A stretch of DNA of 64,000 nt from Rhodococcus qingshengii JCM 15477 (GTDB lineage: Bacteria > Actinomycetota > Actinomycetes > Mycobacteriales > Mycobacteriaceae): positions 2,648,501-2,712,500 of the forward strand of contig NZ_CP096563.1 in NCBI RefSeq assembly GCF_023221595.1. Direction: 5' to 3'. Both the position numbers and the translations under genes were made by a program. Positions within the stretch are counted from its first letter, which is position 1. Each line of letters opens with the position of its first letter. The notes under the pieces were generated by a model, which saw nothing but the letters and a program-made list of their open reading frames with translations, was not told the DNA's origin and searched no databases. Of this stretch, positions 1 to 64,000 are shown piece after piece.

Positions 1-2
1 TC

Positions 3-479
3 ATCGTCCGCCGATACGGCCCGCACTTGTATCGATTTGCCCGTCGACTGCTCGCGAGCGAGAGTGACGTCGACGACATCGTCCAGGAAACCTGCGTCGC
101 TGCGTGGCGCCAACTTCCGGGGTTTCAGCGGCGCTCGAGCGCCAAGACCTGGTTGTTCGCGATCTGTTCTCGCAAGATCTCGGATTTCTATCGAAAAGTC
201 GGCTCCTGCGCCGCCGATCTGGACGAACTCGGGGAAGAAGCTGATCCCCGTTTGCGTGATCCGAGCGAAGAAGTCTGCGGCACAGCATTTCTCGACGCCC
301 TGGAATCCGAACTCGATCGCCTGCCACTGCGTCAGCGTGCTGCCTGGGTCTTGCGAGAAGTGGAGGGCATGACGTATCCGCAGATCGCTGTTGTCCTGGA
401 ACTGAGTCCGGACGCGGTTCGTGGCCAGCACACTCGGGCGAGGCGGAATCTCGGTGTCGCACTCGATCGATGGCGATGA
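3..479 (+). CDS. RNA polymerase sigma factor, ECF/sigma-70 type, 5' end missing
   Basis: The reading frame is open from the window edge, so the N-terminus lies upstream. About 158 residues are visible. They begin with a sigma region 2 pattern (RFARRLL followed by DVDDIVQETCVAAW), which binds core RNA polymerase and the -10 element. A region 4 helix-turn-helix follows near the end (LPLRQRAAWVLREVEGMTYPQIA, then SPDAVRGQHTRARRNL). This two-domain layout is that of extracytoplasmic-function sigma factors. No anti-sigma gene follows; the next gene encodes a GAF-ANTAR protein only about 46 nt downstream. Which ECF group it belongs to cannot be decided from the visible part. Confidence 0.85.
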   Translation: MVRRYGPHLYRFARRLLASESDVDDIVQETCVAAWRQLPGFQRRSSAKTWLFAICSRKISDFYRKVGSCAADLDELGEEADPRLRDPSEEVCGTAFLDALESELDRLPLRQRAAWVLREVEGMTYPQIAVVLELSPDAVRGQHTRARRNLGVALDRWR

Positions 480-525
480 CGACTCGGCGGTTTGCCGGGG
501 TCTGTCACCGAACTCACTCTCCTTG

Positions 526-1389
526 GTGCCCGTGAAACTGGAAGAATGCTTCGTCGTGGATACCGCTTTCGACCCCAGAGGCTTCGACCCGAGAACCGAG
601 GATTCGGTGCCGTCGGTACTGCCGGACGATGCGACGGCAACTGGTGCTGACGTCGCCGTCGAGGCTGCGGAAACTCGGCTGACGGCACGTGCGGTCAGAG
701 AGTTGCTGGCAGCGCTCGGGGGAAGTATCGGCGACGAGGACGAACTCGTGGTTCTGCTCCAGCGCGCCGTCGAAATCGCGAACGACGCCATCGACGGCGC
801 CGACAGCATCGGCGTCACCATCGATCTTGCCGGGCAGACCTACACCGCCGTTCACACCGATTCGCGGACCCTGCGCGTCGACATCGAGCAATACGACGCC
901 GGCGACGGACCATGTCTGCACGCGGCTCGAACCGGTGAAACCGTAGTCGTTGATTCCGAGACCAGCGCAGAACGCTGGCCGCGGTTCGCGGCGGCCGCGA
1001 AGGACGAAGGGATCAAGTCCTTTCTCGCGGCGCCGCTCTTCACGCCGGATCAGCGACTCGGTTCGTTCAACCTGTACGGACGTGCCCCAGCGGCCTTCGA
1101 CAGCGTCGACGCGGAAGTCATGGAGATTCTCACGACAACAGTCTCACGCGCGATCGGAGACTTCTCCCGTTTCAAATCTGCCAAGGCGGTAGCTGACGCC
1201 CTGCAACGCGCGCTCGAGACTCGGGCGCCGATAGAACAGGCCAAAGGCATGCTGATGGCCATCCATCGGATCGACGCCGACACCGCATTTCACATGCTGC
1301 GCAGGCAGTCTCAGACCACGAACACCAAGTTGCGTGACGTGGCAGCCGAGATCGTCGAGACGTATTCCGCGCCGCCTACCGCGGTCTAG
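526..1389 (+). CDS. GAF and ANTAR domain regulator
   Basis: This is a cytoplasmic regulator of about 287 residues. An N-terminal, poorly conserved stretch is followed by a GAF sensor fold (roughly residues 75-220, with GDGPCLHAARTGE and LAAPLF motifs). A C-terminal ANTAR RNA-binding domain follows (roughly 225-280, with IEQAKGMLMA and AFHMLRRQSQ). ANTAR proteins of this family act as transcription antiterminators or signal relays. The frame stays open upstream into the sigma gene. I chose the GTG at 526; the GTG at 532 is an equal alternative, and neither has a strong ribosome binding site. Proximity to the sigma factor suggests co-transcription. The signal sensed by the GAF domain is unknown. 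Confidence 0.85.
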   Translation: MPVKLEECFVVDTAFDPRGFDPRTEDSVPSVLPDDATATGADVAVEAAETRLTARAVRELLAALGGSIGDEDELVVLLQRAVEIANDAIDGADSIGVTIDLAGQTYTAVHTDSRTLRVDIEQYDAGDGPCLHAARTGETVVVDSETSAERWPRFAAAAKDEGIKSFLAAPLFTPDQRLGSFNLYGRAPAAFDSVDAEVMEILTTTVSRAIGDFSRFKSAKAVADALQRALETRAPIEQAKGMLMAIHRIDADTAFHMLRRQSQTTNTKLRDVAAEIVETYSAPPTAV

Positions 1390-1811
1390 TTCGACGGAGA
1401 CCGACGTACGGCCTCGAGCGCGACGACCACGCTCGCGGCGACAACCACGTGCATCAGCGCGAGCGTGACCGTGCTGGCGGCGTCGAAGTCCGCGGCGATC
1501 GTCAGGGCGATGGTGCCGAGCGCAAACACTGCACCCACGACCTGAGCGATGCGGATGATCGGCTCCCACTTCAGTGAGATCAACATTGCGAGCGACAAAC
1601 CGACCAGCAACGGCACTACCGTAAGTGTGATGACCCCGCCGGGAGCTACGCTCGCCATCTTTCCCTGATCTGTCATCTCGAACGATCCGCCCGATGCCAG
1701 GCCGATCAGCCACAGGATCAGGTTGGCGACGAGGGCCATGACCGTGGCCCCGAGTACGGCGCGCGGCTTGGTGAGGTGGAGGTTGTGTGCGGTTGAAGCG
1801 ATTGCAGACAT
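1386..1811 (-). CDS. Small four-helix membrane protein, DUF6069-like
   Basis: This 141-residue protein has four hydrophobic segments (about residues 18-38, 60-80, 87-107 and 113-132) separated by short loops, and no enzymatic motif. The layout fits the actinobacterial DUF6069 family of small integral membrane proteins of unknown function. Its 3' end overlaps the end of the GAF-ANTAR gene by 4 nt in convergent orientation. The phzF-like gene lies upstream on the same strand, about 85 nt away, so the two may share a transcript. The family name is from recall and the role is unknown. Confidence 0.7.
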   Translation of the reverse strand: MSAIASTAHNLHLTKPRAVLGATVMALVANLILWLIGLASGGSFEMTDQGKMASVAPGGVITLTVVPLLVGLSLAMLISLKWEPIIRIAQVVGAVFALGTIALTIAADFDAASTVTLALMHVVVAASVVVALEAVRRSPSN

Positions 1812-1896
1812 GATGTTCTCCCGGCTCGATGCGATGGTCTTGTGACGTCGCTCTGGTGAATAGACCCGCCGGCCGGGAGAAACTCATCGCTGGTGG

Positions 1897-2766
1897 TTAC
1901 CGGGGGTCGTCTGTCGGCACGGCGGTGCCGGTGACCGCGATACCGCCGTCGACCGGGATCTCGACCGCGAGAACGCTGGGTCGCCCGACGTGTCGGCCCT
2001 GGTGGATGGTGATCCGCCGCGGAGTGGCCGCGGGTTCGAGTTTGCGCAGGTAACCGCCGGTCGACGCCGCTGCGGACCCGGTCGCGGGATCCTCGACGAT
2101 GTTTCCCACCGGAAACAGATTTCGAGCTTCGAAGGTGTTGTCGTCGAGGGGATGCAGGATCGTCACCGTGCCCGCCCACCCCTGCGCGTCCATCAGAGTT
2201 CGCATTGCGGATGGATCGAAGGTGAACTCGTCGAAGGCTGCCTGATCACGAAGTACGACGATCGGGTGCGTGTTGCCGGCGTACGAGAGCATTGCGGGAT
2301 ACCGCGCGTCGAGCGCAGACGAATCGACGCCGATGAGCCCGAGCAGTGCTGTCAGTACAGCATGATCGATCGGCGAGACCGATGGTTCGACGCTGGTGAA
2401 GGTCGCGGTGGACGTTCCGTCCTCGTCGGTCGCCGTGTCGATGGATACCGGTCCGATCGGTGTTTCGAATGTGAAGGTTCCGTCACCGTCTCGCTCGGTG
2501 AGAGCGATGGCCGTCGCAATAGTGGCATGACCGCAGAACGGTACTTCGGCGATAGGGGAGAAGTACCGGATCCGGCTGTGGCGCGGGTTGCCTCCGAGTA
2601 CCGGTTCGATGAGGAACGCCGTCTCGGCATACCCGACTTCGGCTGCAACAGATTGTAATTCGGAGTCGTCGAGTCCACGCGCGTCGAGCACTACGCCGGC
2701 CGGATTACCGCCGGCCGGATCCGAACTGAACGCAGTCAGTCGGAGGATGTCGTGAGAAGTTGCCAT
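1897..2766 (-). CDS. PhzF-family isomerase/epimerase
   Basis: The 289-residue protein has the hallmark N-terminal pattern of PhzF/DapF-fold enzymes (LRLTAFSSDPAGGNPAGVVLDA). It also has EVGYAETAFL (the Glu is the catalytic acid/base in PhzF) and a C-terminal NIVEDPATGSAAAS phosphate/anion loop. Family members isomerise small metabolites without a cofactor; the substrate here cannot be predicted and no phenazine genes are nearby. The frame continues upstream of the chosen ATG, but MATSHDILRLT matches the family N-terminus and the upstream part is low-complexity read-through. It is divergent from the split-barrel gene that starts at 2888. Confidence 0.88.
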   Translation of the reverse strand: MATSHDILRLTAFSSDPAGGNPAGVVLDARGLDDSELQSVAAEVGYAETAFLIEPVLGGNPRHSRIRYFSPIAEVPFCGHATIATAIALTERDGDGTFTFETPIGPVSIDTATDEDGTSTATFTSVEPSVSPIDHAVLTALLGLIGVDSSALDARYPAMLSYAGNTHPIVVLRDQAAFDEFTFDPSAMRTLMDAQGWAGTVTILHPLDDNTFEARNLFPVGNIVEDPATGSAAASTGGYLRKLEPAATPRRITIHQGRHVGRPSVLAVEIPVDGGIAVTGTAVPTDDPR

Positions 2767-2887
2767 GTCGACCATCTTTGTCCGCTGTCGTCCATCGGGG
2801 GAAGACACATCGCGCGATTGCGGTCCGCGATCTTCGAACTGGACTGCCTCCGGAACAAACCGGCCGCACGGCGTCGTTGGTGCAGAT

Positions 2888-3349
2888 ATGAGCAATGACA
2901 CAGACACCGACGACGCGTTGTTCGCACTCGTGGCCGAGGGAAAACAAGGTGTGTTGGCAACCGTCAAGCGTGACGGCCGCCCACAGTTGTCCAACATCAT
3001 TTACCGCTGGGACGTCGAGTCGAAGACGGCTTCCGTGTCCATCACAGCTGATCGCGCCAAGAGTAAAAATGCGATCCGCGATCCGCGGGTTTCCCTCCAC
3101 GTCAGCGCGCCCGACTTCTGGAGCTACGCCGTGATCGAAGGACTTGCTGTGGTGACACCCGCAGCGGCCGATCCTCACGACGAAGTGTCGGACGCCCTGG
3201 TCGAGCTGTACCGGGACATCAGCGGCCAGGAGCATCCCGATTGGGAGGAGTACCGCGAAGCGATGGTGGCAGAGCGTCGACAGATCCTCACGGTGCGCGC
3301 TGATCACGTCTACGGAATGACGGGGCTCCCCAAACCGTCCGGTACCTAG
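2888..3349 (+). CDS. PPOX-class split-barrel protein, probably F420-dependent
   Basis: This 153-residue protein has a pyridoxamine-5'-phosphate-oxidase-like split barrel. Features seen are GVLATVKRDGRPQLSNI near residue 20 (first strands and flavin/F420 contacts), SITADRAKSKNAIRDPRVSL, and a C-terminal RRQILTVRADHVYG strand. Actinobacterial members of this size usually use coenzyme F420 rather than FMN and reduce small electrophiles. The start ATG at 2888 gives the family-typical N-terminus; the frame extends upstream but without family similarity. A promoter shared with the divergent phzF-like gene is likely in 2767-2887. Confidence 0.82.
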   Translation: MSNDTDTDDALFALVAEGKQGVLATVKRDGRPQLSNIIYRWDVESKTASVSITADRAKSKNAIRDPRVSLHVSAPDFWSYAVIEGLAVVTPAAADPHDEVSDALVELYRDISGQEHPDWEEYREAMVAERRQILTVRADHVYGMTGLPKPSGT

Positions 3350-3560
3350 AGCCGCGCCCCACTGGAGTTCGGCCCACCCCCACTTTCGAGCGAACGGTAC
3401 GTCCGTCGCCTCAGATGCGCCGAAAGCCACTTTCGCTCCGAGTGGAGGCGGTACAGAGCGAACAAATCGGACTCGCCGCCGGTGGTGAGAGTGTATGAGT
3501 GGTCATACTTCTGTCGACTCCAGGGTCCTCCACTGTGTGGATCGCGTACCGTTTCCAGAC

Positions 3561-4106
3561 ATGGAATTGACTCGAGTAGCGGTGGGCAGTGGTTCGTGCA
3601 CCGTTCGGATCGACGGGCCGGTCAGCAAGCATGCGGTACTCCTGCTTCCCGGCAAGGGCGACCCCGTCGACTTGTACGACGATGTGTGTGAGCGACTGCA
3701 CCATTCGGATCTGCGGACCGTCGCGGTGGAATCGATCGAGAATCTCGACGAGACCTCGGCAGTGGTACTTCTGGACGAGTTGAACATCGCCTGGGTGAAC
3801 CTGGTCGGTCACCGGGAGGGCGCCGATCTCGCGTGGCTGTTGGCTGCACGTCAGTTCGGCCGCTTCGCGAGTTTGATCGCCGTGGACCGTGGACATCCGT
3901 CGGCCAGCGATATTGCCGGCGTACCGCCGGTCGAGGTTCCGACCACCGTAGTCGTGGGCAGTGGAGGTCGGGCCATCGCCGACGCCAGCGGTCGTTTCGT
4001 GTACTCCGACTTCCGCGTGACGGAACTTCCGGGTGTCGACGACGTCGTCAAGTCGGCACCGGCCGAACTCGCAACCGAGATCGTGCTGCGTACCAGCCCC
4101 TGGTGA
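3561..4106 (+). CDS. Small alpha/beta-hydrolase-fold protein
   Basis: The protein has about 181 residues. A strand-turn HAVLLLPGKGD and a segment WVNLVGHREGADLAWLLAA sit where an alpha/beta hydrolase has its oxyanion loop and nucleophile elbow. The elbow residue is Glu (GHREGA) instead of Ser, so classical serine hydrolase activity is doubtful. An in-frame ATG at 3495 would add 22 residues; the ATG at 3561 starts directly before conserved-looking sequence. The gene ends just before a strong bidirectional terminator. Fold assignment is moderate; function is unknown. Confidence 0.6.
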   Translation: MELTRVAVGSGSCTVRIDGPVSKHAVLLLPGKGDPVDLYDDVCERLHHSDLRTVAVESIENLDETSAVVLLDELNIAWVNLVGHREGADLAWLLAARQFGRFASLIAVDRGHPSASDIAGVPPVEVPTTVVVGSGGRAIADASGRFVYSDFRVTELPGVDDVVKSAPAELATEIVLRTSPW

Positions 4107-4125
4107 AACTCTGACCGACGAAAAG

Positions 4126-4160
4126 GCGGGCACTCCCATTGCGAGGAGTGCCCGCTTTTT
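4126..4160. terminator. Bidirectional intrinsic terminator
   Basis: A perfect 11-bp inverted repeat (GCGGGCACTCC, 8-nt loop, GGAGTGCCCGC) is followed by five T on the plus strand and preceded by four A. It can therefore stop transcripts from the hydrolase gene on its left and from mtr on its right. Confidence 0.9.
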
Positions 4161-4183
4161 CGGCGTCATAAGGGCTGCGGGGC

Positions 4184-5560
4184 TCAGATGTCGAGGCCGA
4201 GCAGCGCGTTCTCGACCACTTCGGCCAGGGCCGGGTGGATCCAGTACTGGCCGCGCGCCATGTCCTGAGCTGACAAACCGAAGCTCATCGCCTGAATGAG
4301 CGGCTGGATGACGGTCGGAGCCTGCGTACCCATGACGTGGGCGCCGAGGATGCGTCCGGTGCCGCGCTCGGCGATCACCTTGCAGATGCCCTCCTGATCC
4401 TCCATCGCCCAGCCGTACGCGACGTCGCCGTAAGCCTGCACCTTGACGGTGATGTCGAGCCCGGCGTCGCGAGCCTGCTTCTCCGTCATTCCGACGTCGG
4501 CGATCTGCGGGTCGGTGAACACGGCTGCCGGTACGAAGCGGTGATCGGTGCTGCGAAGCCCGGACGTGTCCTTCCACGCGTCCTGGAGCAGGTTGTGTTG
4601 AACAACGCGCGCTTCATGGTTGGCGACGTGCTTGAGCTGGTACGGCGAGGAGACGTCACCGAGTGCGAAGACGCCCTCGGCGGTGGTGCGTTGGTATTCG
4701 TCGACCACGATCGAGCCCTTGTCGTCGAGTTCGACGCCGGCCTTGTCGAGACCGAGTAGGTCACCGTTCGGCTGACGACCCACCGCGACGAGGAGAACGT
4801 CACCGGAAACGACTGTGCCATTTGCCAGTTCGACGGCGATGTTGTCGCCATCGCCGCGTACCGACGTGAGGGGGGAGCCCAGATGGACGTCCCACTTCTG
4901 TTCGGCCAACTCGGTGAAGCGCTCGGAGATCTCGTCGTCGAGGTGCCGCAGCAGTCGCTGGCTGCGACCGATGATCGACACGCGAGAACCCAACGCGGAG
5001 AACACGTGTGCGAACTCGGTGGCGATGAATCCGGAGCCGACGATCACGAGGTGCTCGGGAAGTTCGGGCAGTCGCATGATGTCTTCGTTGGTGTAGTACT
5101 TCACACCACTCGACGCGATCTCGTCCGGGATGATCGGACGCGAACCGGCTGCGATGACCACCTGGTCAGCGGTGATCGTCTCGCCGGTTCCGGTGTCGAT
5201 CGTCTTGTCGCCGGTGAACGTGGCGTGGCCGCGGTAGACGGTGGTGTTGGGACTGTCTTCGCTGCGGTACCGCTCACCACCTGCAGAAATGGGATCGATG
5301 CGGCCGAAGACGCGCTTGACGATGTCGGACCAACGAACGCCGTCGAGCGTGGCGTCGACGCCGTACTTCTCGGCAGTGGTGACGGTGCGTGCCACCTCGG
5401 CGGCGTAGACGAACATCTTGGTCGGGATACACCCGACATTGAGGCACGTTCCGCCGAAGGTGCCCTCTTCGAGGATTGCGATCTTCTTGCCGTCGAACCG
5501 CTCGTCTGGCAGCGAGTTTCCGGATCCGCTGCCGATGATTGCAAGGTCGTAGTGCGTCAC
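4184..5560 (-). CDS. mtr: Mycothione reductase
   Basis: This 458-residue flavoprotein reduces mycothione (oxidised mycothiol) with NADPH in the cytosol. The N-terminal FAD motif IIGSGSGNS is followed by the redox-active disulfide GGTCLNVGC (Cys39 and Cys44). An NADPH-binding region with [11 protein letters not shown] comes next, then the second FAD motif VFALGDVSS. The C-terminal dimerisation domain contains the catalytic [15 protein letters not shown] segment. The start is GTG, with AGGAG nine bases upstream. The start overlaps the stop of the upstream hydrolase gene as GTGA, so the two are translationally coupled. Mycothiol chemistry supports an actinobacterial origin. Confidence 0.95.
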
Positions 5561-6606
5561 TGCGCGATCTCCTGTGTGTTGCTTGCTGTGCTTGCCGAAT
5601 TTTCTGCGGCCGGCGTGAGGTGGCCGTCGAGCCACTCCAACCACAGGTCGAGTTCGGAAAAGGCTGTGGCCAAGGGCTTCTCGGTCGAAAGGAACACGTC
5701 GTGACGGGCGCCGTCGATCGGGACGATGGTGGTGCGATCGCCGAGGCAACCGGCCCAACGTGCGATCTGCTTGACGTCGAGCACGGAATCGGCGAGGTCG
5801 ACGCTCGGGTTGTACGCCTTCGCGAACTGCGACTTCTTCGAGCGCAGAATCAGCGCGGGCACTCCGATGTCTAGGCCGCGGTGAAGTTTTGCGTGACCCG
5901 CTCGGACGGCCCGCATCCAGCCGAAGGTAACGGGGCAGCCTGCCAGTGGCTTCCAGTCGAGGTTGTAATCCCAGACGCCGTTGGCCGAAACATGAAGACT
6001 GGAACCGTAAGTCGGTAGCCCAGTTCCCGGGATCACCGTCTTCGCCGATACCCGTCCGAGCGCATCGATCGCCGTAGTACCGACGTTGCGCACCACTGAG
6101 GGACCCTGAAGGTCGAACCAGGGGCTGTTGAGTACCAGCCCGCAGATTCCGGCGCCGTCGCTGCCACCGGGCTTGCGCTGCAAACGGTTCAGCCAGAGCG
6201 GAACGATCAGACCGCCGGTGGAGTGCGCCATGAGCAGCACCTCGCTGCCCTCGGTCTCGCTGCGGACGATGCGCAGCGCTTCGTTCAGTTCGGCGTCGTA
6301 GAGCGCAAGGTCGGAGACGTAATGAGCTGTGTGCCCCGGTTTGAGGGAGCGGCCGCACTTACGCAGGTCGAGTGCGAAGAAGGCGTAACCCTGCTCGGCA
6401 AAGTGCTCGGCGAGGTGCTTCTGGAAGAAGTAATCGGTGAAACCGTGCACGTACAAAACGGCACGGTGTGTCTTCACCGCCTCCTTCTGCGGTTGGTAGC
6501 GGACCAGTGTTGCGTCCACCTCGCCTTCGCCGTCCGGATCCGTTCCGAGCGGGATCGTCAGCTGCTGATATCCGTCACCGAGGACGTCTGGAACCCAAGT
6601 AGTCAC
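5557..6606 (-). CDS. Alpha/beta hydrolase, lysophospholipase-like (S33-type)
   Basis: The protein has 349 residues. The oxyanion segment [10 protein letters not shown] is near residue 52, the nucleophile elbow MAHSTGG is near Ser129, and a late [10 protein letters not shown] supplies the probable catalytic His. The elbow has Ala where the usual GxSxG has Gly. There is no signal peptide, so it is probably cytosolic. It is the first gene of a two-gene unit with mtr (4-nt overlap), an arrangement that recall suggests is conserved next to mtr in mycobacteria. The substrate is unknown; an ester or monoacyl lipid is the family expectation. Confidence 0.85.
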
Positions 6607-6752
6607 AAATCACAATCTAATCGTCGTTTCGAGTGCGCGTTGTAGAGCACAATTGGGGGTGGTGAACCGCGCGTGTACGCACGGGTAACCTATTCGGCGT
6701 AACACAGCAGGCGGATGCGCGCACGGCTAATGACAAGGAAGTCGATTCTCCA

Positions 6753-8291
6753 GTGTCGAATCAGAACGCGGTAGAGACGAAGACGGATGTAGTGCTCGTG
6801 GGCGCAGGCATCATGAGCGCCACGCTGGGTGCATTGCTGCGCCAGCTGCAGCCCGATTGGTCGATCTCGACCTTCGAGCGGCTCGATGCCGTCGCAGCCG
6901 AGAGCAGCGACCCCTGGAACAACGCGGGAACCGGTCACTCAGCCCTGTGTGAGCTCAATTACACACCTGAGAACTCGGACGGCACGGTCGACATCAAGAA
7001 GGCCGTCAACGTCAACGAGCAGTTCCAGGTGTCACGCCAGTTCTGGGCACACGCGGTAGAGCAGGGCGTCCTGACACAGCCCAAGGAATTCATCAACCCC
7101 ATCGCGCACGTGAGCTTCGTTCACGGTGAGGCCAACGCCAAGTACCTCCGTGCTCGTTACGACGCACTTGCCGGCCACACGCTCTTCCGCGGTATGGAGT
7201 ACATCGACGATCCGGCCGAGTTCAGCAAGCGTTTGCCGCTCATGGCCAAGGGACGCGACTTCTCCGATCCCATCGCCCTGAACTGGAGCCAGGACGGCAC
7301 CGACGTCGATTTCGGAGCGCTCACCAAGCAGCTCATCGGCTACATCGGCAAGACCGGCGGCAAGATGTACTTCGGCCACGAGGTCACCAACCTGACGCAG
7401 AACTCGGACAAGTCCTGGACCGTCAAGGTCACCAACCGTCGCACCGGTGAAAAGCGCACCGTTCGCTCGCGCTTCGTGTTCGTCGGTGCCGGTGGCGGCG
7501 CCCTGCACCTGCTGCAGAAGTCGGGCATCAAGGAAGCCAAGGGCTTCGGTGGCTTCCCGGTCAGCGGTGCCTTCCTGCGATGCACCAACCCCGAACTCAT
7601 CGACCAGCACAGCGCCAAGGTCTACGGCAAGGCTGCCGTCGGCGCCCCGCCCATGTCGGTGCCTCACCTGGACACCCGTGTCATCGGCAACAAGCCGGGT
7701 CTGCTGTTCGGTCCCTACGCTGGTTGGTCGCCGAAGTTCCTCAAGCAGGGTCGCGTCACGGACCTGCCCGGCTCGGTCAAGCCGAACAACATCCTCTCGA
7801 TGCTCGGTGTCGGTGTCAGCGAGCTCGGCCTGGTCAAGTACCTGGTCAGCGAGCTTGCCAAGAACGAAGCCGGTCGCATCTGGGATCTGCGTGAGTTCGC
7901 GCCCAAGGCGCAGGCCCAGGACTGGGAACTCATCACCGCGGGCCAGCGCGTCCAGGTGATCCGCCGTGCCAAGGGCAAGGGTGGTGTCCTCGAATTCGGT
8001 ACCGCTGTGGTCGCCGCTGAGGACGGTTCCATCGCCGGTCTGCTCGGTGCTTCGCCCGGTGCGTCCACGGCCGTCCCGGCGATGCTGGACGTACTCGAGC
8101 GCTGCTTCCCGACCGAGTTCCAGGGTTGGAAGGGCAAGCTCCGCGAGATGGTTCCGTCCATCGGCGTCAAGCTCACCGACAACGAGGGCCTGTTCAACCA
8201 GGTCTGGGATTGGTCCTCGAAGGTTCTCGAGCTCGATTCCGCCGGTGCTTCCGAGTCGGCTCCGGTCGCGGATACCGCCGCGACTGTGTGA
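6753..8291 (+). CDS. mqo: Malate:quinone oxidoreductase
   Basis: The 512-residue FAD enzyme is peripheral to the membrane. It oxidises malate to oxaloacetate and passes electrons to the quinone pool, linking the TCA cycle to respiration. Seen are the N-terminal dinucleotide fold [14 protein letters not shown], the Mqo signature [15 protein letters not shown], and long conserved blocks such as PVSGAFLRC and [16 protein letters not shown]. The start is GTG at 6753. It is divergent from the hydrolase/mtr unit across a 146-bp spacer that must hold both promoters. The next gene starts 12 nt downstream. Confidence 0.96.
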
Positions 8292-8302
8292 TAGTCCAAC
8301 CC

Positions 8303-8779
8303 ATGACGGCAACAGCAGCTTTGAAGCGTTCATGGGCACTCGATCTCGACAACAAGACGTTCTACGAGTTGTTGAAGCTTCGAGTGGAGGTCTTTGTCGT
8401 CGAGCAGGCTTGCCCGTATCCCGAGTTGGACGGGCGGGACCTGCTGACGGAAACACGCCACTTCTGGCTCGAGCAGGACGGCCAGGTGGTGTGCACGCTC
8501 CGGCTGCTCGAAGAGCACGACGACGGAAACAAGAGCTTCCGAATCGGACGCCTCTGCACGTCGCGTCAGGCGCGCGGCCAGGGTCACACGACCCGTCTCC
8601 TGCAGGCCGCACTGGCCGAGGTCGGCGAAGCGCCGTGTCGGATCAACGCCCAGACCTACTTGGTCGAGATGTACGCCAAGCACGGATTCAAGGCTGACGG
8701 CGAAGAGTTCATCGAAGACGGCATCCCGCACACCCCGATGCGTCGTGGTGGGGGAGAGCCTTTCGTGGCCGTCAGCTAG
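8303..8779 (+). CDS. GNAT acetyltransferase, ElaA type
   Basis: The 158-residue single-domain protein shows the ElaA-like opening (LTFYELLKLR-type segment, here FYELLKLRVEVFVVEQ). It continues with RIGRLCTSRQARGQGHTTRLLQAAL, the acetyl-CoA pyrophosphate-binding loop of the GNAT fold, and a C-terminal HTPMRR. It probably shares a transcript with mqo (12-nt gap) and ends at a strong terminator before the cobalamin riboswitch. The acceptor substrate is unknown. Confidence 0.87.
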   Translation: MTATAALKRSWALDLDNKTFYELLKLRVEVFVVEQACPYPELDGRDLLTETRHFWLEQDGQVVCTLRLLEEHDDGNKSFRIGRLCTSRQARGQGHTTRLLQAALAEVGEAPCRINAQTYLVEMYAKHGFKADGEEFIEDGIPHTPMRRGGGEPFVAVS

Positions 8780-8795
8780 TTTGTCGGAGAATTGA

Positions 8796-8837
8796 CCCTG
8801 GTCGGCTCGTGGGAAAGCGAGCCGACTAGGGTTTTTT
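8796..8837 (+). terminator. Intrinsic terminator after the GNAT gene
   Basis: A 14-bp stem (CCCTGGTCGGCTCG with CGAGCCGACTAGGG, one G-T pair) with a short loop is followed by six T. It separates the mqo/GNAT transcript from the cobalamin leader. Confidence 0.9.
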
Positions 8838-8848
8838 CGATACCGAAT

Positions 8849-9003
8849 GTTCGCGGGGAAGTCCTGTTCGATCCAGGCGCGGTCCCGCCACTGTGAAAGA
8901 TCTCTCCTCTACCGATAAACCGGGAGATCTCAGCCAGGTTGCCGCGACATTCGAGTGCAGCCAAATTCTCGGCGAGGAAACCGAGAGGTGGAGGGATATC
9001 GAC
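8849..9003 (+). promoter_or_regulatory. Cobalamin (adenosylcobalamin) riboswitch
   Basis: The leader contains the near-invariant aptamer core: GGGGAAGTCC, then the short hairpin TCCTG-ttcgat-CCAGG, then GCGGTCCCGCCACTGTGA at 8878-8895. A variable stem follows (AGATCTC at 8898-8904 paired with GAGATCT at 8924-8930). The B12-box-like AGCCAGGTTGCCGC comes next. A small hairpin (TCTCGG at 8967-8972 with CCGAGA at 8981-8986) abuts the ribosome binding site GGTGGAGGG, as expected for translational control. Its position directly before a cobaltochelatase-cob operon fits feedback repression by the vitamin. Exact ends are approximate. Confidence 0.9.
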
Positions 9004-10965
9004 GTGCGAAGTGAAGAAGATCGACCAGTGGCGGGCTTCCCGTTCAGTGCTGTGGTCGGCCAGGATCAATTGCGATTGGCGCTGATCCTGTGTGCGGTGC
9101 ATCCAGGGATCGGCGGGGTCCTGGTTCGCGGTGAGAAGGGAACTGCCAAGTCGACGGTCGTGCGCGCGCTGACTGCGCTGCTGCCCGCGGTCGACGACGC
9201 CGGAACGACACGACCGGCCCGCTTGGTCGAACTGCCCGTGGGCGCCACCGAAGACCGGGTGATCGGTTCGATCGACCTGGAGAAGGTTCTGCGTGACGGT
9301 GAGCGCGCATTCCAACCTGGACTGCTCGCCGCCGCTCACCAGGGTGTTCTGTACGTCGACGAGGTGAATCTGCTTCACGACCACCTGGTCGACGTGCTTC
9401 TCGACGCCGCGGCGATGGGCCGGGTTCACATCGAGCGTGACGGCATCTCCCATTCGCATCCGGCCAAGTTCGTACTCGTCGGCACGATGAATCCCGAAGA
9501 GGGAGAACTGCGTCCGCAACTTCTGGACCGTTTCGGTCTGGCTGTCGACGTCGCCGCTTCCCGCGACGTCGACATTCGCATGGAAGTGGTGCGTCGCCGA
9601 CTCGACTACGAGCGTGACCCCGAGGCATTTGTCGCTCGGTACGTATCCGCCGATGAGGAGTTGGCGTCCGAAATCCTCACGGCGCGTGAGAAATTGGACT
9701 CGGTCGAGCTGAGTAACCGCGAACTGCGTCGTATCGCCTCGCTGTGTGCGTCGTTCGACGTCGACGGTATGCGCGCGGACTTGGTGCTGGCGCGCACCGC
9801 GACGGCCCACGCTGCCTGGCGCGGCGACAGTGAAGTCACTGCGGAGGACGTACGAGTAGCGGCGGAACTGACGCTGCCGCATCGCCGCCGCCGCGATCCG
9901 TTCGACGAGCCCGGCTTGGATCAGCAGCAGTTGGACGATGCGCTCGAGCAGGCCGATCAGGATGCTCAGTCGCAGGTAGAGGACGACGCGCGCGACGGAG
10001 AGCCCGAACCTCCCGAAAATCACGAAGACCGTGGCCCGGAAGATGGCGGCTCCGATGACGGCGGTCCCGGAGACGAAGGGCCGGACGACGACGGCCCGGA
10101 CGACGACGGCCCGGACGACCCTGACGGACCTGGTGGGGGAGTGCGCGCCACCGATCGTCCCTCGGCTCCACCGGCCGGCGAATTCAAGGCCAAGCTCCTC
10201 GAAGTTCCGGGAGTCGGTGAAGGTGCACCGGGACGACGCTCGCGGTCCATGTCGTCCCGTGGACGAGTTGTGCGGTCCACGCGGGAGCGTGGGCACGGAT
10301 TGCATCTGACGAGCACGGTCTTTGCCGCAGCCGAGTCTCAAATTGCCCGTGGTCGCACTGCTGGACGGTTGCGGCTGGCACCCGCTGATCTCCGCGGCGC
10401 GATACGTGAAGGGCGAGAAGGCAATCTGATCGTCTTCGTTGTCGACGCGTCGGGGTCGATGGCAGCACGCGACCGCCTCTCCGCGGTCACCGGTGCGGTT
10501 GTCTCGTTGCTCCGCGACGCCTATCAGCGCCGCGACAAGGTCGCCGTCATCACCGTCCGTGGTCGTGAAGCGGAGCTCGTACTGCCGCCGACATCTTCGG
10601 TGGACATCGCTGTCCGTCGCTTGCAGTCGATGCGTACCGGCGGCAAATCCCCACTCGCAGAGGGATTCCTGCATGCTCGCGAAGTGGTTCTGCGTGAACG
10701 ACTTCGTGACCCGCAGCGTCGCGCCCTCGTCGTCACACTCACCGACGGCCGGGCTACCGGCGGCAAGGACGCGCTGCACCGCGCCCGCGTCGCCGCGCAT
10801 CTTCTCGCCGACGCGTCCGTCGCGTCCATCGTCGTCGACTGCGAGACCGGCCTCGTGCGTCTGGGGTTGGCGGCCGAGTTGGCGCGAGAACTACGTGGCG
10901 GATACGTCCGCCTCGCCGAATTGTCAGCGCAGCAGGTCGCGGGTGTCGTCCGCGCCGCAGCCTAG
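9004..10965 (+). CDS. Fused ChlI/ChlD-type metal chelatase, putative cobaltochelatase subunit
   Basis: The 653-residue protein joins an N-terminal AAA+ ATPase to a C-terminal von Willebrand A domain. Walker A is GEKGTAKS at residues 43-50 and Walker B is [10 protein letters not shown]. The VWA domain carries the MIDAS motif DASGSM near residue 480. Between them, about residues 325-385 form an Asp/Gly/Pro-rich acidic linker with repeated DDDGP units. In magnesium and cobalt chelatases these modules drive metal insertion into a tetrapyrrole together with a large subunit. The GTG start at 9004 follows GGAGGG. Upstream in-frame codons lie inside the riboswitch and are not used. It heads the cob operon. 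Confidence 0.9.
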
Positions 10966-10986
10966 ATCCCAGCTCAGGAGTTCACG

Positions 10987-11601
10987 ATGCCCAAGGGTGT
11001 TCCCGAGACAGTTCCCGACGACGGTCTGACCACGCGTCAGCGTCGTAACGCGCCGGTACTTGCCGTGCACACCGGCGCGGGAAAGGGTAAGTCCACCGCC
11101 GCTTTCGGCATGGCGCTGCGTGCCTGGAATCAGGGGTTCGACATCGGCGTGTTCCAGTTCGTGAAGAGTGCCAAGTGGAAGGTCGGAGAGGAAGCCGCGT
11201 TCCGCGCGCTCGGAAACCTGCACGACGAAACCGGCGTCGGTGGGCCGGTGCAGTGGCACAAGATGGGCGAAGGTTGGTCATGGACACGCAAGGCCGGTAG
11301 CGAGGAAGATCATGCTGCTGCCGCTGCGGAGGGTTGGCAGGAGATCGCGAGAAGGCTTGCGAGCGAGGAACATCGATTCTATGTCCTCGACGAGTTCACC
11401 TATCCGCTCAAGTGGGGCTGGGTCGACGTCGACGAGGTCGTGCAGACACTGCGCGATCGTCCGGGCAACCAGCACGTTGTCATCACGGGACGCGACGCCC
11501 CGCAGGCGTTGATCGACGCCGCCGACCTCGTGACCGAGATGACCAAGATCAAGCACCCGATGGATGCCGGCCGAAAGGGCCAACGGGGCATCGAATGGTA
11601 A
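10987..11601 (+). CDS. cobO: Corrinoid (ATP:cob(I)alamin) adenosyltransferase
   Basis: This 204-residue CobA/CobO-family enzyme transfers the 5'-deoxyadenosyl group of ATP to cob(I)yrinate a,c-diamide. The P-loop HTGAGKGKST is near residue 30. The FVLDEFTYPLKWGWVD-like segment (here YVLDEFTYPLKWGW) and VITGRDAP are family signatures. An AGGAG sits just before ATG 10987. The stop overlaps the start of cobB by 7 nt. Confidence 0.95.
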   Translation: MPKGVPETVPDDGLTTRQRRNAPVLAVHTGAGKGKSTAAFGMALRAWNQGFDIGVFQFVKSAKWKVGEEAAFRALGNLHDETGVGGPVQWHKMGEGWSWTRKAGSEEDHAAAAAEGWQEIARRLASEEHRFYVLDEFTYPLKWGWVDVDEVVQTLRDRPGNQHVVITGRDAPQALIDAADLVTEMTKIKHPMDAGRKGQRGIEW

Positions 11602-12971
11602 GTCCTTCCACTCCGGCCGTGGTGATCGCCGCTCCTGCCTCGGGTAGCGGAAAGACTACGGTGGCAACGGGATTGATCGGCGCGCTGCGACGGTCCGGTA
11701 GCAGCGTTGCACCCTTCAAGGTGGGGCCGGACTACATCGACCCGGGTTATCACGGACTCGCGGCAGGGCGGCCCGGACGCAACCTCGACACTGTTCTGGT
11801 GGGCCCGGATCGCATCGGACCGCTCTACCGGCATGGAACCGCTGGTTGCGACATCGCCGTGGTCGAAGGCGTCATGGGTCTGTTCGACGGGAAGATCGAC
11901 GAGGCAAACTCGCAGCCGTCGGCGGAGGGATCGACGGCGCAGGTCGCGTCGATCCTCGGTTCGCCGGTAGTCCTCGTGATCGACGCCCGTGGGCACAGTC
12001 AGAGTCTGGCCGCCGTACTCCACGGCTTCGCGACCTACGACGCAGGTGTGCGCATCGGCGGCGTCATTCTCAATCGCGTCGGGAGCGCTCGTCACGAGCA
12101 GGTGTTGCGTCATGCGTGCGACAAGGTCGGCGTCGCAGTGCTCGGAGTTGTGCCACGGTTGACGGAACTCGAAGTTCCCTCCCGGCACCTCGGCCTGATT
12201 CCGGCGGCCGAGCACGGCGCCGCCGCTGTGGCCGCAGTGGACGCGATGTCCGACTTGATTGCCTCGCACGTCGATCTGGGTGCTGTTCGCGCACTCGCCG
12301 CCTCGAACGTGAGTGCAGCTGCATGGGATCCGGTTGCCGAGGTCGGCGCACACGCAGAGTCTCGGCCTGTGGTTGCCATGGCGGGCGGCCCTGCCTTCAC
12401 CTTCGGCTATGCCGAGCACCGGGAGCTGTTGACCGCCGCCGGCGCGGACGTGCAGGTGTTCGACCCGTTGCGGGACGAGCTTCCTGCGGGAACTGCCGCT
12501 CTTGTCCTTCCTGGCGGGTTCCCGGAAGAGCATGCGGTGGACCTCGCGGCCAATACCGTTCTGCTGCAGCAGGTTCGTGACCTGGCGGACGGCGGCGCAC
12601 CGATCCACGCCGAGTGTGCCGGTCTGCTCTACCTCGCTCGCAGCTTGGACGGTCACAGCATGGCCGGTGTTGTCGGGGTGGATGCGACGTTCGGGAAACG
12701 CCTGACCCTCGGGTACCGCGAAGCAGTGGCGATCAGCGACTCCAGCCTCTTCGAAGCAGGCTCCCGCGTCACCGGTCACGAGTTCCACCGAACGTCTCTC
12801 GTCTCGGCAGACGCGGACGGTTGCGGAAGTGCGTGGGGGTGGCGGCCCTGGGACGGCGGCAGTGTCCGCGAAGGATTTGTTCGCGGCGGCGTCCACGCGT
12901 CGTATCTCCACACTCATCCGGTGGGGCAGCCCGAATCGATCGCGAAGTTCGTCGATGCCGCACGGGGATGA
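11595..12971 (+). CDS. cobB: Cobyrinate a,c-diamide synthase
   Basis: The 458-residue two-domain amidotransferase amidates the a and c carboxylates of (hydrogeno)cobyrinate using glutamine and ATP. The N-terminal ATPase has the P-loop APASGSGKTT and a VEGVMGLFDG motif. The C-terminal class I glutaminase-like domain has the nucleophile in HAECAGLLYL and a late GGVHASYLHTHP His. The ATG at 11595 overlaps the end of cobO by 7 nt, and the end overlaps cobE by 17 nt. This points to translational coupling through the operon. Confidence 0.95.
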   Translation: MVSPSTPAVVIAAPASGSGKTTVATGLIGALRRSGSSVAPFKVGPDYIDPGYHGLAAGRPGRNLDTVLVGPDRIGPLYRHGTAGCDIAVVEGVMGLFDGKIDEANSQPSAEGSTAQVASILGSPVVLVIDARGHSQSLAAVLHGFATYDAGVRIGGVILNRVGSARHEQVLRHACDKVGVAVLGVVPRLTELEVPSRHLGLIPAAEHGAAAVAAVDAMSDLIASHVDLGAVRALAASNVSAAAWDPVAEVGAHAESRPVVAMAGGPAFTFGYAEHRELLTAAGADVQVFDPLRDELPAGTAALVLPGGFPEEHAVDLAANTVLLQQVRDLADGGAPIHAECAGLLYLARSLDGHSMAGVVGVDATFGKRLTLGYREAVAISDSSLFEAGSRVTGHEFHRTSLVSADADGCGSAWGWRPWDGGSVREGFVRGGVHASYLHTHPVGQPESIAKFVDAARG

Positions 12972-13368
12972 CCTCTGTATCGGCGTGGGATTCACGACGA
13001 GTGTCACCGCGAAGGACATCGTCGCTGCGGTGAAGGCTGTGCCCGCGGCGCAAGGGAAGATCGTGGTACTCGCCACTGTGGCGGCAAAAGCTGAGTCTTC
13101 GGCTCTTCTGACAGCGGCCCATGAACTGAACGTCCCGATTGTGAGTTTCGCCCCGGACGTACTTGCGCGAGTTCAAGTTCCGTCACCATCGCCTCGCGTC
13201 GAGAACGCCGTCGGAACGGCAAGCGTCGCGGAAGCGGCTGCGATCCTCGCGTCCGGGGGCAGCCGACTTGTGCTGGCCAAGACTGCCAGGGATGGAGTGA
13301 CCGTGGCCGCGGCCCGTAAAGTTCCCTCCAGCTTGACCAATTCTGACAACGAAACGGAGTGCGAGTGA
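12955..13368 (+). CDS. cobE: CobE/CbiG C-terminal-domain protein
   Basis: The 137-residue single domain has LCIGVGFTTSVTAKDIVAAV at the start, a central LATVAAKAESSALLTAA, and GTASVAEAAAILASGG followed by LVLAKTARDGVTVAAAR near the end. This is the pattern of the CbiG C-terminal domain / CobE family. The family takes part in corrin ring formation around the precorrin-5 stage or in precorrin handling; the biochemical role of free-standing CobE is not settled. The ATG at 12955 lies inside the cobB 3' end. The stop overlaps the cysG start (GTGA). Confidence 0.85.
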   Translation: MPHGDDLCIGVGFTTSVTAKDIVAAVKAVPAAQGKIVVLATVAAKAESSALLTAAHELNVPIVSFAPDVLARVQVPSPSPRVENAVGTASVAEAAAILASGGSRLVLAKTARDGVTVAAARKVPSSLTNSDNETECE

Positions 13369-14591
13369 GCGAGTCCACCGCAGACGAGACCAACTACCTG
13401 GTCGGCCTCAACCTGACCGATCGACGCGTGGTCGTGTTCGGTGGCGGCACTGTGGCTCAGCGCCGACTCGGACTGCTGGTCGCCTCTGGTGCCCGCGTTC
13501 ACGTCATCAGTCGCGCGTTCACTCCAGCCGTCGAAGGTATGGCCACTGCCGGTCAGATCACGGTCGAAGAGCGCCCGTACGCCGACGGCGACCTCGAAGG
13601 TGCGTGGTACGCCATCGCCTCGACCGACGAGCCGGAAACCAATGCGGCGATCGTCGCCGAAGCGGAGCGTCGCCACATCTTCTGCGTGCGCGCCGACAAC
13701 GCGAAGCACGGCACCGCCGTCACTCCCGCCAGCGCCGAGTACGACGGTATGAGCATCGGAATTCTGGCGGGCGGCGATCACCGTCGTTCGGCAGCCGTCC
13801 GCACCGCCGTCGTCGAAGGTCTTCAGTCGGGCGTGCTCGCCGATACGGCCGAGCCTGCCGCTGCGGGTGTTGCTCTCGTCGGTGGTGGCCCCGGTGATCC
13901 CGATCTGATCACCGTGCGCGGACGCCGTTTGCTCGCCCGTGCCGACGTCGTCGTGGCCGACCGATTGGCTCCGCCGGAGTTGCTCGCCGAACTGGGTCCG
14001 GACGTAGAGGTGATCGACGCCGCGAAGATCCCGTACGGCCGTGCCATGGCTCAGGAGGCCATCAACGCCGCGCTGATCGACAACGCGAAGGCAGGCAAGT
14101 TCGTGGTCCGCCTCAAGGGCGGGGACCCGTACGTCTTCGGACGGGGATACGAAGAACTCGAAGCGTGTGCCGCTGCCGGCGTTCCGGTGACCGTAGTGCC
14201 CGGAATCACGAGCGCGATCTCGGTCCCGTCGGCCGCAGGCATCCCGGTCACCCACCGCGGCGTCACCCACGAGTTCGTCGTCGTCAGTGGGCACGTGGCT
14301 CCGGATCATCCGGATTCGCTGGTCGACTGGTCGGCGCTGGCCAAGTTGCGCGGCACGATCGTGCTGCTCATGGCGGTCGAGCGCATCGATCAGTTCGCGA
14401 AGGCACTCGTCGACGGTGGACGCCCGGCAACCACGCCGGTCACCGTCATCCAAGAGGGCACGCTGCGCACCCAGCGTGAACTTCGGGCCGATCTGGCGAC
14501 CGTTGCTCAGCGCGTCAAGGACGAGGAGATCAAGCCTCCGGCGATCATCGTGATCGGGCCGGTCGCGGGCTTTTCCGTCGACGCTGGGTAA
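13365..14591 (+). CDS. cysG: Bifunctional siroheme/precorrin-2 synthase, CysG type
   Basis: The 408-residue protein has an N-terminal NAD-dependent precorrin-2 dehydrogenase/ferrochelatase domain (VVVFGGGTVAQRR at about residue 20). The C-terminal SAM-dependent uroporphyrinogen-III C-methyltransferase domain runs from about residue 165 to the end, with VGGGPGDPDLITVRG, RLKGGDPYVFGRG and GITSAISVPSAAGIP. It makes precorrin-2, the branch point for siroheme and cobalamin. The GTG at 13365 overlaps the cobE stop and has GGAG five bases upstream; the GTG at 13359 is possible but lacks this site. Confidence 0.94.
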   Translation: MSESTADETNYLVGLNLTDRRVVVFGGGTVAQRRLGLLVASGARVHVISRAFTPAVEGMATAGQITVEERPYADGDLEGAWYAIASTDEPETNAAIVAEAERRHIFCVRADNAKHGTAVTPASAEYDGMSIGILAGGDHRRSAAVRTAVVEGLQSGVLADTAEPAAAGVALVGGGPGDPDLITVRGRRLLARADVVVADRLAPPELLAELGPDVEVIDAAKIPYGRAMAQEAINAALIDNAKAGKFVVRLKGGDPYVFGRGYEELEACAAAGVPVTVVPGITSAISVPSAAGIPVTHRGVTHEFVVVSGHVAPDHPDSLVDWSALAKLRGTIVLLMAVERIDQFAKALVDGGRPATTPVTVIQEGTLRTQRELRADLATVAQRVKDEEIKPPAIIVIGPVAGFSVDAG

Positions 14592-14602
14592 CGTGAAGTC
14601 TT

Positions 14603-16099
14603 GTGTCTGACTCCCCAACATCTGAAACCGCTTCGGCGAATGCCCCGGTAGCGACTCGAGTCATCGGGCTTGCCATCATCGTCCTGAGTGGTTTGCAGAT
14701 GATGGTGGTGCTCGACGGTACTGTCGCGAACCTCGCTCTGGCGCCATTGCAGGCCGACCTCGGGCTGAGCGACAGCGGCCGCAACTGGGTGTTGACCTCC
14801 TACGCGCTTGCGTTTGGTGGGCTCATGCTCCTCGGTGGTCGGCTCGGCGACGCGTTCGGACGCAAGAAGATGTTCATCGCGGGAGTCTCGCTGTTCACGG
14901 TGGCGTCGTTGCTCTGTGGACTCGCCCTGAACGAGGGCATGTTGATCGCAGCGCGGGCGCTTCAAGGTGTCGGCGCAGCCGTGGCGTCGCCCACTGCCTT
15001 CGCCCTTGTTGCCACGACTTTCGCCGCGGGTCCGGCTCGTAATCAGGCCATCGCGATTTTTGCCGCCATGACGGGCGTCGGATCGATCGCCGGTCTGATC
15101 ATCGGCGGCGCATTGACCGAGGTGTCGTGGCGTCTGATCTTCCTCATCAACGTCCCGATCGGCATCGCGCTCGTCGGCATGGCGTTCCGCGCCCTTCGCG
15201 AGACGAATCAGACGCGTCTGGCTTTGGATGTCCCCGGCGCGATCCTCGCGACCCTCGGTTGTACCGGTGTTGTTTTTGCTCTCACCGAAGGCCCGGAAAT
15301 GGGATGGGGGAGCATCGCCGTCATCGGTGCATTGGCGGCCGGATTGGTCGCCCTCGCCGCCTTCCTCTTTGTCGAGCGAACTGCAGACAACCCGCTCTTG
15401 CCCTTCTCGTTGTTCGCCGATCGCAACCGTGTCGCGACGTTCCTCGCCATCTTCTTCGTCGGTGGCGCGATGTTCAGCATGACGGCCTTCGTCGCACTGT
15501 TCGTGCAGGACATCATGCAGTATTCGCCGTTGCGTGCCGGTATCGCGTTCATTCCGTTCGCGTTCGGATTGGGCGCCGCCGCTTCGGTTGCTTCCAAGCT
15601 CGCCGTGAAGGTTCAACCCCGCTGGCTGGTCCTCACCGGCGTCGTGATCATGATCGTCGGACTCCTCTACGGCTCTACTCTCGATTCCGACTCCACCTAC
15701 CTGGCCAACTTGTTCGTGCCCGTGATCGGGATCGGATTCGGTATCGGCCTCGCGATGGTGCCCTTGCCACTGTGCGCGATCGCCGGTGTCCCGGAGACCG
15801 AGATCGGCCCGCTGACCGCAATCTCCCAAGTTGCCCAGACGCTCGGTGGACCATTGGCGCTGTCGGTGATCGGTGCAATGGCGACGTCCAAGACGCTCTC
15901 GCTCGGCGGCACTTCGGGCAAGGCAGCGGACATGAATCCGGCGCAATTGATCGCACTCGGAGAGGGGTACACCTTCGCACTTGTGGGCTGCGCGGTCTGC
16001 GCCGTGTTCGCCGGTATCGCGGCGCTGTGCATCAGGTTCACACCTTCTCAGGTAGCCCAGGCTCAGGCTGCGGAGAAGGCAGCTCAGGGAATCGCCTGA
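14603..16099 (+). CDS. MFS drug exporter, DHA2 (14-helix) family, EfpA-like
   Basis: This 498-residue integral membrane protein has about 14 hydrophobic segments. DHA2 motif A is GGRLGDAFGRKKMF. The motif C-like GSIAGLIIGGALTEVSWRLIFLINVPIGI is typical of QacA/EmrB proton antiporters. The start is GTG at 14603, 11 nt after cysG. Its position between cysG and proS matches efpA of M. tuberculosis as I recall it, so orthology is likely but was not tested. The export substrate is unknown. Confidence 0.9.
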   Translation: MSDSPTSETASANAPVATRVIGLAIIVLSGLQMMVVLDGTVANLALAPLQADLGLSDSGRNWVLTSYALAFGGLMLLGGRLGDAFGRKKMFIAGVSLFTVASLLCGLALNEGMLIAARALQGVGAAVASPTAFALVATTFAAGPARNQAIAIFAAMTGVGSIAGLIIGGALTEVSWRLIFLINVPIGIALVGMAFRALRETNQTRLALDVPGAILATLGCTGVVFALTEGPEMGWGSIAVIGALAAGLVALAAFLFVERTADNPLLPFSLFADRNRVATFLAIFFVGGAMFSMTAFVALFVQDIMQYSPLRAGIAFIPFAFGLGAAASVASKLAVKVQPRWLVLTGVVIMIVGLLYGSTLDSDSTYLANLFVPVIGIGFGIGLAMVPLPLCAIAGVPETEIGPLTAISQVAQTLGGPLALSVIGAMATSKTLSLGGTSGKAADMNPAQLIALGEGYTFALVGCAVCAVFAGIAALCIRFTPSQVAQAQAAEKAAQGIA

Positions 16100-16179
16100 T
16101 CAGTCCTGTTTTTCCGCTTCGCTAGCCGATACGATCGTTGCAGGACGTGCCGAGAGTCTCGACGGATCGGGGTGCCGTG

Positions 16180-16608
16180 ATGCGGATCGCGGACATATTG
16201 CGAAACAAGGGCAACAGCATCGTCACGATCGACGCCCACACGACGGTCAACGGGCTGCTGTGCGATCTTGCCCGCCACAACATCGGAGCCATGGTGGTGG
16301 TCGACGACGACGCGGTGGTCGGCATCATCTCCGAACGCGATGTCGTTCGACGCCTGCACGAGCGTGGCCCGGACCTTCTCGGGATCCAGGTTTGCGAGGT
16401 CATGACCGCTCTGATGTACACGTGCGTTCCGGCAGACGCAGTGGACAGCATTGCCGCGATCATGACCGAGCGTCGAATCCGGCATCTGCCGGTGATCGAG
16501 GATGGCAACCTCCTCGGCATCGTCAGTATCGGCGACGTGGTGAAGAGCCGCATCGACGAGCTCAAGAGCGAACGCGATCAGCTCGAGTCGTACATCGATC
16601 AGGGCTGA
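16180..16608 (+). CDS. Two-CBS-domain protein
   Basis: The 142-residue protein is almost entirely a CBS pair. The first CBS is at about residues 10-70, with ARHNIGAMVVVDDDAVVGIISERDVVRRL. The second is at about 75-130, with MTERRIRHLPVIEDGNLLGIVSIGDVVK. Such stand-alone CBS pairs bind adenine nucleotides and regulate a partner. A short coiled tail ends the protein. A GTG lies immediately before the ATG, and the frame is open 14 codons further upstream. No partner is evident nearby. Confidence 0.88.
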   Translation: MRIADILRNKGNSIVTIDAHTTVNGLLCDLARHNIGAMVVVDDDAVVGIISERDVVRRLHERGPDLLGIQVCEVMTALMYTCVPADAVDSIAAIMTERRIRHLPVIEDGNLLGIVSIGDVVKSRIDELKSERDQLESYIDQG

Positions 16609-16643
16609 TCGATAGGTTGTCGCACGGTCACTACTCTCGTGTG

Positions 16644-18152
16644 ATGGCCGCATTCCAGGAATCCACAGCAGACACGGTCACCATCGTGGCCGGCCTCGAG
16701 AGCACGTTCGCCGACGAACTCGGCGCTCTGACGGTGCCGTGGCAAGGTGCTGCCGCCCCTGACCCGCAGTTGCTCGTGGTGAACGAGCAGCTGGCTGCGT
16801 CGTTGAGATTGGACGTAGCAGCGCTGCGAAGTGTGGACGGGATCGGCGTCCTGTCCGGGTCGACGGTGCCGGTCGGGGCCACACCGGTGGCGATGGCGTA
16901 TGCGGGTCATCAGTTCGGTGGGTACGCACCGATTCTCGGGGACGGTCGGGCGTTGTTACTCGGCGAACTCGTCAGCAGTGCCGGGCAGCGAGTGGACTTG
17001 CATCTGAAAGGCTCCGGGCGCACACCGTTCTCTCGGGGCGGCGACGGGTATGCGGTCGTAGGGCCGATGCTGCGCGAATATCTCGTCAGCGAGGCGATGA
17101 ATGCCCTCGGTGTCCCCACTACACGCGCGCTGTCGGTGGTGGCGACGGGCCGAGACGTTCGCCGCAACGGCGCAGAACCCGGTGCCGTGCTTGCACGGAT
17201 CGCGTCGAGTCACCTACGCGTTGGGACCTTCGAGTTCGCGGCCCGGCAGGGCGAGGTCTTGCAGCCGCTCACCGACTACGCGATCGCCCGGCACTACCCG
17301 GAGCTGACCGAACTTCCGTCAACGGGTACACACAATCGCTATCTGAGGTTCCTCGAGGCGGTCGTCGAGGCGCAGGCGTCACTGGTGGCGAGGTGGATGC
17401 TCATCGGTTTCGTGCACGGGGTCATGAACACCGACAACACGACAATTTCGGGAGAGACCATCGATTACGGTCCGTGCGCCTTCCTCGACGCATTCGATCC
17501 GGCGGCAGTGTTCAGCTCGATCGACCACGGGGGCCGCTATGCGTTCGGCAATCAGCCCGCTGTACTGAAGTGGAATCTGGCGCGCTTGGCAGAAACACTG
17601 TTGCCGCTGATCGATTCCGCACCCGACAATGCGATTTCCGCGGCGTCGGCAGTTCTCGAGACCTTCGACGAGCGCTACGAGGGACACTATGCGGCCGGTC
17701 TCGCGGCAAAGATCGGTCTGGCCCAGCCGTTTGTCGATCGGGCGCTCGTCGACGATCTGCTGACGTTGTTGGCGGAACACGGAGCTGATTGGACAGGCAG
17801 TTTCCGCGCACTCGCGGACGAATTGCGCGGAAATTCGGCGCCTCTCGACCAACTCGTGCCACGGGAGCACATCGCGCCCTGGTTGCAGCGGTGGCAGGGA
17901 GCCCTGACCGAAAACGGACAAGGGGCCGCGGAGACCGCGAGCGCGATGGATCGCGTCAACCCGCTGTACATTCCGCGTAATCATCGGCTCGACGCTGCCC
18001 TGCGCGCCGCGACCGACGGCGACCTCGCTCCATTCGAGAAGCTGCTGGAGGTTGTCACGCATCCATTCGACCGACGCGACGAGTGGGCTGACTACACCGA
18101 GGCGGCTCCGCGGTCTTTCAGCGAGACGTTCCAAACCTTCTGCGGCACTTGA
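16644..18152 (+). CDS. selO: SelO-type protein adenylyltransferase (YdiU/UPF0061)
   Basis: The 502-residue pseudokinase-fold enzyme family transfers AMP to Ser, Thr or Tyr of target proteins, with a link to redox stress. Seen are YAGHQFGGYAPILGDGRALLLGE, DLHLKGSGRTPFSRGGDG, and the Mg-binding loop segment GVMNTDNTTISGETIDYGPC. The ATG at 16644 is preceded by a GTG codon. The end is convergent with yaaA, 12 nt apart, with no clear terminator. The usual C-terminal Cys is present (FCGT at the very end), like the redox-active C-terminus reported in SelO proteins. Confidence 0.93.
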   Translation: MAAFQESTADTVTIVAGLESTFADELGALTVPWQGAAAPDPQLLVVNEQLAASLRLDVAALRSVDGIGVLSGSTVPVGATPVAMAYAGHQFGGYAPILGDGRALLLGELVSSAGQRVDLHLKGSGRTPFSRGGDGYAVVGPMLREYLVSEAMNALGVPTTRALSVVATGRDVRRNGAEPGAVLARIASSHLRVGTFEFAARQGEVLQPLTDYAIARHYPELTELPSTGTHNRYLRFLEAVVEAQASLVARWMLIGFVHGVMNTDNTTISGETIDYGPCAFLDAFDPAAVFSSIDHGGRYAFGNQPAVLKWNLARLAETLLPLIDSAPDNAISAASAVLETFDERYEGHYAAGLAAKIGLAQPFVDRALVDDLLTLLAEHGADWTGSFRALADELRGNSAPLDQLVPREHIAPWLQRWQGALTENGQGAAETASAMDRVNPLYIPRNHRLDAALRAATDGDLAPFEKLLEVVTHPFDRRDEWADYTEAAPRSFSETFQTFCGT

Positions 18153-18164
18153 CAGACGAAGCCA

Positions 18165-18908
18165 TCAATCCGTCAGGATGATCAGTTCACGCTCCGACGC
18201 GATTTCCACCCGCAGGCCGGCCTTCGACGCCACCCGCGCGACACCCTTGATATCGGTCGGTTCGGCGCGCGAGACCACCAGCGCACGGGCGAGCAGACCC
18301 TTGTGGTGCTTGTTGAAGTGACTGACCACCGTCCGGGTGCCGTCCGGCTTCTCGGTGAGGACCGTTGCGATCAAGGCGTCCGGAACAGGTCCGAGGTCTT
18401 GGTAGGTGCCGGATCGTAGATCGATGACAAGGCCGTCGGCTTCGGCGGCCAGGGCCTTCGGCAGCTCCGGCTTCCACAGCGAGCGCAGCGTCCCCATCCC
18501 CGGCAGCTTGGACCCGCCAGAGAGGCGGTAGGCGGGGATCAGATCTCCTGCGCGGACAGCACCGAACAGAGCGGAACCAATGGCGATCCGATCGAGCGCC
18601 TTCGCCTTCTGGGCGCGGGTGAACGACTTTGCGTCGAGGGCGTCGAAGAGCACGCCGGTGTAGCGCTGTAGTGCGGGCCGCGTCGCGGACACCCACAGCT
18701 TGGCATTGCGCTCCACTTCGTCTGCTTGCGTCGGGCCGAGCCCGAGCGCTTCGCACGACGCCTCGACGTCAGCGGCCAGATCGACCAGCGTCTGAACCAG
18801 CAATTCGCGCGTTTCGGTCAACTGGGGCATCGACAGTTCGGCCAGATCGAGGGGCGCATCCTTGCCGCCGTCGGACTTGGTTTCTGAGGGAGGCAGCAGT
18901 ACAAGCAC
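18165..18908 (-). CDS. yaaA: YaaA family peroxide-stress protein (UPF0246)
   Basis: The 247-residue protein starts with the family N-terminus VLVLLPPSETKSDGG. It has RIAIGSALFGAVRAGDLIPAYRLSGGSKLPG in the middle and a basic VSHFNKHHKGLLAR block. E. coli YaaA lowers intracellular iron during H2O2 stress and binds DNA; the molecular activity in actinobacteria is not established. The start is GTG at 18908, 55 nt from the divergent proS start. The pairing with SelO is suggestive of oxidative-stress functions but is only inference. Confidence 0.88.
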   Translation of the reverse strand: MLVLLPPSETKSDGGKDAPLDLAELSMPQLTETRELLVQTLVDLAADVEASCEALGLGPTQADEVERNAKLWVSATRPALQRYTGVLFDALDAKSFTRAQKAKALDRIAIGSALFGAVRAGDLIPAYRLSGGSKLPGMGTLRSLWKPELPKALAAEADGLVIDLRSGTYQDLGPVPDALIATVLTEKPDGTRTVVSHFNKHHKGLLARALVVSRAEPTDIKGVARVASKAGLRVEIASERELIILTD

Positions 18909-18963
18909 GCTGTAACCGTACCGAGGCCCGCTCGGCCGACTGCGGCGACTATCCTTACACCTC

Positions 18964-20709
18964 GTGATTACCCGTCTGTCCCACCTGTTCCTGCGTACCC
19001 TGCGTGACGATCCCTCGGACGCCGAAGTTGCCAGCCACAAACTGCTGGTTCGTGCCGGCTACGTGCGTCGTATCGCTCCAGGCGTCTACTCGTGGTTGCC
19101 GCTGGGATTGCGGGTGCTGCGCGAGGTAGAGCGTGTCGTCCGTGAAGAAATGAATGCAATTGGCGGACAGGAAATCCTGCTGCCTGCGCTGCTCCCGCGC
19201 GATCCCTACGAAGCGTCGAACCGCTGGACCGAGTACGGCCCCAACCTGTTCCGCCTCAAGGACCGCAAGGGCAACGACTACATGCTCGGCCCGACCCACG
19301 AGGAGCTCTTTGCTCTGACGGTCAAGGGTGAGTACAACTCCTACAAGGACTTCCCGGTCACCCTGTACCAGGTGCAGACCAAGTACCGCGACGAAGAGCG
19401 TCCGCGTGCCGGCATTCTGCGTGGCCGCGAGTTCCTCATGAAGGATTCCTACTCCTTCGACCTGACCGACGAAGGCCTGACGGAGTCGTACCAGGCGCAT
19501 CGCGGTGCCTACGAGAAGATCTTCACGCGTCTGGGCGTCAAGTACGTCATCGTCTCGGCGACCTCCGGTGCGATGGGCGGCAGCGCGTCCGAGGAGTTCC
19601 TTGCCGAGAGCGAGATCGGCGAAGACACCTACGTGCGCTGCCTCGAATCCGGCTACGCCGCCAACGTCGAGGCCGTCAAGACTGTCGTTCCCGACTCGAT
19701 TCCGTTTGACGGGCTGCCCGAAGCCAAGGTGTACGACACCGCGAACACACCCACCATCGACACCCTGGTGGACTGGGCGAACGGCGCTGATCTCGGCCGT
19801 ACCGTGACCGCCGCCGACACTCTCAAGAACATCATGGTCAAGACCCGCCTGCCCGGCGGCGAATGGGAACTTCTCGGCATCGGCATCCCCGGCGACCGTG
19901 AGGTCGACGAAAAGCGCCTCGAGGCTTCGCTGGAGCCGGCCGAGTTCGTGATGATCACCGAGACCGACTTCAAGAACAACCCGTTCCTGGCCAAGGGTTA
20001 TATCGGCCCGAAGGCGCTGCAGGCCAACGGAGTTCGCTACCTTGTCGACCCGCGCGTCGTCGACGGCACCAGCTGGATCACCGGCGCCGACGAAGACGGC
20101 AAGCACGTGGTCGGCCTCGTTGCCGGTCGCGACTTCACCCCTGACGGAACCATCGAAGCCGCCGAGGTTCGTGACGGCGACGCCTCTCCCGATGGAGCCG
20201 GCACGCTGGTCTCGGCTCGCGGTATCGAGATCGGGCACGTCTTCCAACTCGGCCGCAAGTACACCGACGTCTTCACCGTCGACGTCCTCGCCGAGAACGG
20301 CAAGCCCGTCCGCCCGACCATGGGTTCGTACGGCGTCGGCGTCTCGCGTCTGGTGGCCGTCATTGCCGAGCAGCACCATGACGAGAAGGGTCTGCGTTGG
20401 CCCGCTGAGGTCTCACCGGCCGACGTTTACCTCGTCATTGCGAACAAGGACGAGACCGCTCGCGAAGGCGCCGAAGGCCTCGCCGCGCAGCTCGACCGCG
20501 CGGGACTCGAAGTGATCCTCGACGACCGCAAGGCATCGCCGGGCGTGAAGTTCAAGGACTCCGAGCTGATCGGTGTTCCGCTGATCGTTGTCGTCGGCCG
20601 TGGTTGGGCCGACGGCAAGGTCGAGATTCGCGACCGCTTCACCGGCGAGAGCCGTGAGATCGACGCCAATTCAGCGATCGAGGAGATCATCGCCGCAGTT
20701 CGCGGCTGA
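18964..20709 (+). CDS. proS: Prolyl-tRNA synthetase
   Basis: The 581-residue class II synthetase charges tRNA-Pro. The N-terminal catalytic core has [14 protein letters not shown] (motif 1 region), [24 protein letters not shown] (motif 2) and a motif 3 segment [11 protein letters not shown]. An inserted editing (INS) domain lies at about residues 225-400. The C-terminal anticodon-binding domain starts near residue 475. This is the bacterial-type length. The GTG start at 18964 gives [14 protein letters not shown], the family N-terminus. It ends at a strong terminator. Confidence 0.97.
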
Positions 20710-20724
20710 TTCGAATAGCTGTCC

Positions 20725-20771
20725 GGGCCGCCGCAGTCACCTTCCGAGGTGTCTGCGGCGGCCCTTCTTTT
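20725..20771 (+). terminator. Intrinsic terminator after proS
   Basis: A 12-bp stem GGGCCGCCGCAG / CTGCGGCGGCCC encloses a smaller inner hairpin (CACC/GGTG) and is followed by the T-rich TTCTTTT. It ends just 18 nt before the methyltransferase start. Confidence 0.88.
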
Positions 20772-20788
20772 CTGCCACAATCGTGGCT

Positions 20789-21460
20789 ATGGAACGCGAA
20801 CCGGATTGGGCAGAAGTCGACGGCTATCTCGTTTCCACGTTGGTAGGTGAAGATCCGGTTCTCGACGCGGCACTCGCCGCCAATTCCGAGGCAGGTCTCC
20901 CGCCCATCGACGTGGCGCCGAACCAGGGCAAGCTCCTCAACCTTCTGGCGCGAATGTGCTTGGCGCGCAATGTTCTCGAGATCGGAACGCTCGGCGGATA
21001 CAGCACGATCTGGCTCGCTCGCGCGGTCGGTCCCTCGGGCCAGGTCATCACGCTGGAATTCGATCCCACCCATGCGGATGTCGCTCGGGCGAATATCGAG
21101 CGTGCCGAACTGGCTGACCGTGTCGACATCCGCGTCGGCGCTGCGCTCGACAGTCTCCCGTTGATCGCGAAAGAAGAGTTGGGACCTTTCGACTTGGTCT
21201 TCATCGACGCCGACAAGGAGAACAACACCGAGTACGTGCGGTGGGCGTTGGCCCTTTCGCATCCCGGAACCGTCATCATCGTGGACAACGTGGTGCGTGG
21301 GGGACATGTGTCCAACCCGGATATCGACGACGAGCGCGTCAAAGCGAGTCGAGCGGTGTTGGAGATGATCGCGGCCGAGCCGAAACTCGACGGCACCGCC
21401 ATTCAAACCGTGGGTTCGAAGGGATGGGACGGGTTTGCCGTTGCAGTAGTGAACGAGTGA
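20789..21460 (+). CDS. SAM-dependent O-methyltransferase (COMT-like, class I)
   Basis: The 223-residue enzyme has the catechol-O-methyltransferase-like pattern of bacterial family 3 O-methyltransferases. Motif I is VLEIGTLGGYSTIWLA. The Mg/substrate region is FDLVFIDADKENN, and VIIVDNVVRGG carries the Asp/Asn metal ligands. It is soluble. The ATG at 20789 is unambiguous because the terminator lies just upstream. The next gene starts 17 nt downstream. The substrate is unknown. Confidence 0.9.
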   Translation: MEREPDWAEVDGYLVSTLVGEDPVLDAALAANSEAGLPPIDVAPNQGKLLNLLARMCLARNVLEIGTLGGYSTIWLARAVGPSGQVITLEFDPTHADVARANIERAELADRVDIRVGAALDSLPLIAKEELGPFDLVFIDADKENNTEYVRWALALSHPGTVIIVDNVVRGGHVSNPDIDDERVKASRAVLEMIAAEPKLDGTAIQTVGSKGWDGFAVAVVNE

Positions 21461-21476
21461 GCGCAGACTCGAAGCG

Positions 21477-22142
21477 GTGAGGATGCTGGGGGCAGCAAAG
21501 GCGGCATGGCGATGGGTGCGCAGTGCTCCCGGTACCTACGTCTGGTTGCTGGCCCTGCTGTTCACCACGCTCTTCCTTCGGCATCTGCCCGACAATGTCG
21601 AGGAGCGTTTTCTCGGCAAGCGCTCGACCAATCTGCATCACCTGGCCGAAGACCCGCTGCGAGTCCTGTTCTCGAGTGCCTTCTGGCTCGAAGGTGGCGG
21701 TTGGTTGGGATACCTGGTTCTCTTCACCATCTTTCATGCAACGGCTGAGCGTTGGCTCGGGACGTGGCGGTGGCTGTGTGTTGTCGTCATCGCCCACGTC
21801 GGAGCCACGTACATCAGCGAAGGTGTTCTGTACGAAGGTATTCGGCACGGATACGTGGCGGAGTCGGCGGTCAACACTCTCGACGTGGGTGTGAGTTACG
21901 GTCTGGCCGGCGTCATGGGGATTCTGGTATATCGAATCGTCGATCCGTGGCGATACGTCTATCTCGCGGGGTTGCTGCTCTTCTATGGTGTACCTCTGAT
22001 TTTCGCCACCAATTTCACCGCCATCGGCCACATGTCTGCGTTGTTGCTCGGGTTGGCGTGCTACCCGATCACGCGCGCTCGGGCCGGCACGTGGAATCCG
22101 ATGGACCTGTGGCATTCGCGAAGAATCGCAGGTCTTCCATGA
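21477..22142 (+). CDS. Rhomboid-like multi-pass membrane protein
   Basis: The protein has about 221 residues and six hydrophobic segments. It has a GVSYGLAG sequence in a membrane helix where rhomboid proteases carry GxSG, and a later IGHMSALLLG where they carry the catalytic His. The residue after the Ser is Tyr rather than Gly, so activity is uncertain. The start could be GTG 21477 or ATG 21483. It is probably co-transcribed with the methyltransferase. Its function in actinobacteria is unknown. Confidence 0.7.
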   Translation: MRMLGAAKAAWRWVRSAPGTYVWLLALLFTTLFLRHLPDNVEERFLGKRSTNLHHLAEDPLRVLFSSAFWLEGGGWLGYLVLFTIFHATAERWLGTWRWLCVVVIAHVGATYISEGVLYEGIRHGYVAESAVNTLDVGVSYGLAGVMGILVYRIVDPWRYVYLAGLLLFYGVPLIFATNFTAIGHMSALLLGLACYPITRARAGTWNPMDLWHSRRIAGLP

Positions 22143-22200
22143 ATCGCACCGCGGAAAGTTACCCGCTGGTAGTTTAGCGTCATCGACGAAAGGTAATGAC

Positions 22201-23931
22201 GTGTCTGGCACCGATGGATTGCTCTTCAACCCCCATACTTACGACCCCGCTCAGTTCGATCCGGAGACCCGCCGTTTGCTGCGAGCCACCATCGAATGGT
22301 TCGAGAGCCGCGGTAAGAAGCAACTGCTTCAGGACGACCTCGACGCCGTGTGGGTCTCCGACTTTCTCGAATTCGTCGGCAAGGAGAAGTTGTTCGCGAC
22401 GTTCCAGACTCCGGCGGCATTCGCCGACGGTGACGAGAACCGTCGTTGGGACGGTGCCCGCAACGCGGCCTTGAGTGAGATCTTCGGTTTTTACGGACTC
22501 GCTTACTGGTACGCCTGGCAGGTCACGATCCTCGGACTCGGACCGATCTGGATGAGTGACAACGACGCTGCGAAGAAGCGTGCAGCGCAGGAACTTGCCG
22601 ACGGTGGTGTCATGGCGTTCGGGCTGTCCGAGCGCGACCACGGCGCCGACGTGTACTCCACCGACATGCTCCTCACTCCCACCGACGGCGACGTCGCCTT
22701 CCGCGCGAGCGGCGAGAAGTACTACATCGGAAACGGCAACGTAGCCGGAATGGTGTCTGTGTTCGGGCGTCGTACCGACGTCGAGGGCCCCGAAGGCTAC
22801 GTGTTCTTTGTCGCCGACAGTGCACATCCGAACTATCAGCTAGTGGACAACGTCCTGCGCGGGCAGATGTATGTCAGCAATTTCCGCCTCGACGATTACC
22901 CGGTGCGCGAGGAAGACATTCTGCACACCGGCGTCGCCGCATTCGAGGCCGCGCTCAACACGGTCAACGTCGGAAAGTTCAACCTCTGCACCGGCTCCAT
23001 CGGCATCACCGAGCATGCGTTCTTCGAGGCAATCACTCACGCGCAGAATCGAATTCTGTACGGCAATCCCGTCACGGATTTCGCCCACGTTCGCGCCGCC
23101 TTCGTCGACGCGTACTCACGTCTGATCGCGATGAAGCAGTTCAGTGCGCGGGCGGTCGACTACTTCCGCAGCGCCAGCCTCGAGGACCGTCGCTACCTGC
23201 TGTTCAATCCCATGACCAAGGCCAAGGTCACCTCCGAAGGTGAGAAGGTGGTCGGGTTGCTGCACGATGTGATCGCAGCCAAGGGATACGAGAAGTCCAC
23301 GTACTTCCGCGAGGCAGCGCAGATGATCGGCACGCTGCCCAAGCTCGAGGGCACCGTCCACGTCAACGTCGGCCTGATTCTCAAGTTCTTGCCGAACTAT
23401 CTGTTCAACTCGGCGCAGTTCCCGGAGATCGTCACGCGCGACGACGCCGCCGACGACGAGTTCTTCTGGAACCAGGGGCCTACCCGCGGCGCTGCGAAGA
23501 TTCAGTTCCACGAGTGGAAGCCCCTCTACGAGAAGCACTCTTCGATTCCGAACGTCGCCCGTTTTTACGAGCAGGCGATCGCGCTCACCGAATTGCTCAC
23601 TGCTGCAGCGCCGGACGCGCAGCAGCAGAAGGATCTCGATTTCATGCTCAACGTCGGGCACCTGTTCTCTCTCGTCGTCTACGGTCATCTGATTCTCGAA
23701 CAGGCCGAGATCAGCGGGCTCGACGCCGACGTTGTCGATCAGATCTTCGACTTCCAGATTCGTGACTTCTCGGGATACGCGATCGCGCTGCACGGAAAGC
23801 CGTCGTCGACACCCGAGCAGCAGAAGTGGGCCCTGGCCGCGGTGCGGAAGCCTGTTGTCGACAGTGAACGCTTCGACCGGGTGTGGCAGCAGGTCAAGGC
23901 GTACGACGGTGCATACGAGATGCGCGCATGA
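22201..23931 (+). CDS. Acyl-CoA dehydrogenase family protein
   Basis: The 576-residue flavoprotein has the acyl-CoA dehydrogenase fold. Features are an N-terminal helical domain, a central beta domain with MAFGLSERDHGADVYSTDM and GEKYYIGNGNVAG, and a C-terminal helical domain. It is longer than the usual 380-400 residues, with a C-terminal extension like the long ACAD subgroups. It likely oxidises an acyl-CoA with FAD and transfers electrons to ETF. The start is GTG at 22201. It overlaps the next gene by 4 nt (ATGA), so the NTF2-like protein is probably a functional partner. The catalytic Glu could not be assigned by eye. Confidence 0.88.
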   Translation: MSGTDGLLFNPHTYDPAQFDPETRRLLRATIEWFESRGKKQLLQDDLDAVWVSDFLEFVGKEKLFATFQTPAAFADGDENRRWDGARNAALSEIFGFYGLAYWYAWQVTILGLGPIWMSDNDAAKKRAAQELADGGVMAFGLSERDHGADVYSTDMLLTPTDGDVAFRASGEKYYIGNGNVAGMVSVFGRRTDVEGPEGYVFFVADSAHPNYQLVDNVLRGQMYVSNFRLDDYPVREEDILHTGVAAFEAALNTVNVGKFNLCTGSIGITEHAFFEAITHAQNRILYGNPVTDFAHVRAAFVDAYSRLIAMKQFSARAVDYFRSASLEDRRYLLFNPMTKAKVTSEGEKVVGLLHDVIAAKGYEKSTYFREAAQMIGTLPKLEGTVHVNVGLILKFLPNYLFNSAQFPEIVTRDDAADDEFFWNQGPTRGAAKIQFHEWKPLYEKHSSIPNVARFYEQAIALTELLTAAAPDAQQQKDLDFMLNVGHLFSLVVYGHLILEQAEISGLDADVVDQIFDFQIRDFSGYAIALHGKPSSTPEQQKWALAAVRKPVVDSERFDRVWQQVKAYDGAYEMRA

Positions 23932-24707
23932 CCGCGCCGGTGACGCGCGAGCAGTTGATGGCCGTCGTGGAGGGATCCCCGAAAGCCGTCGGCGCGCATG
24001 ACCGCTCGACCTGGGTGGCCCTGTTTGCCGGCGACGGACAGGTCAACGACCCTGTAGGTTCACGTCCGCACAACGGTCAGGCGGCGATCGAGAGTTTCTA
24101 CGACACGTTCATCGCCCCCAATTCGATCACCTTCCATGTCGAGCGCGACATCGTGTGCGGCCGGACGGTGTGGCGCGATCTGAGCCTCGCTACCGAGATG
24201 TCGACCGGAGTCGTTCTCGACGTTCCGATGCACTTGCGCTACGACTTGGTGGGGGAGCCCGATTCCTTGCGGATCGGAACCCTCTACGCGCATTGGGAAT
24301 TGGCGACGATGTTGAGCCAGCTCGCGACTGCTGGTGTGGCGGGGGTGAAGGCGGCCGCGAAGTTGACGCCGCAGTTGCTCTCGAACCAGGGGATCGGCGG
24401 GGCGCTCGGGTTCTCGCGCGGCATCTTCGGCGTCGGAGACAAAGGCAAGAAGGCAGCGTCGCGGTTCCTCGATGCGGCCGCTGTCGGCCGAACGCCGCCG
24501 GTACCCGTCGAGCTTCCGGCGGGGACGCAGTTGTCCAACGCTGATGTCAACGCTCTGCTCACCGGCGTGACGAAGAGCAAGATGCTGGTTGCCGGTCGCA
24601 CCGTGACGGCGAGCGTCATCGTGTGCGGGGAACCGGCCATCGCATTATTCGGCTTCGAGGCGAGCGGTCATCGACTCAATCGGGTGCGTTTCTTCACCGA
24701 GAGCTGA
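23928..24707 (+). CDS. NTF2/SnoaL-like cone-fold protein with C-terminal extension
   Basis: The 259-residue protein has an N-terminal domain (about residues 1-125) with the NTF2-like signature VGAHDRSTWVALFAGDGQVNDPVGSRPHNGQAAIESFYDTF. A less conserved Ala/Gly-rich half ends in a second cone-like segment (TASVIVCGEPAIALFGFEA). NTF2-like folds serve as isomerases, dehydratases or binding proteins. The 4-nt overlap with the acyl-CoA dehydrogenase suggests both act on the same lipid or steroid-like CoA pathway, which is inference. A strong terminator follows. Confidence 0.75.
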   Translation: MTAPVTREQLMAVVEGSPKAVGAHDRSTWVALFAGDGQVNDPVGSRPHNGQAAIESFYDTFIAPNSITFHVERDIVCGRTVWRDLSLATEMSTGVVLDVPMHLRYDLVGEPDSLRIGTLYAHWELATMLSQLATAGVAGVKAAAKLTPQLLSNQGIGGALGFSRGIFGVGDKGKKAASRFLDAAAVGRTPPVPVELPAGTQLSNADVNALLTGVTKSKMLVAGRTVTASVIVCGEPAIALFGFEASGHRLNRVRFFTES

Positions 24708-24732
24708 CATAGAGCCCTCCACATGCAGGTCA

Positions 24733-24773
24733 GGCTCGGCGCGCCACTCCGGCGCGCCGAGCCTTCGCTTTTC
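24733..24773. terminator. Intrinsic terminator between convergent genes
   Basis: A perfect 13-bp stem GGCTCGGCGCGCC / GGCGCGCCGAGCC with a 5-nt loop is followed by TTCGCTTTTC. It lies 25 nt after the NTF2-like gene and 10 nt before the end of the minus-strand split-barrel gene. Confidence 0.88.
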
Positions 24774-24782
24774 TGAGAATTG

Positions 24783-25208
24783 TCAGATCGCCCCGAGATC
24801 CGCAGACAGCCAGTGCTGCGGATTCATGTAGATCGCTACCTGTTCGCCCAACTGCGATCGCGCGAATTCGAGATACCCGTCGACCTTGTCCGGAGCCAGG
24901 TAACGCCGCGAGACTTCGACCAGCATCTCGTCGGTGCCCGGAACGATCTTGTCGACGGATCCGCTGACGCTGACGTAACGGATTGTCGGATCGAGCCTTT
25001 CGGCCATCAACGAGAAATGCCCGGCCGACTCTATGAGTCGTGCCTTTCGCGAATCCTTGCCCGTGAGGATCCATGGTTTGCCACCGGGTGAGTACAGGTA
25101 CCAGATCGGGACGGTCAACGGACCGCGCTCGGTGCCGTCCGCCACGGACAGCGCCCCGATGTGGGGTTCGGCCAGGAACTGTTCACGCTCATTTTCGGAG
25201 AGTGCCAT
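24783..25208 (-). CDS. PPOX-class split-barrel protein
   Basis: The 141-residue protein has the split-barrel pattern: FLAEPHIGALSVADGTERGPLTVPIWYLYSPGG at the N-terminus, then KARLIESAGHFSLMAERLDP and VSVSGSV. It resembles pyridoxamine-5'-phosphate oxidase-related or F420-dependent proteins of unknown substrate. It is distinct in sequence from the family member at 2888. It is transcribed alone, divergent from the MFS gene, from the 159-bp spacer 25209-25367. Confidence 0.8.
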   Translation of the reverse strand: MALSENEREQFLAEPHIGALSVADGTERGPLTVPIWYLYSPGGKPWILTGKDSRKARLIESAGHFSLMAERLDPTIRYVSVSGSVDKIVPGTDEMLVEVSRRYLAPDKVDGYLEFARSQLGEQVAIYMNPQHWLSADLGAI

Positions 25209-25282
25209 TCCTCGAGATTACCGCGACGTTTGACATGGCGTTGTGACTCCGTACACAATCGATGTGCTCATTATGAACAGGC

Positions 25283-25297
25283 GTTCGCAATGCGAAC
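25283..25297. promoter_or_regulatory. 15-bp perfect palindrome, candidate operator (IclR-type?)
   Basis: GTTCGCA and TGCGAAC are separated by a single base. The site sits about 70 bp before the probable start of an aromatic-acid-type MFS gene. Symmetric sites of this size are typical for IclR-, MarR- or GntR-type regulators that control aromatic catabolism, but no regulator gene is adjacent. The assignment is inference. Confidence 0.5.
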
Positions 25298-25367
25298 ACG
25301 TTTCGATCCGAACTACTGGATCCCAACCGGTCGCGAACGCCCACAAGCAGTGAATGTCGAGGATCCG

Positions 25368-26663
25368 ATGACCGCACCGCATACGCAGTCGAGTTCAATC
25401 ACCGGTTCGCCTGGGGCGCGTGCCGCAATGTGGGTAGCACCGTTGTGTTGGATCGCTGTGCTTCTGGACGGATTCGACCTGGTCGTACTCGGCGCGGTCA
25501 TTCCTTCGCTTCTCGACTACGACGCGTGGGGTTTGAGTACCGGCACGATCACGATGATCTCGACCTTCGGGCTCATCGGCATGACCATCGGCGCCCTCGT
25601 CATCGGCACTCTCACCGACGTCATCGGTCGACGCCGCGCGCTGCTGTACGCCGTTGCCGCATTCTCGATTCTGACTCTGTTGTGCGCAATTGCGCCCAAT
25701 CCGTTCATCTTCGGGCTGCTGCGCTTCTTTGCCGGTGTGGGGCTGGGTGGCGCCCTACCGACGGCATTGGCTCTGGTCAACGAATTCTCGAAGAAACAAG
25801 GCGGTGGATCTGCGTCGACCATGCTGATGACCGGCTACCACGTCGGCGCCGTTGCCACCGCAGCGCTGGCGCTCGTCGTGATCGAACCTTTCGGTTGGCG
25901 AGCGATGTTCGTTGTCGGCGCACTTCCTGCCGTCGCCCTGATTCCACTCATGTTGCGGTATCTGCCGGAATCCCCGTCGTACCTTCTCGCTCACGGAAAG
26001 CGTGCCGAAGCCGAGGAAATCGCTGCCCGTTACGGAGTCGAACTCGAGATTGCGCCCACGTCCGAAGTTGAGCGCGCCGAAGCCGCCAATCCCGTTCGCG
26101 CACTGTTCTCTTCGAAGTTCCTGCGCAACAGCATCGCCATCTGGATCACCAGTTTCATGGGCTTGCTGCTCGTCTACGGATTGAACACATGGCTTCCGAC
26201 GATCATGCGTGAGGCCGGTTACAACCTCGGGGCGTCGTTGACGTTCCTTCTGATCCTCAATGCCGGCGCCGTCGTCGGACTCTTGATCGCCGGGGGCGTC
26301 GCGAACAAGATCGGCCCGCGGACTGCAGCCATCGTGTGGTTCGCCGGAGCTGCACTGTTCCTGGCGCTTCTGAGTGTGAAGGTGTCGTTCGGAATCTACG
26401 TGATGGTCTTCCTCGCCGGATGCTTCGTGTTCAGTGCGCAGGTACTGGTCTACGCCTTCACGAGCGCCAATCACCCACCTCAGATTCGCGCGACCGCGCT
26501 CGGATGGTCGGCAGGTGTCGGCCGGGTCGGTGCGATCTGTGGCCCGATCCTGGGCGGAGTCCTCCTGGGCGCGGGTTACGCCGTGCCGTGGGGCTTCTAC
26601 GCTTTCGCGCTCGTCGGACTGCTCGGAGCAATTTCTATCTCCTGCACACGGGTGCGCACCTGA
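25368..26663 (+). CDS. MFS transporter, aromatic acid:H+ symporter (AAHS) family
   Basis: The 431-residue, 12-helix transporter is in the cytoplasmic membrane. The first helix carries DGFDLVVLGAVIPSLL, the Asp-Gly-Phe/Tyr-Asp signature of aromatic-acid transporters such as PcaK/BenK. Motif A is GTLTDVIGRRRALL, and RYLPESPSYLL follows helix 6. It probably imports a benzoate-like acid. The frame is open far upstream. ATG 25368 with GGA nearby is chosen; GTG 25350 and ATG 25290 (inside the palindrome) are alternatives. No catabolic genes are adjacent, so it may serve a remote pathway. Confidence 0.85.
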   Translation: MTAPHTQSSSITGSPGARAAMWVAPLCWIAVLLDGFDLVVLGAVIPSLLDYDAWGLSTGTITMISTFGLIGMTIGALVIGTLTDVIGRRRALLYAVAAFSILTLLCAIAPNPFIFGLLRFFAGVGLGGALPTALALVNEFSKKQGGGSASTMLMTGYHVGAVATAALALVVIEPFGWRAMFVVGALPAVALIPLMLRYLPESPSYLLAHGKRAEAEEIAARYGVELEIAPTSEVERAEAANPVRALFSSKFLRNSIAIWITSFMGLLLVYGLNTWLPTIMREAGYNLGASLTFLLILNAGAVVGLLIAGGVANKIGPRTAAIVWFAGAALFLALLSVKVSFGIYVMVFLAGCFVFSAQVLVYAFTSANHPPQIRATALGWSAGVGRVGAICGPILGGVLLGAGYAVPWGFYAFALVGLLGAISISCTRVRT

Positions 26664-26706
26664 AATACCAGTTTCGCTGGTTGGCGTGCTGCTGCTATCG
26701 TAAAAC

Positions 26707-27711
26707 ATGAGTATGAAGAGTAGCGCTATCGTCGCGCCGCAGGCACCGCTACCGATGCCATCGTCTCGATCCGGTTTGTGGTGGGGCTTGCTCGGTGTGC
26801 TGGCGTTCTCGTTCACCGTTCCGCTCACGCGGGTCGCCGTCGCGGATCTCGACCCCCTGTTCGTCGGCGCGGGCCGCGCCGTCGTTGCCGGGGCCCTTGC
26901 GATTGTGATGCTGTCGGTTACTCGCGCGACGCTTCCGACGCTTCGGCAGTGGTTGCGCATCGCACTCGTGACTGTTGGTGCGGTACTGGGGTTTTCACTG
27001 TTCACCACGTTTGCGTTGCAGACATCGCCGGCGAGTCACGCGGCAGTCGTGATCGGGCTACTTCCCGCTGCGACCGCGGTATTTGCGGTCGTCCGAGGAA
27101 AAGAGCGTCCCAGTAAGGGATTCTGGTGGGCAAGCGCCGCCGGCGCGGTATCGGTCGTAGGGTTCGTGGCGATTGCAAACGGCGGACTCGGCTCGTTTCA
27201 TCTCGCTGATCTTCTTCTGTTCGCCGCGGTTGTGTGTGCAGCGCTGGCATATTCGGAAGGTGCGTTGCTGGCCCGCGAGATCGGGTCGTGGCAGACGATT
27301 GCCTGGGCATTGATTCTCGGACTGCCGGTCACGATTGCGTTGACGGTGGCGTCCATGGCCCAGGCTCCGGTCTCTGCCGATGTGAATTCGTGGCTTTCGT
27401 TTGCCTACCTGGGATGCGTGAGTATGTTTCTCGGGTTCTTTCCTTGGTACCGGGGTCTGGCGATCGGTCCCATTTCCACTGTGAGCCAAACACAGTTGGT
27501 TCAACCGGTGCTCAGCATTGCCTGGTCGGCGCTGATACTCGGTGAGACGTTGTCGCCCTCGATCGTGGCCGGCGGTGTCGTCGTCATCGGGTGTGCCTGG
27601 CTTGCCCTGAAGGCGCGAGTGGCAGCGCCGCGTGCTGTGCCGGCACGCGACGCGACCACTGCTACTGATGAATCAGAAAAGCGGGCCGCCACCGAAGGCA
27701 CTGCGGTGTGA
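26707..27711 (+). CDS. EamA/DMT-superfamily exporter
   Basis: The 334-residue protein has two EamA repeats of five helices each, about residues 25-155 and 165-300. The second repeat shows SFAYLGCVSMFLGFFPWYRGLAIGPIS and QLVQPVLSIAWSALILGE, typical of YedA/RhaT-like amino-acid or metabolite exporters. The C-terminal 30 residues are hydrophilic. The 3' end overlaps the convergent SDR gene by 39 nt, with no terminator between. The substrate is unknown. Confidence 0.87.
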   Translation: MSMKSSAIVAPQAPLPMPSSRSGLWWGLLGVLAFSFTVPLTRVAVADLDPLFVGAGRAVVAGALAIVMLSVTRATLPTLRQWLRIALVTVGAVLGFSLFTTFALQTSPASHAAVVIGLLPAATAVFAVVRGKERPSKGFWWASAAGAVSVVGFVAIANGGLGSFHLADLLLFAAVVCAALAYSEGALLAREIGSWQTIAWALILGLPVTIALTVASMAQAPVSADVNSWLSFAYLGCVSMFLGFFPWYRGLAIGPISTVSQTQLVQPVLSIAWSALILGETLSPSIVAGGVVVIGCAWLALKARVAAPRAVPARDATTATDESEKRAATEGTAV

Positions 27712-28506
27712 CGCCGGTTGTTTCCCGTTGGCGTCGGTGATTCCGTACTCGACGGCCGTCTCGGCGGTGATCAGTGTGTGACCGCTGCGCGCGTTCACTT
27801 CTGGATCGTTGGCCAATGCAGTGATGACTTGGCCGACGAATTCCGGGGTTTCGGCCTCGGCCAGTGAGAAGCCTTCGAAGCTCTCGATCCCACTCGCCTC
27901 CATCCGCTCGTTGCGGATCAACCCGAGCCAGAAGGAAAGTGCGGTGACGCCGGTCCCCTTCAATTCGACAGCCATGTCCGCGGCCATCTTGTCCAAACCT
28001 GCCTTCGACATCCCGTACAGCACAGAGTGCAGGTACCCGCGGGTGCCGAACGACGAGATGTTGCCGATCACTCCACTGCCCCGGGGAACCATCAACTTCG
28101 CCGCTTCCACCGAAGCAACGTAGTGGGCGCGCAGTCCGATTCCGATCAGCGAATCCCAATCGTCGATCGGCCTCTTCCAGAACGGATCGGCGAAGCCTGC
28201 ATAACCCGCCGGGTTTGCCCAGACGTTGTTGACCAGAAGATCGAGGCGGCCTGACTGTTCCTCGGCGATGCGTGCAAACAGGTCGACGATCTGTTGATCG
28301 TCGGCGTGATCGCACTGCACGGCAATGCCGTGACCACCGCGCTCGGTGATCTCGGCTGCGGTGCGATCGAGTGGGCCGTCGTCGCCGACGGTTCCTCGGG
28401 CCGTCACGTACACCGTCCATCCGTCGCTTCCCAGCGCGAGGGCAATGCCCTTGCCGACGCTCCGGCTGGCACCGGTTACGAGCGCAACTTTTCCGTTCGT
28501 CGTCAT
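27673..28506 (-). CDS. Short-chain dehydrogenase/reductase
   Basis: The 277-residue classical SDR has the cofactor-binding TGASRSVGKGIA near residue 12 and the NNVWANPAG segment (usually NNAG). The catalytic Ser is in NISSFG, and YGMSKAG provides the Tyr-x3-Lys pair. It reduces or oxidises an alcohol/ketone with NAD(P)H. The start overlaps the stop of the upstream NTF2-like gene by 4 nt (ATGA), forming a TetR-NTF2-SDR unit on the minus strand. Confidence 0.9.
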   Translation of the reverse strand: MTTNGKVALVTGASRSVGKGIALALGSDGWTVYVTARGTVGDDGPLDRTAAEITERGGHGIAVQCDHADDQQIVDLFARIAEEQSGRLDLLVNNVWANPAGYAGFADPFWKRPIDDWDSLIGIGLRAHYVASVEAAKLMVPRGSGVIGNISSFGTRGYLHSVLYGMSKAGLDKMAADMAVELKGTGVTALSFWLGLIRNERMEASGIESFEGFSLAEAETPEFVGQVITALANDPEVNARSGHTLITAETAVEYGITDANGKQPASHRSAFGGGPLF

Positions 28507-29066
28507 CGCGGCCCACCCAACGAACCCTCGGCGATGTCAGCGTCCGGAGAAAGGGGAGTGGTGATCGACCACGTCTCCGTGAAATGGCATTGACTCATTT
28601 TCCACATACCGTCCTCGATCACGTACTTGTCGTCGTATTCGCCGGTCATCAACTTCTCGGTGCGCCCGACGGTGTCGATCTGGCGGAACTGCAGAGCCCA
28701 TCGCCCCACCGCCGACGTCTCCGAGGTCAGTGTGATGTCGGGATGCAATCCGTGATGCATGTCGAGGACCGCGTACCGGCCGTCGACCTTGCGAAGAGCG
28801 ATCTTCTCGAAGATGTCCGCCATCGGCCCCGCGTCGTCGAAGGCGCCGAGGCGGCCGTAGTCGATCGACGCTCCGGAACGGATGAAGCTGTTGCGGAACC
28901 CAACTGGATCCTTGGCATCACATGCTCGCCAGTAGCCGTGCTTGAGCTTCTTGATTTCCTCGATCTGTTCGAGCGCGTCGAGGCGTTGTGCGAGATCCAA
29001 CGTCGGTCCTTTTCGTCTGGGTTTCCCGGAGACATGTCGGATCGACTGTAGGGTGTCCTCAGTCAC
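28503..29066 (-). CDS. SnoaL/NTF2-like protein
   Basis: The 187-residue protein is a single NTF2-like cone. It has LEQIEEIKKLKHGYWRACD at the first helix and a final strand block DDKYVIEDGMWKMSQCHF, the pattern of SnoaL_4-type ring cyclase, dehydratase or dioxygenase beta-subunit-like proteins. It is encoded between a TetR regulator (27 nt upstream) and an SDR (4-nt overlap), so it likely works on the same substrate as the SDR. Confidence 0.8.
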   Translation of the reverse strand: MTEDTLQSIRHVSGKPRRKGPTLDLAQRLDALEQIEEIKKLKHGYWRACDAKDPVGFRNSFIRSGASIDYGRLGAFDDAGPMADIFEKIALRKVDGRYAVLDMHHGLHPDITLTSETSAVGRWALQFRQIDTVGRTEKLMTGEYDDKYVIEDGMWKMSQCHFTETWSITTPLSPDADIAEGSLGGPR

Positions 29067-29093
29067 ATGTGTGTAGTTTTTCCCAGTGACCGG

Positions 29094-29729
29094 TCAGGAA
29101 TCGGTGTCGGTTTCGCTCGAGGATTCGTCGCCGGTGAGCGTGATCGCAGTCGAGTCGCTGAAGACGCTGCCCCAGAGCTCGCCGAGGGCTGGATCTTCTT
29201 CGGCGTGTTCGGGCGCCATCATTGCGAGCAGATTGTTGATCAGCATCCCGTTCGCGATGAACAAACGCGCTTGCTCGGGTGTGCAACCGGTGCGCTCGCG
29301 CAGCAAGGTGTAGATGCCGGACATGGCGTTCCGGGAGACGGCGGCGACATCATCGGTGCTGGTGGCGAAGCCGTGCAGCATGACAAGCAGTAGATCTCGG
29401 TCGAGAACCAGCTCGCCGTAGGCGGATCCGAGTTCGGCCCAGAACTGCGGATTGCTCGGATCGATCGTGACCGTATCCAATTTGTCGTTGAAGGTGCGGA
29501 CGATTTCGTCGAGCGCGCGCGTGAACACTGCGTGGAACAAATCTGCCTTGGTTCCGAACATGCGCACGACGTAGGGCTGCGAGACACCGGCTTCCTTGGC
29601 GACGGCGTCCGTACTGGTCCCCGAGTATCCACCCTTTGCGAATGCTCGCGTTGCCGCGGCAAGGACCAACGCGCGACGTTCCGGTGCGCTCATCCTGCGG
29701 GTACGTGGTTCAGCTGCACCGATCGACAT
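29094..29729 (-). CDS. TetR-family transcriptional regulator
   Basis: The 211-residue repressor has an N-terminal helix-turn-helix (residues about 18-62). It includes RALVLAAATRAFAKGGYSGTSTDAVAKEAGVSQPYVVRMFGTKADLF, the standard TetR DNA-binding domain. The C-terminal helical domain should bind an unknown ligand. It is divergent from an MFS exporter. The 83-bp spacer carries two CTTAAG palindromes 20 bp apart over a promoter, which suggests it represses both itself and the exporter. Confidence 0.92.
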   Translation of the reverse strand: MSIGAAEPRTRRMSAPERRALVLAAATRAFAKGGYSGTSTDAVAKEAGVSQPYVVRMFGTKADLFHAVFTRALDEIVRTFNDKLDTVTIDPSNPQFWAELGSAYGELVLDRDLLLVMLHGFATSTDDVAAVSRNAMSGIYTLLRERTGCTPEQARLFIANGMLINNLLAMMAPEHAEEDPALGELWGSVFSDSTAITLTGDESSSETDTDS

Positions 29730-29730
29730 G

Positions 29731-29760
29731 TTGACACGTTATCACCGGATAGCTTAGTTT
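29731..29760 (+). promoter_or_regulatory. Promoter of the MFS exporter gene
   Basis: A consensus -35 TTGACA (29731-29736) is followed 18 bp later by TAGTTT (29755-29760), a TAnnnT-type -10. It points toward the MFS gene at 29813 and lies inside the TetR/MFS divergent spacer. Confidence 0.55.
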
Positions 29761-29763
29761 CGA

Positions 29764-29792
29764 CTTAAGTAATCATTCGATGCCTTAAGGCA
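29764..29792. promoter_or_regulatory. Paired palindromes, candidate TetR operator
   Basis: CTTAAG occurs at 29764-29769 (within ACTTAAGT) and again at 29784-29789 (within the 12-bp palindrome TGCCTTAAGGCA). The spacing is exactly 20 bp, two helical turns. The pair overlaps the expected transcription start of the MFS gene, a good place for repressor binding. Confidence 0.55.
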
Positions 29793-29812
29793 CCTTCACT
29801 CGAGGAATCACG

Positions 29813-31237
29813 ATGACCGTTTTGACGAAGTCCGGATCGGACGCCGCATCCGGGTCGGAAAGCAGTGGAGGACGTAAGGTTCCGATCGCGATAGCGATGG
29901 TTGCTGCCTCTCTGCCCATGTTCATGGCCACCCTCGACAACCTCGTGATGACGAGCGCGCTGCCGGTGATCGAGAAGGAGCTGAATGCGTCCGTCGGGCA
30001 ACTTCAGTGGTTCATGAATGCGTACACGCTCTGCTTTGCGACGCTGATGCTTTCGGCGACGACGCTCGGCGATCGGTGGGGGCGCCGCAAGATGTTCGTG
30101 TTCGGGATCGGGCTGTTCACGGCGGCGTCGATTGCTTCGGCGTTGTCGACGACACCGAGCCTGCTCATCGCGGCCCGAGCCTTTCAGGGCGCCGGCGCTG
30201 CCGCGATCATGCCGCTCTCACTCACTCTCCTCGTGGCAGCGGTACCGGAAGCCAAGCGTGCCATGGCAATCGGCGTGTGGGGTGGCGTCTCCGGCCTGGG
30301 GATCGCGATGGGTCCCGTGGTCGGTGGAGCGGTAGTCGACGGGTTCTCGTGGCAGGGCATCTTCTGGATAAACGTGCCGGTTGCGATCGTCGCTGTTCCT
30401 CTCGCGTTGTACGCGCTGCGCGAATCGACCGGTCGCACACAGCCTCTCGACCTTCCCGGTGTCGCACTCGCCGGACTCGGTGTGTTCCTGGCGGTGTGGG
30501 GGATCGTTCACGGCAACGACGACGGCTGGGGATCGCTTGGAGTAGTTGCGTCGTTGGTCGGGTCCGCAGTCGCGTTGGCACTGTTCGTTCTTCGCGAGAT
30601 GAAGACCTCGCATCCGGTGATGCCCCTACGTCTGTTCCGTTCACGCAGCTTCTCGATGGCGAACGTCATCGGCTTGACCTTCTCGATCGGAATCTTCGGG
30701 GCGGTGTTCCTGCTCTCGCAGTACCTCCAGATCGTGATGGGCTACAGCCCGTTCCAAGCAGGCCTGCGGACGCTTCCGTGGACGGCAGCGCCGATGATCT
30801 TCGCGCCTCTCGCCGGTTTTCTGGCGCCGAAGGTCGGGCTCCGTTCGCTTCTGCTGACCGGTCTGTTGCTCCAGGCCGGAGCATTGTTCTGGTTGGCAGC
30901 GTTGATCGGTCCCGACGTGACGTACGGGTCGCTGGTTCCGGCTCTACTGATGGCGGGCATCGGCATGGGCCTGACCTTCGCGCCGAGCTCGACGGCGGTA
31001 CTCGTCGACATGGACGAGCCTGATCACGGAACGGCCAGTTCGACCAACTCGACGCTTCGTGAGATCGGTGTTGCACTGGGAATCGCGGTTCTCACTGCAG
31101 TCTTCCTTGCCGCCGGCGGTGCCCTCACGCCACTCGGTTACGGAGATGCGCTGACACCTGCACTGCGCGTCGGCGGTTGCTTCGTATTGGTTGCGGTTGT
31201 CGCGGCGTGGTTCGTGCCCTCGCATCGCAAGGCCTGA
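29813..31237 (+). CDS. MFS drug exporter, DHA2 (14-helix) family
   Basis: The 474-residue membrane protein has about 14 predicted helices. It has MATLDNLVMTSALPVIEKEL in helix 1, motif A TTLGDRWGRRKMFV, and motif C-like GLGIAMGPVVGGAVVDGFSWQGIFWINVPVAI. It is a likely proton-driven exporter of a drug or an endogenous lipid-like product. Divergence from a TetR gene with operator-like sites indicates inducible expression. It ends directly at a very strong hairpin. Confidence 0.92.
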   Translation: MTVLTKSGSDAASGSESSGGRKVPIAIAMVAASLPMFMATLDNLVMTSALPVIEKELNASVGQLQWFMNAYTLCFATLMLSATTLGDRWGRRKMFVFGIGLFTAASIASALSTTPSLLIAARAFQGAGAAAIMPLSLTLLVAAVPEAKRAMAIGVWGGVSGLGIAMGPVVGGAVVDGFSWQGIFWINVPVAIVAVPLALYALRESTGRTQPLDLPGVALAGLGVFLAVWGIVHGNDDGWGSLGVVASLVGSAVALALFVLREMKTSHPVMPLRLFRSRSFSMANVIGLTFSIGIFGAVFLLSQYLQIVMGYSPFQAGLRTLPWTAAPMIFAPLAGFLAPKVGLRSLLLTGLLLQAGALFWLAALIGPDVTYGSLVPALLMAGIGMGLTFAPSSTAVLVDMDEPDHGTASSTNSTLREIGVALGIAVLTAVFLAAGGALTPLGYGDALTPALRVGGCFVLVAVVAAWFVPSHRKA

Positions 31238-31239
31238 GC

Positions 31240-31291
31240 ACTGCTGTGCGCCTTTATTAACCGCCGGGGGTTAATAAAGGCGCACAGCAGT
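31240..31291. terminator. Perfect 23-bp hairpin between convergent genes
   Basis: The left arm 31240-31262 and right arm 31269-31291 are exact reverse complements around the 6-base loop GCCGGG. It starts 3 nt after the MFS stop and its last base is part of the TAA of the minus-strand gene. It lacks a clear T-tract, so it may act as a terminator, an mRNA-stabilising end, or both. Confidence 0.75.
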
Positions 31292-31746
31292 TACGAAGCC
31301 GGGTCCCCCGGGAACGCTGAGGTGGCCGGAGCGGTTCCCAGCGCGGACCGCCATCCGGCGCCGCGGATTGCCGCATCGGTCAGGCCGTCGATTCCGAATG
31401 TGCGGAGTTGGTCGGTATCGACCTGTTCGACGAATGCCCGGTAGGTCACGGCGGTGTCGGATTCGATCTGTGCTGCCAGTTGTGCCGCGGTAACGGCGTC
31501 CGTCACCGGAAACGGGATCTCGTACGCTGCCGCGGCTGTCGGCGGGGTCACGCCCGCGTCGGTCGACAGGGCAACCAGCGCATCACGTCGTGCGCGGTGC
31601 GCTGCTGTGTGCGTGGCAACCTCGTTGACACGGGCAGGATTCGAAAACGCGGCAACCACTCCGTAAGCGAAGATCGCGGCATTCTCTGATTCGATTGCGG
31701 TCAGCAAGGCAGAACTCTCGGATCGACGGGTGTGCGAAGTGATCAC
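31291..31746 (-). CDS. Ferritin-like DUF4439 protein
   Basis: The 151-residue, all-helical, Ala-rich protein has ALLTAIESENAAIFAYGVVAAF near the start, ATHTAAHRARRDAL in the second helix and a late AIRGAGWRSALG. This pattern fits the actinobacterial DUF4439 family with a predicted ferritin-like four-helix fold. The EAA-like acidic and His residues could bind iron, but this is unproven. The GTG start overlaps the stop of the lipoprotein gene (GTGA). The frame is open upstream within that gene. Confidence 0.75.
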   Translation of the reverse strand: MITSHTRRSESSALLTAIESENAAIFAYGVVAAFSNPARVNEVATHTAAHRARRDALVALSTDAGVTPPTAAAAYEIPFPVTDAVTAAQLAAQIESDTAVTYRAFVEQVDTDQLRTFGIDGLTDAAIRGAGWRSALGTAPATSAFPGDPAS

Positions 31747-32246
31747 GGAAGCAACACCGCAACCTGAGTCGAGCACGACGCGCTGATCGAACCGAGCAGG
31801 CCCGCGCGATAGCCGGACATCGTCCGAGCGAGATCCGCGGCACTGCGCGCCGAATCGGCCAGCGAGGTACTCAAGGTTTCGACGCCCGTAGGAGCGTTTG
31901 CGACCGAGGTCGACGGGGGCGCTGTGGTCGCAGAGGCGCCGCTGCCCGCTGCTCGCGCAATCTCGGCGTCGAGTTCGAGTGCATGCGCTGTGCGTTCGGC
32001 GCTGATCGTGGTCAGTGATGCCGACTTGTCCGGCGCGAGAGCGATGGCGGCGGTTGCGGCTGCCGCGTCGGAGCGGGCTCGATCGGCTTGGGCCGTCAGC
32101 TGGTCGACTTCTGCAGCCGCCTCCGCTGTGCCGTTGTCGGTGCAGGCGGACAACGAGAAGGCCGCAGCGCCCAACGCTGCTGCGGTTCCCGTCATCTTGA
32201 GCGCACTCCGCCGGGAGAGTGGGGTAGTAGTCATGGGCGTCAGCAC
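31743..32246 (-). CDS. Tat-type lipoprotein, Ala-rich, unknown function
   Basis: The protein has 167 residues, or 163 if the ATG at 32234 is used. The N-terminus carries twin arginines followed by a hydrophobic stretch and a lipobox (SRRSALKMTG, then FSLSAC), so it is predicted to be exported by Tat and lipidated at Cys. The mature part is helical with Asp/Ala/Thr repeats and a Ser/Thr/Pro-rich middle. It is coupled to the ferritin-like protein. A pair like this sits beside rimP in mycobacteria as I recall. Confidence 0.75.
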   Translation of the reverse strand: MLTPMTTTPLSRRSALKMTGTAAALGAAAFSLSACTDNGTAEAAAEVDQLTAQADRARSDAAAATAAIALAPDKSASLTTISAERTAHALELDAEIARAAGSGASATTAPPSTSVANAPTGVETLSTSLADSARSAADLARTMSGYRAGLLGSISASCSTQVAVLLP

Positions 32247-32466
32247 CAGTCCATCGTGCCAGGTGGTCGGCCGATCGTTCGAATCCGCGTGACGTGTTCA
32301 AGTGTGACGTGCGTCGGGCACTCTGGTCACGGAGACGCGCAATGAGCGGTACTCTTGGATGCTTGCAGCATGTGGCACCTGGTGTCTTTTCATGCTCGCA
32401 GCCGCCCACGTCGACAGTCGACACAAGTCGGACAATCGACGACAACTGAAATGAGGAGTTCGCGAG

Positions 32467-33087
32467 ATGCCGGTGCCATCCAGGGAGAGGGTGATCGAGC
32501 TGATCTCCGAACTCGTGCACGCCCAGGGTTACGACGTCGAAGACGTTGTCGTGACCAGTGCGGGCAAGCACAGCGCGGTGCGCATCATGGTCGACAGCGA
32601 TGCCGGGATCGAGCTCGATGCCGCCGCGGAGATCAGCAGACTCGTTTCGGAACTTTTCGACACCCTCGAGGAAATCGGTGAAACGCCGTACACCCTCGAG
32701 GTGACCTCTCCGGGAATCGATCGCCCACTGACGCTCGATCGTCACTGGCGTCGGGCTCGCGGACGTAAAGCGCGAATCGATCTGGCCGGCGAGACCGTGG
32801 TGGGCCGTATCGGAACGTTGAACGGCGATTCCGTGGCAGTTGTCATCGGTGGCCGTGGCGGACTGACCGTGCGCGAGATTGCACTGGGCGACGTTCAAAA
32901 GGCTGTAGTTCAGGTGGAGTTCTCGAAGCCCAGTGAGGCGGAGTTGGAACTCGCGGGCGGCATCCCGGAGGGGCGCGCAGTTCCTTCGGATGCGGTTGAC
33001 CTCACCGAGGACTCGGGCGTGGACAGTGTCGAAGACGACGAAGCAGAATTAGAAGACGTAGAAAACGAAGAAGGGTTCGACAAGTGA
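32467..33087 (+). CDS. rimP: Ribosome maturation factor RimP
   Basis: The 206-residue protein is needed for 30S assembly. The N-terminal alpha/beta domain has [25 protein letters not shown] and the RimP signature [14 protein letters not shown]-terminal SH3-like domain follows, then an acidic tail of about 30 residues. The ATG is preceded by GAGGAG at the end of a 220-bp spacer that holds the promoter of the rimP-nusA-ylxR-infB operon. It overlaps nusA by 4 nt. Confidence 0.95.
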
Positions 33088-34115
33088 ATATCGACATTGC
33101 AGCGTTGCGAGCGATCGAAGCCGAAAAAGGTGTCTCGATCGAAACTGTGATCGCCACGATCCAGACCGCGCTGCTGACGGCGTACCGCCACACCGAGGGG
33201 CACAAGCAGAACGCTCGGATCGATGTCAACATCAAGACCGGTTCGGTGCGAGTGATGGCGCACGACACCGATGCCGACGGCAACATGATCGGTGAGGAGT
33301 GGGACGACACTCCCGAGGGATTCGGACGCATCGCGGCCACCACCGCGCGCCAGGTCATCCTGCAGCGTCTGCGCGACGCCGAGCACGAGCGCAGTTTCGG
33401 TGAGTTCTCGACCCATGAGGGTGAAATCGTCGGCGGTGTCATTCAGCGTGACACGCGTGCGAATTCCCGCGGAATGGTCGTCGTCCGAATCGGCAGCGAA
33501 TCCAATGGCGCCGAAGGATTGTTGCCGCCTGCAGAACAGGTTCCCGGCGAGAACTACGAGCACGGTGAGCGCATCAAGTGCTATGTCGTCGGGGTTGCTC
33601 GCGGAGCCCGCGGCCCACAGATCACCCTCTCGCGGACCCACCCGAACCTGGTTCGCAAGTTGTTCGCACTCGAGGTTCCAGAGATTGCGGACGGCAGCGT
33701 CGAGATCATCAACGTCGCGCGCGAAGCGGGGCATCGTTCCAAGATCGCCGTCGCCTCACGTGTGCAGGGGCTCAACGCAAAGGGTGCATGCATCGGCCCG
33801 ATGGGTCAGCGCGTCCGCAACGTCATGAGCGAACTCGCGGGGGAGAAGATCGACATCATCGACTTCGACGAAGATCCCGCGACGTTTGTGGGCAACGCAC
33901 TTTCCCCGTCGAAAGTGGTCTCCGTCACTGTCGTCGATCCCGAGGCTCGTGCGGCCCGTGTCATCGTGCCCGATTTCCAGCTTTCGTTGGCCATCGGAAA
34001 AGAGGGTCAAAATGCCCGCCTGGCTGCGCGGTTGACGGGTTGGCGTATCGACATTCGTAGCGATGCGGCACCCGTTGGCGACGCGTCCGACCGGCCCGCC
34101 ACGTCCAACGGATAA
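33084..34115 (+). CDS. nusA: Transcription elongation/antitermination factor NusA
   Basis: The 343-residue protein binds RNA polymerase and controls pausing, termination and antitermination. The N-terminal domain (1-125) is followed by an S1 domain ([19 protein letters not shown]) and two KH domains ([14 protein letters not shown] and [20 protein letters not shown]). It lacks the C-terminal acidic repeats of E. coli, as is usual in actinobacteria. The GTG start overlaps the rimP stop. Confidence 0.96.
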
Positions 34116-34159
34116 CGGTGGAATGCAGTGATCGAGACGGTTCGGCGGTAGAGTGGACA

Positions 34160-34510
34160 ATGGTTCGACGTGAGTCCTCGGATTCGGCGCGCGTGAAACC
34201 CGGTTCGCCGGTAAGAACGTGTGTGGGATGCAGGGAACAAGGGTCGGCTGTCGATCTGTTGAGGGTCGTGGTTGGTGAGCAGGGGCCGGAGGGTTCCCCG
34301 CTCGTCCCCGACGTATCGCGAAGACTCCCCGGTCGAGGTGCATGGCTGCACCTGGATCCGAGTTGTCTGAGCCTGGCAGAGCGGCGCCGAGCATTCAGCA
34401 GAGCACTGCGAGTGTCCGGAAATCTGGACACGTCCGCTGTCGACCAGCTGGTCGACGCAGTTCACACAAAAGCAGTACCTCTCGAGAAGAACAGGCACAA
34501 GCACTCATGA
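34160..34510 (+). CDS. YlxR family RNA-binding protein (DUF448)
   Basis: The 116-residue basic protein has the family signature VRTCVGCREQGSAVDLLRVV followed by GRGAWLHLDPSCLSLAERRRAFSRAL. YlxR sits between nusA and infB in many bacteria. It is a nucleoid- or RNA-associated regulator, and in Bacillus it has been linked to RNase P. The ATG at 34160 is preferred; GTG 34118 would add 14 residues. There is no functional data for actinobacteria known to me. Confidence 0.88.
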   Translation: MVRRESSDSARVKPGSPVRTCVGCREQGSAVDLLRVVVGEQGPEGSPLVPDVSRRLPGRGAWLHLDPSCLSLAERRRAFSRALRVSGNLDTSAVDQLVDAVHTKAVPLEKNRHKHS

Positions 34511-34618
34511 GCACACCGTGAAGCACCAACGATGAACGTCCATCGGCGATAACCCGAGGTCGTGCGGGACCCACATCTGTGGGATGCCTCCTGCTCGACC
34601 TCATCAGTGAGGAGAGCA

Positions 34619-37573
34619 GTGGCAGGCAAGGCCCGCGTGCACGAGTTGGCTAAAGAACTCGGTGTCACCAGCAAGGAACTACTCGCAACGCTCAAGGAGC
34701 AAGGCGAGTTCGTGAAGTCTGCGTCATCCACAGTGGAGGCGCCCGTCGCCCGTCGTCTGCGGGAGTCATTCCCGTCGGCAGGCGGAGCAGAAACCAAGTC
34801 CGAGACCGGCGCAGCCGCTCCGGCGGCTCGCCCCGCGGCAAAGCCCGGCGCACCGTCGCCGTCGGCTGCAAAGCCTGGCGCACCGCGTCCCGGCCCCAAG
34901 CCGGCCGCACCCGCACCGGCTGCTCCCGCAGCTCCGGCCCCGGCAGCCCCCGCGGCTCCCGCAGCCGCTGCTCCGGCAGCACCGTCAGCGCCGTCAGCGC
35001 CGGTCCCCACCCCGACGTTCAACGCTCCGAAACCAGCACAGCCGGCACGTCCGGCTCCGGCTGCTCCCGCAGCGTCGGCACCGGCAGCCCCCGCGGCTCC
35101 GGCCGCACCGTCCACCGGCGCAAAGCCCGGCGGACCGCGTCCGGGACCGAAGGCACCTCGCGTCGGTAACAACCCGTACTCCTCGGCACCCGCCGAGCGT
35201 CCGGCACCTCGTCCGGCTCCCGGCGCACCGCGTCCGGGCGCAGGTCAGGGCGGTTCTCGTCCGGCTCCGGGTCAGGGCGGTCCCCGTCCGGCTCCCGGTC
35301 AGGGTGGACCTCGTCCGGCTCCGGGTCAGGGCGGTCCCCGTCCGGCTCCCGGTCAGGGTGGACCCCGTCCGCCTGCAGGTCAGGGCGGACCCCGTCCCAG
35401 CCCCGGCTCCATGCCTCCTCGCCCGAACCCGGGTGCAATGCCTGCTCGTTCCGCTCGTCCCGCGCCCGGTGGCGGCGGACGTCCGGGTCGTCCCGGTGGC
35501 GCTCCCGGTGGTCGTCCGGGTGGCGGCGGCGGTGGATACCGCGGTGGCGGCGCTCCCGGCGCCGGTGCTGGTGCAGGTGCTCCCGGTGGAGCAGCTCCGG
35601 CCGGTGGATTCCGCGGTCGTCCCGGCGGCGGTGGCCGTCCCGGTCAGCGCGGCGCAGCGGCAGGTGCATTCGGTCGTCCCGGCGGAGCAGTTCGCCGTGG
35701 ACGTAAGTCGAAGCGGGCGAAGCGCGCCGAGTACGAAAGCATGCAGGCTCCCGCAGTCGGCGGCGTCAGGCTGCCACGCGGCAACGGCGAGACCATCCGT
35801 CTCGCTCGCGGCGCATCTCTGTCGGACTTCGCGGACAAGATCGACGCGAACCCCGCAGCACTCGTGCAGGCGTTGTTCAACCTCGGTGAGATGGTCACGG
35901 CAACTCAGTCGGTCAACGACGAGACGCTGGAGCTGCTCGGCGGCGAAATGAACTACGTCGTGCAGGTCGTCAGCCCGGAGGACGAGGATCGCGAGCTGCT
36001 CGACAGCTTCGACCTCACCTACGGCGAGGACGCCGGCGGAGAAGAGGACCTTGAGTCCCGTCCGCCTGTGGTCACCGTCATGGGCCACGTCGACCACGGT
36101 AAGACCCGTCTGCTCGACGTGATCCGTAAGGCGAATGTCCGTGAGGGCGAAGCCGGCGGCATCACGCAGCACATCGGTGCCTACCAGGTGCTGACCGAGC
36201 TCGAGGGCAACGAGCGTCTCGTGACGTTCATCGACACCCCCGGTCACGAGGCCTTCACGGCCATGCGTGCCCGTGGTGCCAAGGCCACCGACCTCGCGAT
36301 CCTTGTTGTCGCAGCCGACGACGGCGTCATGCCGCAGACGGTGGAAGCGATCAACCACGCCCAGGCGGCCGACGTGCCGATCGTGGTCGCGGTGAACAAG
36401 ATCGACAAGGAAGGCGCGAACCCGGACAAGATCCGGCAGCAGCTCACCGAGTACGGACTGGTGGCCGAGGAATACGGCGGAGACACCATGTTCGTCGACA
36501 TCTCGGCGAAGCAGGGTCTCAACATCGACGCACTGCTCGAAGCAGTGCTGTTGACGGCCGACGCTTCCCTGGATCTGCGCGCCAACCCGGACATGGACGC
36601 GCAGGGTGTTGCCATCGAGGCGCACCTCGACCGTGGCCGCGGCCCCGTCGCTACCGTGCTCATTCAGCGCGGAACGCTGCGGGTCGGCGACTCGATCGTT
36701 GCCGGCGATGCTTACGGCCGCGTCCGCCGCATGGTGGACGAGCACGGTCAGGACGTCCACGAGGCACTGCCTTCACGTCCGGTCCAGGTCATCGGCTTCA
36801 CGTCGGTCCCCGGTGCAGGCGACAACCTGCTCGTGGTCGACGAGGACCGTATCGCTCGTCAGATCGCGGACCGTCGCAACGCACGTAAGCGCAACGCGCT
36901 TGCAGCGAAGAGTCGTAAGCGCATTAGCCTCGACGATCTCGATGCAGCTCTGAAGGAACATTCACAGCTGAACTTGATCCTCAAGGGTGACAACTCGGGA
37001 ACCGTGGAGGCCCTCGAAGAGGCTCTCCTCGGAATTCCGATCGACGACGAGGTGCAGTTGCGCGTCATCGACCGCGGTGTCGGTGGCATCACGGAGACCA
37101 ACGTCAACCTGGCTGCTGCGTCCAACGCGATCATCATCGGCTTCAACGTCCGCGCCGAAGGCAAGGCAACGGAGCTGGCGAACCGCGAGGGCGTCGACAT
37201 TCGCTACTACTCGGTGATCTACCAGGCCATCGACGAGGTCGAAAAGGCACTCAAGGGTCTGCTCAAGCCGGTGTACGAAGAGGTCGAGCTGGGCAAGGCA
37301 GAGATCCGCGCCATGTTCCGTTCGTCCAAGATCGGCAACATTGCCGGTTGCTTGGTCACGTCGGGCAGCATCCGTCGCAACGCCAAGGCACGTCTCATCC
37401 GCGACAGCAAGGTCATCGCCGAGACGGTCACCATCTCCTCGCTCAAGCGGGAGAAGGAAGACGCTACCGAGGTTCGCGAAGGCTACGAATGTGGTTTGAC
37501 CGTCACCTATTCCGATATCAAGATCGGTGACGTTCTCGAGTGCTACGAGCTTCGCGAGAAGCCGCGCGACTGA
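34619..37573 (+). CDS. infB: Translation initiation factor IF-2
   Basis: The protein has about 984 residues. An N-terminal helical domain ([18 protein letters not shown]) is followed by a 350-residue Ala/Pro/Gly/Arg-rich linker. The linker has five or so GQGGPRPAP repeats (about 35240-35400) and Gly/Arg-rich RGG-like stretches. The GTPase domain has G1 GHVDHGKT, G3 DTPGHEAF and G4 NKID, followed by domains II-IV. It places initiator tRNA on the 30S subunit. The GTG at 34619 follows GGAG; the frame is open further upstream without homology. The long basic linker is typical of high-GC actinobacteria. Confidence 0.97.
35241..35400 (+). repeat. 27-bp tandem repeats within infB
   Basis: Units encoding GQGGPRPAP (with S/P/A variants) repeat in tandem about six times, in the linker of IF-2. 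Near-identical 27-bp units make copy number prone to change between strains. Confidence 0.8.
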
Positions 37574-37621
37574 TTATGTCGACACGGGCGTTGGGGCGGA
37601 CGCACGTGAGTACTAGCTGAC

Positions 37622-37665
37622 ATGGACTCTCTCGGACTTGAACATACAAGTCCGAGAGAGTCCAT
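37622..37665 (+). terminator. 19-bp perfect hairpin after infB
   Basis: Positions 37622-37640 and 37647-37665 are exact reverse complements around the loop AACATA. There is little T-tract (TTCGG). It separates infB from the DUF503 gene and ends 21 nt before its start, so it may be a terminator or a processing site. Confidence 0.75.
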
Positions 37666-37686
37666 TCGGCTCTGTATAGGGGGAAA

Positions 37687-37977
37687 ATGTTTGTAGGGGC
37701 ACTGGAGTTCGACATCCTTTTCGGCGATGTCCACTCACTCAAGGAAAAGCGTTCGATGCTGTCGCCGATCCTGACGGAACTCCGTCGATTCGGTGTGAGT
37801 GCAGCGGAGGCGGGGGAGCAGGGACGCCTGCGTCGTGCGCTCGTGGGCGTCGGTGTGGTCAGTTCGTCCGTCGATCACCTGCACGATGTTCTCGATCATT
37901 GTGAGCGAGCGGTCGCTGAGCGTCCGGAGATTCAGTTGCTGGCTGTGCGAAGGCGAATCTTCGGCCCGGAAGACTGA
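37687..37977 (+). CDS. DUF503 (YlxP-like) protein
   Basis: The 96-residue protein has FVGALEFDILFGDVHSLKEKRSMLSPILTELRR at the N-terminus. It then has LVGVGVVSSSVDHLHDVLDHCERAV, the alpha/beta DUF503 fold found between infB and rbfA in many bacteria. The function is unknown; the conserved position suggests ribosome biogenesis. The ATG is preceded by a GGGGG stretch as ribosome binding site. Confidence 0.9.
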   Translation: MFVGALEFDILFGDVHSLKEKRSMLSPILTELRRFGVSAAEAGEQGRLRRALVGVGVVSSSVDHLHDVLDHCERAVAERPEIQLLAVRRRIFGPED

Positions 37978-37980
37978 GCG

Positions 37981-38097
37981 TCATCGAGCGGTGTCGATGA
38001 GCCACTCTTCCAGACGCCGTAACGAATCGAGTTCGTCGGCAAGGGATTCGGTGGCTTCGGGACCAACTGTGGCGGTGTTTGTGCTCACGCTCGACAC
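37981..38097 (-). CDS. Candidate 38-residue protein
   Basis: On the minus strand a GTG-started frame reads 38 codons of ordinary-looking sequence (ending in SLADELDSLRRLEEWLIDTAR) to a TGA 3 nt from the convergent DUF503 stop. The C-terminal half is an amphipathic, acidic helix with Leu every 3-4 residues. A ribosome binding site is weak (AGAG about 20 nt upstream). It fills most of the otherwise empty spacer 37978-38243. I do not recognise a family. Confidence 0.35.
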   Translation of the reverse strand: MSSVSTNTATVGPEATESLADELDSLRRLEEWLIDTAR

Positions 38098-38243
38098 ATG
38101 CGACAACTGATCTCTACCGATGGTGATTTGGTTGCCGGGTAGCCGATGGACGAGACTGTTGTCGGTAATAATTCTTGTTAACCAGAACTTTGATCGATCG
38201 AGTCACCTCGATTCGAGTGGCCAGGTAGAGGAGACTGACAGTC

Positions 38244-38723
38244 ATGGTAGATCCAGCCCGGGCACGCAAGTTGGCAAAGCGTATTGGAACCATCGTCGCG
38301 ACGGCGATCGATCACGAGATCAAGGATCCGCGACTCGCATTCGTGACCATCACGGACACCAAGGTCACCAACGATCTGCACGACGCGACGGTGTACTACA
38401 CAGTCATGGGCGAGAAGGTCGATTCCGCACCCGATGTGGAAGCCGCCGCCGCAGGTCTCGAGAAGGCCAAGGGTGTTCTGCGCTCGAAGGTCGGTGCCGG
38501 AACCGGAGTTCGCTTCACACCGACTCTGACGTTTGTCGCCGATACCGTTCCCGACACCGCGCGTCATATGGAAGAACTGCTGGCCCGTGCCAAGGCCGCC
38601 GACGACGAGGTCGCCAAGGCGCGTGAGAATGCACAGCCGGCCGGAGATGCAGATCCGTACAAGGAGCCGCGAGTGGCTTCGGACGAAGACGAGGCGTCGC
38701 CAGATGTTCGTGAAGCCGACTGA
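38244..38723 (+). CDS. rbfA: Ribosome-binding factor A
   Basis: The 159-residue KH-like protein is needed for 16S rRNA maturation and cold adaptation. It has [26 protein letters not shown], followed by [23 protein letters not shown] and [15 protein letters not shown]. The acidic C-terminal 35 residues are typical of actinobacterial RbfA. The ATG at 38244 follows GAGGAGAC. It is probably co-transcribed with nrnA, which begins 12 nt downstream. Confidence 0.95.
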
Positions 38724-38735
38724 CGCGCACCGAGA

Positions 38736-39728
38736 ATGACGATCACCGCACTTTCGGACGTCGACCCCTGCGAGGCGAAGTTCGCTCAGGTGGCCGAGGT
38801 TCTCGAATCGGCACACACGGTGACAATTCTCTGCCATGTGCAGCCGGATGCGGACACGATCGGCAGCGGACTTGCGCTCGGTCTCGTTCTCGAGCGTCGG
38901 GGCATTTCGGTGCAGGTCGCGTTCAGTCGGCCGTCGGCGCTGCCCGAGTCGATGCGCGATTTCCCCGGTCTCCACTTGCTCGTGGCGCCCACTGATGTTC
39001 GGGAAAGTGTCGATGTACTGGTGACGGTGGATGTCGGCAGCGAGGGCCGTCTCGGTGAGTTGTCGAGTCGACTCGCCGGCGCGAATCGCACGATCGTCCT
39101 TGATCACCATCGCTCCAATTCCGAATTCGGAAGCATCAACGTCGTCGACGAAACCGCGGCCTCGACGACGGCACTCATCGCACGATTCTTCGATGCGTGG
39201 GGAGTCGCGATCGATCGCGATATCGCGCACTGTCTCTATGCCGGACTGGTCACCGACACCGGCTCCTTCCGGTGGGGAGGTCCGCTTCCGCACGTGCTCG
39301 CGGCGCGTTTGCTGGCGACCGGCATCGACGGCGACGCGATTGCGCGAAAGCTGCTCGACACCCATCCATTCGGGTGGTTGCCGATGCTGGCTTCGGTACT
39401 CGGGTCCGCGGTGCTGGTCCCGGAAGCCGCGGACGGCCGTGGGCTGGTGTACGCGGTCATCCGACGCAGTGACATCGGCGATCTTCGCTCCGAGGAGATC
39501 GAGAGCGTCGTCGATATCGTGCGAACCACTTCGGAAGCCGAAGTTGCCGCAGTACTTAAAGAGTCGGTTTCCGGAAGCTGGTCGATCTCGTTGCGTGCAA
39601 AGTCGGCGATCGACGTGTCGGCGGTCGCTGAAAGTCTTGGTGGCGGCGGACATCGGCTGTCGGCCGGATACACGTCGACCAGTTCCAGCGACGAGATTGT
39701 TGCCGCGCTCGTCGCGGCACTCGGCTGA
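38736..39728 (+). CDS. nrnA: DHH-family nanoRNase / pAp phosphatase
   Basis: The 330-residue phosphoesterase has CHVQPDADTIGSGLALG, VTVDVGSEGRLG and the DHH motif (LDHHRSN), then a C-terminal DHHA1 domain ending GGGGHRLSAGYT. It degrades short RNA oligonucleotides and can hydrolyse adenosine 3',5'-bisphosphate with Mn2+. The position directly after rbfA matches mycobacteria. The end overlaps the likely TTG start region of the MATE gene closely (10 nt). Confidence 0.94.
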   Translation: MTITALSDVDPCEAKFAQVAEVLESAHTVTILCHVQPDADTIGSGLALGLVLERRGISVQVAFSRPSALPESMRDFPGLHLLVAPTDVRESVDVLVTVDVGSEGRLGELSSRLAGANRTIVLDHHRSNSEFGSINVVDETAASTTALIARFFDAWGVAIDRDIAHCLYAGLVTDTGSFRWGGPLPHVLAARLLATGIDGDAIARKLLDTHPFGWLPMLASVLGSAVLVPEAADGRGLVYAVIRRSDIGDLRSEEIESVVDIVRTTSEAEVAAVLKESVSGSWSISLRAKSAIDVSAVAESLGGGGHRLSAGYTSTSSSDEIVAALVAALG

Positions 39729-39738
39729 ATCCGCGGCA

Positions 39739-41142
39739 TTGAGCGAATCTGACGCCACCTCGGCGGGATCTTCGGCAGCTGATTTCGACGTCACTGGGCG
39801 TCGAATCTTTTCCCTGGCGTTTCCGGCGCTCGGGGTACTGGCGGCCGAACCCCTCTATCTGTTGTTCGACATCGCCGTGGTCGGCCGACTCGGGGCGCTT
39901 CCGCTGGCCGGATTGGCAGTCGGTGGTCTGATCCTGTCGTTGGTGAGTACGCAGCTGACCTTCTTGTCGTACGGCACCACGGCGCGGGCCGCACGGCTTC
40001 ACGGGGCGGGCCGCGAGCGCGACGCGGTGGGTGAGGGTGTTCAGGCGACCTGGCTGGCGGCCGCGATCGGCCTGGCCTTGGTCGTGATCGTGCAGGTGAT
40101 CGCCGGCCCGCTGACTTCGGCGGTGGCCGGGACTCCCGACATCGCCGCGGCTGCGGAAAGTTGGCTCCGGATAGCGGTGTTGGGTGTTCCACTCATCCTG
40201 GTGGCCCTGGCCGGCAACGGCTGGATGCGCGGGGTTCAGAACACGGTGCGACCGCTGCGGTTCGTCCTTGTCGGCCTGGGTATTTCGGCGGTGTTGTGTC
40301 CGATTCTGGTGCACGGCTTGCTCGGTGCTCCGCGTCTGGAACTCGAAGGATCAGCTGTTGCGAATCTGGTGGGCCAGAGTGTTTCGGGTGTGCTGTTCGC
40401 CTGGGCGCTCTTTCGTGAACCCGTTTCGGCTCGACCACATTTTGCGATCATGCGGGCGCAGATGCTGATGGGCCGTGACCTGATTCTGCGCAGCCTCGCA
40501 TTCCAAGCGTGTTTCGTTTCCGCGGCTGCAGTGGCGTCGAGGTTCGGTGCGGCTGTAGTCGGTGCGCACCAAGTCGTCCTCCAACTGTGGAACCTGGTTT
40601 CGCTCCTTCTCGATTCCTTGGCGATCGCAGCTCAGACGCTGATCGGAGCGGCGCTCGGCGGTGGATTCGCAGACGCGGCGAAAAAGATGACCTGGCGGAT
40701 CACCGCATGGTCGACGGTATTTGCCGTGGTGCTCGCGATCTTCTTCGCCGCCGGCCACTCCGTGGTCCCCGGACTCTTCACGTCCGACGCCGAGGTGCTC
40801 GGTCAGATGTCGATCGCATGGTGGTTCTTCGTCGCGATCATGCCGGTGGCGGGAATCGTCTTCGCACTCGACGGTGTTCTACTCGGCGCCGGGGACGTGG
40901 TGTTTCTGCGCAACGCGACCATGCTGTGCGCAGTTCTCGGGTTTCTGCCCGCGATCTGGCTCTCTCTCGCCTACGACTGGGGGCTCGCCGGAATTTGGGC
41001 AGGGCTTACCGTGTTCGTAGTACTTCGGATGGTCGCGGTGTCGTGGCGAGCGTTTTCCGGCAAGTGGGCAGTGACAGGTCCGGCGACGGCGAAGCGCGGA
41101 AGTTCAACTGAGGAAGCAGAGGGATCGTGGCAGCAAAGCTGA
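39739..41142 (+). CDS. MATE-family efflux transporter (DinF-like)
   Basis: The protein has about 467 residues and 12 helices. It opens with RRIFSLAFPALGVLAAEPLYLLFDIAVVGRLGALPLAGLA, the start of the first MATE repeat. The second repeat contains FQACFVSAAAVASRFGAAVVGAHQVVLQLWNL. It exports cationic compounds with Na+ or H+. The frame is open through nrnA. The TTG at 39739 (giving SESDATSAG...) is the best start just after the nrnA stop; no ATG or GTG fits. It overlaps the phosphoesterase by 16 nt. Confidence 0.88.
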   Translation: MSESDATSAGSSAADFDVTGRRIFSLAFPALGVLAAEPLYLLFDIAVVGRLGALPLAGLAVGGLILSLVSTQLTFLSYGTTARAARLHGAGRERDAVGEGVQATWLAAAIGLALVVIVQVIAGPLTSAVAGTPDIAAAAESWLRIAVLGVPLILVALAGNGWMRGVQNTVRPLRFVLVGLGISAVLCPILVHGLLGAPRLELEGSAVANLVGQSVSGVLFAWALFREPVSARPHFAIMRAQMLMGRDLILRSLAFQACFVSAAAVASRFGAAVVGAHQVVLQLWNLVSLLLDSLAIAAQTLIGAALGGGFADAAKKMTWRITAWSTVFAVVLAIFFAAGHSVVPGLFTSDAEVLGQMSIAWWFFVAIMPVAGIVFALDGVLLGAGDVVFLRNATMLCAVLGFLPAIWLSLAYDWGLAGIWAGLTVFVVLRMVAVSWRAFSGKWAVTGPATAKRGSSTEEAEGSWQQS

Positions 41143-42050
41143 TGGCGGTGAGCGACATTCATGTCGGTCACAACGGCAACAAGCCGATGACGGAGGAACT
41201 GTTCCCGGATTCGCCTGACGACTGGCTCATTCTCGCCGGAGATGTTTCCGAGAAAACTGACGACATTCGGTGGGCGTTGAAGCTCCTTCGCAGCCGATTC
41301 GCAAAAGTCATCTGGATTCCGGGCAATCACGAACTGTGGACGACCGCCAAGGATCCGGTTCAGATTCACGGAGCGCCGCGCTACGAGTACCTGGTCAACA
41401 TGTGCCGCGAACTCGACGTCATCACACCCGAGGACCCGTTCCCGGTGTGGGAGGGAGACGAGGGACCGGTCACGGTCGTCCCGATGTTTCTTCTCTACGA
41501 CTACTCCTTCCTGCCGGAAGGTGCGCGAGACAAGGAACACGGGCTCGAGATCGCGCGTGACAAGAACGTCGTCGCCACCGACGAGTTCCTACTCTCACCG
41601 CAGCCGTATGCGACGCGCGACGCATGGTGCCGGGCGAGGATCGAGTACACCCAGGCGCGGTTGGATGCGCTTCCCGAAGGCACAAGAACCGTTCTCGTGA
41701 ACCATTTCCCGATGGTCCGGCAGCCGACGGACGTGCTCATGTATCCGGAGTTCGCACTGTGGTGCGGAACCACCGCTACCGCCGACTGGCACGTGAAGTA
41801 CAACGCGGTGTGCTCGGTGTACGGGCACCTGCACATCCCTCGAACCACCTACTACGACGGCGTCCGCTTCGAGGAAGTCTCACTCGGATACCCGCGCGAG
41901 TGGCGTCGGCGTGGACTGCCGGAGAAGTTGTTGCGTCAGATTCTTCCCGTTCCGGAGTACCCGCCGGGAACGCTCAACAAGTGGGGTGGCCACTTCAAGG
42001 TCACGCCGGAGCAGGAAGCCGAAGTCGAGCGCATGCGCGCCGCACGCTGA
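41127..42050 (+). CDS. Calcineurin-like metallophosphoesterase
   Basis: The 307-residue cytosolic enzyme carries the complete two-metal motif set: SDIHVGHN, LAGDVSE, GNHE, VNHFPM and YGHLH. It is paired with pptT, as in M. tuberculosis, where the neighbouring phosphoesterase acts as an acyl-carrier-protein phosphopantetheine hydrolase opposing PptT. That role is recalled from the literature and inferred here from position. The start is GTG at 41127 within the MATE gene end. pptT begins 13 nt downstream. Confidence 0.9.
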   Translation: MAAKLMAVSDIHVGHNGNKPMTEELFPDSPDDWLILAGDVSEKTDDIRWALKLLRSRFAKVIWIPGNHELWTTAKDPVQIHGAPRYEYLVNMCRELDVITPEDPFPVWEGDEGPVTVVPMFLLYDYSFLPEGARDKEHGLEIARDKNVVATDEFLLSPQPYATRDAWCRARIEYTQARLDALPEGTRTVLVNHFPMVRQPTDVLMYPEFALWCGTTATADWHVKYNAVCSVYGHLHIPRTTYYDGVRFEEVSLGYPREWRRRGLPEKLLRQILPVPEYPPGTLNKWGGHFKVTPEQEAEVERMRAAR

Positions 42051-42063
42051 GAGGTATCGCTAC

Positions 42064-42723
42064 GTGATCGAACAGATTCTTCCCGGTGGAGTTGCGACGG
42101 CCGAGGCCTTCGTCGATCCGCCCGGTCTGGTTCCGCACCCCAGTGAGGAAGCGTTGATCGGCCGCGCGGTCGAGAAGCGTCGTCGTGAGTTCGTGACCAC
42201 CCGGCACCTTGCGCGTCAGGCGATGGGCAAGCTCGGTGTTCCGTCTGCCGCTGTCATGCGCGGTGAGCGTGGTGCGCCGCTCTGGCCGCAGGGAGTGGTC
42301 GGGAGCCTCGCCCATTGCGACGGCTACCGCGGCGCTGTCCTGGCGTACTCCATGCAGGTCCGCTCACTCGGTATCGACGCCGAACCGCACGGCCCGCTGC
42401 CGGACGGGGTATTGCCCGCGGTCAGCATCGAGGCGGAACGAACGTGGTTGGACACTCAGGAAACCGGCGGTCCGGTGCACTGGGATCGAGTGCTCTTCTG
42501 CGCGAAGGAAGCCACGTACAAGGCGTGGTTTCCACTCACCGGGCGCTGGTTGGGTTTCGAGGACGCCCACATCACGTTCGAGGCGGAGTCGGAAACGTCC
42601 GGCACTTTCAACTCGCGTCTGCTGGTCCCCGGTGAGGCGACGTCCGGTCCGCCGCTCACCTCTTTCGACGGCAGGTGGTTGGTGTCGGACGGACTCATCC
42701 TGACGGCAATTTCGGTGCAGTGA
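42064..42723 (+). CDS. pptT: 4'-phosphopantetheinyl transferase, PptT type
   Basis: The 219-residue Sfp/EntD-class enzyme moves 4'-phosphopantetheine from CoA to carrier domains of mycolate PKS, FAS and siderophore NRPS. It has VGSLAHCDGYRGAVLA, the metal motif LGIDAEPHGPL and FCAKEATYKAWFPLTGRWLGFEDA. The start is GTG at 42064. Its pairing with the upstream phosphoesterase suggests a balance of carrier activation and deactivation. Confidence 0.93.
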   Translation: MIEQILPGGVATAEAFVDPPGLVPHPSEEALIGRAVEKRRREFVTTRHLARQAMGKLGVPSAAVMRGERGAPLWPQGVVGSLAHCDGYRGAVLAYSMQVRSLGIDAEPHGPLPDGVLPAVSIEAERTWLDTQETGGPVHWDRVLFCAKEATYKAWFPLTGRWLGFEDAHITFEAESETSGTFNSRLLVPGEATSGPPLTSFDGRWLVSDGLILTAISVQ

Positions 42724-42747
42724 GCGCGACTGGCAGAATCGGCACAC

Positions 42748-43668
42748 GTGTCAGCTCGTGAAAAGCCTTCCTCCGGTCTTGTCGGCGCCGGAATTCTGAT
42801 TGTCGACAAAGAGGCGGGTATCACCAGCCACGACGTGGTCGCTCGGTGCCGCAAGTTGTTGAACACCCGGAAGGTGGGACACGCCGGGACGCTGGATCCC
42901 ATGGCGACCGGTGTTCTCGTTCTCGGCGTCGAGCGTGCGACCAAGTTGCTCGGACTCCTGGCGCTGACAACCAAGGCGTACTCGGCGACCATTCGCCTCG
43001 GGGCAGCGACGGACACGGACGATGCCGAGGGGGAGGTCCTGACCTCCGCAGACGCTTCGCAGGTGACGGACGCGGAGATCGCGGCGATCGTGGCCACGCT
43101 GACCGGGGACATCAAGCAGATCCCGGCAAGCGTGAGCGCTATCAAGGTGGACGGTCAGCGCGCACATGCTCTGGTGCGTGCGGGAGAAACCGTCGAGCTG
43201 GCGCCGCGCCCGGTAACGGTGTCGACTTTCGAGGTTCTGGCTCGGCGAGATGTCCCGGGTGGCTTCGTCGATCTGGACGTCGACGTGGAGTGCTCGTCCG
43301 GTACGTACATCCGCTCGCTTGCCCGCGACCTCGGTCGTGAATTGGGCGTCGGCGGTCATTTGACGGCATTGCGCCGCACCCGCGTCGGGCCGTTCACTCT
43401 CGAACATGCGCGCACGCTCGAAGATCTCGCGGATCAGCCGGGTGTGAGCCTCGACATCGATCAGGCCGCGCAGACGGCTTTTCCGCATCGGCAGATCACG
43501 GCGGAGGAAGCCGAGGCGATCAGCCAGGGGCGCTGGCTCGAGCCGATCGGGATGAAGGGGATCTGTGCGGCGATCGATCCCACCGGTCACACGATTGCGC
43601 TTCTGCAGGAGAAGGGTCGACGCGCCAGTTCGGTGATGGTCGTGCGACCGGCGACGCTTCGCGGGTGA
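42748..43668 (+). CDS. truB: tRNA pseudouridine-55 synthase
   Basis: The 306-residue enzyme makes pseudouridine 55 in the T-loop of tRNAs. It has LIVDKEAGITSHDVV and the catalytic Asp in GHAGTLDPMATGVLV, then the TKAYSATIRLG block and CSSGTYIRSLARDLG. The start is GTG at 42748. Its last codons overlap the next gene by 4 nt. Confidence 0.96.
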   Translation: MSAREKPSSGLVGAGILIVDKEAGITSHDVVARCRKLLNTRKVGHAGTLDPMATGVLVLGVERATKLLGLLALTTKAYSATIRLGAATDTDDAEGEVLTSADASQVTDAEIAAIVATLTGDIKQIPASVSAIKVDGQRAHALVRAGETVELAPRPVTVSTFEVLARRDVPGGFVDLDVDVECSSGTYIRSLARDLGRELGVGGHLTALRRTRVGPFTLEHARTLEDLADQPGVSLDIDQAAQTAFPHRQITAEEAEAISQGRWLEPIGMKGICAAIDPTGHTIALLQEKGRRASSVMVVRPATLRG

Positions 43669-44141
43669 TCGTCCGCGAGCGTGTCGACGGCGACCTCGAC
43701 GGTTGCGTCGATGCGCTGGCACAGGTCCACGAGTGCGACGGATATCCGAACACGTGGCCGCAGAACCCGCACCGCTGGCTCAGTTCGCCCACGGTGGTAA
43801 AGGCGTGGGTCGGTGAGAGCGACGGTCGTGTTGTCGGTCATGTGGCCGTCGACAGCGAGGTCGCAGGTGCGCCCACAACCGCGGGATCGATAGCCGTGTC
43901 GCGATTGTTCGTTCATCCTGGCTCACGTGGAAACGGCCTCAGCGATGCGCTACTCGATGCCGTGACGGATTTCGCAGCCGAGAGTCGGTTGGAACTGGTG
44001 CTCGACGTCGTCGACGACGCTCTGCCGGCGATCGCACTGTACGAGCGTCGAGGGTGGGTGTACGTCGACGAGAGGCTCGCCGACTGGACCCGGACCGACG
44101 GCGTCCGGCCCGTGGAACGCCGATACCGACTGCCGCTTTGA
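43665..44141 (+). CDS. GNAT-family N-acetyltransferase
   Basis: The 158-residue single GNAT domain has SIAVSRLFVHPGSRGNGLSDALLDAVTDFA (acetyl-CoA loop) followed by VDDALPAIALYERRGWVYVDE. The GTG start overlaps the truB stop as GTGA, so it is translated with truB. The acceptor is unknown. It is convergent with mntR with only 9 nt between stops. Confidence 0.87.
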   Translation: MIVRERVDGDLDGCVDALAQVHECDGYPNTWPQNPHRWLSSPTVVKAWVGESDGRVVGHVAVDSEVAGAPTTAGSIAVSRLFVHPGSRGNGLSDALLDAVTDFAAESRLELVLDVVDDALPAIALYERRGWVYVDERLADWTRTDGVRPVERRYRLPL

Positions 44142-44150
44142 CTACCTCGG

Positions 44151-44897
44151 CTAGACGAGCCAAATTGCTTGAGCGACTGGACTTCCCAAGTCGATGGTGT
44201 TGGGGCTGTCGCCGAGTCGAACGGACACTGTCCCGGCGAAATCGCGGCGCTCCTCGACGGTGATCTCGACATCGAGACTGACGCCGACGGAATCGAAGTA
44301 CCGGAGCATTTCGGGATCGGAATCGGAGATCCGGGCAACGCGGCCCCGCTCACCGTTGGCGAAGTCGCTGAGCTGGCGGGCCGGGGGAGTCGGCACCGAA
44401 CCGTCGGTGGCGGGAATGGGATCACCGTGCGGGTCACGTTCGGGGAAGCCCAGTTTGGCATCCATCCGCGAGATCATCAGATCGGAAACGGCGTGTTCGA
44501 GGACTTCGGCCTCGTCGTGGACTTCGTCCCAGCCGTACCCGAGTTCCTGAACCAGATAGGTCTCGATCAACCGGTGGCGCCGGACCATGGAGACGGCGGC
44601 CGCGCGGCCACTGTCGGTCAGGGCGATGGATCCGTAGCGGGCGTGATCGACCAGGCCCTGGTCCGAGAGTTTGCGGATCGCCTCGGACACCGTCGAGGCC
44701 GAGACGCTCATTTTCTCGGACAGGAGCTTGGTGGAAACCCGCTCGTGGGACCACTCCTGGATCGTCCAGATGACCTTGAGGTAGTCCTGGGCCACCGACG
44801 AGAGTGCGAGCGTGTCGATTGCCGCGTCCTGCGCCGAAGTGCTGTCGCCATCCGACGTCGATGATGCTTCCGAGGTTCCGGTCTTGTGAGCTGCCAC
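44151..44897 (-). CDS. mntR: Mn-dependent DtxR-family repressor
   Basis: The 248-residue metal-dependent repressor has a 28-residue Ala/Ser/Asp leader, then a winged helix-turn-helix (VAQDYLKVIWTIQEWSHERVSTKLL, then SASTVSEAIRKLSDQGLV). The dimerisation and metal domain contains VHDEAEVLEHAVS. A C-terminal FeoA/SH3-like domain follows. Metal ligands are manganese-type: Asp38 where DtxR has Met10, and Glu131 where DtxR has Cys102, with Glu134 and His135 conserved. The gene position matches sirR/mntR of mycobacteria. A TAGC-N4-GCTA site upstream suggests autoregulation. Confidence 0.9.
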   Translation of the reverse strand: MAAHKTGTSEASSTSDGDSTSAQDAAIDTLALSSVAQDYLKVIWTIQEWSHERVSTKLLSEKMSVSASTVSEAIRKLSDQGLVDHARYGSIALTDSGRAAAVSMVRRHRLIETYLVQELGYGWDEVHDEAEVLEHAVSDLMISRMDAKLGFPERDPHGDPIPATDGSVPTPPARQLSDFANGERGRVARISDSDPEMLRYFDSVGVSLDVEITVEERRDFAGTVSVRLGDSPNTIDLGSPVAQAIWLV

Positions 44898-44903
44898 AAC
44901 GCT

Positions 44904-44915
44904 TAGCTTAGGCTA
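44904..44915. promoter_or_regulatory. Candidate MntR operator
   Basis: TAGC and GCTA arms flank TTAG, just 7 bp before the mntR ATG. On the plus strand TTAGCTTAGGCTA matches most of the left part of the actinobacterial iron-box/MntR-type consensus (TTAGGTTAGGCTAACCTAA, recalled). The downstream half is degenerate. Confidence 0.5.
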
Positions 44916-45014
44916 CGAAATCCGGAACTTCCGTACGTGAGCGGCAGCACAGCGGTGATTCGCTGGGCGGGTCCGAACGTGACCCGCCGCCGGTGGACCC
45001 GTAGGCTGCCAATC

Positions 45015-45995
45015 GTGCTGAGATGGCGTGGTCTCGACGAAGTTCCGGCCGATTGGGGTCGTTGTGTGCTCACTATCGGTGTGTTCGACGGTGTGCATCG
45101 TGGGCATGCCCAATTGATAGCGAGAGCGGTTACTGCTGCCCGCAAACGTGGTGTTCCGAGCGTGTTGATGACGTTCGACCCGCATCCCATGGAGGTTGTG
45201 CGGCCGGGTAGTCATCCAGCCCAGTTGACGACGCTGCAACGGCGTGCGGAATTGGCTCAGGATCTGGGCATCGACGTGTTCTGCGTGATGCCGTTCACCG
45301 CTGATTTCATGAAGCTGACGCCGGAGCGCTACGTCCACGAGATTCTCGTCGAACGTCTACATGTCGCCGAGGTCGTGGTGGGGGACAACTTCACCTTCGG
45401 CAAGAAGGCGCTCGGCAATGTCGATCTTCTTCGTGAAATGGGCGCTCGCTTCGGCTTTGCCGTCGACGGCGTCCAGCTGCTCGCCGAGCATGCGGTGACG
45501 TTCTCGTCGACCTACATCCGCTCGTGCGTCGACGCAGGCGACATGGAAGCGGCTACCGAAGCTCTGGGCCGTCCACATCGTGTCGAAGGTGTGGTCGTCC
45601 ACGGTGACAAGCGTGGACGCGAGTTGGGGTTCCCGACGGCCAACGTTGCACCGCCGATGTTTTCGGCGATTCCGGCCGACGGCGTGTACGCGGCGTGGTT
45701 CACGGTGCTCGGTGCCGGCGAGGAACTCGGAACCGTCGTTCCCGGTCGCCGATACCAAGCCGCGGTGTCTGTGGGTACCAATCCGACCTTCTCCGGCCGG
45801 ACCCGAACCGTCGAGGCATACGTTCTCGACACCGAAGCAGACCTGTACGGACAACACGTCGCGGTCGACCTGGTTTCGCGGATTCGCGGTATGGAGAAGT
45901 TCGACTCGATCGAGTCGCTCATCACGGCAATGAACCGAGATGTCGAACGCGCACGCCGGATTCTGAGTGAGGATGCAGAACGCAGCGTCGGTTGA
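45015..45995 (+). CDS. ribF: Bifunctional riboflavin kinase / FAD synthetase
   Basis: The 326-residue enzyme converts riboflavin to FMN and FAD. The N-terminal nucleotidyl-transferase domain has TIGVFDGVHRGHAQLI and VVGDNFTFGKKALGN. The C-terminal flavokinase domain has VVHGDKRGRELGFPTANV and VGTNPTFSGRTRTVEAYVLD. I chose the GTG at 45015 because the upstream open frame is not similar to the family and covers the mntR promoter region. It is divergent from mntR. Confidence 0.95.
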   Translation: MLRWRGLDEVPADWGRCVLTIGVFDGVHRGHAQLIARAVTAARKRGVPSVLMTFDPHPMEVVRPGSHPAQLTTLQRRAELAQDLGIDVFCVMPFTADFMKLTPERYVHEILVERLHVAEVVVGDNFTFGKKALGNVDLLREMGARFGFAVDGVQLLAEHAVTFSSTYIRSCVDAGDMEAATEALGRPHRVEGVVVHGDKRGRELGFPTANVAPPMFSAIPADGVYAAWFTVLGAGEELGTVVPGRRYQAAVSVGTNPTFSGRTRTVEAYVLDTEADLYGQHVAVDLVSRIRGMEKFDSIESLITAMNRDVERARRILSEDAERSVG

Positions 45996-46153
45996 GTTCC
46001 TCCTGTGTCAGTGGCGGCCGCCACATTCGCTCCAGGTGGGCGAGAGCGCCTCATTGCTGCTGGTAGGATCTTCTCTCGGTGCGTGCTGCGGTTTGCGGTG
46101 GCCGCGCCCGATCTAGTTCCTTTCACGCAAACGTCATCACAGGAGTGAATCAA

Positions 46154-46423
46154 GTGGCATTGACCACGGAAGAAAAGAAGGCCGTTCTCGGCGAGTACGG
46201 CTTGCACGAGACCGACACGGGATCGCCTGAAGCTCAGGTGGCAATGCTCACCAAGCGCATCACCGATCTCACCGAGCACCTCAAGACCCACAAGCATGAC
46301 CACCACTCGCGTCGTGGACTGCTCTTGATGGTCGGTCGCCGTCGTCGTCTGCTGAAGTACGTGGCAAAGACCGACGTCGCTCGCTACCGCACGCTCATCG
46401 AGCGTCTCGGCCTGCGTCGCTAG
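46154..46423 (+). CDS. rpsO: 30S ribosomal protein S15
   Basis: The 89-residue protein binds the central domain of 16S rRNA. It has [32 protein letters not shown] and [22 protein letters not shown], which are diagnostic. The GTG at 46154 has AGGAG eight bases upstream; the frame is open upstream without homology. It is followed by a long structured spacer and pnp, the classical rpsO-pnp pair. Confidence 0.97.
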
Positions 46424-46485
46424 ATTTTTCTCACGACGCTGATCGAAAGCAACACGGCATGCTTCGGTTTGCCGAACACTCCGTC

Positions 46486-46523
46486 AGCCGGCGAAGCCAC
46501 GCATATACTGGGCTTCGCTGGCT
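46486..46523 (+). terminator. 13-bp hairpin after rpsO (attenuator or RNase III site)
   Basis: AGCCGGCGAAGCC pairs with GGCTTCGCTGGCT (one G-T pair) around a 12-base loop and is followed by TTTC. The position, 63 nt after rpsO, fits partial termination or processing between rpsO and pnp. Confidence 0.6.
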
Positions 46524-46564
46524 TTCGGCGTTAGCTGCCGCAAGGCAGTTTCCGCTGTCGGCGC

Positions 46565-46606
46565 TATGCACAGTTGTCTATGCGCAGTTGTTTATGCGCA
46601 GTTGTG
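46565..46606 (+). repeat. Triple 14-bp direct repeat
   Basis: TATGCACAGTTGTC, TATGCGCAGTTGTT and TATGCGCAGTTGTG follow each other at 46565, 46579 and 46593, differing only in positions 6 and 14. The unit is not a codon multiple and the region is non-coding. Confidence 0.8.
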
Positions 46607-46875
46607 CAGTGCGCAGCCAGCACACCGTATGCACCAGAGAACGTGGTGTCGGTTGTCGGTAGTGGTTCTCCGGACCGGGCAAGTGCCCGAAAGCTCCGGC
46701 GGACTTCGATCGACGGCCGCCCGAACGTCGTGACGTCCCGAAGCAGAAATCGCTCGCATCGCAAGGAGCGTCTGCAATTCAAGAGGGGGACGTCCCTCGG
46801 TGCGCAGTTTCCACCAGGAGGGTGGAAACGCCCGCGCGGGTACGGCGAAGACGAGAGGGAAGTGAAGAGAAAAGA

Positions 46876-49146
46876 ATGACAGAGAATTCCGTAGTAGAGG
46901 TCGACGAAGGCGTGTTCGAATCCACCGCCGTGATCGACAACGGGTCCTTCGGTACCCGCACCATCCGTTTCGAGACCGGACGCCTTGCTCAGCAGGCCGC
47001 CGGCGCCGTCGTTGCTTACCTGGACGACGAGACCATGCTGCTGTCCGCCACGAGCGCCAGCAAGCACCCCAAGGAGCACTTCGACTTCTTCCCCCTGACG
47101 GTGGACGTCGAAGAGCGTATGTACGCAGCGGGCCGCATCCCCGGTTCGTTCTTCCGTCGTGAGGGACGTCCCTCCACCGACGCGATCCTGACTTGCCGCC
47201 TCATCGACCGGCCGCTGCGCCCGTCCTTCGTCGACGGTCTCCGTAACGAGATCCAGGTCGTCGTCACGGTCATGAGCCTCAACCCGCAGGATCTGTACGA
47301 CGTCGTGGCCATCAACGCCGCTTCCGCGTCGACGCAGATCGCGGGCCTGCCGTTCTCCGGACCCGTCGGTGGCGTGCGCGTTGCACTCATCGTCTCGGAC
47401 GAGAACAAGACCGGCCAGTGGGTTGCATTCCCGACGGTCGATCAGCTCGAGAACGCCGTCTTCGACATGGTCGTCGCCGGCCGCGTCGTTTCCGGTAGCG
47501 GTGACAACGCCGACGTCGCGATCATGATGGTCGAGGCCGAGGCCACCGACAACGTCATCGCGAAGATCGCCGACGGCGCTCAGGCACCGACCGAGGCCAT
47601 TGTCGCCGAGGGCCTCGAGGCCGCCAAGCCGTTCATCGCACGCCTGTGCGCTGCACAGGCAGCACTTGCATCCAAGGCTGCAAAGCCCACGGGTGACTAC
47701 CCGGTCTTCCCGGCGTACCAGGACGACGTTTTTGCTGCCGTCGAGGCTGCTGCGTCCGAAAAGCTCAATGCCGCACTGACAATCGCCGGCAAGCAGGAAC
47801 GCGACGACAAGATCGACGAGGTCAAGGTCGAGGTTCTCGAGCAGGTTGCACCCAACTTCGAAGGCCGCGAGAAGGAACTGGGAGCAGCGTTCCGCTCGCT
47901 CACCAAGAAGCTGGTTCGCCAGCGCATCCTGCGCGATCAGTTCCGCATCGACGGCCGCGGCGTCACGGACATCCGTTCGCTGTCCGCCGAGGTTGCGATC
48001 ATCCCGCGCGCACACGGCTCCGCACTGTTCGAGCGTGGCGAGACCCAGATCCTGGGTGTGACCACTCTCGACATGGTGAAGATGGCTCAGCAGGTCGACT
48101 CGCTCGGTCCCGAGACCACCAAGCGCTACATGCATCATTACAACTTCCCGCCGTACTCCACCGGTGAGACGGGCCGCGTCGGTTCGCCGAAGCGTCGCGA
48201 AATCGGTCACGGTGCACTGGCCGAGCGCGCTCTCATGCCGGTTCTGCCCAGCGTCGAAGAGTTCCCTTACGCGATTCGCCAGGTCTCCGAGGCTCTGAGC
48301 TCCAACGGTTCCACCTCGATGGGCTCGGTGTGCGCGTCCACGCTCGCACTGCTCAACGCCGGTGTGCCGCTTCGCGCTCCGGTTGCCGGTATCGCCATGG
48401 GTCTGGTTTCCGACCAGGTCGACGGCGAAACCCGCTACGTCGCGCTGACCGACATCCTCGGCGCCGAAGACGCCTTCGGCGACATGGACTTCAAGGTCGC
48501 AGGTACCAAGGACTTCGTCACGGCCCTGCAGCTGGACACGAAGCTCGACGGCATCCCGTCGCAGGTCCTTGCCGGTGCACTCTCGCAGGCCAAGGACGCA
48601 CGGACCACGATCCTCGAGGTCATGGCGGAAGCCATCGACACCCCGGACGAGATGAGCCCGTTCGCTCCCCGCGTGACGGCCATCAAGGTCCCCGTCGACA
48701 AGATCGGTGAGGTCATCGGCCCCAAGGGCAAGATGATCAACTCCATCACCGAGCAGACCGGTGCCAACATCTCCATCGAAGACGACGGCACCGTGTTCGT
48801 CGGCGCCACCGATGGACCGTCTGCACAGGCCGCGATCGACATGATCAACGCCATTGCCAACCCGCAGCTCCCCAAGGTCGGCGAGCGGTTCCTGGGCACG
48901 GTCGTCAAGACCACCGCCTTCGGTGCCTTCGTTTCGCTCCTGCCGGGACGCGACGGACTGGTGCACATCTCGAAGCTGGGCAGCGGTAAGCGCATTGCCA
49001 AGGTCGAAGACGTGGTCAACGTCGGATCCAAGATCCGCGTCGAGATCGCCGACATCGATGCTCGCGGCAAGATCTCGCTGATCCCGGTCGAAGAGGGCAA
49101 CGACGAGGCTGCCGCTCCGGCCGCCGACGAGGCTGCTTCCGAGTAG
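46876..49146 (+). CDS. pnp: Polyribonucleotide nucleotidyltransferase (PNPase)
   Basis: The 756-residue 3'-5' phosphorolytic exoribonuclease is the core of RNA decay and also acts as (p)ppGpp-linked GpsI in actinobacteria. The first RNase PH domain has [44 protein letters not shown]. After a helical linker, the second RNase PH domain has [22 protein letters not shown] and [19 protein letters not shown] domain ([14 protein letters not shown]) and an S1 domain ([30 protein letters not shown]) follow. The ATG at 46876 gives the family N-terminus. The frame is open 18 codons further upstream, which overlaps the leader hairpin. Confidence 0.97.
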
Positions 49147-49163
49147 ATCTCACTTCGTACTCT

Positions 49164-49201
49164 GATGCGGCCCCGCGCGGATTTCCGTGCGGGGCCGCAT
49201 C
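49164..49201 (+). terminator. Intrinsic terminator-like hairpin after pnp
   Basis: GATGCGGCCCCGC pairs with GCGGGGCCGCATC and the inner GCGG with CCGT, giving a 17-bp stem with an ATTT loop. Downstream T content is low (TGTACTGT), so it may terminate partially before the M16 peptidase gene. Confidence 0.75.
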
Positions 49202-49273
49202 TGTACTGTCTGTAGACACAGAGCCTGTAGATACCTGATTGACCACTTGCACCGAGGACTGCTGAACCTTTTC

Positions 49274-50632
49274 ATGGCAAAGACCACTCCCAACACCACG
49301 CGCAGCCGCAGCGCTGTGCTGAAATCGCCGATCGATGCGACTCCCGAATCCGGAGTACAGCGCACGGTCCTTCCCGGCGGCCTGCGCGTCGTCACCGAGT
49401 TCATTCCCGGTGTGCGTTCCGCCTCCGTCGGTGTGTGGGTCGGAGTCGGCTCGCGCGACGAGCAGCCGAGTGTGGCCGGTGCCGCGCATTTTCTCGAGCA
49501 CCTGCTGTTCAAGTCGACGCCGTCACGGACGGCGTTGGACATCGCGCAGGTCATGGATGGTGTGGGCGGCGAACTCAATGCATTCACGTCGAAGGAACAC
49601 ACCTGTTTCTACGCGCACGTGATCGACGACGACCTTCCGATGGCGGTTGACCTTGTCGCCGACGTCGTGCTGCGAGGGCGTTGCAGAACCGCGGACGTCG
49701 ATGTCGAGCGGCAAGTAGTGCTCGAAGAGATCGCGATGCGTGACGACGATCCGGAAGACTTGCTCGGCGACGCGTTCCTGACCGCGTTGTTCGGCGATCA
49801 TCCTGTCGGCCGTCCGATCATCGGTAGCGTCGAATCGATCGAGTCGATGTCGCGCAATCAGTTGCATTCCTTCCATGTTCGGCGTTACACACCGCAGCGG
49901 ATGGTGCTGGCCGTAGCGGGAAACGTCGACCACAAGCAGGTAGTGACGCTCGCTCGCCGTGCATTTGCCGGACATCTCGAGCGCGGGGTCAAGCCCGCGC
50001 CGCGGCGCGAAGGCACTCTGCGGTTGCGCACGATGCCTGAACTGAGCTTGACCCACCGCGACAGCGAGCAGGTCCACCTTGCGCTCGGGGTACGCGCGTT
50101 CGGCCGGCACGAGGGCCATCGCTGGGCGCTGTCGGTGCTCAACGCCGCAGTGGGCGGTGGGCTGAGTTCTCGTCTGTTCCAAGAGATTCGGGAGAAGCGC
50201 GGGCTTGCGTACTCCGTCTATTCGGGCGTCGACACCTTCGCGGACACCGGAGCGTTCTCCGTGTATGCAGGTTGCCAGCCGGAGAACCTCGGGGAGGTTG
50301 CCACGGTGATCCGCGAGGTACTCGCGAACGTGGCGACGGACGGAATCACCGATGCCGAGATCGCCCGCGCCAAGGGATCGCTGCGCGGCGGATTGGTTCT
50401 GGCACTGGAAGATTCAGGCTCACGCATGAACCGTATCGGTCGCAGCGAACTGAACTACGGCAACCATCGCAGTGTTGCGCAGACGCTCGCAACCATCGAC
50501 GCAGTCACCTCCGAAGAGGTGCTCGAGGTGGCGCAGGTGCTCTTGACGAGGCCGTTTGCAGCCGCCGTCGTGGGTCCGTACAAGCGGGTTCGTGACCTCC
50601 CCGCGTCGGTACGCGGGATCGTGGGCAAGTAG
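49274..50632 (+). CDS. M16-family zinc metallopeptidase (PepR-like)
   Basis: The 452-residue processing-peptidase-like protein has the inverted zinc motif HFLEHLLFKST near residue 74, followed by the distal Glu in VVLEEIAMRDDDPED. The second homologous, non-catalytic half contains LNAAVGGGLSSRLFQEIREKRGLAYSVYS, the Arg/Tyr pair of the family. It is predicted cytosolic. It follows pnp as in mycobacteria (pepR). The substrate is unknown. Confidence 0.92.
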   Translation: MAKTTPNTTRSRSAVLKSPIDATPESGVQRTVLPGGLRVVTEFIPGVRSASVGVWVGVGSRDEQPSVAGAAHFLEHLLFKSTPSRTALDIAQVMDGVGGELNAFTSKEHTCFYAHVIDDDLPMAVDLVADVVLRGRCRTADVDVERQVVLEEIAMRDDDPEDLLGDAFLTALFGDHPVGRPIIGSVESIESMSRNQLHSFHVRRYTPQRMVLAVAGNVDHKQVVTLARRAFAGHLERGVKPAPRREGTLRLRTMPELSLTHRDSEQVHLALGVRAFGRHEGHRWALSVLNAAVGGGLSSRLFQEIREKRGLAYSVYSGVDTFADTGAFSVYAGCQPENLGEVATVIREVLANVATDGITDAEIARAKGSLRGGLVLALEDSGSRMNRIGRSELNYGNHRSVAQTLATIDAVTSEEVLEVAQVLLTRPFAAAVVGPYKRVRDLPASVRGIVGK

Positions 50633-50654
50633 TTCGAACTATCGAAATCGGGGT

Positions 50655-51773
50655 GTGCAGTTGAAGATCCGTGGTGCAGTGCTCGAAGAGATCGGCCGGA
50701 AGCGTCCCTTCGCAGAGTCGACTCCGATTTCGATTTCGGAACTCGACCTCGAATCCCCGGGCCCGGGTGAGATCCTGGTCAAGATCGAAGCTGCCGGGCT
50801 TTGTCACTCCGACCTCTCCGTGGTCGACGGCAATCGGGTACGACCGGTGCCGATGTTGTTGGGCCATGAGGCGGCAGGTCGAATCATCGAACTCGGCGAC
50901 GGAGTTGATTCGTTGTCGGTGGGCACCCGCGTCGTGATGACTTTTCTTCCACGGTGCGGTGAATGTGCGGGATGCGCCACTGACGGCCGGATGCCTTGCA
51001 CGGTGGGTAGCGCTGCCAACAACGACGGCAGTTTGCTCGGTGGCGCGCATCGACTGCGGCGCTCCGGCGAGAACGTCAAACATCATCTCGGTGTTTCGGG
51101 TTTCGCGACGCATGCTGTGGTCAACGCCAAGTCGGTTGTTCCCGTCGACGACGACATCCCGGCCGAAATTGCAGCCGTACTCGGTTGTGCGGTGTTGACC
51201 GGTGGGGGAGCGCTCCTCAACGCGGCGAAGCCTCGCCCGGCAGACACCGTGATGGTGGTCGGCTTGGGTGGCGTCGGGATGGCCGCAATCCTGACGGCGA
51301 GGGCACTCGGGGTCGAGAACGTCATCGGTGTCGACGCACTGGAATCCAAGCTGGCTCAGGCGCTGGAACTGGGCGCGACCGAGGTCTTCACACCGTCCGG
51401 CCTGTCCGAGAGTGGCGTTCGCGCAGACATCGTCGTCGAGGCCGCGGGAAATGCTCGGGCCTTCGAGACAGCGGTGGCTGCGACGGCAGCGGGTGGCACG
51501 ACCGTCACGGTCGGGTTGCCGGCGCCTGACGCGCGCTCGTCGATCTCACCTCTCGGACTGGTCGCCGAAGCGCGGACCATTATCGGCAGCTACCTGGGAT
51601 CTGCGGTCCCGTCCCGCGACATCCCGATCTACGCGCAGTTGTGGCGCGACGGGAAGCTGCCGGTCGAGAAGCTCATTTCCTCGCGAATCGAATTGGCCGA
51701 CATCAATTCGGGTATGGACGAACTCGCCGACGGAAAAGCAATCCGACAGGTCATTATCTTCGACGCGGAGTAG
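50655..51773 (+). CDS. Zinc-dependent medium-chain alcohol dehydrogenase
   Basis: The 372-residue enzyme has catalytic zinc ligands in AAGLCHSDLSV and LLGHEAAGRI. The structural zinc site consists of four Cys in PRCGECAGC and MPC. The Rossmann motif is VVGLGGVGMA near residue 195. It oxidises an alcohol or S-hydroxymethyl-type adduct with NAD+. The sequence is close in style to class III-like or mycothiol-linked dehydrogenases, but the substrate is not determined. Starts GTG 50655 or TTG 50661; the frame is open further upstream within the peptidase gene. Confidence 0.9.
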   Translation: MQLKIRGAVLEEIGRKRPFAESTPISISELDLESPGPGEILVKIEAAGLCHSDLSVVDGNRVRPVPMLLGHEAAGRIIELGDGVDSLSVGTRVVMTFLPRCGECAGCATDGRMPCTVGSAANNDGSLLGGAHRLRRSGENVKHHLGVSGFATHAVVNAKSVVPVDDDIPAEIAAVLGCAVLTGGGALLNAAKPRPADTVMVVGLGGVGMAAILTARALGVENVIGVDALESKLAQALELGATEVFTPSGLSESGVRADIVVEAAGNARAFETAVAATAAGGTTVTVGLPAPDARSSISPLGLVAEARTIIGSYLGSAVPSRDIPIYAQLWRDGKLPVEKLISSRIELADINSGMDELADGKAIRQVIIFDAE

Positions 51774-51954
51774 GTGCACGTCGGTGTTATGCAGCGGAAA
51801 TGAGGCGTTTGCGCTCCCGATTCCCTCCCGAGTCGCCACGGAAAATCGTTACCCGTTGTAACGCTCCTCTCGTACTGGACGACTACTCGAATGACGTTGC
51901 GTGACGCCCCGGGGGTCGGTCGTACGTTTTCCAAAAGTTGATTGGGGAGAAGAT

Positions 51955-53586
51955 ATGCCGGTTCGTGGGTTCTTTTCGCGACATCGAATACTGGCGGGTG
52001 CAGTAGCGCCCGCAGCGCTCGGCGTGGCCGCACTGGTCGCGGTCGCAGTTGCCGTGGATTCTCCGCAATCGCAGACGATCGAGACCGAATTGACCGCGTC
52101 TGTCACCGAGTGTCACGACACGGTCGGGATCGGTGTCGCCGGTCGCGGTGACACGCCGGTCGAGGGTACGACGAAGATGCTCGTCGGTGCGGATGGAAAG
52201 ACACTCCTCCCGGCGGCGCTCACAGACGACTACAGCAGCCACTGGGTGGACCCGGTACTCAAGGCGCCCGCCGGGTCGGTCAAGGACGGCTCGTACGCCT
52301 CGGTCTACATTGCGTACCCCGCCAACATGGACAGTTACGAAGAAGCCGTGACGACGGGCGCGGACAACACGCGAGCGGTCATGAAGGCGATCAGTGCCGC
52401 ATGCCCGAACACGAAGTTCTCGATTGTCGGCTACAGCGAGGGCGCTGACGTAGTGCGCCGCGTGGCGATGGACATCGGCTCGGAGTCGAGCACCTCCGGC
52501 ATCAATCCGGACAACGTCGTCGGTGTGGTGATCTTCGCCGACGCCGGTCGACTCGCGGGCGAGGGCCCGTTCCCCGGCGCGAAAAACCCCTACATGAACC
52601 CTGACGGTTTCAACGAGCAATATCAGGACGGTAAGAACACCGCTTCCGGATCTGGTGCACTTCCAGGTACCAGTGGGGACTTCGGGGCCCTGAAAGGCAA
52701 GATTGCGTCGTTCTGCTCTGACGGCGACCTCACCTGCGCAGCCCCCGAGAACATTTCACTCCTGATCCTGGCGGCAAACGTCGGTCGGCAGCTCAACGTC
52801 GACCAGTTGCAAGCGCAGAATCTGACGCCCGCCACCGGCATGGATATCGCGGTTGTGATGGGACGCGTGATGTTCGACGCGTTCAACGACATCTCGAGCA
52901 ATCCCACCTGGATGCAGAGCGACGAAACCTTCCTCGATGTCTTGCTGAAGGTGTCCGACCCGGCGTACAAGCCGAGCGAGGCCACCACCAAGCCAGTCGC
53001 AAAGGACTCGGTTTCCACGGAGGAAGTGTCGCCGTTGGCGTACCTGCCGCAGAAACTGTTCAAGGAAATCGTCGGCCTCATCGCCACGAACCAGAACACG
53101 ATCCCCGTCGTCATGAACGATCCGTACGGCCTCACTTTGGGCCCGGACGTCGGTCACCACTTCGACTACTGGCGTGATTCGGATGCTGCAAACGGCAAGC
53201 CCCTGACGTCAGCGGAGTATGCAGCGGCGTGGCTGACTTATCTGGCCAAACAGGCGCAAGACGGCAAGCCGGTCGATTCGTCGGCGAAGCCGACCGCAGA
53301 AGAGATGGCGGATGCCATCGATGCCTTGGCTGCTTCGCCTTCGGTTACCGACTCGGCCAAGCCCACCACAACCACGGGCGCAGCTGCACAACCCGCACCC
53401 GCAGGTTCGGGATCTGCAGCACCGGCACCCGCGGTGCCGACGACGTCATCGGTTGCGCCGGCCGCGACGCCGAGTGTGACGTCGACCGTGGCGCCGTCGA
53501 CTTTGGTCCAGTCGAGTGCACCGCCCGCCGCGACCACGGCGACGACAACATCGACGACAACGACGACACAAGCTGCAGCCGGCTAG
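51955..53586 (+). CDS. Secreted cutinase-like serine esterase with Pro/Thr/Ala tail
   Basis: The 543-residue protein has an N-terminal signal/anchor helix (residues about 10-35, after basic RHR). An alpha/beta hydrolase domain of the actinobacterial cutinase-like family follows, with the nucleophile in VGYSEGADVVRR (GxSxG) and the early CHDTVGIGVAGRGDTP. The last 120 residues are Pro/Thr/Ser/Ala-rich, a likely cell-wall-spanning tail ending in a Thr run. It should act outside the membrane on esters such as mycolate lipids. The ATG follows GGGGAGAAG. It ends at a strong terminator. Confidence 0.85.
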   Translation: MPVRGFFSRHRILAGAVAPAALGVAALVAVAVAVDSPQSQTIETELTASVTECHDTVGIGVAGRGDTPVEGTTKMLVGADGKTLLPAALTDDYSSHWVDPVLKAPAGSVKDGSYASVYIAYPANMDSYEEAVTTGADNTRAVMKAISAACPNTKFSIVGYSEGADVVRRVAMDIGSESSTSGINPDNVVGVVIFADAGRLAGEGPFPGAKNPYMNPDGFNEQYQDGKNTASGSGALPGTSGDFGALKGKIASFCSDGDLTCAAPENISLLILAANVGRQLNVDQLQAQNLTPATGMDIAVVMGRVMFDAFNDISSNPTWMQSDETFLDVLLKVSDPAYKPSEATTKPVAKDSVSTEEVSPLAYLPQKLFKEIVGLIATNQNTIPVVMNDPYGLTLGPDVGHHFDYWRDSDAANGKPLTSAEYAAAWLTYLAKQAQDGKPVDSSAKPTAEEMADAIDALAASPSVTDSAKPTTTTGAAAQPAPAGSGSAAPAPAVPTTSSVAPAATPSVTSTVAPSTLVQSSAPPAATTATTTSTTTTTQAAAG

Positions 53587-53613
53587 AGGTTTCCGTTCGT
53601 CAAAAACGCTGTC

Positions 53614-53656
53614 ACAGGCTGCGATCCGCAATTAGTTGCGGATCGCAGCCTGTTTT
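53614..53656 (+). terminator. Strong intrinsic terminator
   Basis: A perfect 18-bp stem (53614-53631 with 53636-53653) and TTAG loop are followed by TTTT. It isolates the cutinase-like gene from the hydrogenase cluster. Confidence 0.92.
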
Positions 53657-53666
53657 CGTGTACGGG

Positions 53667-53696
53667 TTACGCACAACGACCGTTGGTGCTTATCGT
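53667..53696 (+). promoter_or_regulatory. Possible promoter of the hydrogenase cluster
   Basis: TTACGC and TATCGT are 18 bp apart, 40 bp before the hypA start. The spacer contains an inverted repeat CAACG-ac-CGTTG (53674-53685). Both elements are weak matches, so this is only a candidate. Confidence 0.3.
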
Positions 53697-53735
53697 GGAA
53701 GGGAGGTTTCCGGATCACGAATCGTGGGTTTCACC

Positions 53736-54065
53736 GTGCACGAGCTGTCCATTGCGCAGAGTGTGGTCGAAGCCGTGTGTGAGCGCGCCGGCGAGCGACG
53801 AGTATCGAGCGTGCGGCTTGAAGTAGGGCAACTCTGCGCGGTGGTTCCACACTCTCTGCTGTTCTGCTTCGACGTCGTCACCGCGGGTACTCACGCCGAA
53901 GGTGCCAGCTTGCACATCGATGAGATTGCAACCAGCGCGCGATGCAAAAGCTGCGGCGTGATGTTCTCGCCGCCCGACATGTTCTTGCTGTGTGAATGCG
54001 GCAGTGCTGATGTCGAGGTGCTTGCCGGCCGAGAGTTACGGATCCTGTCGATGGAAGTGAGCTGA
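53736..54065 (+). CDS. hypA: Hydrogenase nickel-insertion protein HypA
   Basis: The 109-residue metallochaperone delivers Ni2+ to the hydrogenase large subunit. The N-terminal MHELSIAQSVVEAV contains His2, the nickel ligand, and fixes the GTG at 53736 as the start. The zinc domain carries CKSC (residues about 74-77) and LCECGS. It is the first gene of the cluster, 2 nt before hypB. Acidic pair patterns match HypA/HybF. Confidence 0.95.
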   Translation: MHELSIAQSVVEAVCERAGERRVSSVRLEVGQLCAVVPHSLLFCFDVVTAGTHAEGASLHIDEIATSARCKSCGVMFSPPDMFLLCECGSADVEVLAGRELRILSMEVS

Positions 54066-54067
54066 GC

Positions 54068-54868
54068 ATGTGCGCGACGTGTGGGTGCGGGGACACCACA
54101 GGACCTCGGGTGTCGGTAGTCGCAGACGGAGAACACGAGCAGGAACACGACGGTCACGGGCACGGTCACGAGCATGACCATGAGCACGGCCACCCCGACC
54201 ACACCGTGATTCTCGAGCAGCAGGTGCTCGCCAAGAACGACGGCATTGCGGTTCACAATCGTCAGTGGATGCGGAGCCGCAGAATCACGGCGCTCAACAT
54301 CATGAGTTCCCCCGGCGCGGGGAAGACGACATTGCTGGCGCGAACTATCCGGGAGCTCGGATGTCAGCGACCGATAGCCGTGATCGAAGGTGACCAGGAA
54401 ACCCGGCTCGACGCCGAGCGGATCCGAGAGACCGGCGCGTCGGTGGTGCAGGTGAATACCGGGGCCGGATGTCACCTCGATGCCGCGATGATCGACCGCG
54501 CACTGCGCGCCTTGGATCCCGCTGAAGAATCGCTGCTTCTGATCGAAAACGTCGGAAACCTGGTGTGCCCCGCGCTCTTCGACCTCGGCGAGGAAGGCAA
54601 GGTTGTCCTAATTTCGACGCCGGAGGGGGTAGACAAGCCGAAAAAGTACCCACACATCTTCGCTGTCGCGGACCTCGTGGTGATCAACAAGATCGACTTG
54701 CTCCCGTACGTCGAGTTCGACGTCGATGCCTGCGTCGAGCAGGCGAGAATACTCAATCCTGCTGTGCGCGTTGTTGTTTTGTCTGCCACGACAGGTGAGG
54801 GCATGGACGAGTGGTACGAGTGGATCGGTAGTCGTTCGGCGATTTCTCCGGTGGCCGTTGACAACTGA
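54068..54868 (+). CDS. hypB: Hydrogenase nickel-incorporation GTPase HypB
   Basis: The 266-residue GTPase delivers and stores Ni2+. It has the N-terminal CATCGC high-affinity site (Cys2, Cys5, Cys7) and a His/Asp/Glu-rich stretch at about residues 22-45 (a nickel-storage region). The P-loop SPGAGKTT is at 81-88, and INKIDLLPYVEFD provides the guanine-specificity motif. It works with HypA. A 181-bp spacer without a gene separates it from hhyS. Confidence 0.96.
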   Translation: MCATCGCGDTTGPRVSVVADGEHEQEHDGHGHGHEHDHEHGHPDHTVILEQQVLAKNDGIAVHNRQWMRSRRITALNIMSSPGAGKTTLLARTIRELGCQRPIAVIEGDQETRLDAERIRETGASVVQVNTGAGCHLDAAMIDRALRALDPAEESLLLIENVGNLVCPALFDLGEEGKVVLISTPEGVDKPKKYPHIFAVADLVVINKIDLLPYVEFDVDACVEQARILNPAVRVVVLSATTGEGMDEWYEWIGSRSAISPVAVDN

Positions 54869-55049
54869 TCTGCTCGGGTAGTTAATGAAATGAGTGGGTG
54901 CCACGCAAGTGGGCCGAGGTTCGACTCCGGTGGCGTCAGCGTTTCGGTGCCGCGGCAATTCGAGGCCACAGAGTCTTGAGGCCATAGCGTGTCAGGCCAG
55001 TCGCGGCGCTGAGAGTCAAGGCGCAAGTGCACCCGTGAAAGCGGCTGAC

Positions 55050-56165
55050 ATGGACACACAAAAATCGACTGCTGGCACCACGGCGGAACCTGCCTCCGAA
55101 AGCGCAGCTACCCCCGCAAGCGCAGCGGCCAAAGCGGAAGAAACTCTGATCCACGTGCTGTGGATCAATGCCGGTCTCAGTTGCGACGGAGATTCGGTGG
55201 CGCTCACTGCAGCCACGCAACCCAGTATCGAGGAGATCGCGCTCGGCGCCTTGCCCGGCCTGCCGCAGGTAGCGGTTCATTGGCCGCTCATCGACTTCGA
55301 ATGCGGACCGCAGGGTGGCGCTGACGATTTCCTGGAGTGGTTTTGGAAAGCCGACCGCGGAGAACTGGAACCCTTTGTTCTTGTTGTCGAAGGATCGATA
55401 CCGAACGAGAAACTTCACGACGAGGGGTATTGGTGCGGCTTCGGGAACAATCGCGAAACCGGCCAACCGGTCACCACGAGCGAATGGCTCGACAAGCTGG
55501 CACCGAAAGCCACTGCGGTAGTTGCGGTCGGTACGTGCGCGACCTACGGCGGCATACATGCGATGGCCGGCAATCCGACCGGTGCGATGGGCGTGCCGGA
55601 CTATCTCGGGTGGACCTGGAAATCGAAGGCGGGCATCCCGATCGTCTGCGTTCCCGGGTGTCCCATTCAGCCGGACAACCTCTCCGAGACCCTGACCTAC
55701 CTTCTGTACATGGCCACTGATCAGGCGCCGATGATTCCCTTGGACGAATCCCTGCGCCCGCAGTGGCTTTTCGGTGCCACCGTACACGAGGGCTGTGACC
55801 GTGGTGGGTACTACGAGCAGGGTGAGTTCGCGACGGAGTACGGGTCACCGAAGTGCATCGTCAAACTCGGATGTTGGGGACCGGTCGTGAAATGCAATGT
55901 CCCCAAACGTGGTTGGATCAACGGAGTCGGCGGGTGTCCTAATGTCGGCGGGATCTGCATCGGGTGCACGATGCCGGGATTCCCCGACAAGTTCATGCCG
56001 TTCATGGATGAACCACCTGGCGGCAAACTCTCCACCAATGCGGTGGGAATGTACGGGTCCGTGATCCACAGTCTCCGCCGGATCACCGGAAACACGTTGG
56101 ACAAGGAACCGCACTGGCGCGAGCGCGGGTCGAAATTACTCACCGGTGCGACGCGTACGTGGTGA
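55050..56165 (+). CDS. hhyS: Group 1h [NiFe] hydrogenase small subunit
   Basis: The 371-residue Fe-S electron-transfer subunit belongs to the actinobacterial-type, O2-tolerant, high-affinity uptake hydrogenase. It lacks the Tat twin-arginine signal and the C-terminal membrane helix of membrane-bound group 1 enzymes; about 30 residues of Ala/Thr/Ser leader are disordered. Proximal cluster ligands are C45, D48 (CxxD rather than CxxC), C163 and C204. Distal cluster ligands are H246, C249, C269 and C275. Medial cluster ligands are C282, C303 and C306. Starts ATG 55050 or GTG 55035; neither has a good ribosome binding site. hhyL follows after 54 nt. Confidence 0.93.
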   Translation: MDTQKSTAGTTAEPASESAATPASAAAKAEETLIHVLWINAGLSCDGDSVALTAATQPSIEEIALGALPGLPQVAVHWPLIDFECGPQGGADDFLEWFWKADRGELEPFVLVVEGSIPNEKLHDEGYWCGFGNNRETGQPVTTSEWLDKLAPKATAVVAVGTCATYGGIHAMAGNPTGAMGVPDYLGWTWKSKAGIPIVCVPGCPIQPDNLSETLTYLLYMATDQAPMIPLDESLRPQWLFGATVHEGCDRGGYYEQGEFATEYGSPKCIVKLGCWGPVVKCNVPKRGWINGVGGCPNVGGICIGCTMPGFPDKFMPFMDEPPGGKLSTNAVGMYGSVIHSLRRITGNTLDKEPHWRERGSKLLTGATRTW

Positions 56166-56219
56166 CCGACCGGATACATTCAAATCAGTTCGTGAGCAAC
56201 GTCTCTGGGAGGCACTGCA

Positions 56220-58013
56220 ATGACGGCCATCGTTCCCGAACCCACCTCGACTGCAGACCGCGACGGTCTTGTCGAGATGGCGTGGGACCCCATCACCCGA
56301 ATCGTCGGCAGTCTGGGTATCTACACCAAGATCGACTTCGCCAATCGCGAAGTGGTGGAGTGTCACAGCACGTCGTCGATCTTTCGCGGGTATTCCCTGT
56401 TCATGAAGGGGAAGGACCCGCGCGACGCGCATTTCATCACCAGTCGTATCTGCGGCATCTGCGGTGACAATCACGCCACATGCTCGTGCTACGCACAGAA
56501 CATGGCGTACGGCGTCAAGCCGCCGCATCTGGGCGAGTGGATCGTCAATCTCGGCGAGGCCGCCGAGTACATGTTCGACCACAACATCTTTCAAGAGAAT
56601 CTTGTCGCCGTCGACTACTGCGAGAAGATGGTCTCCGAGACGAATCCCGGTGTGCTGGCGCAGGCAGAGAACACGCGCTGCCCGCACGAGGAGCAGCACG
56701 GGTATCGCACGATCGCGGACATCATGCGGACTCTCAATCCGTTCACGGGTGAGTTCTATCGCGAAGCGTTGCAAGTCTCGCGTTCGACTCGCGAAATGTT
56801 CTGCTTGATGGAGGGCAGGCACGTTCACCCGTCGACGCTCTATCCCGGCGGCGTCGGCACCGTCGCGACGATCGAACTGATGACGGACTACATGTCGCGG
56901 CTGATGCGGTACGTCGAATTCATGAAGAAGGTCGTGCCGATGCACGACGACCTGTTCGACTTCTTCTACCAGGCGATGCCTGGTTACGAAAAGGTTGGCC
57001 TGCGGCGGACCCTGCTGGGTTGTTGGGGATCGTTCCAAGACCCCGAGTACTGCAATTTCTCCTACAAGGACATGACCGACTGGGGCCGGAAGATGTTTGT
57101 CACTCCCGGTGTGGTTGTCGACGGAAAGTTGGTCACCACGGATCTGGTGGACATCAACCTCGGTATCCGGATCATGCTGGGCTCCTCGTATTACGAGGAC
57201 TGGAGTGATCAGGAGATGTTCGTCAAAACCGATCCGCTGGGTAACCCGGTCGATCGCAGGCACCCGTGGAATCAGCACACCAACCCTCACCCGCAGAAGC
57301 GGAACCTCGAGGACAAGTACAGCTGGGTCATGTCACCGCGATGGTTCGACGGAAAAGACAACCTTGCTCTGGATACGGGCGGGGGAGCATTGGCTCGTCT
57401 GTGGAGCACCGCTCTGGCCGGCCTGGTCGACATCGGATACCTGGAGTCGACCGGACACAGTGTGAAGATCAATCTTCCGAAAACAGCACTGAAGGGTCCT
57501 GTCTCGCTCGAGTGGAAGATTCCCGAACATGGCAGCAATACCCTCGAAAGAAACCGCGCGCGAACGTATTTCCAGGCATACGCAGCCGCGGCTGCCCTTC
57601 ATTTCGCCGAGAAGGCGCTTGTCGAGATCCGGGCCGGCCGGACCAAGACGTGGGAGTCGTTCGAGGTCCCGGACGAGGGTATCGGTTGCGGATTCACCGA
57701 AGCCGTCCGCGGAGTTCTCTCACACCACATGGTGATTCGTGACGGAAAAATCGCGAACTATCACCCGTACCCACCGACACCGTGGAATGCGAGCCCGCGC
57801 GACAGCTACGGAACCCCCGGCCCGTACGAGGATGCCGTGCAGGGTCAGCCGATCTTCGAGGAGAACGATCGAGACCACTTCAAGGGCATCGACATCATGC
57901 GGACCGTGCGTAGTTTCGATCCCTGCCTGCCGTGTGGTGTTCACATGTATCTCGGCGGTGGCAAGACCCTGGAGAAGTTGCACTCTCCGACGCAGTCCGT
58001 GACCGGGGAGTGA
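56220..58013 (+). CDS. hhyL: Group 1h [NiFe] hydrogenase large subunit
   Basis: The 597-residue catalytic subunit splits H2 at the NiFe(CN)2CO centre. The L1 motif is R76-I-C78-G-I-C81-G-D-N-H85 and the L2 motif is D567-P-C569-L-P-C572-G-V-H575. Together the four Cys bind the metals. After H575 there is a 22-residue tail that must be removed after nickel insertion by the protease at 61727. The enzyme is predicted cytosolic or membrane-associated on the inside and scavenges atmospheric H2. The ATG is preceded by GGGAGG. Confidence 0.97.
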   Translation: MTAIVPEPTSTADRDGLVEMAWDPITRIVGSLGIYTKIDFANREVVECHSTSSIFRGYSLFMKGKDPRDAHFITSRICGICGDNHATCSCYAQNMAYGVKPPHLGEWIVNLGEAAEYMFDHNIFQENLVAVDYCEKMVSETNPGVLAQAENTRCPHEEQHGYRTIADIMRTLNPFTGEFYREALQVSRSTREMFCLMEGRHVHPSTLYPGGVGTVATIELMTDYMSRLMRYVEFMKKVVPMHDDLFDFFYQAMPGYEKVGLRRTLLGCWGSFQDPEYCNFSYKDMTDWGRKMFVTPGVVVDGKLVTTDLVDINLGIRIMLGSSYYEDWSDQEMFVKTDPLGNPVDRRHPWNQHTNPHPQKRNLEDKYSWVMSPRWFDGKDNLALDTGGGALARLWSTALAGLVDIGYLESTGHSVKINLPKTALKGPVSLEWKIPEHGSNTLERNRARTYFQAYAAAAALHFAEKALVEIRAGRTKTWESFEVPDEGIGCGFTEAVRGVLSHHMVIRDGKIANYHPYPPTPWNASPRDSYGTPGPYEDAVQGQPIFEENDRDHFKGIDIMRTVRSFDPCLPCGVHMYLGGGKTLEKLHSPTQSVTGE

Positions 58014-58016
58014 TCG

Positions 58017-58919
58017 ATGGAGCAATCGGCCGACTACTGGCGCGGAGCAGGTGAGCGCATCGAGACGTTGTTGCAGGCCAACGCCGGCGCAGGCCCGGTG
58101 GCGAGAGATCGCGCCGAGCAACTGGTGCGTGAGGTCGTGCAGTTGTACGGCGCAGCACTCGAACGCACCGTCGCTCTGGCAGATCCGGCCACGATGGATG
58201 CGATGGTTCGCGACGATCTGGTGTCCAGCCTGCTACTGGTGCACGGACTTCACCCGCACGACGTGGAGACCCGCGTCCGCACTGCGCTCGACAGCGTGCG
58301 TCCGTACCTCGGTTCGCACGGAGGCGACGTCGAACTGATCGAGGTGGCGGACGGCGTAGTGCGACTACGGCTTCTCGGAAGCTGTAGCAGTTGCCCTTCG
58401 TCCTCGGTGACCCTCGAAACCGCGGTCCAGGACGCGGTGCAGGCGGCGGCACCCGAGACCACCGGAATCGACGTCGAAACACCGGATTCGCATGAGCTGA
58501 AGTCGGGTGTGATTTCGGTCGAGTCCCTGTTCTCGCACGTTCACGCCGACGGGGGAGGTACGCACTGGGTGGAGGTCCCCGAATTCGCCGAAGTCGAGGT
58601 GGGAGAGGTCGCGGGCTTCCGCGTGTCGGGCACCGATCTGTTGGTCTGCCGCTCCGGTGACGATCTGTACGCGTATCGCGACCGTTGCCCGGTGTGTGAG
58701 CACTCGATGGCGGGGGCTGTGCTCGAACGCATGATGGGCCGTCCTGCCCGAGACGCCGCTGTCCTCACCTGTCCGACGTGCTCTGCCCACTTCAGTGTGT
58801 ACGGGGCGGGAGCGCGGGTGGGCACCGGCTCCGAGCACCTGGCGCCTGTGCCGGTGCTGATTCGCGACGGAGTGCTCTCGGTCGCGCTTGCTGACGATTC
58901 TGTGATACCGGTGACCTAG
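58017..58919 (+). CDS. hhyE: Hydrogenase-linked NifU/Rieske-like Fe-S protein (HhyE type)
   Basis: The 300-residue protein lies directly after hhyL (3-nt gap). The N-terminal 80 residues are helical. A NifU C-terminal-like domain (about 85-155) carries LGSCSSCPSSSVTLE with C123-x2-C126, a 4Fe-4S scaffold motif. A Rieske-fold domain (about 185-300) has C227-E-H229 and C255-S-A-H258. Two extra Cys, C224 and C252, lie three residues before each motif. In mycobacteria the HhyE/HucE proteins next to hydrogenases are proposed electron relays to the respiratory chain (recalled). That function is inferred here. Confidence 0.85.
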   Translation: MEQSADYWRGAGERIETLLQANAGAGPVARDRAEQLVREVVQLYGAALERTVALADPATMDAMVRDDLVSSLLLVHGLHPHDVETRVRTALDSVRPYLGSHGGDVELIEVADGVVRLRLLGSCSSCPSSSVTLETAVQDAVQAAAPETTGIDVETPDSHELKSGVISVESLFSHVHADGGGTHWVEVPEFAEVEVGEVAGFRVSGTDLLVCRSGDDLYAYRDRCPVCEHSMAGAVLERMMGRPARDAAVLTCPTCSAHFSVYGAGARVGTGSEHLAPVPVLIRDGVLSVALADDSVIPVT

Positions 58920-58938
58920 CCGTGAACGCAGCCCGGTC

Positions 58939-59559
58939 ATGAAAGTCACTGTGGGAGAGGTGCTCACACGAATCGCCTCGTCGCGTGTCGTTCCGACCGG
59001 ACCGAGGTGTGAGATGTGTGCGGCGGGCATAGGCGACGAACACCAGCACGTCGTGGACGTACAGGTCCGGAGCCTGATGTGCGTGTGCCGACCCTGCTAT
59101 CTACTCTTTGCACCGGTCGACGCGGACCTTCGATACAAAGCGGTTCCCGATCGGTACCTCGAGTTTCCGGACTTCGACCTCGGCCCTGGCCGGTGGGAGT
59201 CTCTGGAAATCCCCGTCGGCCTGGCATTCTTCTTCCGCAACTCACTCCTCGACAAGTACATAGTCCTCTATCCGGGACCGGCCGGAGCTACCGAATCCGA
59301 GTTGCCCATCGACTCGTTCGAGACTGTGCTCGAGGAGAATCCGGGGCTCGCGCAGATGCGGGCCGACGTCGAGGCGTTGATCGTGTCGGTGCCCACGTCA
59401 GGACAATCGCCGAGATGCTTCGTTGTTCCCATCGACGCCTGTTACGAACTGGTGGGACGATTGCGCACCGTGTGGCGCGGATTCGACGGTGGCCAGGATG
59501 CCGCACGCGCAGTGGACGAGTTCTTCGGGCGCGTCGAGGCGCGAAGCAGGTCGGCATGA
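58939..59559 (+). CDS. DUF5947 family protein, hydrogenase-associated
   Basis: The 206-residue protein has an N-terminal metal-binding knot: C24-x2-C27, a His pair (H35, H37), then C48, C50 and C53. An alpha/beta domain without known catalytic motif follows, with RYLEFPDFDLGPGRWESLEIPVGLAFFFRN. The family is found, as far as I recall, in group 1h hydrogenase loci and has no assigned function. The start is ATG 58939, 19 nt after hhyE. It overlaps the next gene by 4 nt (ATGA). It could be an assembly factor or an electron-transfer partner. Confidence 0.75.
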   Translation: MKVTVGEVLTRIASSRVVPTGPRCEMCAAGIGDEHQHVVDVQVRSLMCVCRPCYLLFAPVDADLRYKAVPDRYLEFPDFDLGPGRWESLEIPVGLAFFFRNSLLDKYIVLYPGPAGATESELPIDSFETVLEENPGLAQMRADVEALIVSVPTSGQSPRCFVVPIDACYELVGRLRTVWRGFDGGQDAARAVDEFFGRVEARSRSA

Positions 59560-60194
59560 CTGTTCTCGACTTCTCGATCGACAACATGGAGGTGGAACCG
59601 TACGCGGTTACGCCGAATCTGACGGTGAGATTGAGAATGTCGGAATCCACCGGCACGACCGTCCGTGCGGTGGCTCTGCGCGCGCAGGTACGAATCGAAC
59701 CACACCGCCGACCGTACTCCGACGCCGAAGGCGAAGGTCTGCGCGATCTCTTCGGTCCGCGGGAGCGTTGGTCGAGTACGCTGCGCACCTTCCTGTGGAT
59801 GGAATGTTCCACGGTCGTTCAAGGATTCACCGGAACAACGGTCGCGGCCTTGCCCATGGCGTGTACGTACGACTTCTCGGTGACGGCGTCGAAGTACATG
59901 CACGCACTCGGAGACGGAACGATTCCGATCGTGGTTCTACTGAGCGGCACGGTATTCACCGACGGACCGCGTGGGTTCTCCGTGCAGCAGATCCCGTGGG
60001 ACAGATCTGCTGCCTACGAATTGCCGGTCGACGTGTGGAAACAGCTGATGGCTGCGCATTATCCGGCGTCTGGTTGGGTACGCCTCGACCATGAGACGAT
60101 TGCCGATCTCGTGCGGTTCAAGGCAGCGCACGGCCTCACGGACCTCGATTCAGCCGTGCGGCAGTTGCTGACGGCGAGCCAGGTGCCGCGATGA
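59556..60194 (+). CDS. DUF6084 family protein, hydrogenase-associated
   Basis: The 212-residue, mostly beta-strand protein has no Cys motif. Recognisable conserved-looking parts are LDFSIDNMEVEPYAVTPNLTVRL, LFGPRERWSSTLRTFLWME, and a C-terminal helix after IPWDRSAAYELPVDVWKQLM. No membrane segments or signal peptide are visible. It is overlapped by 4 nt on both sides (ATGA), so it is made together with DUF5947 and the next protein. Its function is unknown; a beta-sandwich scaffolding or chaperone role for the hydrogenase is a guess. Confidence 0.75.
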   Translation: MTVLDFSIDNMEVEPYAVTPNLTVRLRMSESTGTTVRAVALRAQVRIEPHRRPYSDAEGEGLRDLFGPRERWSSTLRTFLWMECSTVVQGFTGTTVAALPMACTYDFSVTASKYMHALGDGTIPIVVLLSGTVFTDGPRGFSVQQIPWDRSAAYELPVDVWKQLMAAHYPASGWVRLDHETIADLVRFKAAHGLTDLDSAVRQLLTASQVPR

Positions 60195-61552
60195 CTCGAA
60201 CGGGGATGGATCACGACGTTCGGGCCGTGGCCGACGCCGTCCTGTACGAGGGATATCTTCTCTATCCCTACCGGGCCGGCTCGGCGAAGAATCAATCCCG
60301 TTGGCAGTTCGGGGTTCTCGGACCGCCCGGCGCCGCCGAGGTCGGAGTCGGCGAGGAACCGTCGATGTCCGCGCAATGTCTGCTCGGCGAATTCGAGCGG
60401 AACGGCGTCGAAGTTTCTGCGACTGTGAGATTTCTGCACCACCAGTCGCGGACGGTTGAACGACTCGGCGCCGGCGGGGCGTGGATCCCGGTCGATCGGT
60501 TGGTAGTCGGCGAGCGGGAGTCGATCTCGTGGGACGAAGCCACCGAGTCCGAGATCGTGTTGGGTCCGTGGGGTCTGGACGAACTCGAGGCCGGCGTCGA
60601 AGAAACCTTCTGTGCGGCCGGAGTTGTCGAAGGAGAGACTTTGTCGGACTCTCGGGGCAGGGTGGTCGGACGGATCGTTCGGACACGGCTTCCGGTCAAT
60701 GGCCTCTTGGCAGTGAGCGCCTCCGCCGGGGACGGACGCACGGTGATTTCCGTGGAGATCATGAACGCCACGAGCGTCTACGCACGGGACAAGGGCACGG
60801 CCACCGCGCAATCGATGCTGGGGACTCACGTCATTGTGAACTGCACAGGCTCGAGGTTCCTGTCGTTGTTCGAAGAAGCAGATCACTCGGAGCAGTTGCG
60901 GCAAAATCGCTGTTATCCGGTGCTTGCGGGGACCGAGGACCCCACTCACCCTGGCACATCTCCCACCGTTCTGGTGTCACCGATCATCCTGTACGACTTT
61001 CCCGAGATTGCGCCGCAGAGCGAGGGATCTCTCTTCGACTCGACCGAGATCGACGAAATTCTCACCCTGAGAATCCTTGCCATGACCGACGAGGAAAAGG
61101 CGCGGGCGCGAGCTACCGACTCCAGAGCTGCCGACATCATCGACCGATGTGAGCGATTGACGGACGACGATCTAGCCGGCCTGCACGGCGTGCTGCGAGA
61201 TTCGAATGCCGGTTCTGATCTGATACCCGAGGTGCCTGACGGTGTGGACTGGTGGACCCCGGAAGCCGACACCAGTGTTCAACCACGCACCGACGCAGTT
61301 CTGATCAACGGCGTCCGTGTCTCTGGTGGAAGTACGGTTCGGCTCCACCCCTCACGCCGCGCTGATGCTCAGGACCTGTTCTTCGACGGCCGGATCGCCC
61401 ACGTCGCCACCATTCATGAAGACGTGGACGGCGACATTCATGTTGGGGTGACACTGTTGGACGATCCGGCCGCCGATCTGCACAACTGGTACGGCCGCTA
61501 CCTGTACTTCGCGCCGGACGAGATAGAGCCGATGCCGCGCGACAGCGCGTGA
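60191..61552 (+). CDS. Conserved hydrogenase-locus protein, 453 residues, unknown function
   Basis: A soluble protein begins with AVLYEGYLLYPYRAGSAKNQSRWQFGVL, an unusual Tyr-rich block. An Asp/Glu/Arg-rich alpha/beta region follows and contains a helix LTLRILAMTDEEKARARAT. A short C-terminal beta-barrel-like domain (about 395-450) has VRLHPSRRADAQDLFFDGRIAHVATIHEDVDG. No Cys pairs, P-loop or transmembrane helix is present. The start overlaps the DUF6084 stop. It is reported in the same operon position in other actinobacteria as far as I recall. I do not recognise a family with known activity. Confidence 0.7.
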   Translation: MTRTGMDHDVRAVADAVLYEGYLLYPYRAGSAKNQSRWQFGVLGPPGAAEVGVGEEPSMSAQCLLGEFERNGVEVSATVRFLHHQSRTVERLGAGGAWIPVDRLVVGERESISWDEATESEIVLGPWGLDELEAGVEETFCAAGVVEGETLSDSRGRVVGRIVRTRLPVNGLLAVSASAGDGRTVISVEIMNATSVYARDKGTATAQSMLGTHVIVNCTGSRFLSLFEEADHSEQLRQNRCYPVLAGTEDPTHPGTSPTVLVSPIILYDFPEIAPQSEGSLFDSTEIDEILTLRILAMTDEEKARARATDSRAADIIDRCERLTDDDLAGLHGVLRDSNAGSDLIPEVPDGVDWWTPEADTSVQPRTDAVLINGVRVSGGSTVRLHPSRRADAQDLFFDGRIAHVATIHEDVDGDIHVGVTLLDDPAADLHNWYGRYLYFAPDEIEPMPRDSA

Positions 61553-61600
61553 CGTACTCACAGCTATCGAACTTCACCGCTATCGAGAGGAGAACTCGCC

Positions 61601-61720
61601 ATGAGGAGCATGGGATTGCTGTCGACGGCACTTCTCGGCGCCACCGCGATCGCAGCCGCGATCGTCCTGGTGGTGTCGATGCCGGACATCCAGCGCTATC
61701 TGCGAATGCGAAAGATGTAA
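61601..61720 (+). CDS. 39-residue single-helix membrane peptide
   Basis: The small frame starts with ATG after GAGAGGAG and encodes one 20-residue transmembrane helix (about residues 5-25, Ala/Val/Leu/Ile-rich). A positively charged tail follows, with DIQRYLRMRKM. The basic tail predicts a cytosolic C-terminus. It resembles the DUF6893 type of small proteins by layout (recall only). The gene is 48 nt after the 453-residue protein and 6 nt before the protease. It could anchor the otherwise soluble hydrogenase to the membrane. Confidence 0.7.
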   Translation: MRSMGLLSTALLGATAIAAAIVLVVSMPDIQRYLRMRKM

Positions 61721-61726
61721 AGCGCT

Positions 61727-62221
61727 GTGCGCGTGCTGATTGCAGGTGTCGGAAACATTTTTCTCGAAGACGACGGATTCGGCCCCGAAGTTGTTCGGGC
61801 GCTGCAGCATGAGAATCTCCCATCGGGAGCTCGCCTGGTCGACTACGGGATTCGGGGCGTGCATCTGGCGTACGACTTGTTGGAGTCGTGGGACGCCCTG
61901 GTCCTGATCGACGCCTTACCGGCGACCGGAGTCCCGGGCAAGCTCGCGATCATCGAAGTGGACCCCGAAAGTGAAGGCCCGCAAGGAGGTTTCGACGCGC
62001 ACTCGATGCATCCGAGTTCGGTGTTTGCCAGCCTGCAGGCCCTCGGCGGAACACTCCCGCGGACGTTCGTGGTGGGGGCACATGCGAAATCGATCGGCGA
62101 CGGAATCGGATTGAGTGCGGAGATGCGTGATTCGGTAAGGCAAGCCGCTTCTGCGGTGCTGGCACTCGTCCGGTCCATCGACGTGGACTGTGATGCCACC
62201 ACACTGGGGCCGGAGGTGTGA
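61727..62221 (+). CDS. Hydrogenase maturation endopeptidase (HyaD/HoxM type)
   Basis: The 164-residue, nickel-dependent aspartic-type protease has GVGNIFLEDDGFGPEVVRAL, with Glu and Asp in the GNxLxxDDGxG signature. It then has DYGIRGVHLAYDLLESWDALVLIDA and a later DAHSMHP with His near the metal site. It clips the C-terminal tail of the large subunit after nickel insertion. The start is GTG at 61727. hypC follows after 3 nt. A substrate tail is present in hhyL. Confidence 0.93.
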   Translation: MRVLIAGVGNIFLEDDGFGPEVVRALQHENLPSGARLVDYGIRGVHLAYDLLESWDALVLIDALPATGVPGKLAIIEVDPESEGPQGGFDAHSMHPSSVFASLQALGGTLPRTFVVGAHAKSIGDGIGLSAEMRDSVRQAASAVLALVRSIDVDCDATTLGPEV

Positions 62222-62224
62222 GTC

Positions 62225-62512
62225 ATGTGTCTGGGGATTCCGGGACGGGTACGCGAACTACTGGACGGATACGGAGGTCAACTCGCTCTCGTCGACGTGG
62301 AGGGGGCACCACGCAAGGTCAACATCGGAATGCTCGACGAAGGCACCGTCACGGCAGGTGACTGGGTGGTGATCCACATGGGCTTCGCAGTCGAGAAGGT
62401 CGACGAGCAGGGAGCTCGCCACGCTCGGGCCGGCCTCGAACTGATGGGCCGTGGTGGCCACGACGGTGAGGTAGTCGACTCCGATACTGGTAACGGCGAG
62501 GTCGGGACATGA
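62225..62512 (+). CDS. hypC: Hydrogenase maturation chaperone HypC
   Basis: The 95-residue protein begins with MCLGIPGRV, where Cys2 binds the Fe precursor and must be exposed. It also has a HypC-typical core (VDVEGAPRKVNIGMLDEG, DWVVIHMGFAVEKVDEQ). It carries the Fe(CN)2CO unit between HypD and the large-subunit precursor. The end overlaps hypF by 4 nt (ATGA). Confidence 0.96.
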   Translation: MCLGIPGRVRELLDGYGGQLALVDVEGAPRKVNIGMLDEGTVTAGDWVVIHMGFAVEKVDEQGARHARAGLELMGRGGHDGEVVDSDTGNGEVGT

Positions 62513-64000
62513 AGATCGCCTGCCGTGTCATCGTTCGTGGCGTAGTCCAGGGGGTGGGCTTCCGGCCGTTCGTCCATGCGACCGCCACCGAACTGGGACT
62601 GTCGGGTTCGGTGGGAAATTCTGCTCTCGGTGTCGTGATCGACGTCGAAGGCGACGGAGAGACAATCGATGCATTTGTCGCTCGGGTGCGAAACCGCCCC
62701 CCACCGCTGGCACGGGTGGAGTCGGTAGAGCGCGAGGACTCGCGGCCGGTTGGTCGTGAGGGGTTTCGCATAGTCGAGACGGATGCGGGGTCGGTCGGGC
62801 GAACCTTGGCGCCGGCGGATGTCGGGATCTGCGACGACTGCCTCCGGGAACTGACTGATCCGAGCGATCGGCGATATCGTCATCCATTCATCACCTGCAC
62901 CAACTGCGGTCCGCGATTCACGATCATCGAATCGCTGCCCTACGACCGGGCCGCTACGACGATGAAGCGATTCCCGTTGTGCGCGAACTGTGCGGCGGAG
63001 TACGTGGATCCCGCCGACCGCCGGTTTCATGCGCAACCGATTGCCTGCCCGCAGTGCGGTCCAACGCTATCGTTCGTGGAAGGGGACGCGCCCGCCGTGA
63101 CCGGTGAGGGTGCACTGCTACGAGCCCGATCCCTACTGCGAGACGGGAAGATTCTTGCTGTCAAGGGAATCGGAGGATTTCACCTGGCTTGTGATGCCCG
63201 CGACGACCGCGCGGTTCACGAGTTGCGTGAACGCAAGCATCGAGCAAGCAAGCCGTTGGCGGTGATGGTGCGCGATGTGCCAGAAGCCAGAGAGTTGGGT
63301 GTGGTCGGTGATGCCGAGGCTGATGCCATGTCCTCGCGCGAGCGCCCGATTGTGCTGGTTGCCAAAGCGTCTGGATACGCGCTTTCCCCCTTGATTGCCC
63401 CCGGCATTCCGGATATCGGAATCATGCTGGCCTACAACCCGATTCAGCATCTTCTTCTGGGTTTGGCCGGAGAAGAGGCGGGCCCAGCGGTGTTGGTCAT
63501 GACATCGGCGAACATCGGCGGTGAGCCGATTCTGTACTCCGACAACGATCTCGAACGATTGGGTGACCTGGCCGACGGGGTATTGACCCACAACCGTCCG
63601 ATCTTGATGCCGTGTGACGACTCGGTGATGCGAATAGTCGGCAGTGGAAGACAGTTGCTTCGTCGCTCGCGCGGATATGCTCCGCTGCCCGTCACCGCGC
63701 CGTTCGACGTACCGCCTACCTTGGCGGTCGGGGCCGACCTGAAGAACACCTTCTGTCTTGCCGAGGACGGATATGTGTGGCCGAGTCAGCACATCGGAGA
63801 CATGGGCGACCTCGCTGTCATCGACAGTTTTGCTGCGTCGGAGAGTCACTTCGAATCGATCACGGGGGTGGTGCCGCACCAGATCGCCTGTGACGAGCAT
63901 CCTCGGTATCGCTCGTCCTCGTGGGCTCGCAGTCGTAGTGGTGACCGACCGGTGCGCATCGTCGGGCATCACCACGCACATGTGGCTTCCGTGATGGGGG
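62509..64000 (+). CDS. hypF: Carbamoyltransferase HypF, 3' end outside window
   Basis: HypF makes S-carbamoyl-HypE, the source of the cyanide ligands. 497 residues are visible. An N-terminal acylphosphatase-like domain (GVVQGVGFRPFVHA) is followed by a four-CxxC zinc region (CDDC, CTNC, CANC, CPQC). A YrdC-like nucleotide domain has KHRASKPLAVMVRD. The start of the Kae1-like domain carries VGHHHAHVASVMG. hypC and hypF overlap by 4 nt. HypD and HypE are expected just beyond the edge. Confidence 0.97.
   Translation, partial: MKIACRVIVRGVVQGVGFRPFVHATATELGLSGSVGNSALGVVIDVEGDGETIDAFVARVRNRPPPLARVESVEREDSRPVGREGFRIVETDAGSVGRTLAPADVGICDDCLRELTDPSDRRYRHPFITCTNCGPRFTIIESLPYDRAATTMKRFPLCANCAAEYVDPADRRFHAQPIACPQCGPTLSFVEGDAPAVTGEGALLRARSLLRDGKILAVKGIGGFHLACDARDDRAVHELRERKHRASKPLAVMVRDVPEARELGVVGDAEADAMSSRERPIVLVAKASGYALSPLIAPGIPDIGIMLAYNPIQHLLLGLAGEEAGPAVLVMTSANIGGEPILYSDNDLERLGDLADGVLTHNRPILMPCDDSVMRIVGSGRQLLRRSRGYAPLPVTAPFDVPPTLAVGADLKNTFCLAEDGYVWPSQHIGDMGDLAVIDSFAASESHFESITGVVPHQIACDEHPRYRSSSWARSRSGDRPVRIVGHHHAHVASVMG

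Follow-up and report, generated by a model that had tools for sequence, protein, structure and literature searches.

Accessory genes of a Rhodococcus group 1h [NiFe]-hydrogenase locus form one module with a probable maturation factor and a candidate membrane anchor

INTRODUCTION

Uptake of atmospheric H2 by soil bacteria has been called the primary sink in the H2 cycle (PMC6883350), and group 1h [NiFe]-hydrogenases are among the enzymes held responsible for it (PMC7174314). These enzymes are described in PMC7174314 and PMC13332983 as membrane-associated with no known anchor, and it has been argued that this association sets their high affinity (PMC7174314). In M. smegmatis, the group 1h enzyme Hhy (MSMEG_2722-2718 and downstream) is under DosR control (PMC13098282), and its H2 oxidation requires an HhyE of the same type as the one described here (PMC6883350). 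In Cupriavidus necator H16, the group 1h cluster (HofKG, PHG064-PHG070) runs hofK-hofG-NifU protein-DUF5947-DUF6084-unnamed protein-protease, and four of its open reading frames, PHG066-069, have already been noted as being of unknown function (PMC4377017). Here, we compare a Rhodococcus locus with these systems and ask what its accessory proteins may do.

RESULTS AND DISCUSSION

A group 1h locus with closely spaced accessory genes

The window (the whole stretch of 64,000 nucleotides that was analysed) ends in a run of genes on one strand, in the order hypA-hypB-hhyS-hhyL-hhyE-DUF5947-DUF6084-U453-39-aa peptide-protease-hypC-hypF, where U453 denotes a 453-residue protein. Gene order, single direction, and identities were all as given in an earlier, sequence-only reading.

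53614..53653, +, terminator-like hairpin before hypA, 18 pairs followed by a T-rich tail
53736..54065, +, hypA, nickel chaperone, 109 aa; PF01155 97.9 bits (a longer frame from 53229 was scanned)
54068..54868, +, hypB, GTPase, 266 aa; TIGR00073 278 bits (cut-off 121.2)
55050..56165, +, hhyS, small subunit, about 371 aa, start uncertain; PF14720 and PF01058
56220..58013, +, hhyL, large subunit, 597 aa; PF00374 226.5 bits
58017..58919, +, hhyE, 300 aa, NifU-like domain and CxxC...CxxC domain; PF01106 79.7 bits
58939..59559, +, DUF5947 gene, 206 aa; PF19372 232.9 bits (curated cut-off 25)
59556..60194, +, DUF6084 gene, 212 aa; PF19562 290.9 bits (curated cut-off 25)
60191..61552, +, U453 gene, 453 aa, N-terminal domain at about residues 1-340
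61283..61549, +, U453 C-terminal domain, residues 365-453
61601..61720, +, 39-aa membrane peptide, DUF6893; PF21833 54.4 bits (curated cut-off 24.6)
61727..62221, +, maturation protease, HycI/HupD type, 164 aa; PF01750 46 bits, TIGR00072 110.2 bits
62225..62512, +, hypC; PF01455 73.6 bits
62509..64000, +, hypF, cut by the window end; TIGR00143 568 bits

The gaps are 3 nt between hhyL and hhyE, 19 nt between hhyE and the DUF5947 gene, 48 nt between U453 and the peptide, 6 nt between the peptide and the protease, and 3 nt between the protease and hypC; DUF5947/DUF6084, DUF6084/U453, and hypC/hypF each overlap by 4 nt. The tight spacing claimed from hhyE to hypF is borne out at six of the seven junctions in that stretch (4-nt overlap or gap of at most 20 nt). 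In the genome, the full hypF encodes 762 aa (locus L143, 6010-8298), and reaches about 0.8 kb beyond the window; after it come another hypC, hypD, a gene whose product has an AIRS domain and which is presumably hypE, and a gene for a DUF6390 protein. The region holds 7 terminator-like sites against 6.1 expected, and the hairpin before hypA has the longest stem among the matches listed. A DosR-type box, searched with up to two mismatches, matched 22 times in the window against 28 expected, with no match before hypA or hhyS.

This is a group 1h [NiFe]-hydrogenase locus. HhyL carries the L1 motif TSRICGICGDNH and the L2 motif SFDPCLPCGVH, both in agreement with the group 1h motifs quoted in PMC5364354, and its one solved relative at E<=1e-60 is HofG (5aa5, 1062.7 bits). 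In group 1h small subunits, the proximal cluster is held by three cysteines and a conserved Asp ligand (PMC5364354); the sequence CDGD (C45-D46-G47-D48), present in 116 of 116 aligned HhyS and in HofK, would contain this Asp. By eye, HhyS has neither a Tat signal nor a C-terminal membrane helix, matching group 1h, and hydropathy exceeded 1.6 in 3 of the 116 small subunits.

The accessory genes form one module

An HhyL profile matched 118 loci, of which the 107 with at least 6 kb 3' of HhyL were used for counts; the genomes surveyed were Actinomycetota, with other phyla represented through plasmid loci. HhyE, DUF5947, and U453 were each found in all 107 loci (one U453, at locus L157, is shortened by a stop), the protease in 105, DUF6084 in 103, and the peptide in 99. 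Among 396 Actinomycetota genomes, U453 occurred in 41, 39 of which belong to the 41 genomes with an HhyL of at least 65% identity; the mismatches (two HhyL genomes lacking U453 and two U453 genomes lacking such an HhyL) look contig-cut. DUF5947 was detected in 25 and DUF6084 in 23 of 27 cassette genomes, against 0 of 53 genomes without a detected group 1h HhyL, 15 of which carry more distant HhyL-like hydrogenases.

The accessory genes of the group 1h locus thus form one module, as the sequence-only reading had proposed: rather than being missing from most group 1h loci, they are near-universal in those examined, and DUF5947, DUF6084, and U453 are absent where a group 1h HhyL is lacking, barring the two contig-cut cases. 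The same reading reserved known roles for the structural, hyp, and protease genes, which is too narrow, since hhyE deletion in M. smegmatis lowers H2 oxidation (PMC6883350). For O2 protection, another role which that reading had listed, none of the present observations offers support. As a set, these genes have been published before, under the label 'unknown'.

U453 and the maturation protease

U453 gave no match in Pfam or NCBIfam. In some relatives it is two separate genes, and its C-terminal domain occurs elsewhere either on its own, as a protein of about 100 aa, or joined to the protease (3 loci of the set and 41 of 46 database matches). Because this domain also occurs as a fusion with the maturation protease, U453 resembles a maturation factor more than the electron carrier that had been considered for it, and on this sequence evidence it probably acts in maturation. 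The fusion may partly reflect plain gene adjacency. We did not find this maturation link in print; it gives a starting point for work on U453, the largest of the uncharacterised proteins here. A match of U453 to acyl carrier protein (E 0.12) did not recur in profile searches and was dropped; Pfam Phage_TAC_7, seen in 27 of 69 U453 members (best E 1.3e-4), was taken as chance helical resemblance.

The 39-aa peptide as a candidate membrane anchor

The peptide is built of one helix and a basic tail (PDIQRYLRMRKM), and GAGAGGAGA lies at 61585-61593, upstream of its ATG. It is the sole consistently hydrophobic protein among eight tested. Helix positions vary, while the tail is invariant and ends RY-x5-M-stop, with R32, Y33, and M39 in 100 of 100 aligned peptides (copies chosen by a profile that includes the tail). 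A profile-free search for a helix followed by RY-x5-M-stop gave 109 matches in 2,438,005 bases of 123 loci, 108 of them either no more than 900 bases from an end of U453 or the protease or located in three plasmid loci; 180 shuffles of those plasmid loci gave none. Mean net charge (n=99) was -0.11 for the first six residues and +3.22 for the last twelve, the tail being the more positive in 92 peptides.

Its gene precedes that of the protease in 85 loci and follows it in 14; the order with the peptide behind the protease is also seen in C. necator and Methylocystis parvus. The two genes always share a strand and lie no more than 357 nt apart (104 of 104 loci). Gene tables of three plasmid loci examined omit it; in C. 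necator H16, the frame (L183, 17669-17770) is missing from the PLSDB gene table, which describes itself as incomplete.

We regard the peptide as the best candidate for the group 1h membrane anchor, and it is to this peptide that the membrane attachment proposed earlier for the accessory set can now be tied. The fuller claim, that it is the missing anchor, docks through its C-terminal RY-x5-M, and was overlooked through small size, is tentative and falls short of even odds. Several observations count against an anchor: (i) the peptide, found in all of the 74 close relatives, occurs in no more than 25 of the 33 loci from a wider draw; (ii) by Pfam, DUF6893 passes the threshold in 17 of the 27 genomes with the cassette and in one of the other 53, and one genome has two extra copies away from recognised hydrogenase genes; (iii) the C. 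necator enzyme is described as cytoplasmic despite the peptide frame (PMC7174314, PMC4377017); and (iv) the group 1h enzyme of M. fumariolicum SolV is membrane-associated, yet according to PMC7174314 this organism has no homologues of the hypothetical proteins that the acidobacterium Pyrinomonas encodes in its operon, and carries two other hypothetical membrane proteins in their place.

The eight peptide-less loci comprise four of one Streptomyces-like lineage, one degenerate locus, two from deep branches, and one whose RY-x5-M form is divergent. A crude frame pick inside five of these clusters and L198 revealed no replacement same-strand helix gene. Peptide-less L179 has a 93-aa one-helix frame on the opposite strand directly before hhyS, and L176 a four-helix frame on the opposite strand before U453. 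We found in print neither the invariant tail of the peptide, nor its place behind the protease gene in C. necator and M. parvus, nor its candidacy as an anchor.

HhyE, DUF5947, and DUF6084

In HhyE, C224, C227, C252, and C255 are each kept in 104 of 111 aligned sequences; of the 117 loci in which no contig end cuts HhyE, 13 lack the CxxC...CxxC domain. Pfam Rieske scored this C-terminus at 25.5 (cut-off 20.3), but the candidate His ligands are poorly kept (H229 in 11 and H258 in 64 of 111), and a Rieske assignment was rejected. An HhyE-DUF6084 frame at L162 was also rejected as a fusion, since it passes through a repetitive Arg-Asp stretch, has no DUF5947, and stops at a contig edge.

DUF5947 has a candidate seven-ligand metal site (C24, C27, H35, H37, C48, C50, and C53), with each residue in 113-115 of 115 aligned sequences and all seven invariant in 26 diverse ones, including Cupriavidus and Methylocystis. 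We did not find this conservation from Rhodococcus to Proteobacteria, set against the loss of the HhyE domain, in print. For DUF6084, the guess of a SecB-like chaperone was not borne out (hhalign probability 0.6 over 29 columns), and a match to a viral capsid protein (E 0.0048) was dropped after failing to recur in profile searches. PDB sequence and profile searches gave no usable match for U453, its C-terminal domain, DUF5947, DUF6084, or the peptide.

Proposed mechanism and alternatives

Drawing on module membership, conservation, the fusion, and the invariant tail, we infer an accessory module with a maturation role for U453 and a peptide anchor (probability roughly 0.43). HhySL would be synthesised in, and remain in, the cytoplasm, where HypABCDEF would build the NiFe centre. 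U453 would present the large subunit to the HycI-type protease, or check it for cleavage, its C-terminal domain being the portion that works beside the protease. HhyE (NifU-like) and DUF5947 would load the small-subunit clusters or carry electrons off. The peptide would hold the mature enzyme at the inner membrane face, with its variable helix in the bilayer, N-terminus out, and its conserved tail P-D-x-x-R-Y-x5-M docked on the enzyme, placing the electron exit near menaquinone; DUF6084, as a soluble protein, may bridge the two.

A maturation role is possible for the peptide too, because the protease is its constant partner. Taken further, all five accessory proteins could be assembly factors, none remaining in the mature enzyme, with the peptide holding a protease/U453 station at the membrane. 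The fusion, the NifU scaffold domain of HhyE, and the unbroken strand and distance relation between peptide and protease genes all speak for this, as does the peptide-less Streptomyces-like lineage, whose protease gene either lies on the opposite strand or was not located close by. However, HhyE is reported to co-localise with HhyLS on native gels and has been argued to be the electron acceptor (PMC6883350), and the account would not explain why the finished enzyme associates with the membrane; we consider this account rather unlikely.

By analogy with HucM in Huc, the set might instead serve electron delivery, with HhyE and DUF5947 passing electrons from HhyS to menaquinone and DUF6084 and U453 structural in a large complex. 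H2 uptake requires HhyE, MSMEG_2717 and PHG067 have been proposed as acceptors (PMC6883350), and the seven Cys/His of DUF5947 are kept across Actinomycetota and Proteobacteria; yet that site could equally bind zinc, the CxxC...CxxC domain is dispensed with in the 13 loci noted above, and the protease fusion points towards maturation for U453, which leaves this the less probable of the two. That the genes are chance neighbours or a transferred block with no hydrogenase role is very improbable: co-inheritance would likewise yield co-occurrence, but linkage persists through rearrangement (U453 upstream of hhyS in one Streptomyces-like lineage, the peptide on either side of the protease), and the set also occurs in two Proteobacteria.

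If the peptide is the anchor, it would be what enables a seemingly soluble enzyme to feed menaquinone from atmospheric H2. The membrane-attachment question is directly testable through one small deletable gene, which should also be included when group 1h enzymes are expressed in new hosts.

Comparison with known systems

The C. necator H16 cluster matches this locus from the structural genes to the protease, its unnamed protein being of U453 size, but has a short HhyE (192 aa) and hyp genes ordered otherwise. For the M. smegmatis locus, the available portion of PMC6883350 assigns no role to the peptide, DUF6084, or U453. Huc (group 2a) is likewise a trace-H2 enzyme that has to reach membrane menaquinone, for which HucM provides a tubular link to the membrane (PMC10017518); it belongs to another hydrogenase group, and HucM is by description a coiled-coil protein of about 188 aa, in contrast to the one-helix peptide here. 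Group 1d enzymes (E. coli, C. necator MBH) are also O2-tolerant uptake hydrogenases requiring a membrane partner, but they have a membrane electron-transfer subunit (PMC6883350) and a small subunit with a C-terminal helix (PMC5364354), neither of which is among the genes identified here.

Gene cluster and group assignment

From 53736 to the window end, on the plus strand, the genes run hypA, hypB, hhyS (small subunit), hhyL (large subunit), hhyE, DUF5947, DUF6084, U453 (a 453-residue protein without a Pfam family), a 39-residue peptide (DUF6893, PF21833), a HycI-type protease, hypC and hypF. The junctions are tight, and the sequence-only reading of a one-direction hydrogenase cluster is confirmed in gene order, strand and spacing. 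Past the window end, in the genome's own locus (L143), hypF runs to its end and is followed by a second hypC, then hypD, a protein with an AIRS domain (presumably hypE), DUF6390 and an ABC transporter resembling SbmA/BacA. A terminator-like hairpin lies upstream of hypA, and the upstream cutinase-family gene is apparently unrelated to the hydrogenase cluster. HhyL is 99% identical to its counterparts in Rhodococcus sp. IEGM 1409 and P-2, and U453 is 91% identical to an R. erythropolis protein.

Neighbours of the cluster
Window 51901-53586: cutinase-family protein with a long Pro/Thr/Ala-rich tail, upstream neighbour
L143 10783-11532 and 11465-13381, beyond the window end: DUF6390 gene, then SbmA/BacA-like ABC transporter, closing the hyp part

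Judged by its motifs and relatives, the locus encodes a group 1h [NiFe]-hydrogenase. HhyL carries both group 1h motifs as quoted in excerpts of PMC5364354, its sole solved relative at E≤1e-60 is HofG, the large subunit of the Cupriavidus necator group 1h enzyme (5aa5), and the CDGD motif is present in all 116 aligned HhyS relatives. On inspection, neither a Tat signal nor a C-terminal membrane helix was seen in HhyS; therefore, the enzyme is expected on the cytoplasmic side, where the same excerpts place group 1h enzymes.

Two observations concern annotation. In three plasmid loci, the group 1h small subunit is tabulated as "hydrogenase expression protein HypE" (L183 10878-11933, L184 8911-9990, L185 8875-9936). 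This is apparently a misnaming: another hypE is tabulated separately in each, and the L183 translation has the CDGD motif. Three large subunits 37-39% identical to HhyL contain one in-frame TGA (G301:C102:66458-68116, G365:C39:5258-6940, G385:C4:65427-67094) and are possible selenocysteine (NiFeSe) enzymes.

Accessory genes across group 1h loci

A contig scan with HhyL gave at least 592 matching stretches, 589 of those listed encoding HhyL relatives; the best 80 were kept, all Actinomycetota by title. A further draw took in 396 Actinomycetota genomes, including the source genome; HhyL matched in 57 at E≤1e-60 (41 at ≥65% identity, 16 at 37-44% only). Loci were taken from 38 of these 41 (G013, G084 and G164 were left out), together with two contigs that carry U453 without a ≥65% HhyL, and an iterated profile for each protein was run over the resulting 120 loci. 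HhyL was matched in 118; 11 of these have <6 kb of sequence downstream of HhyL and were excluded, leaving 107 (74 out of the best 80 contig-scan stretches and 33 out of the draw).

The sequence-only reading had held that the unassigned proteins probably belong to the system and had proposed their co-occurrence across actinobacterial group 1h loci as a check. The counts support this reading: HhyE, DUF5947 and U453 were found in 107/107 loci, the protease and HhyS in 105 each, DUF6084 in 103 and the peptide in 99. The four losses of DUF6084 and eight of the peptide are confined to the draw loci (29/33 and 25/33 present), which bear most of the evolutionary weight because the loci of the contig scan are closely related (87-99% HhyL identity). 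Two Nocardia albiluteola contigs gave identical coordinates and scores. One of the 107 loci, L157 of the Streptomyces-like family f5, has a U453 gene ended early by a stop (5896-6666) and no recognisable protease or peptide; this cluster is apparently decaying.

The set is also specific. U453 occurs in 41 of the 396 genomes; 39 of these also belong to the 41 that have a group 1h HhyL. The mismatches look like assembly breaks: the G028 contig stops ~1.5 kb after HhyL, the HhyL match of G164 is only partial, and the U453-bearing contigs of G169 and G194 start or stop within the cassette (hydrogenase plus accessory genes). A set of 80 genomes was chosen: 27 carry the cassette, 15 have HhyL-like hydrogenases of the more distant kind only, and 38 have neither. 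DUF5947 was found in 25/27 cassette genomes versus 0/53 others, DUF6084 in 23/27 versus 0/53, and DUF6893 above its cut-off in 17/27 versus 1/53. The sole control match sits at the very start of a contig, with hypA and hypC behind it, and is therefore probably a cut hydrogenase cluster. On this sequence evidence, the genes form a genuine module in the group 1h hydrogenases that were examined. DUF6893 may also serve further complexes: G169 has two further copies on short contigs (L194 2208-2561, L195 2134-2250), where twelve profiles find no hydrogenase gene.

A membrane peptide with an invariant tail

The peptide reads MRSMGLLSTALLGATAIAAAIVLVVSMPDIQRYLRMRKM. In an alignment of 100 copies, variation is free in the helix, whereas R32, Y33 and the final residue M39 are invariant and P28, D29 and R37 seldom vary; RY-x5-M-stop ends 106/106 profile matches. 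Since the profile itself includes this tail, the search was also made profile-free, for any frame in which RY-x5-M-stop closely follows 19 residues averaging >1.6 in hydropathy. In 2,438,005 bases of 123 loci, 109 places fit, and 108 of these are either ≤900 bases from where U453 or the protease ends or in one of the three plasmid loci; the latter were scored as on-site by default, and their peptide positions were checked separately. The remaining place is in L165, ~3.6 kb before hhyS. In the plasmid loci the frames begin 13 to 34 bases past the protease gene, and 60 shuffles of each gave no helix with RY-x5-M-stop. These frames are missing from the PLSDB gene table, which describes itself as incomplete, and the original records may differ.

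Peptide frames and related features
L183 17669-17770: peptide frame, C. necator pHG1, 3' of the protease gene
L184 15356-15454: peptide frame, Methylocystis parvus, 3' of the protease gene
L185 15536-15640: peptide frame, Kitasatospora, 3' of the protease gene
L165 4542-4646, minus: extra DUF6893 copy, ~3.6 kb before hhyS
L179 7447-7728, minus, opposite to the cluster: 93-residue one-helix frame in a peptide-less locus, directly before hhyS

Where found by profile, the peptide is on the protease's strand and ≤357 nt away (104/104 loci; ≤60 nt in 78). It alone among eight proteins tested is hydrophobic as a rule (99/100 copies >1.6, median 2.55); the other seven exceed 1.6 in 0-18 copies each, with medians of 1.21-1.39. 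Its tail is basic, with a mean charge of +3.22 versus -0.11 for the first six residues. A basic flank marks the cytoplasmic side of a membrane (the positive-inside rule), and the tail would therefore lie in the cytoplasm, on the same side as the enzyme.

U453 and the maturation protease

U453 is highly conserved, with 99 positions kept in ≥90% of 112 sequences, and 7986 of the best 8000 of more than 8000 candidates, ranked by shared words, pass as relatives. Profile and PDB searches found no family and no solved relative. The protein is split into two genes in four loci (L168, L169, L170, L182; ~335 matched residues in the N-terminal part, ~100 in the C-terminal part). In three others (L172, L173, L177) the C-terminal part and the protease form one fused protein, the C-terminal part first, as in L172, where it takes up residues 11-108 and the protease 112-272; L178 and L198, of the same family, lack the fusion. 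A search with the C-terminal part of L177 among proteins of similar total length gave 46 clusters, and 41 of these include the PF01750 protease family. Because the fusion order is the gene order, adjacency may have aided fusion. Its occurrence in many clusters nevertheless suggests a shared job, in which U453 would guide or check the large subunit as it is matured by proteolysis.

HhyE, DUF5947 and DUF6084

The Pfam assignment of the HhyE C-terminus as Rieske was rejected: the four Cys are kept in 104/111, the two His in only 11/111 and 64/111. This Cys conservation agrees with the two CxxC motifs described for HhyE in excerpts of PMC6883350. The domain is missing in 13/117 loci (excluding L055, where a contig end cuts HhyE) and, by length, also in C. 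necator (192 aa) and Methylocystis (174 aa). In DUF5947, C24, C27, H35, H37, C48, C50 and C53 are kept in 113-115 of 115 aligned sequences, all seven in 26/26 of a diverse set. If one protein is a general redox or metal-loading partner, DUF5947 would be a better candidate than the HhyE C-terminal domain; iron-sulphur and zinc both fit its candidate site.

DUF6084, for which no relative was found, has invariant motifs and is mostly soluble by hydropathy (12/112 exceed 1.6). In one lineage, inferred to be Streptomyces (L171, L174, L175, L176), U453 stands before hhyS and both DUF6084 and the peptide are gone, probably by a single event; their joint loss is therefore at most a hint of cooperation between the two. 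In L162 (17226-18824), the NifU part of HhyE and DUF6084 share one frame via an Arg-Asp repeat, without DUF5947, which may be a real fusion or an assembly effect.

A candidate membrane anchor and comparison with known systems

The gene set has already been published as of unknown function, in the parts of PMC4377017, PMC12319191 and PMC13332983 consulted; the last puts the number of hypothetical proteins in the Rhodococcus cluster at four and states that an anchoring subunit has yet to be identified. In open-licence PMC we found no published counterpart of the peptide with an invariant tail across two phyla, of the U453-protease fusion or of the contrast between DUF5947 and the HhyE C-terminal domain. 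There, the names and accessions of DUF5947, DUF6084 and DUF6893 led in full text to a single paper, on an antibiotic judging by its title and first abstract lines, and among the matches listed for group 1h and small membrane proteins (20 of 487) no title or opening text described such a peptide.

The peptide may be a membrane anchor of the group 1h hydrogenase. For the M. fumariolicum group 1h enzyme, excerpts of PMC7174314 report membrane association despite the absence of a helix or signal peptide, through an unknown partner, and propose that this association may set the enzyme's affinity. Several points stand against the peptide as anchor: (i) 8/107 loci lack it by profile, although L177 among them has a divergent form ending RYAKFEGM. 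Frame picking, applied to five of the eight, gave no same-strand replacement, and the L179 frame may be either a different membrane partner or a chance frame. (ii) C. necator has the peptide frame, yet its enzyme is described, in excerpts of PMC7174314 and PMC4377017, as cytoplasmic. (iii) The M. fumariolicum strain SolV is described, in similar excerpts, as without homologues of the Pyrinomonas operon hypothetical proteins and with two other hypothetical membrane proteins instead.
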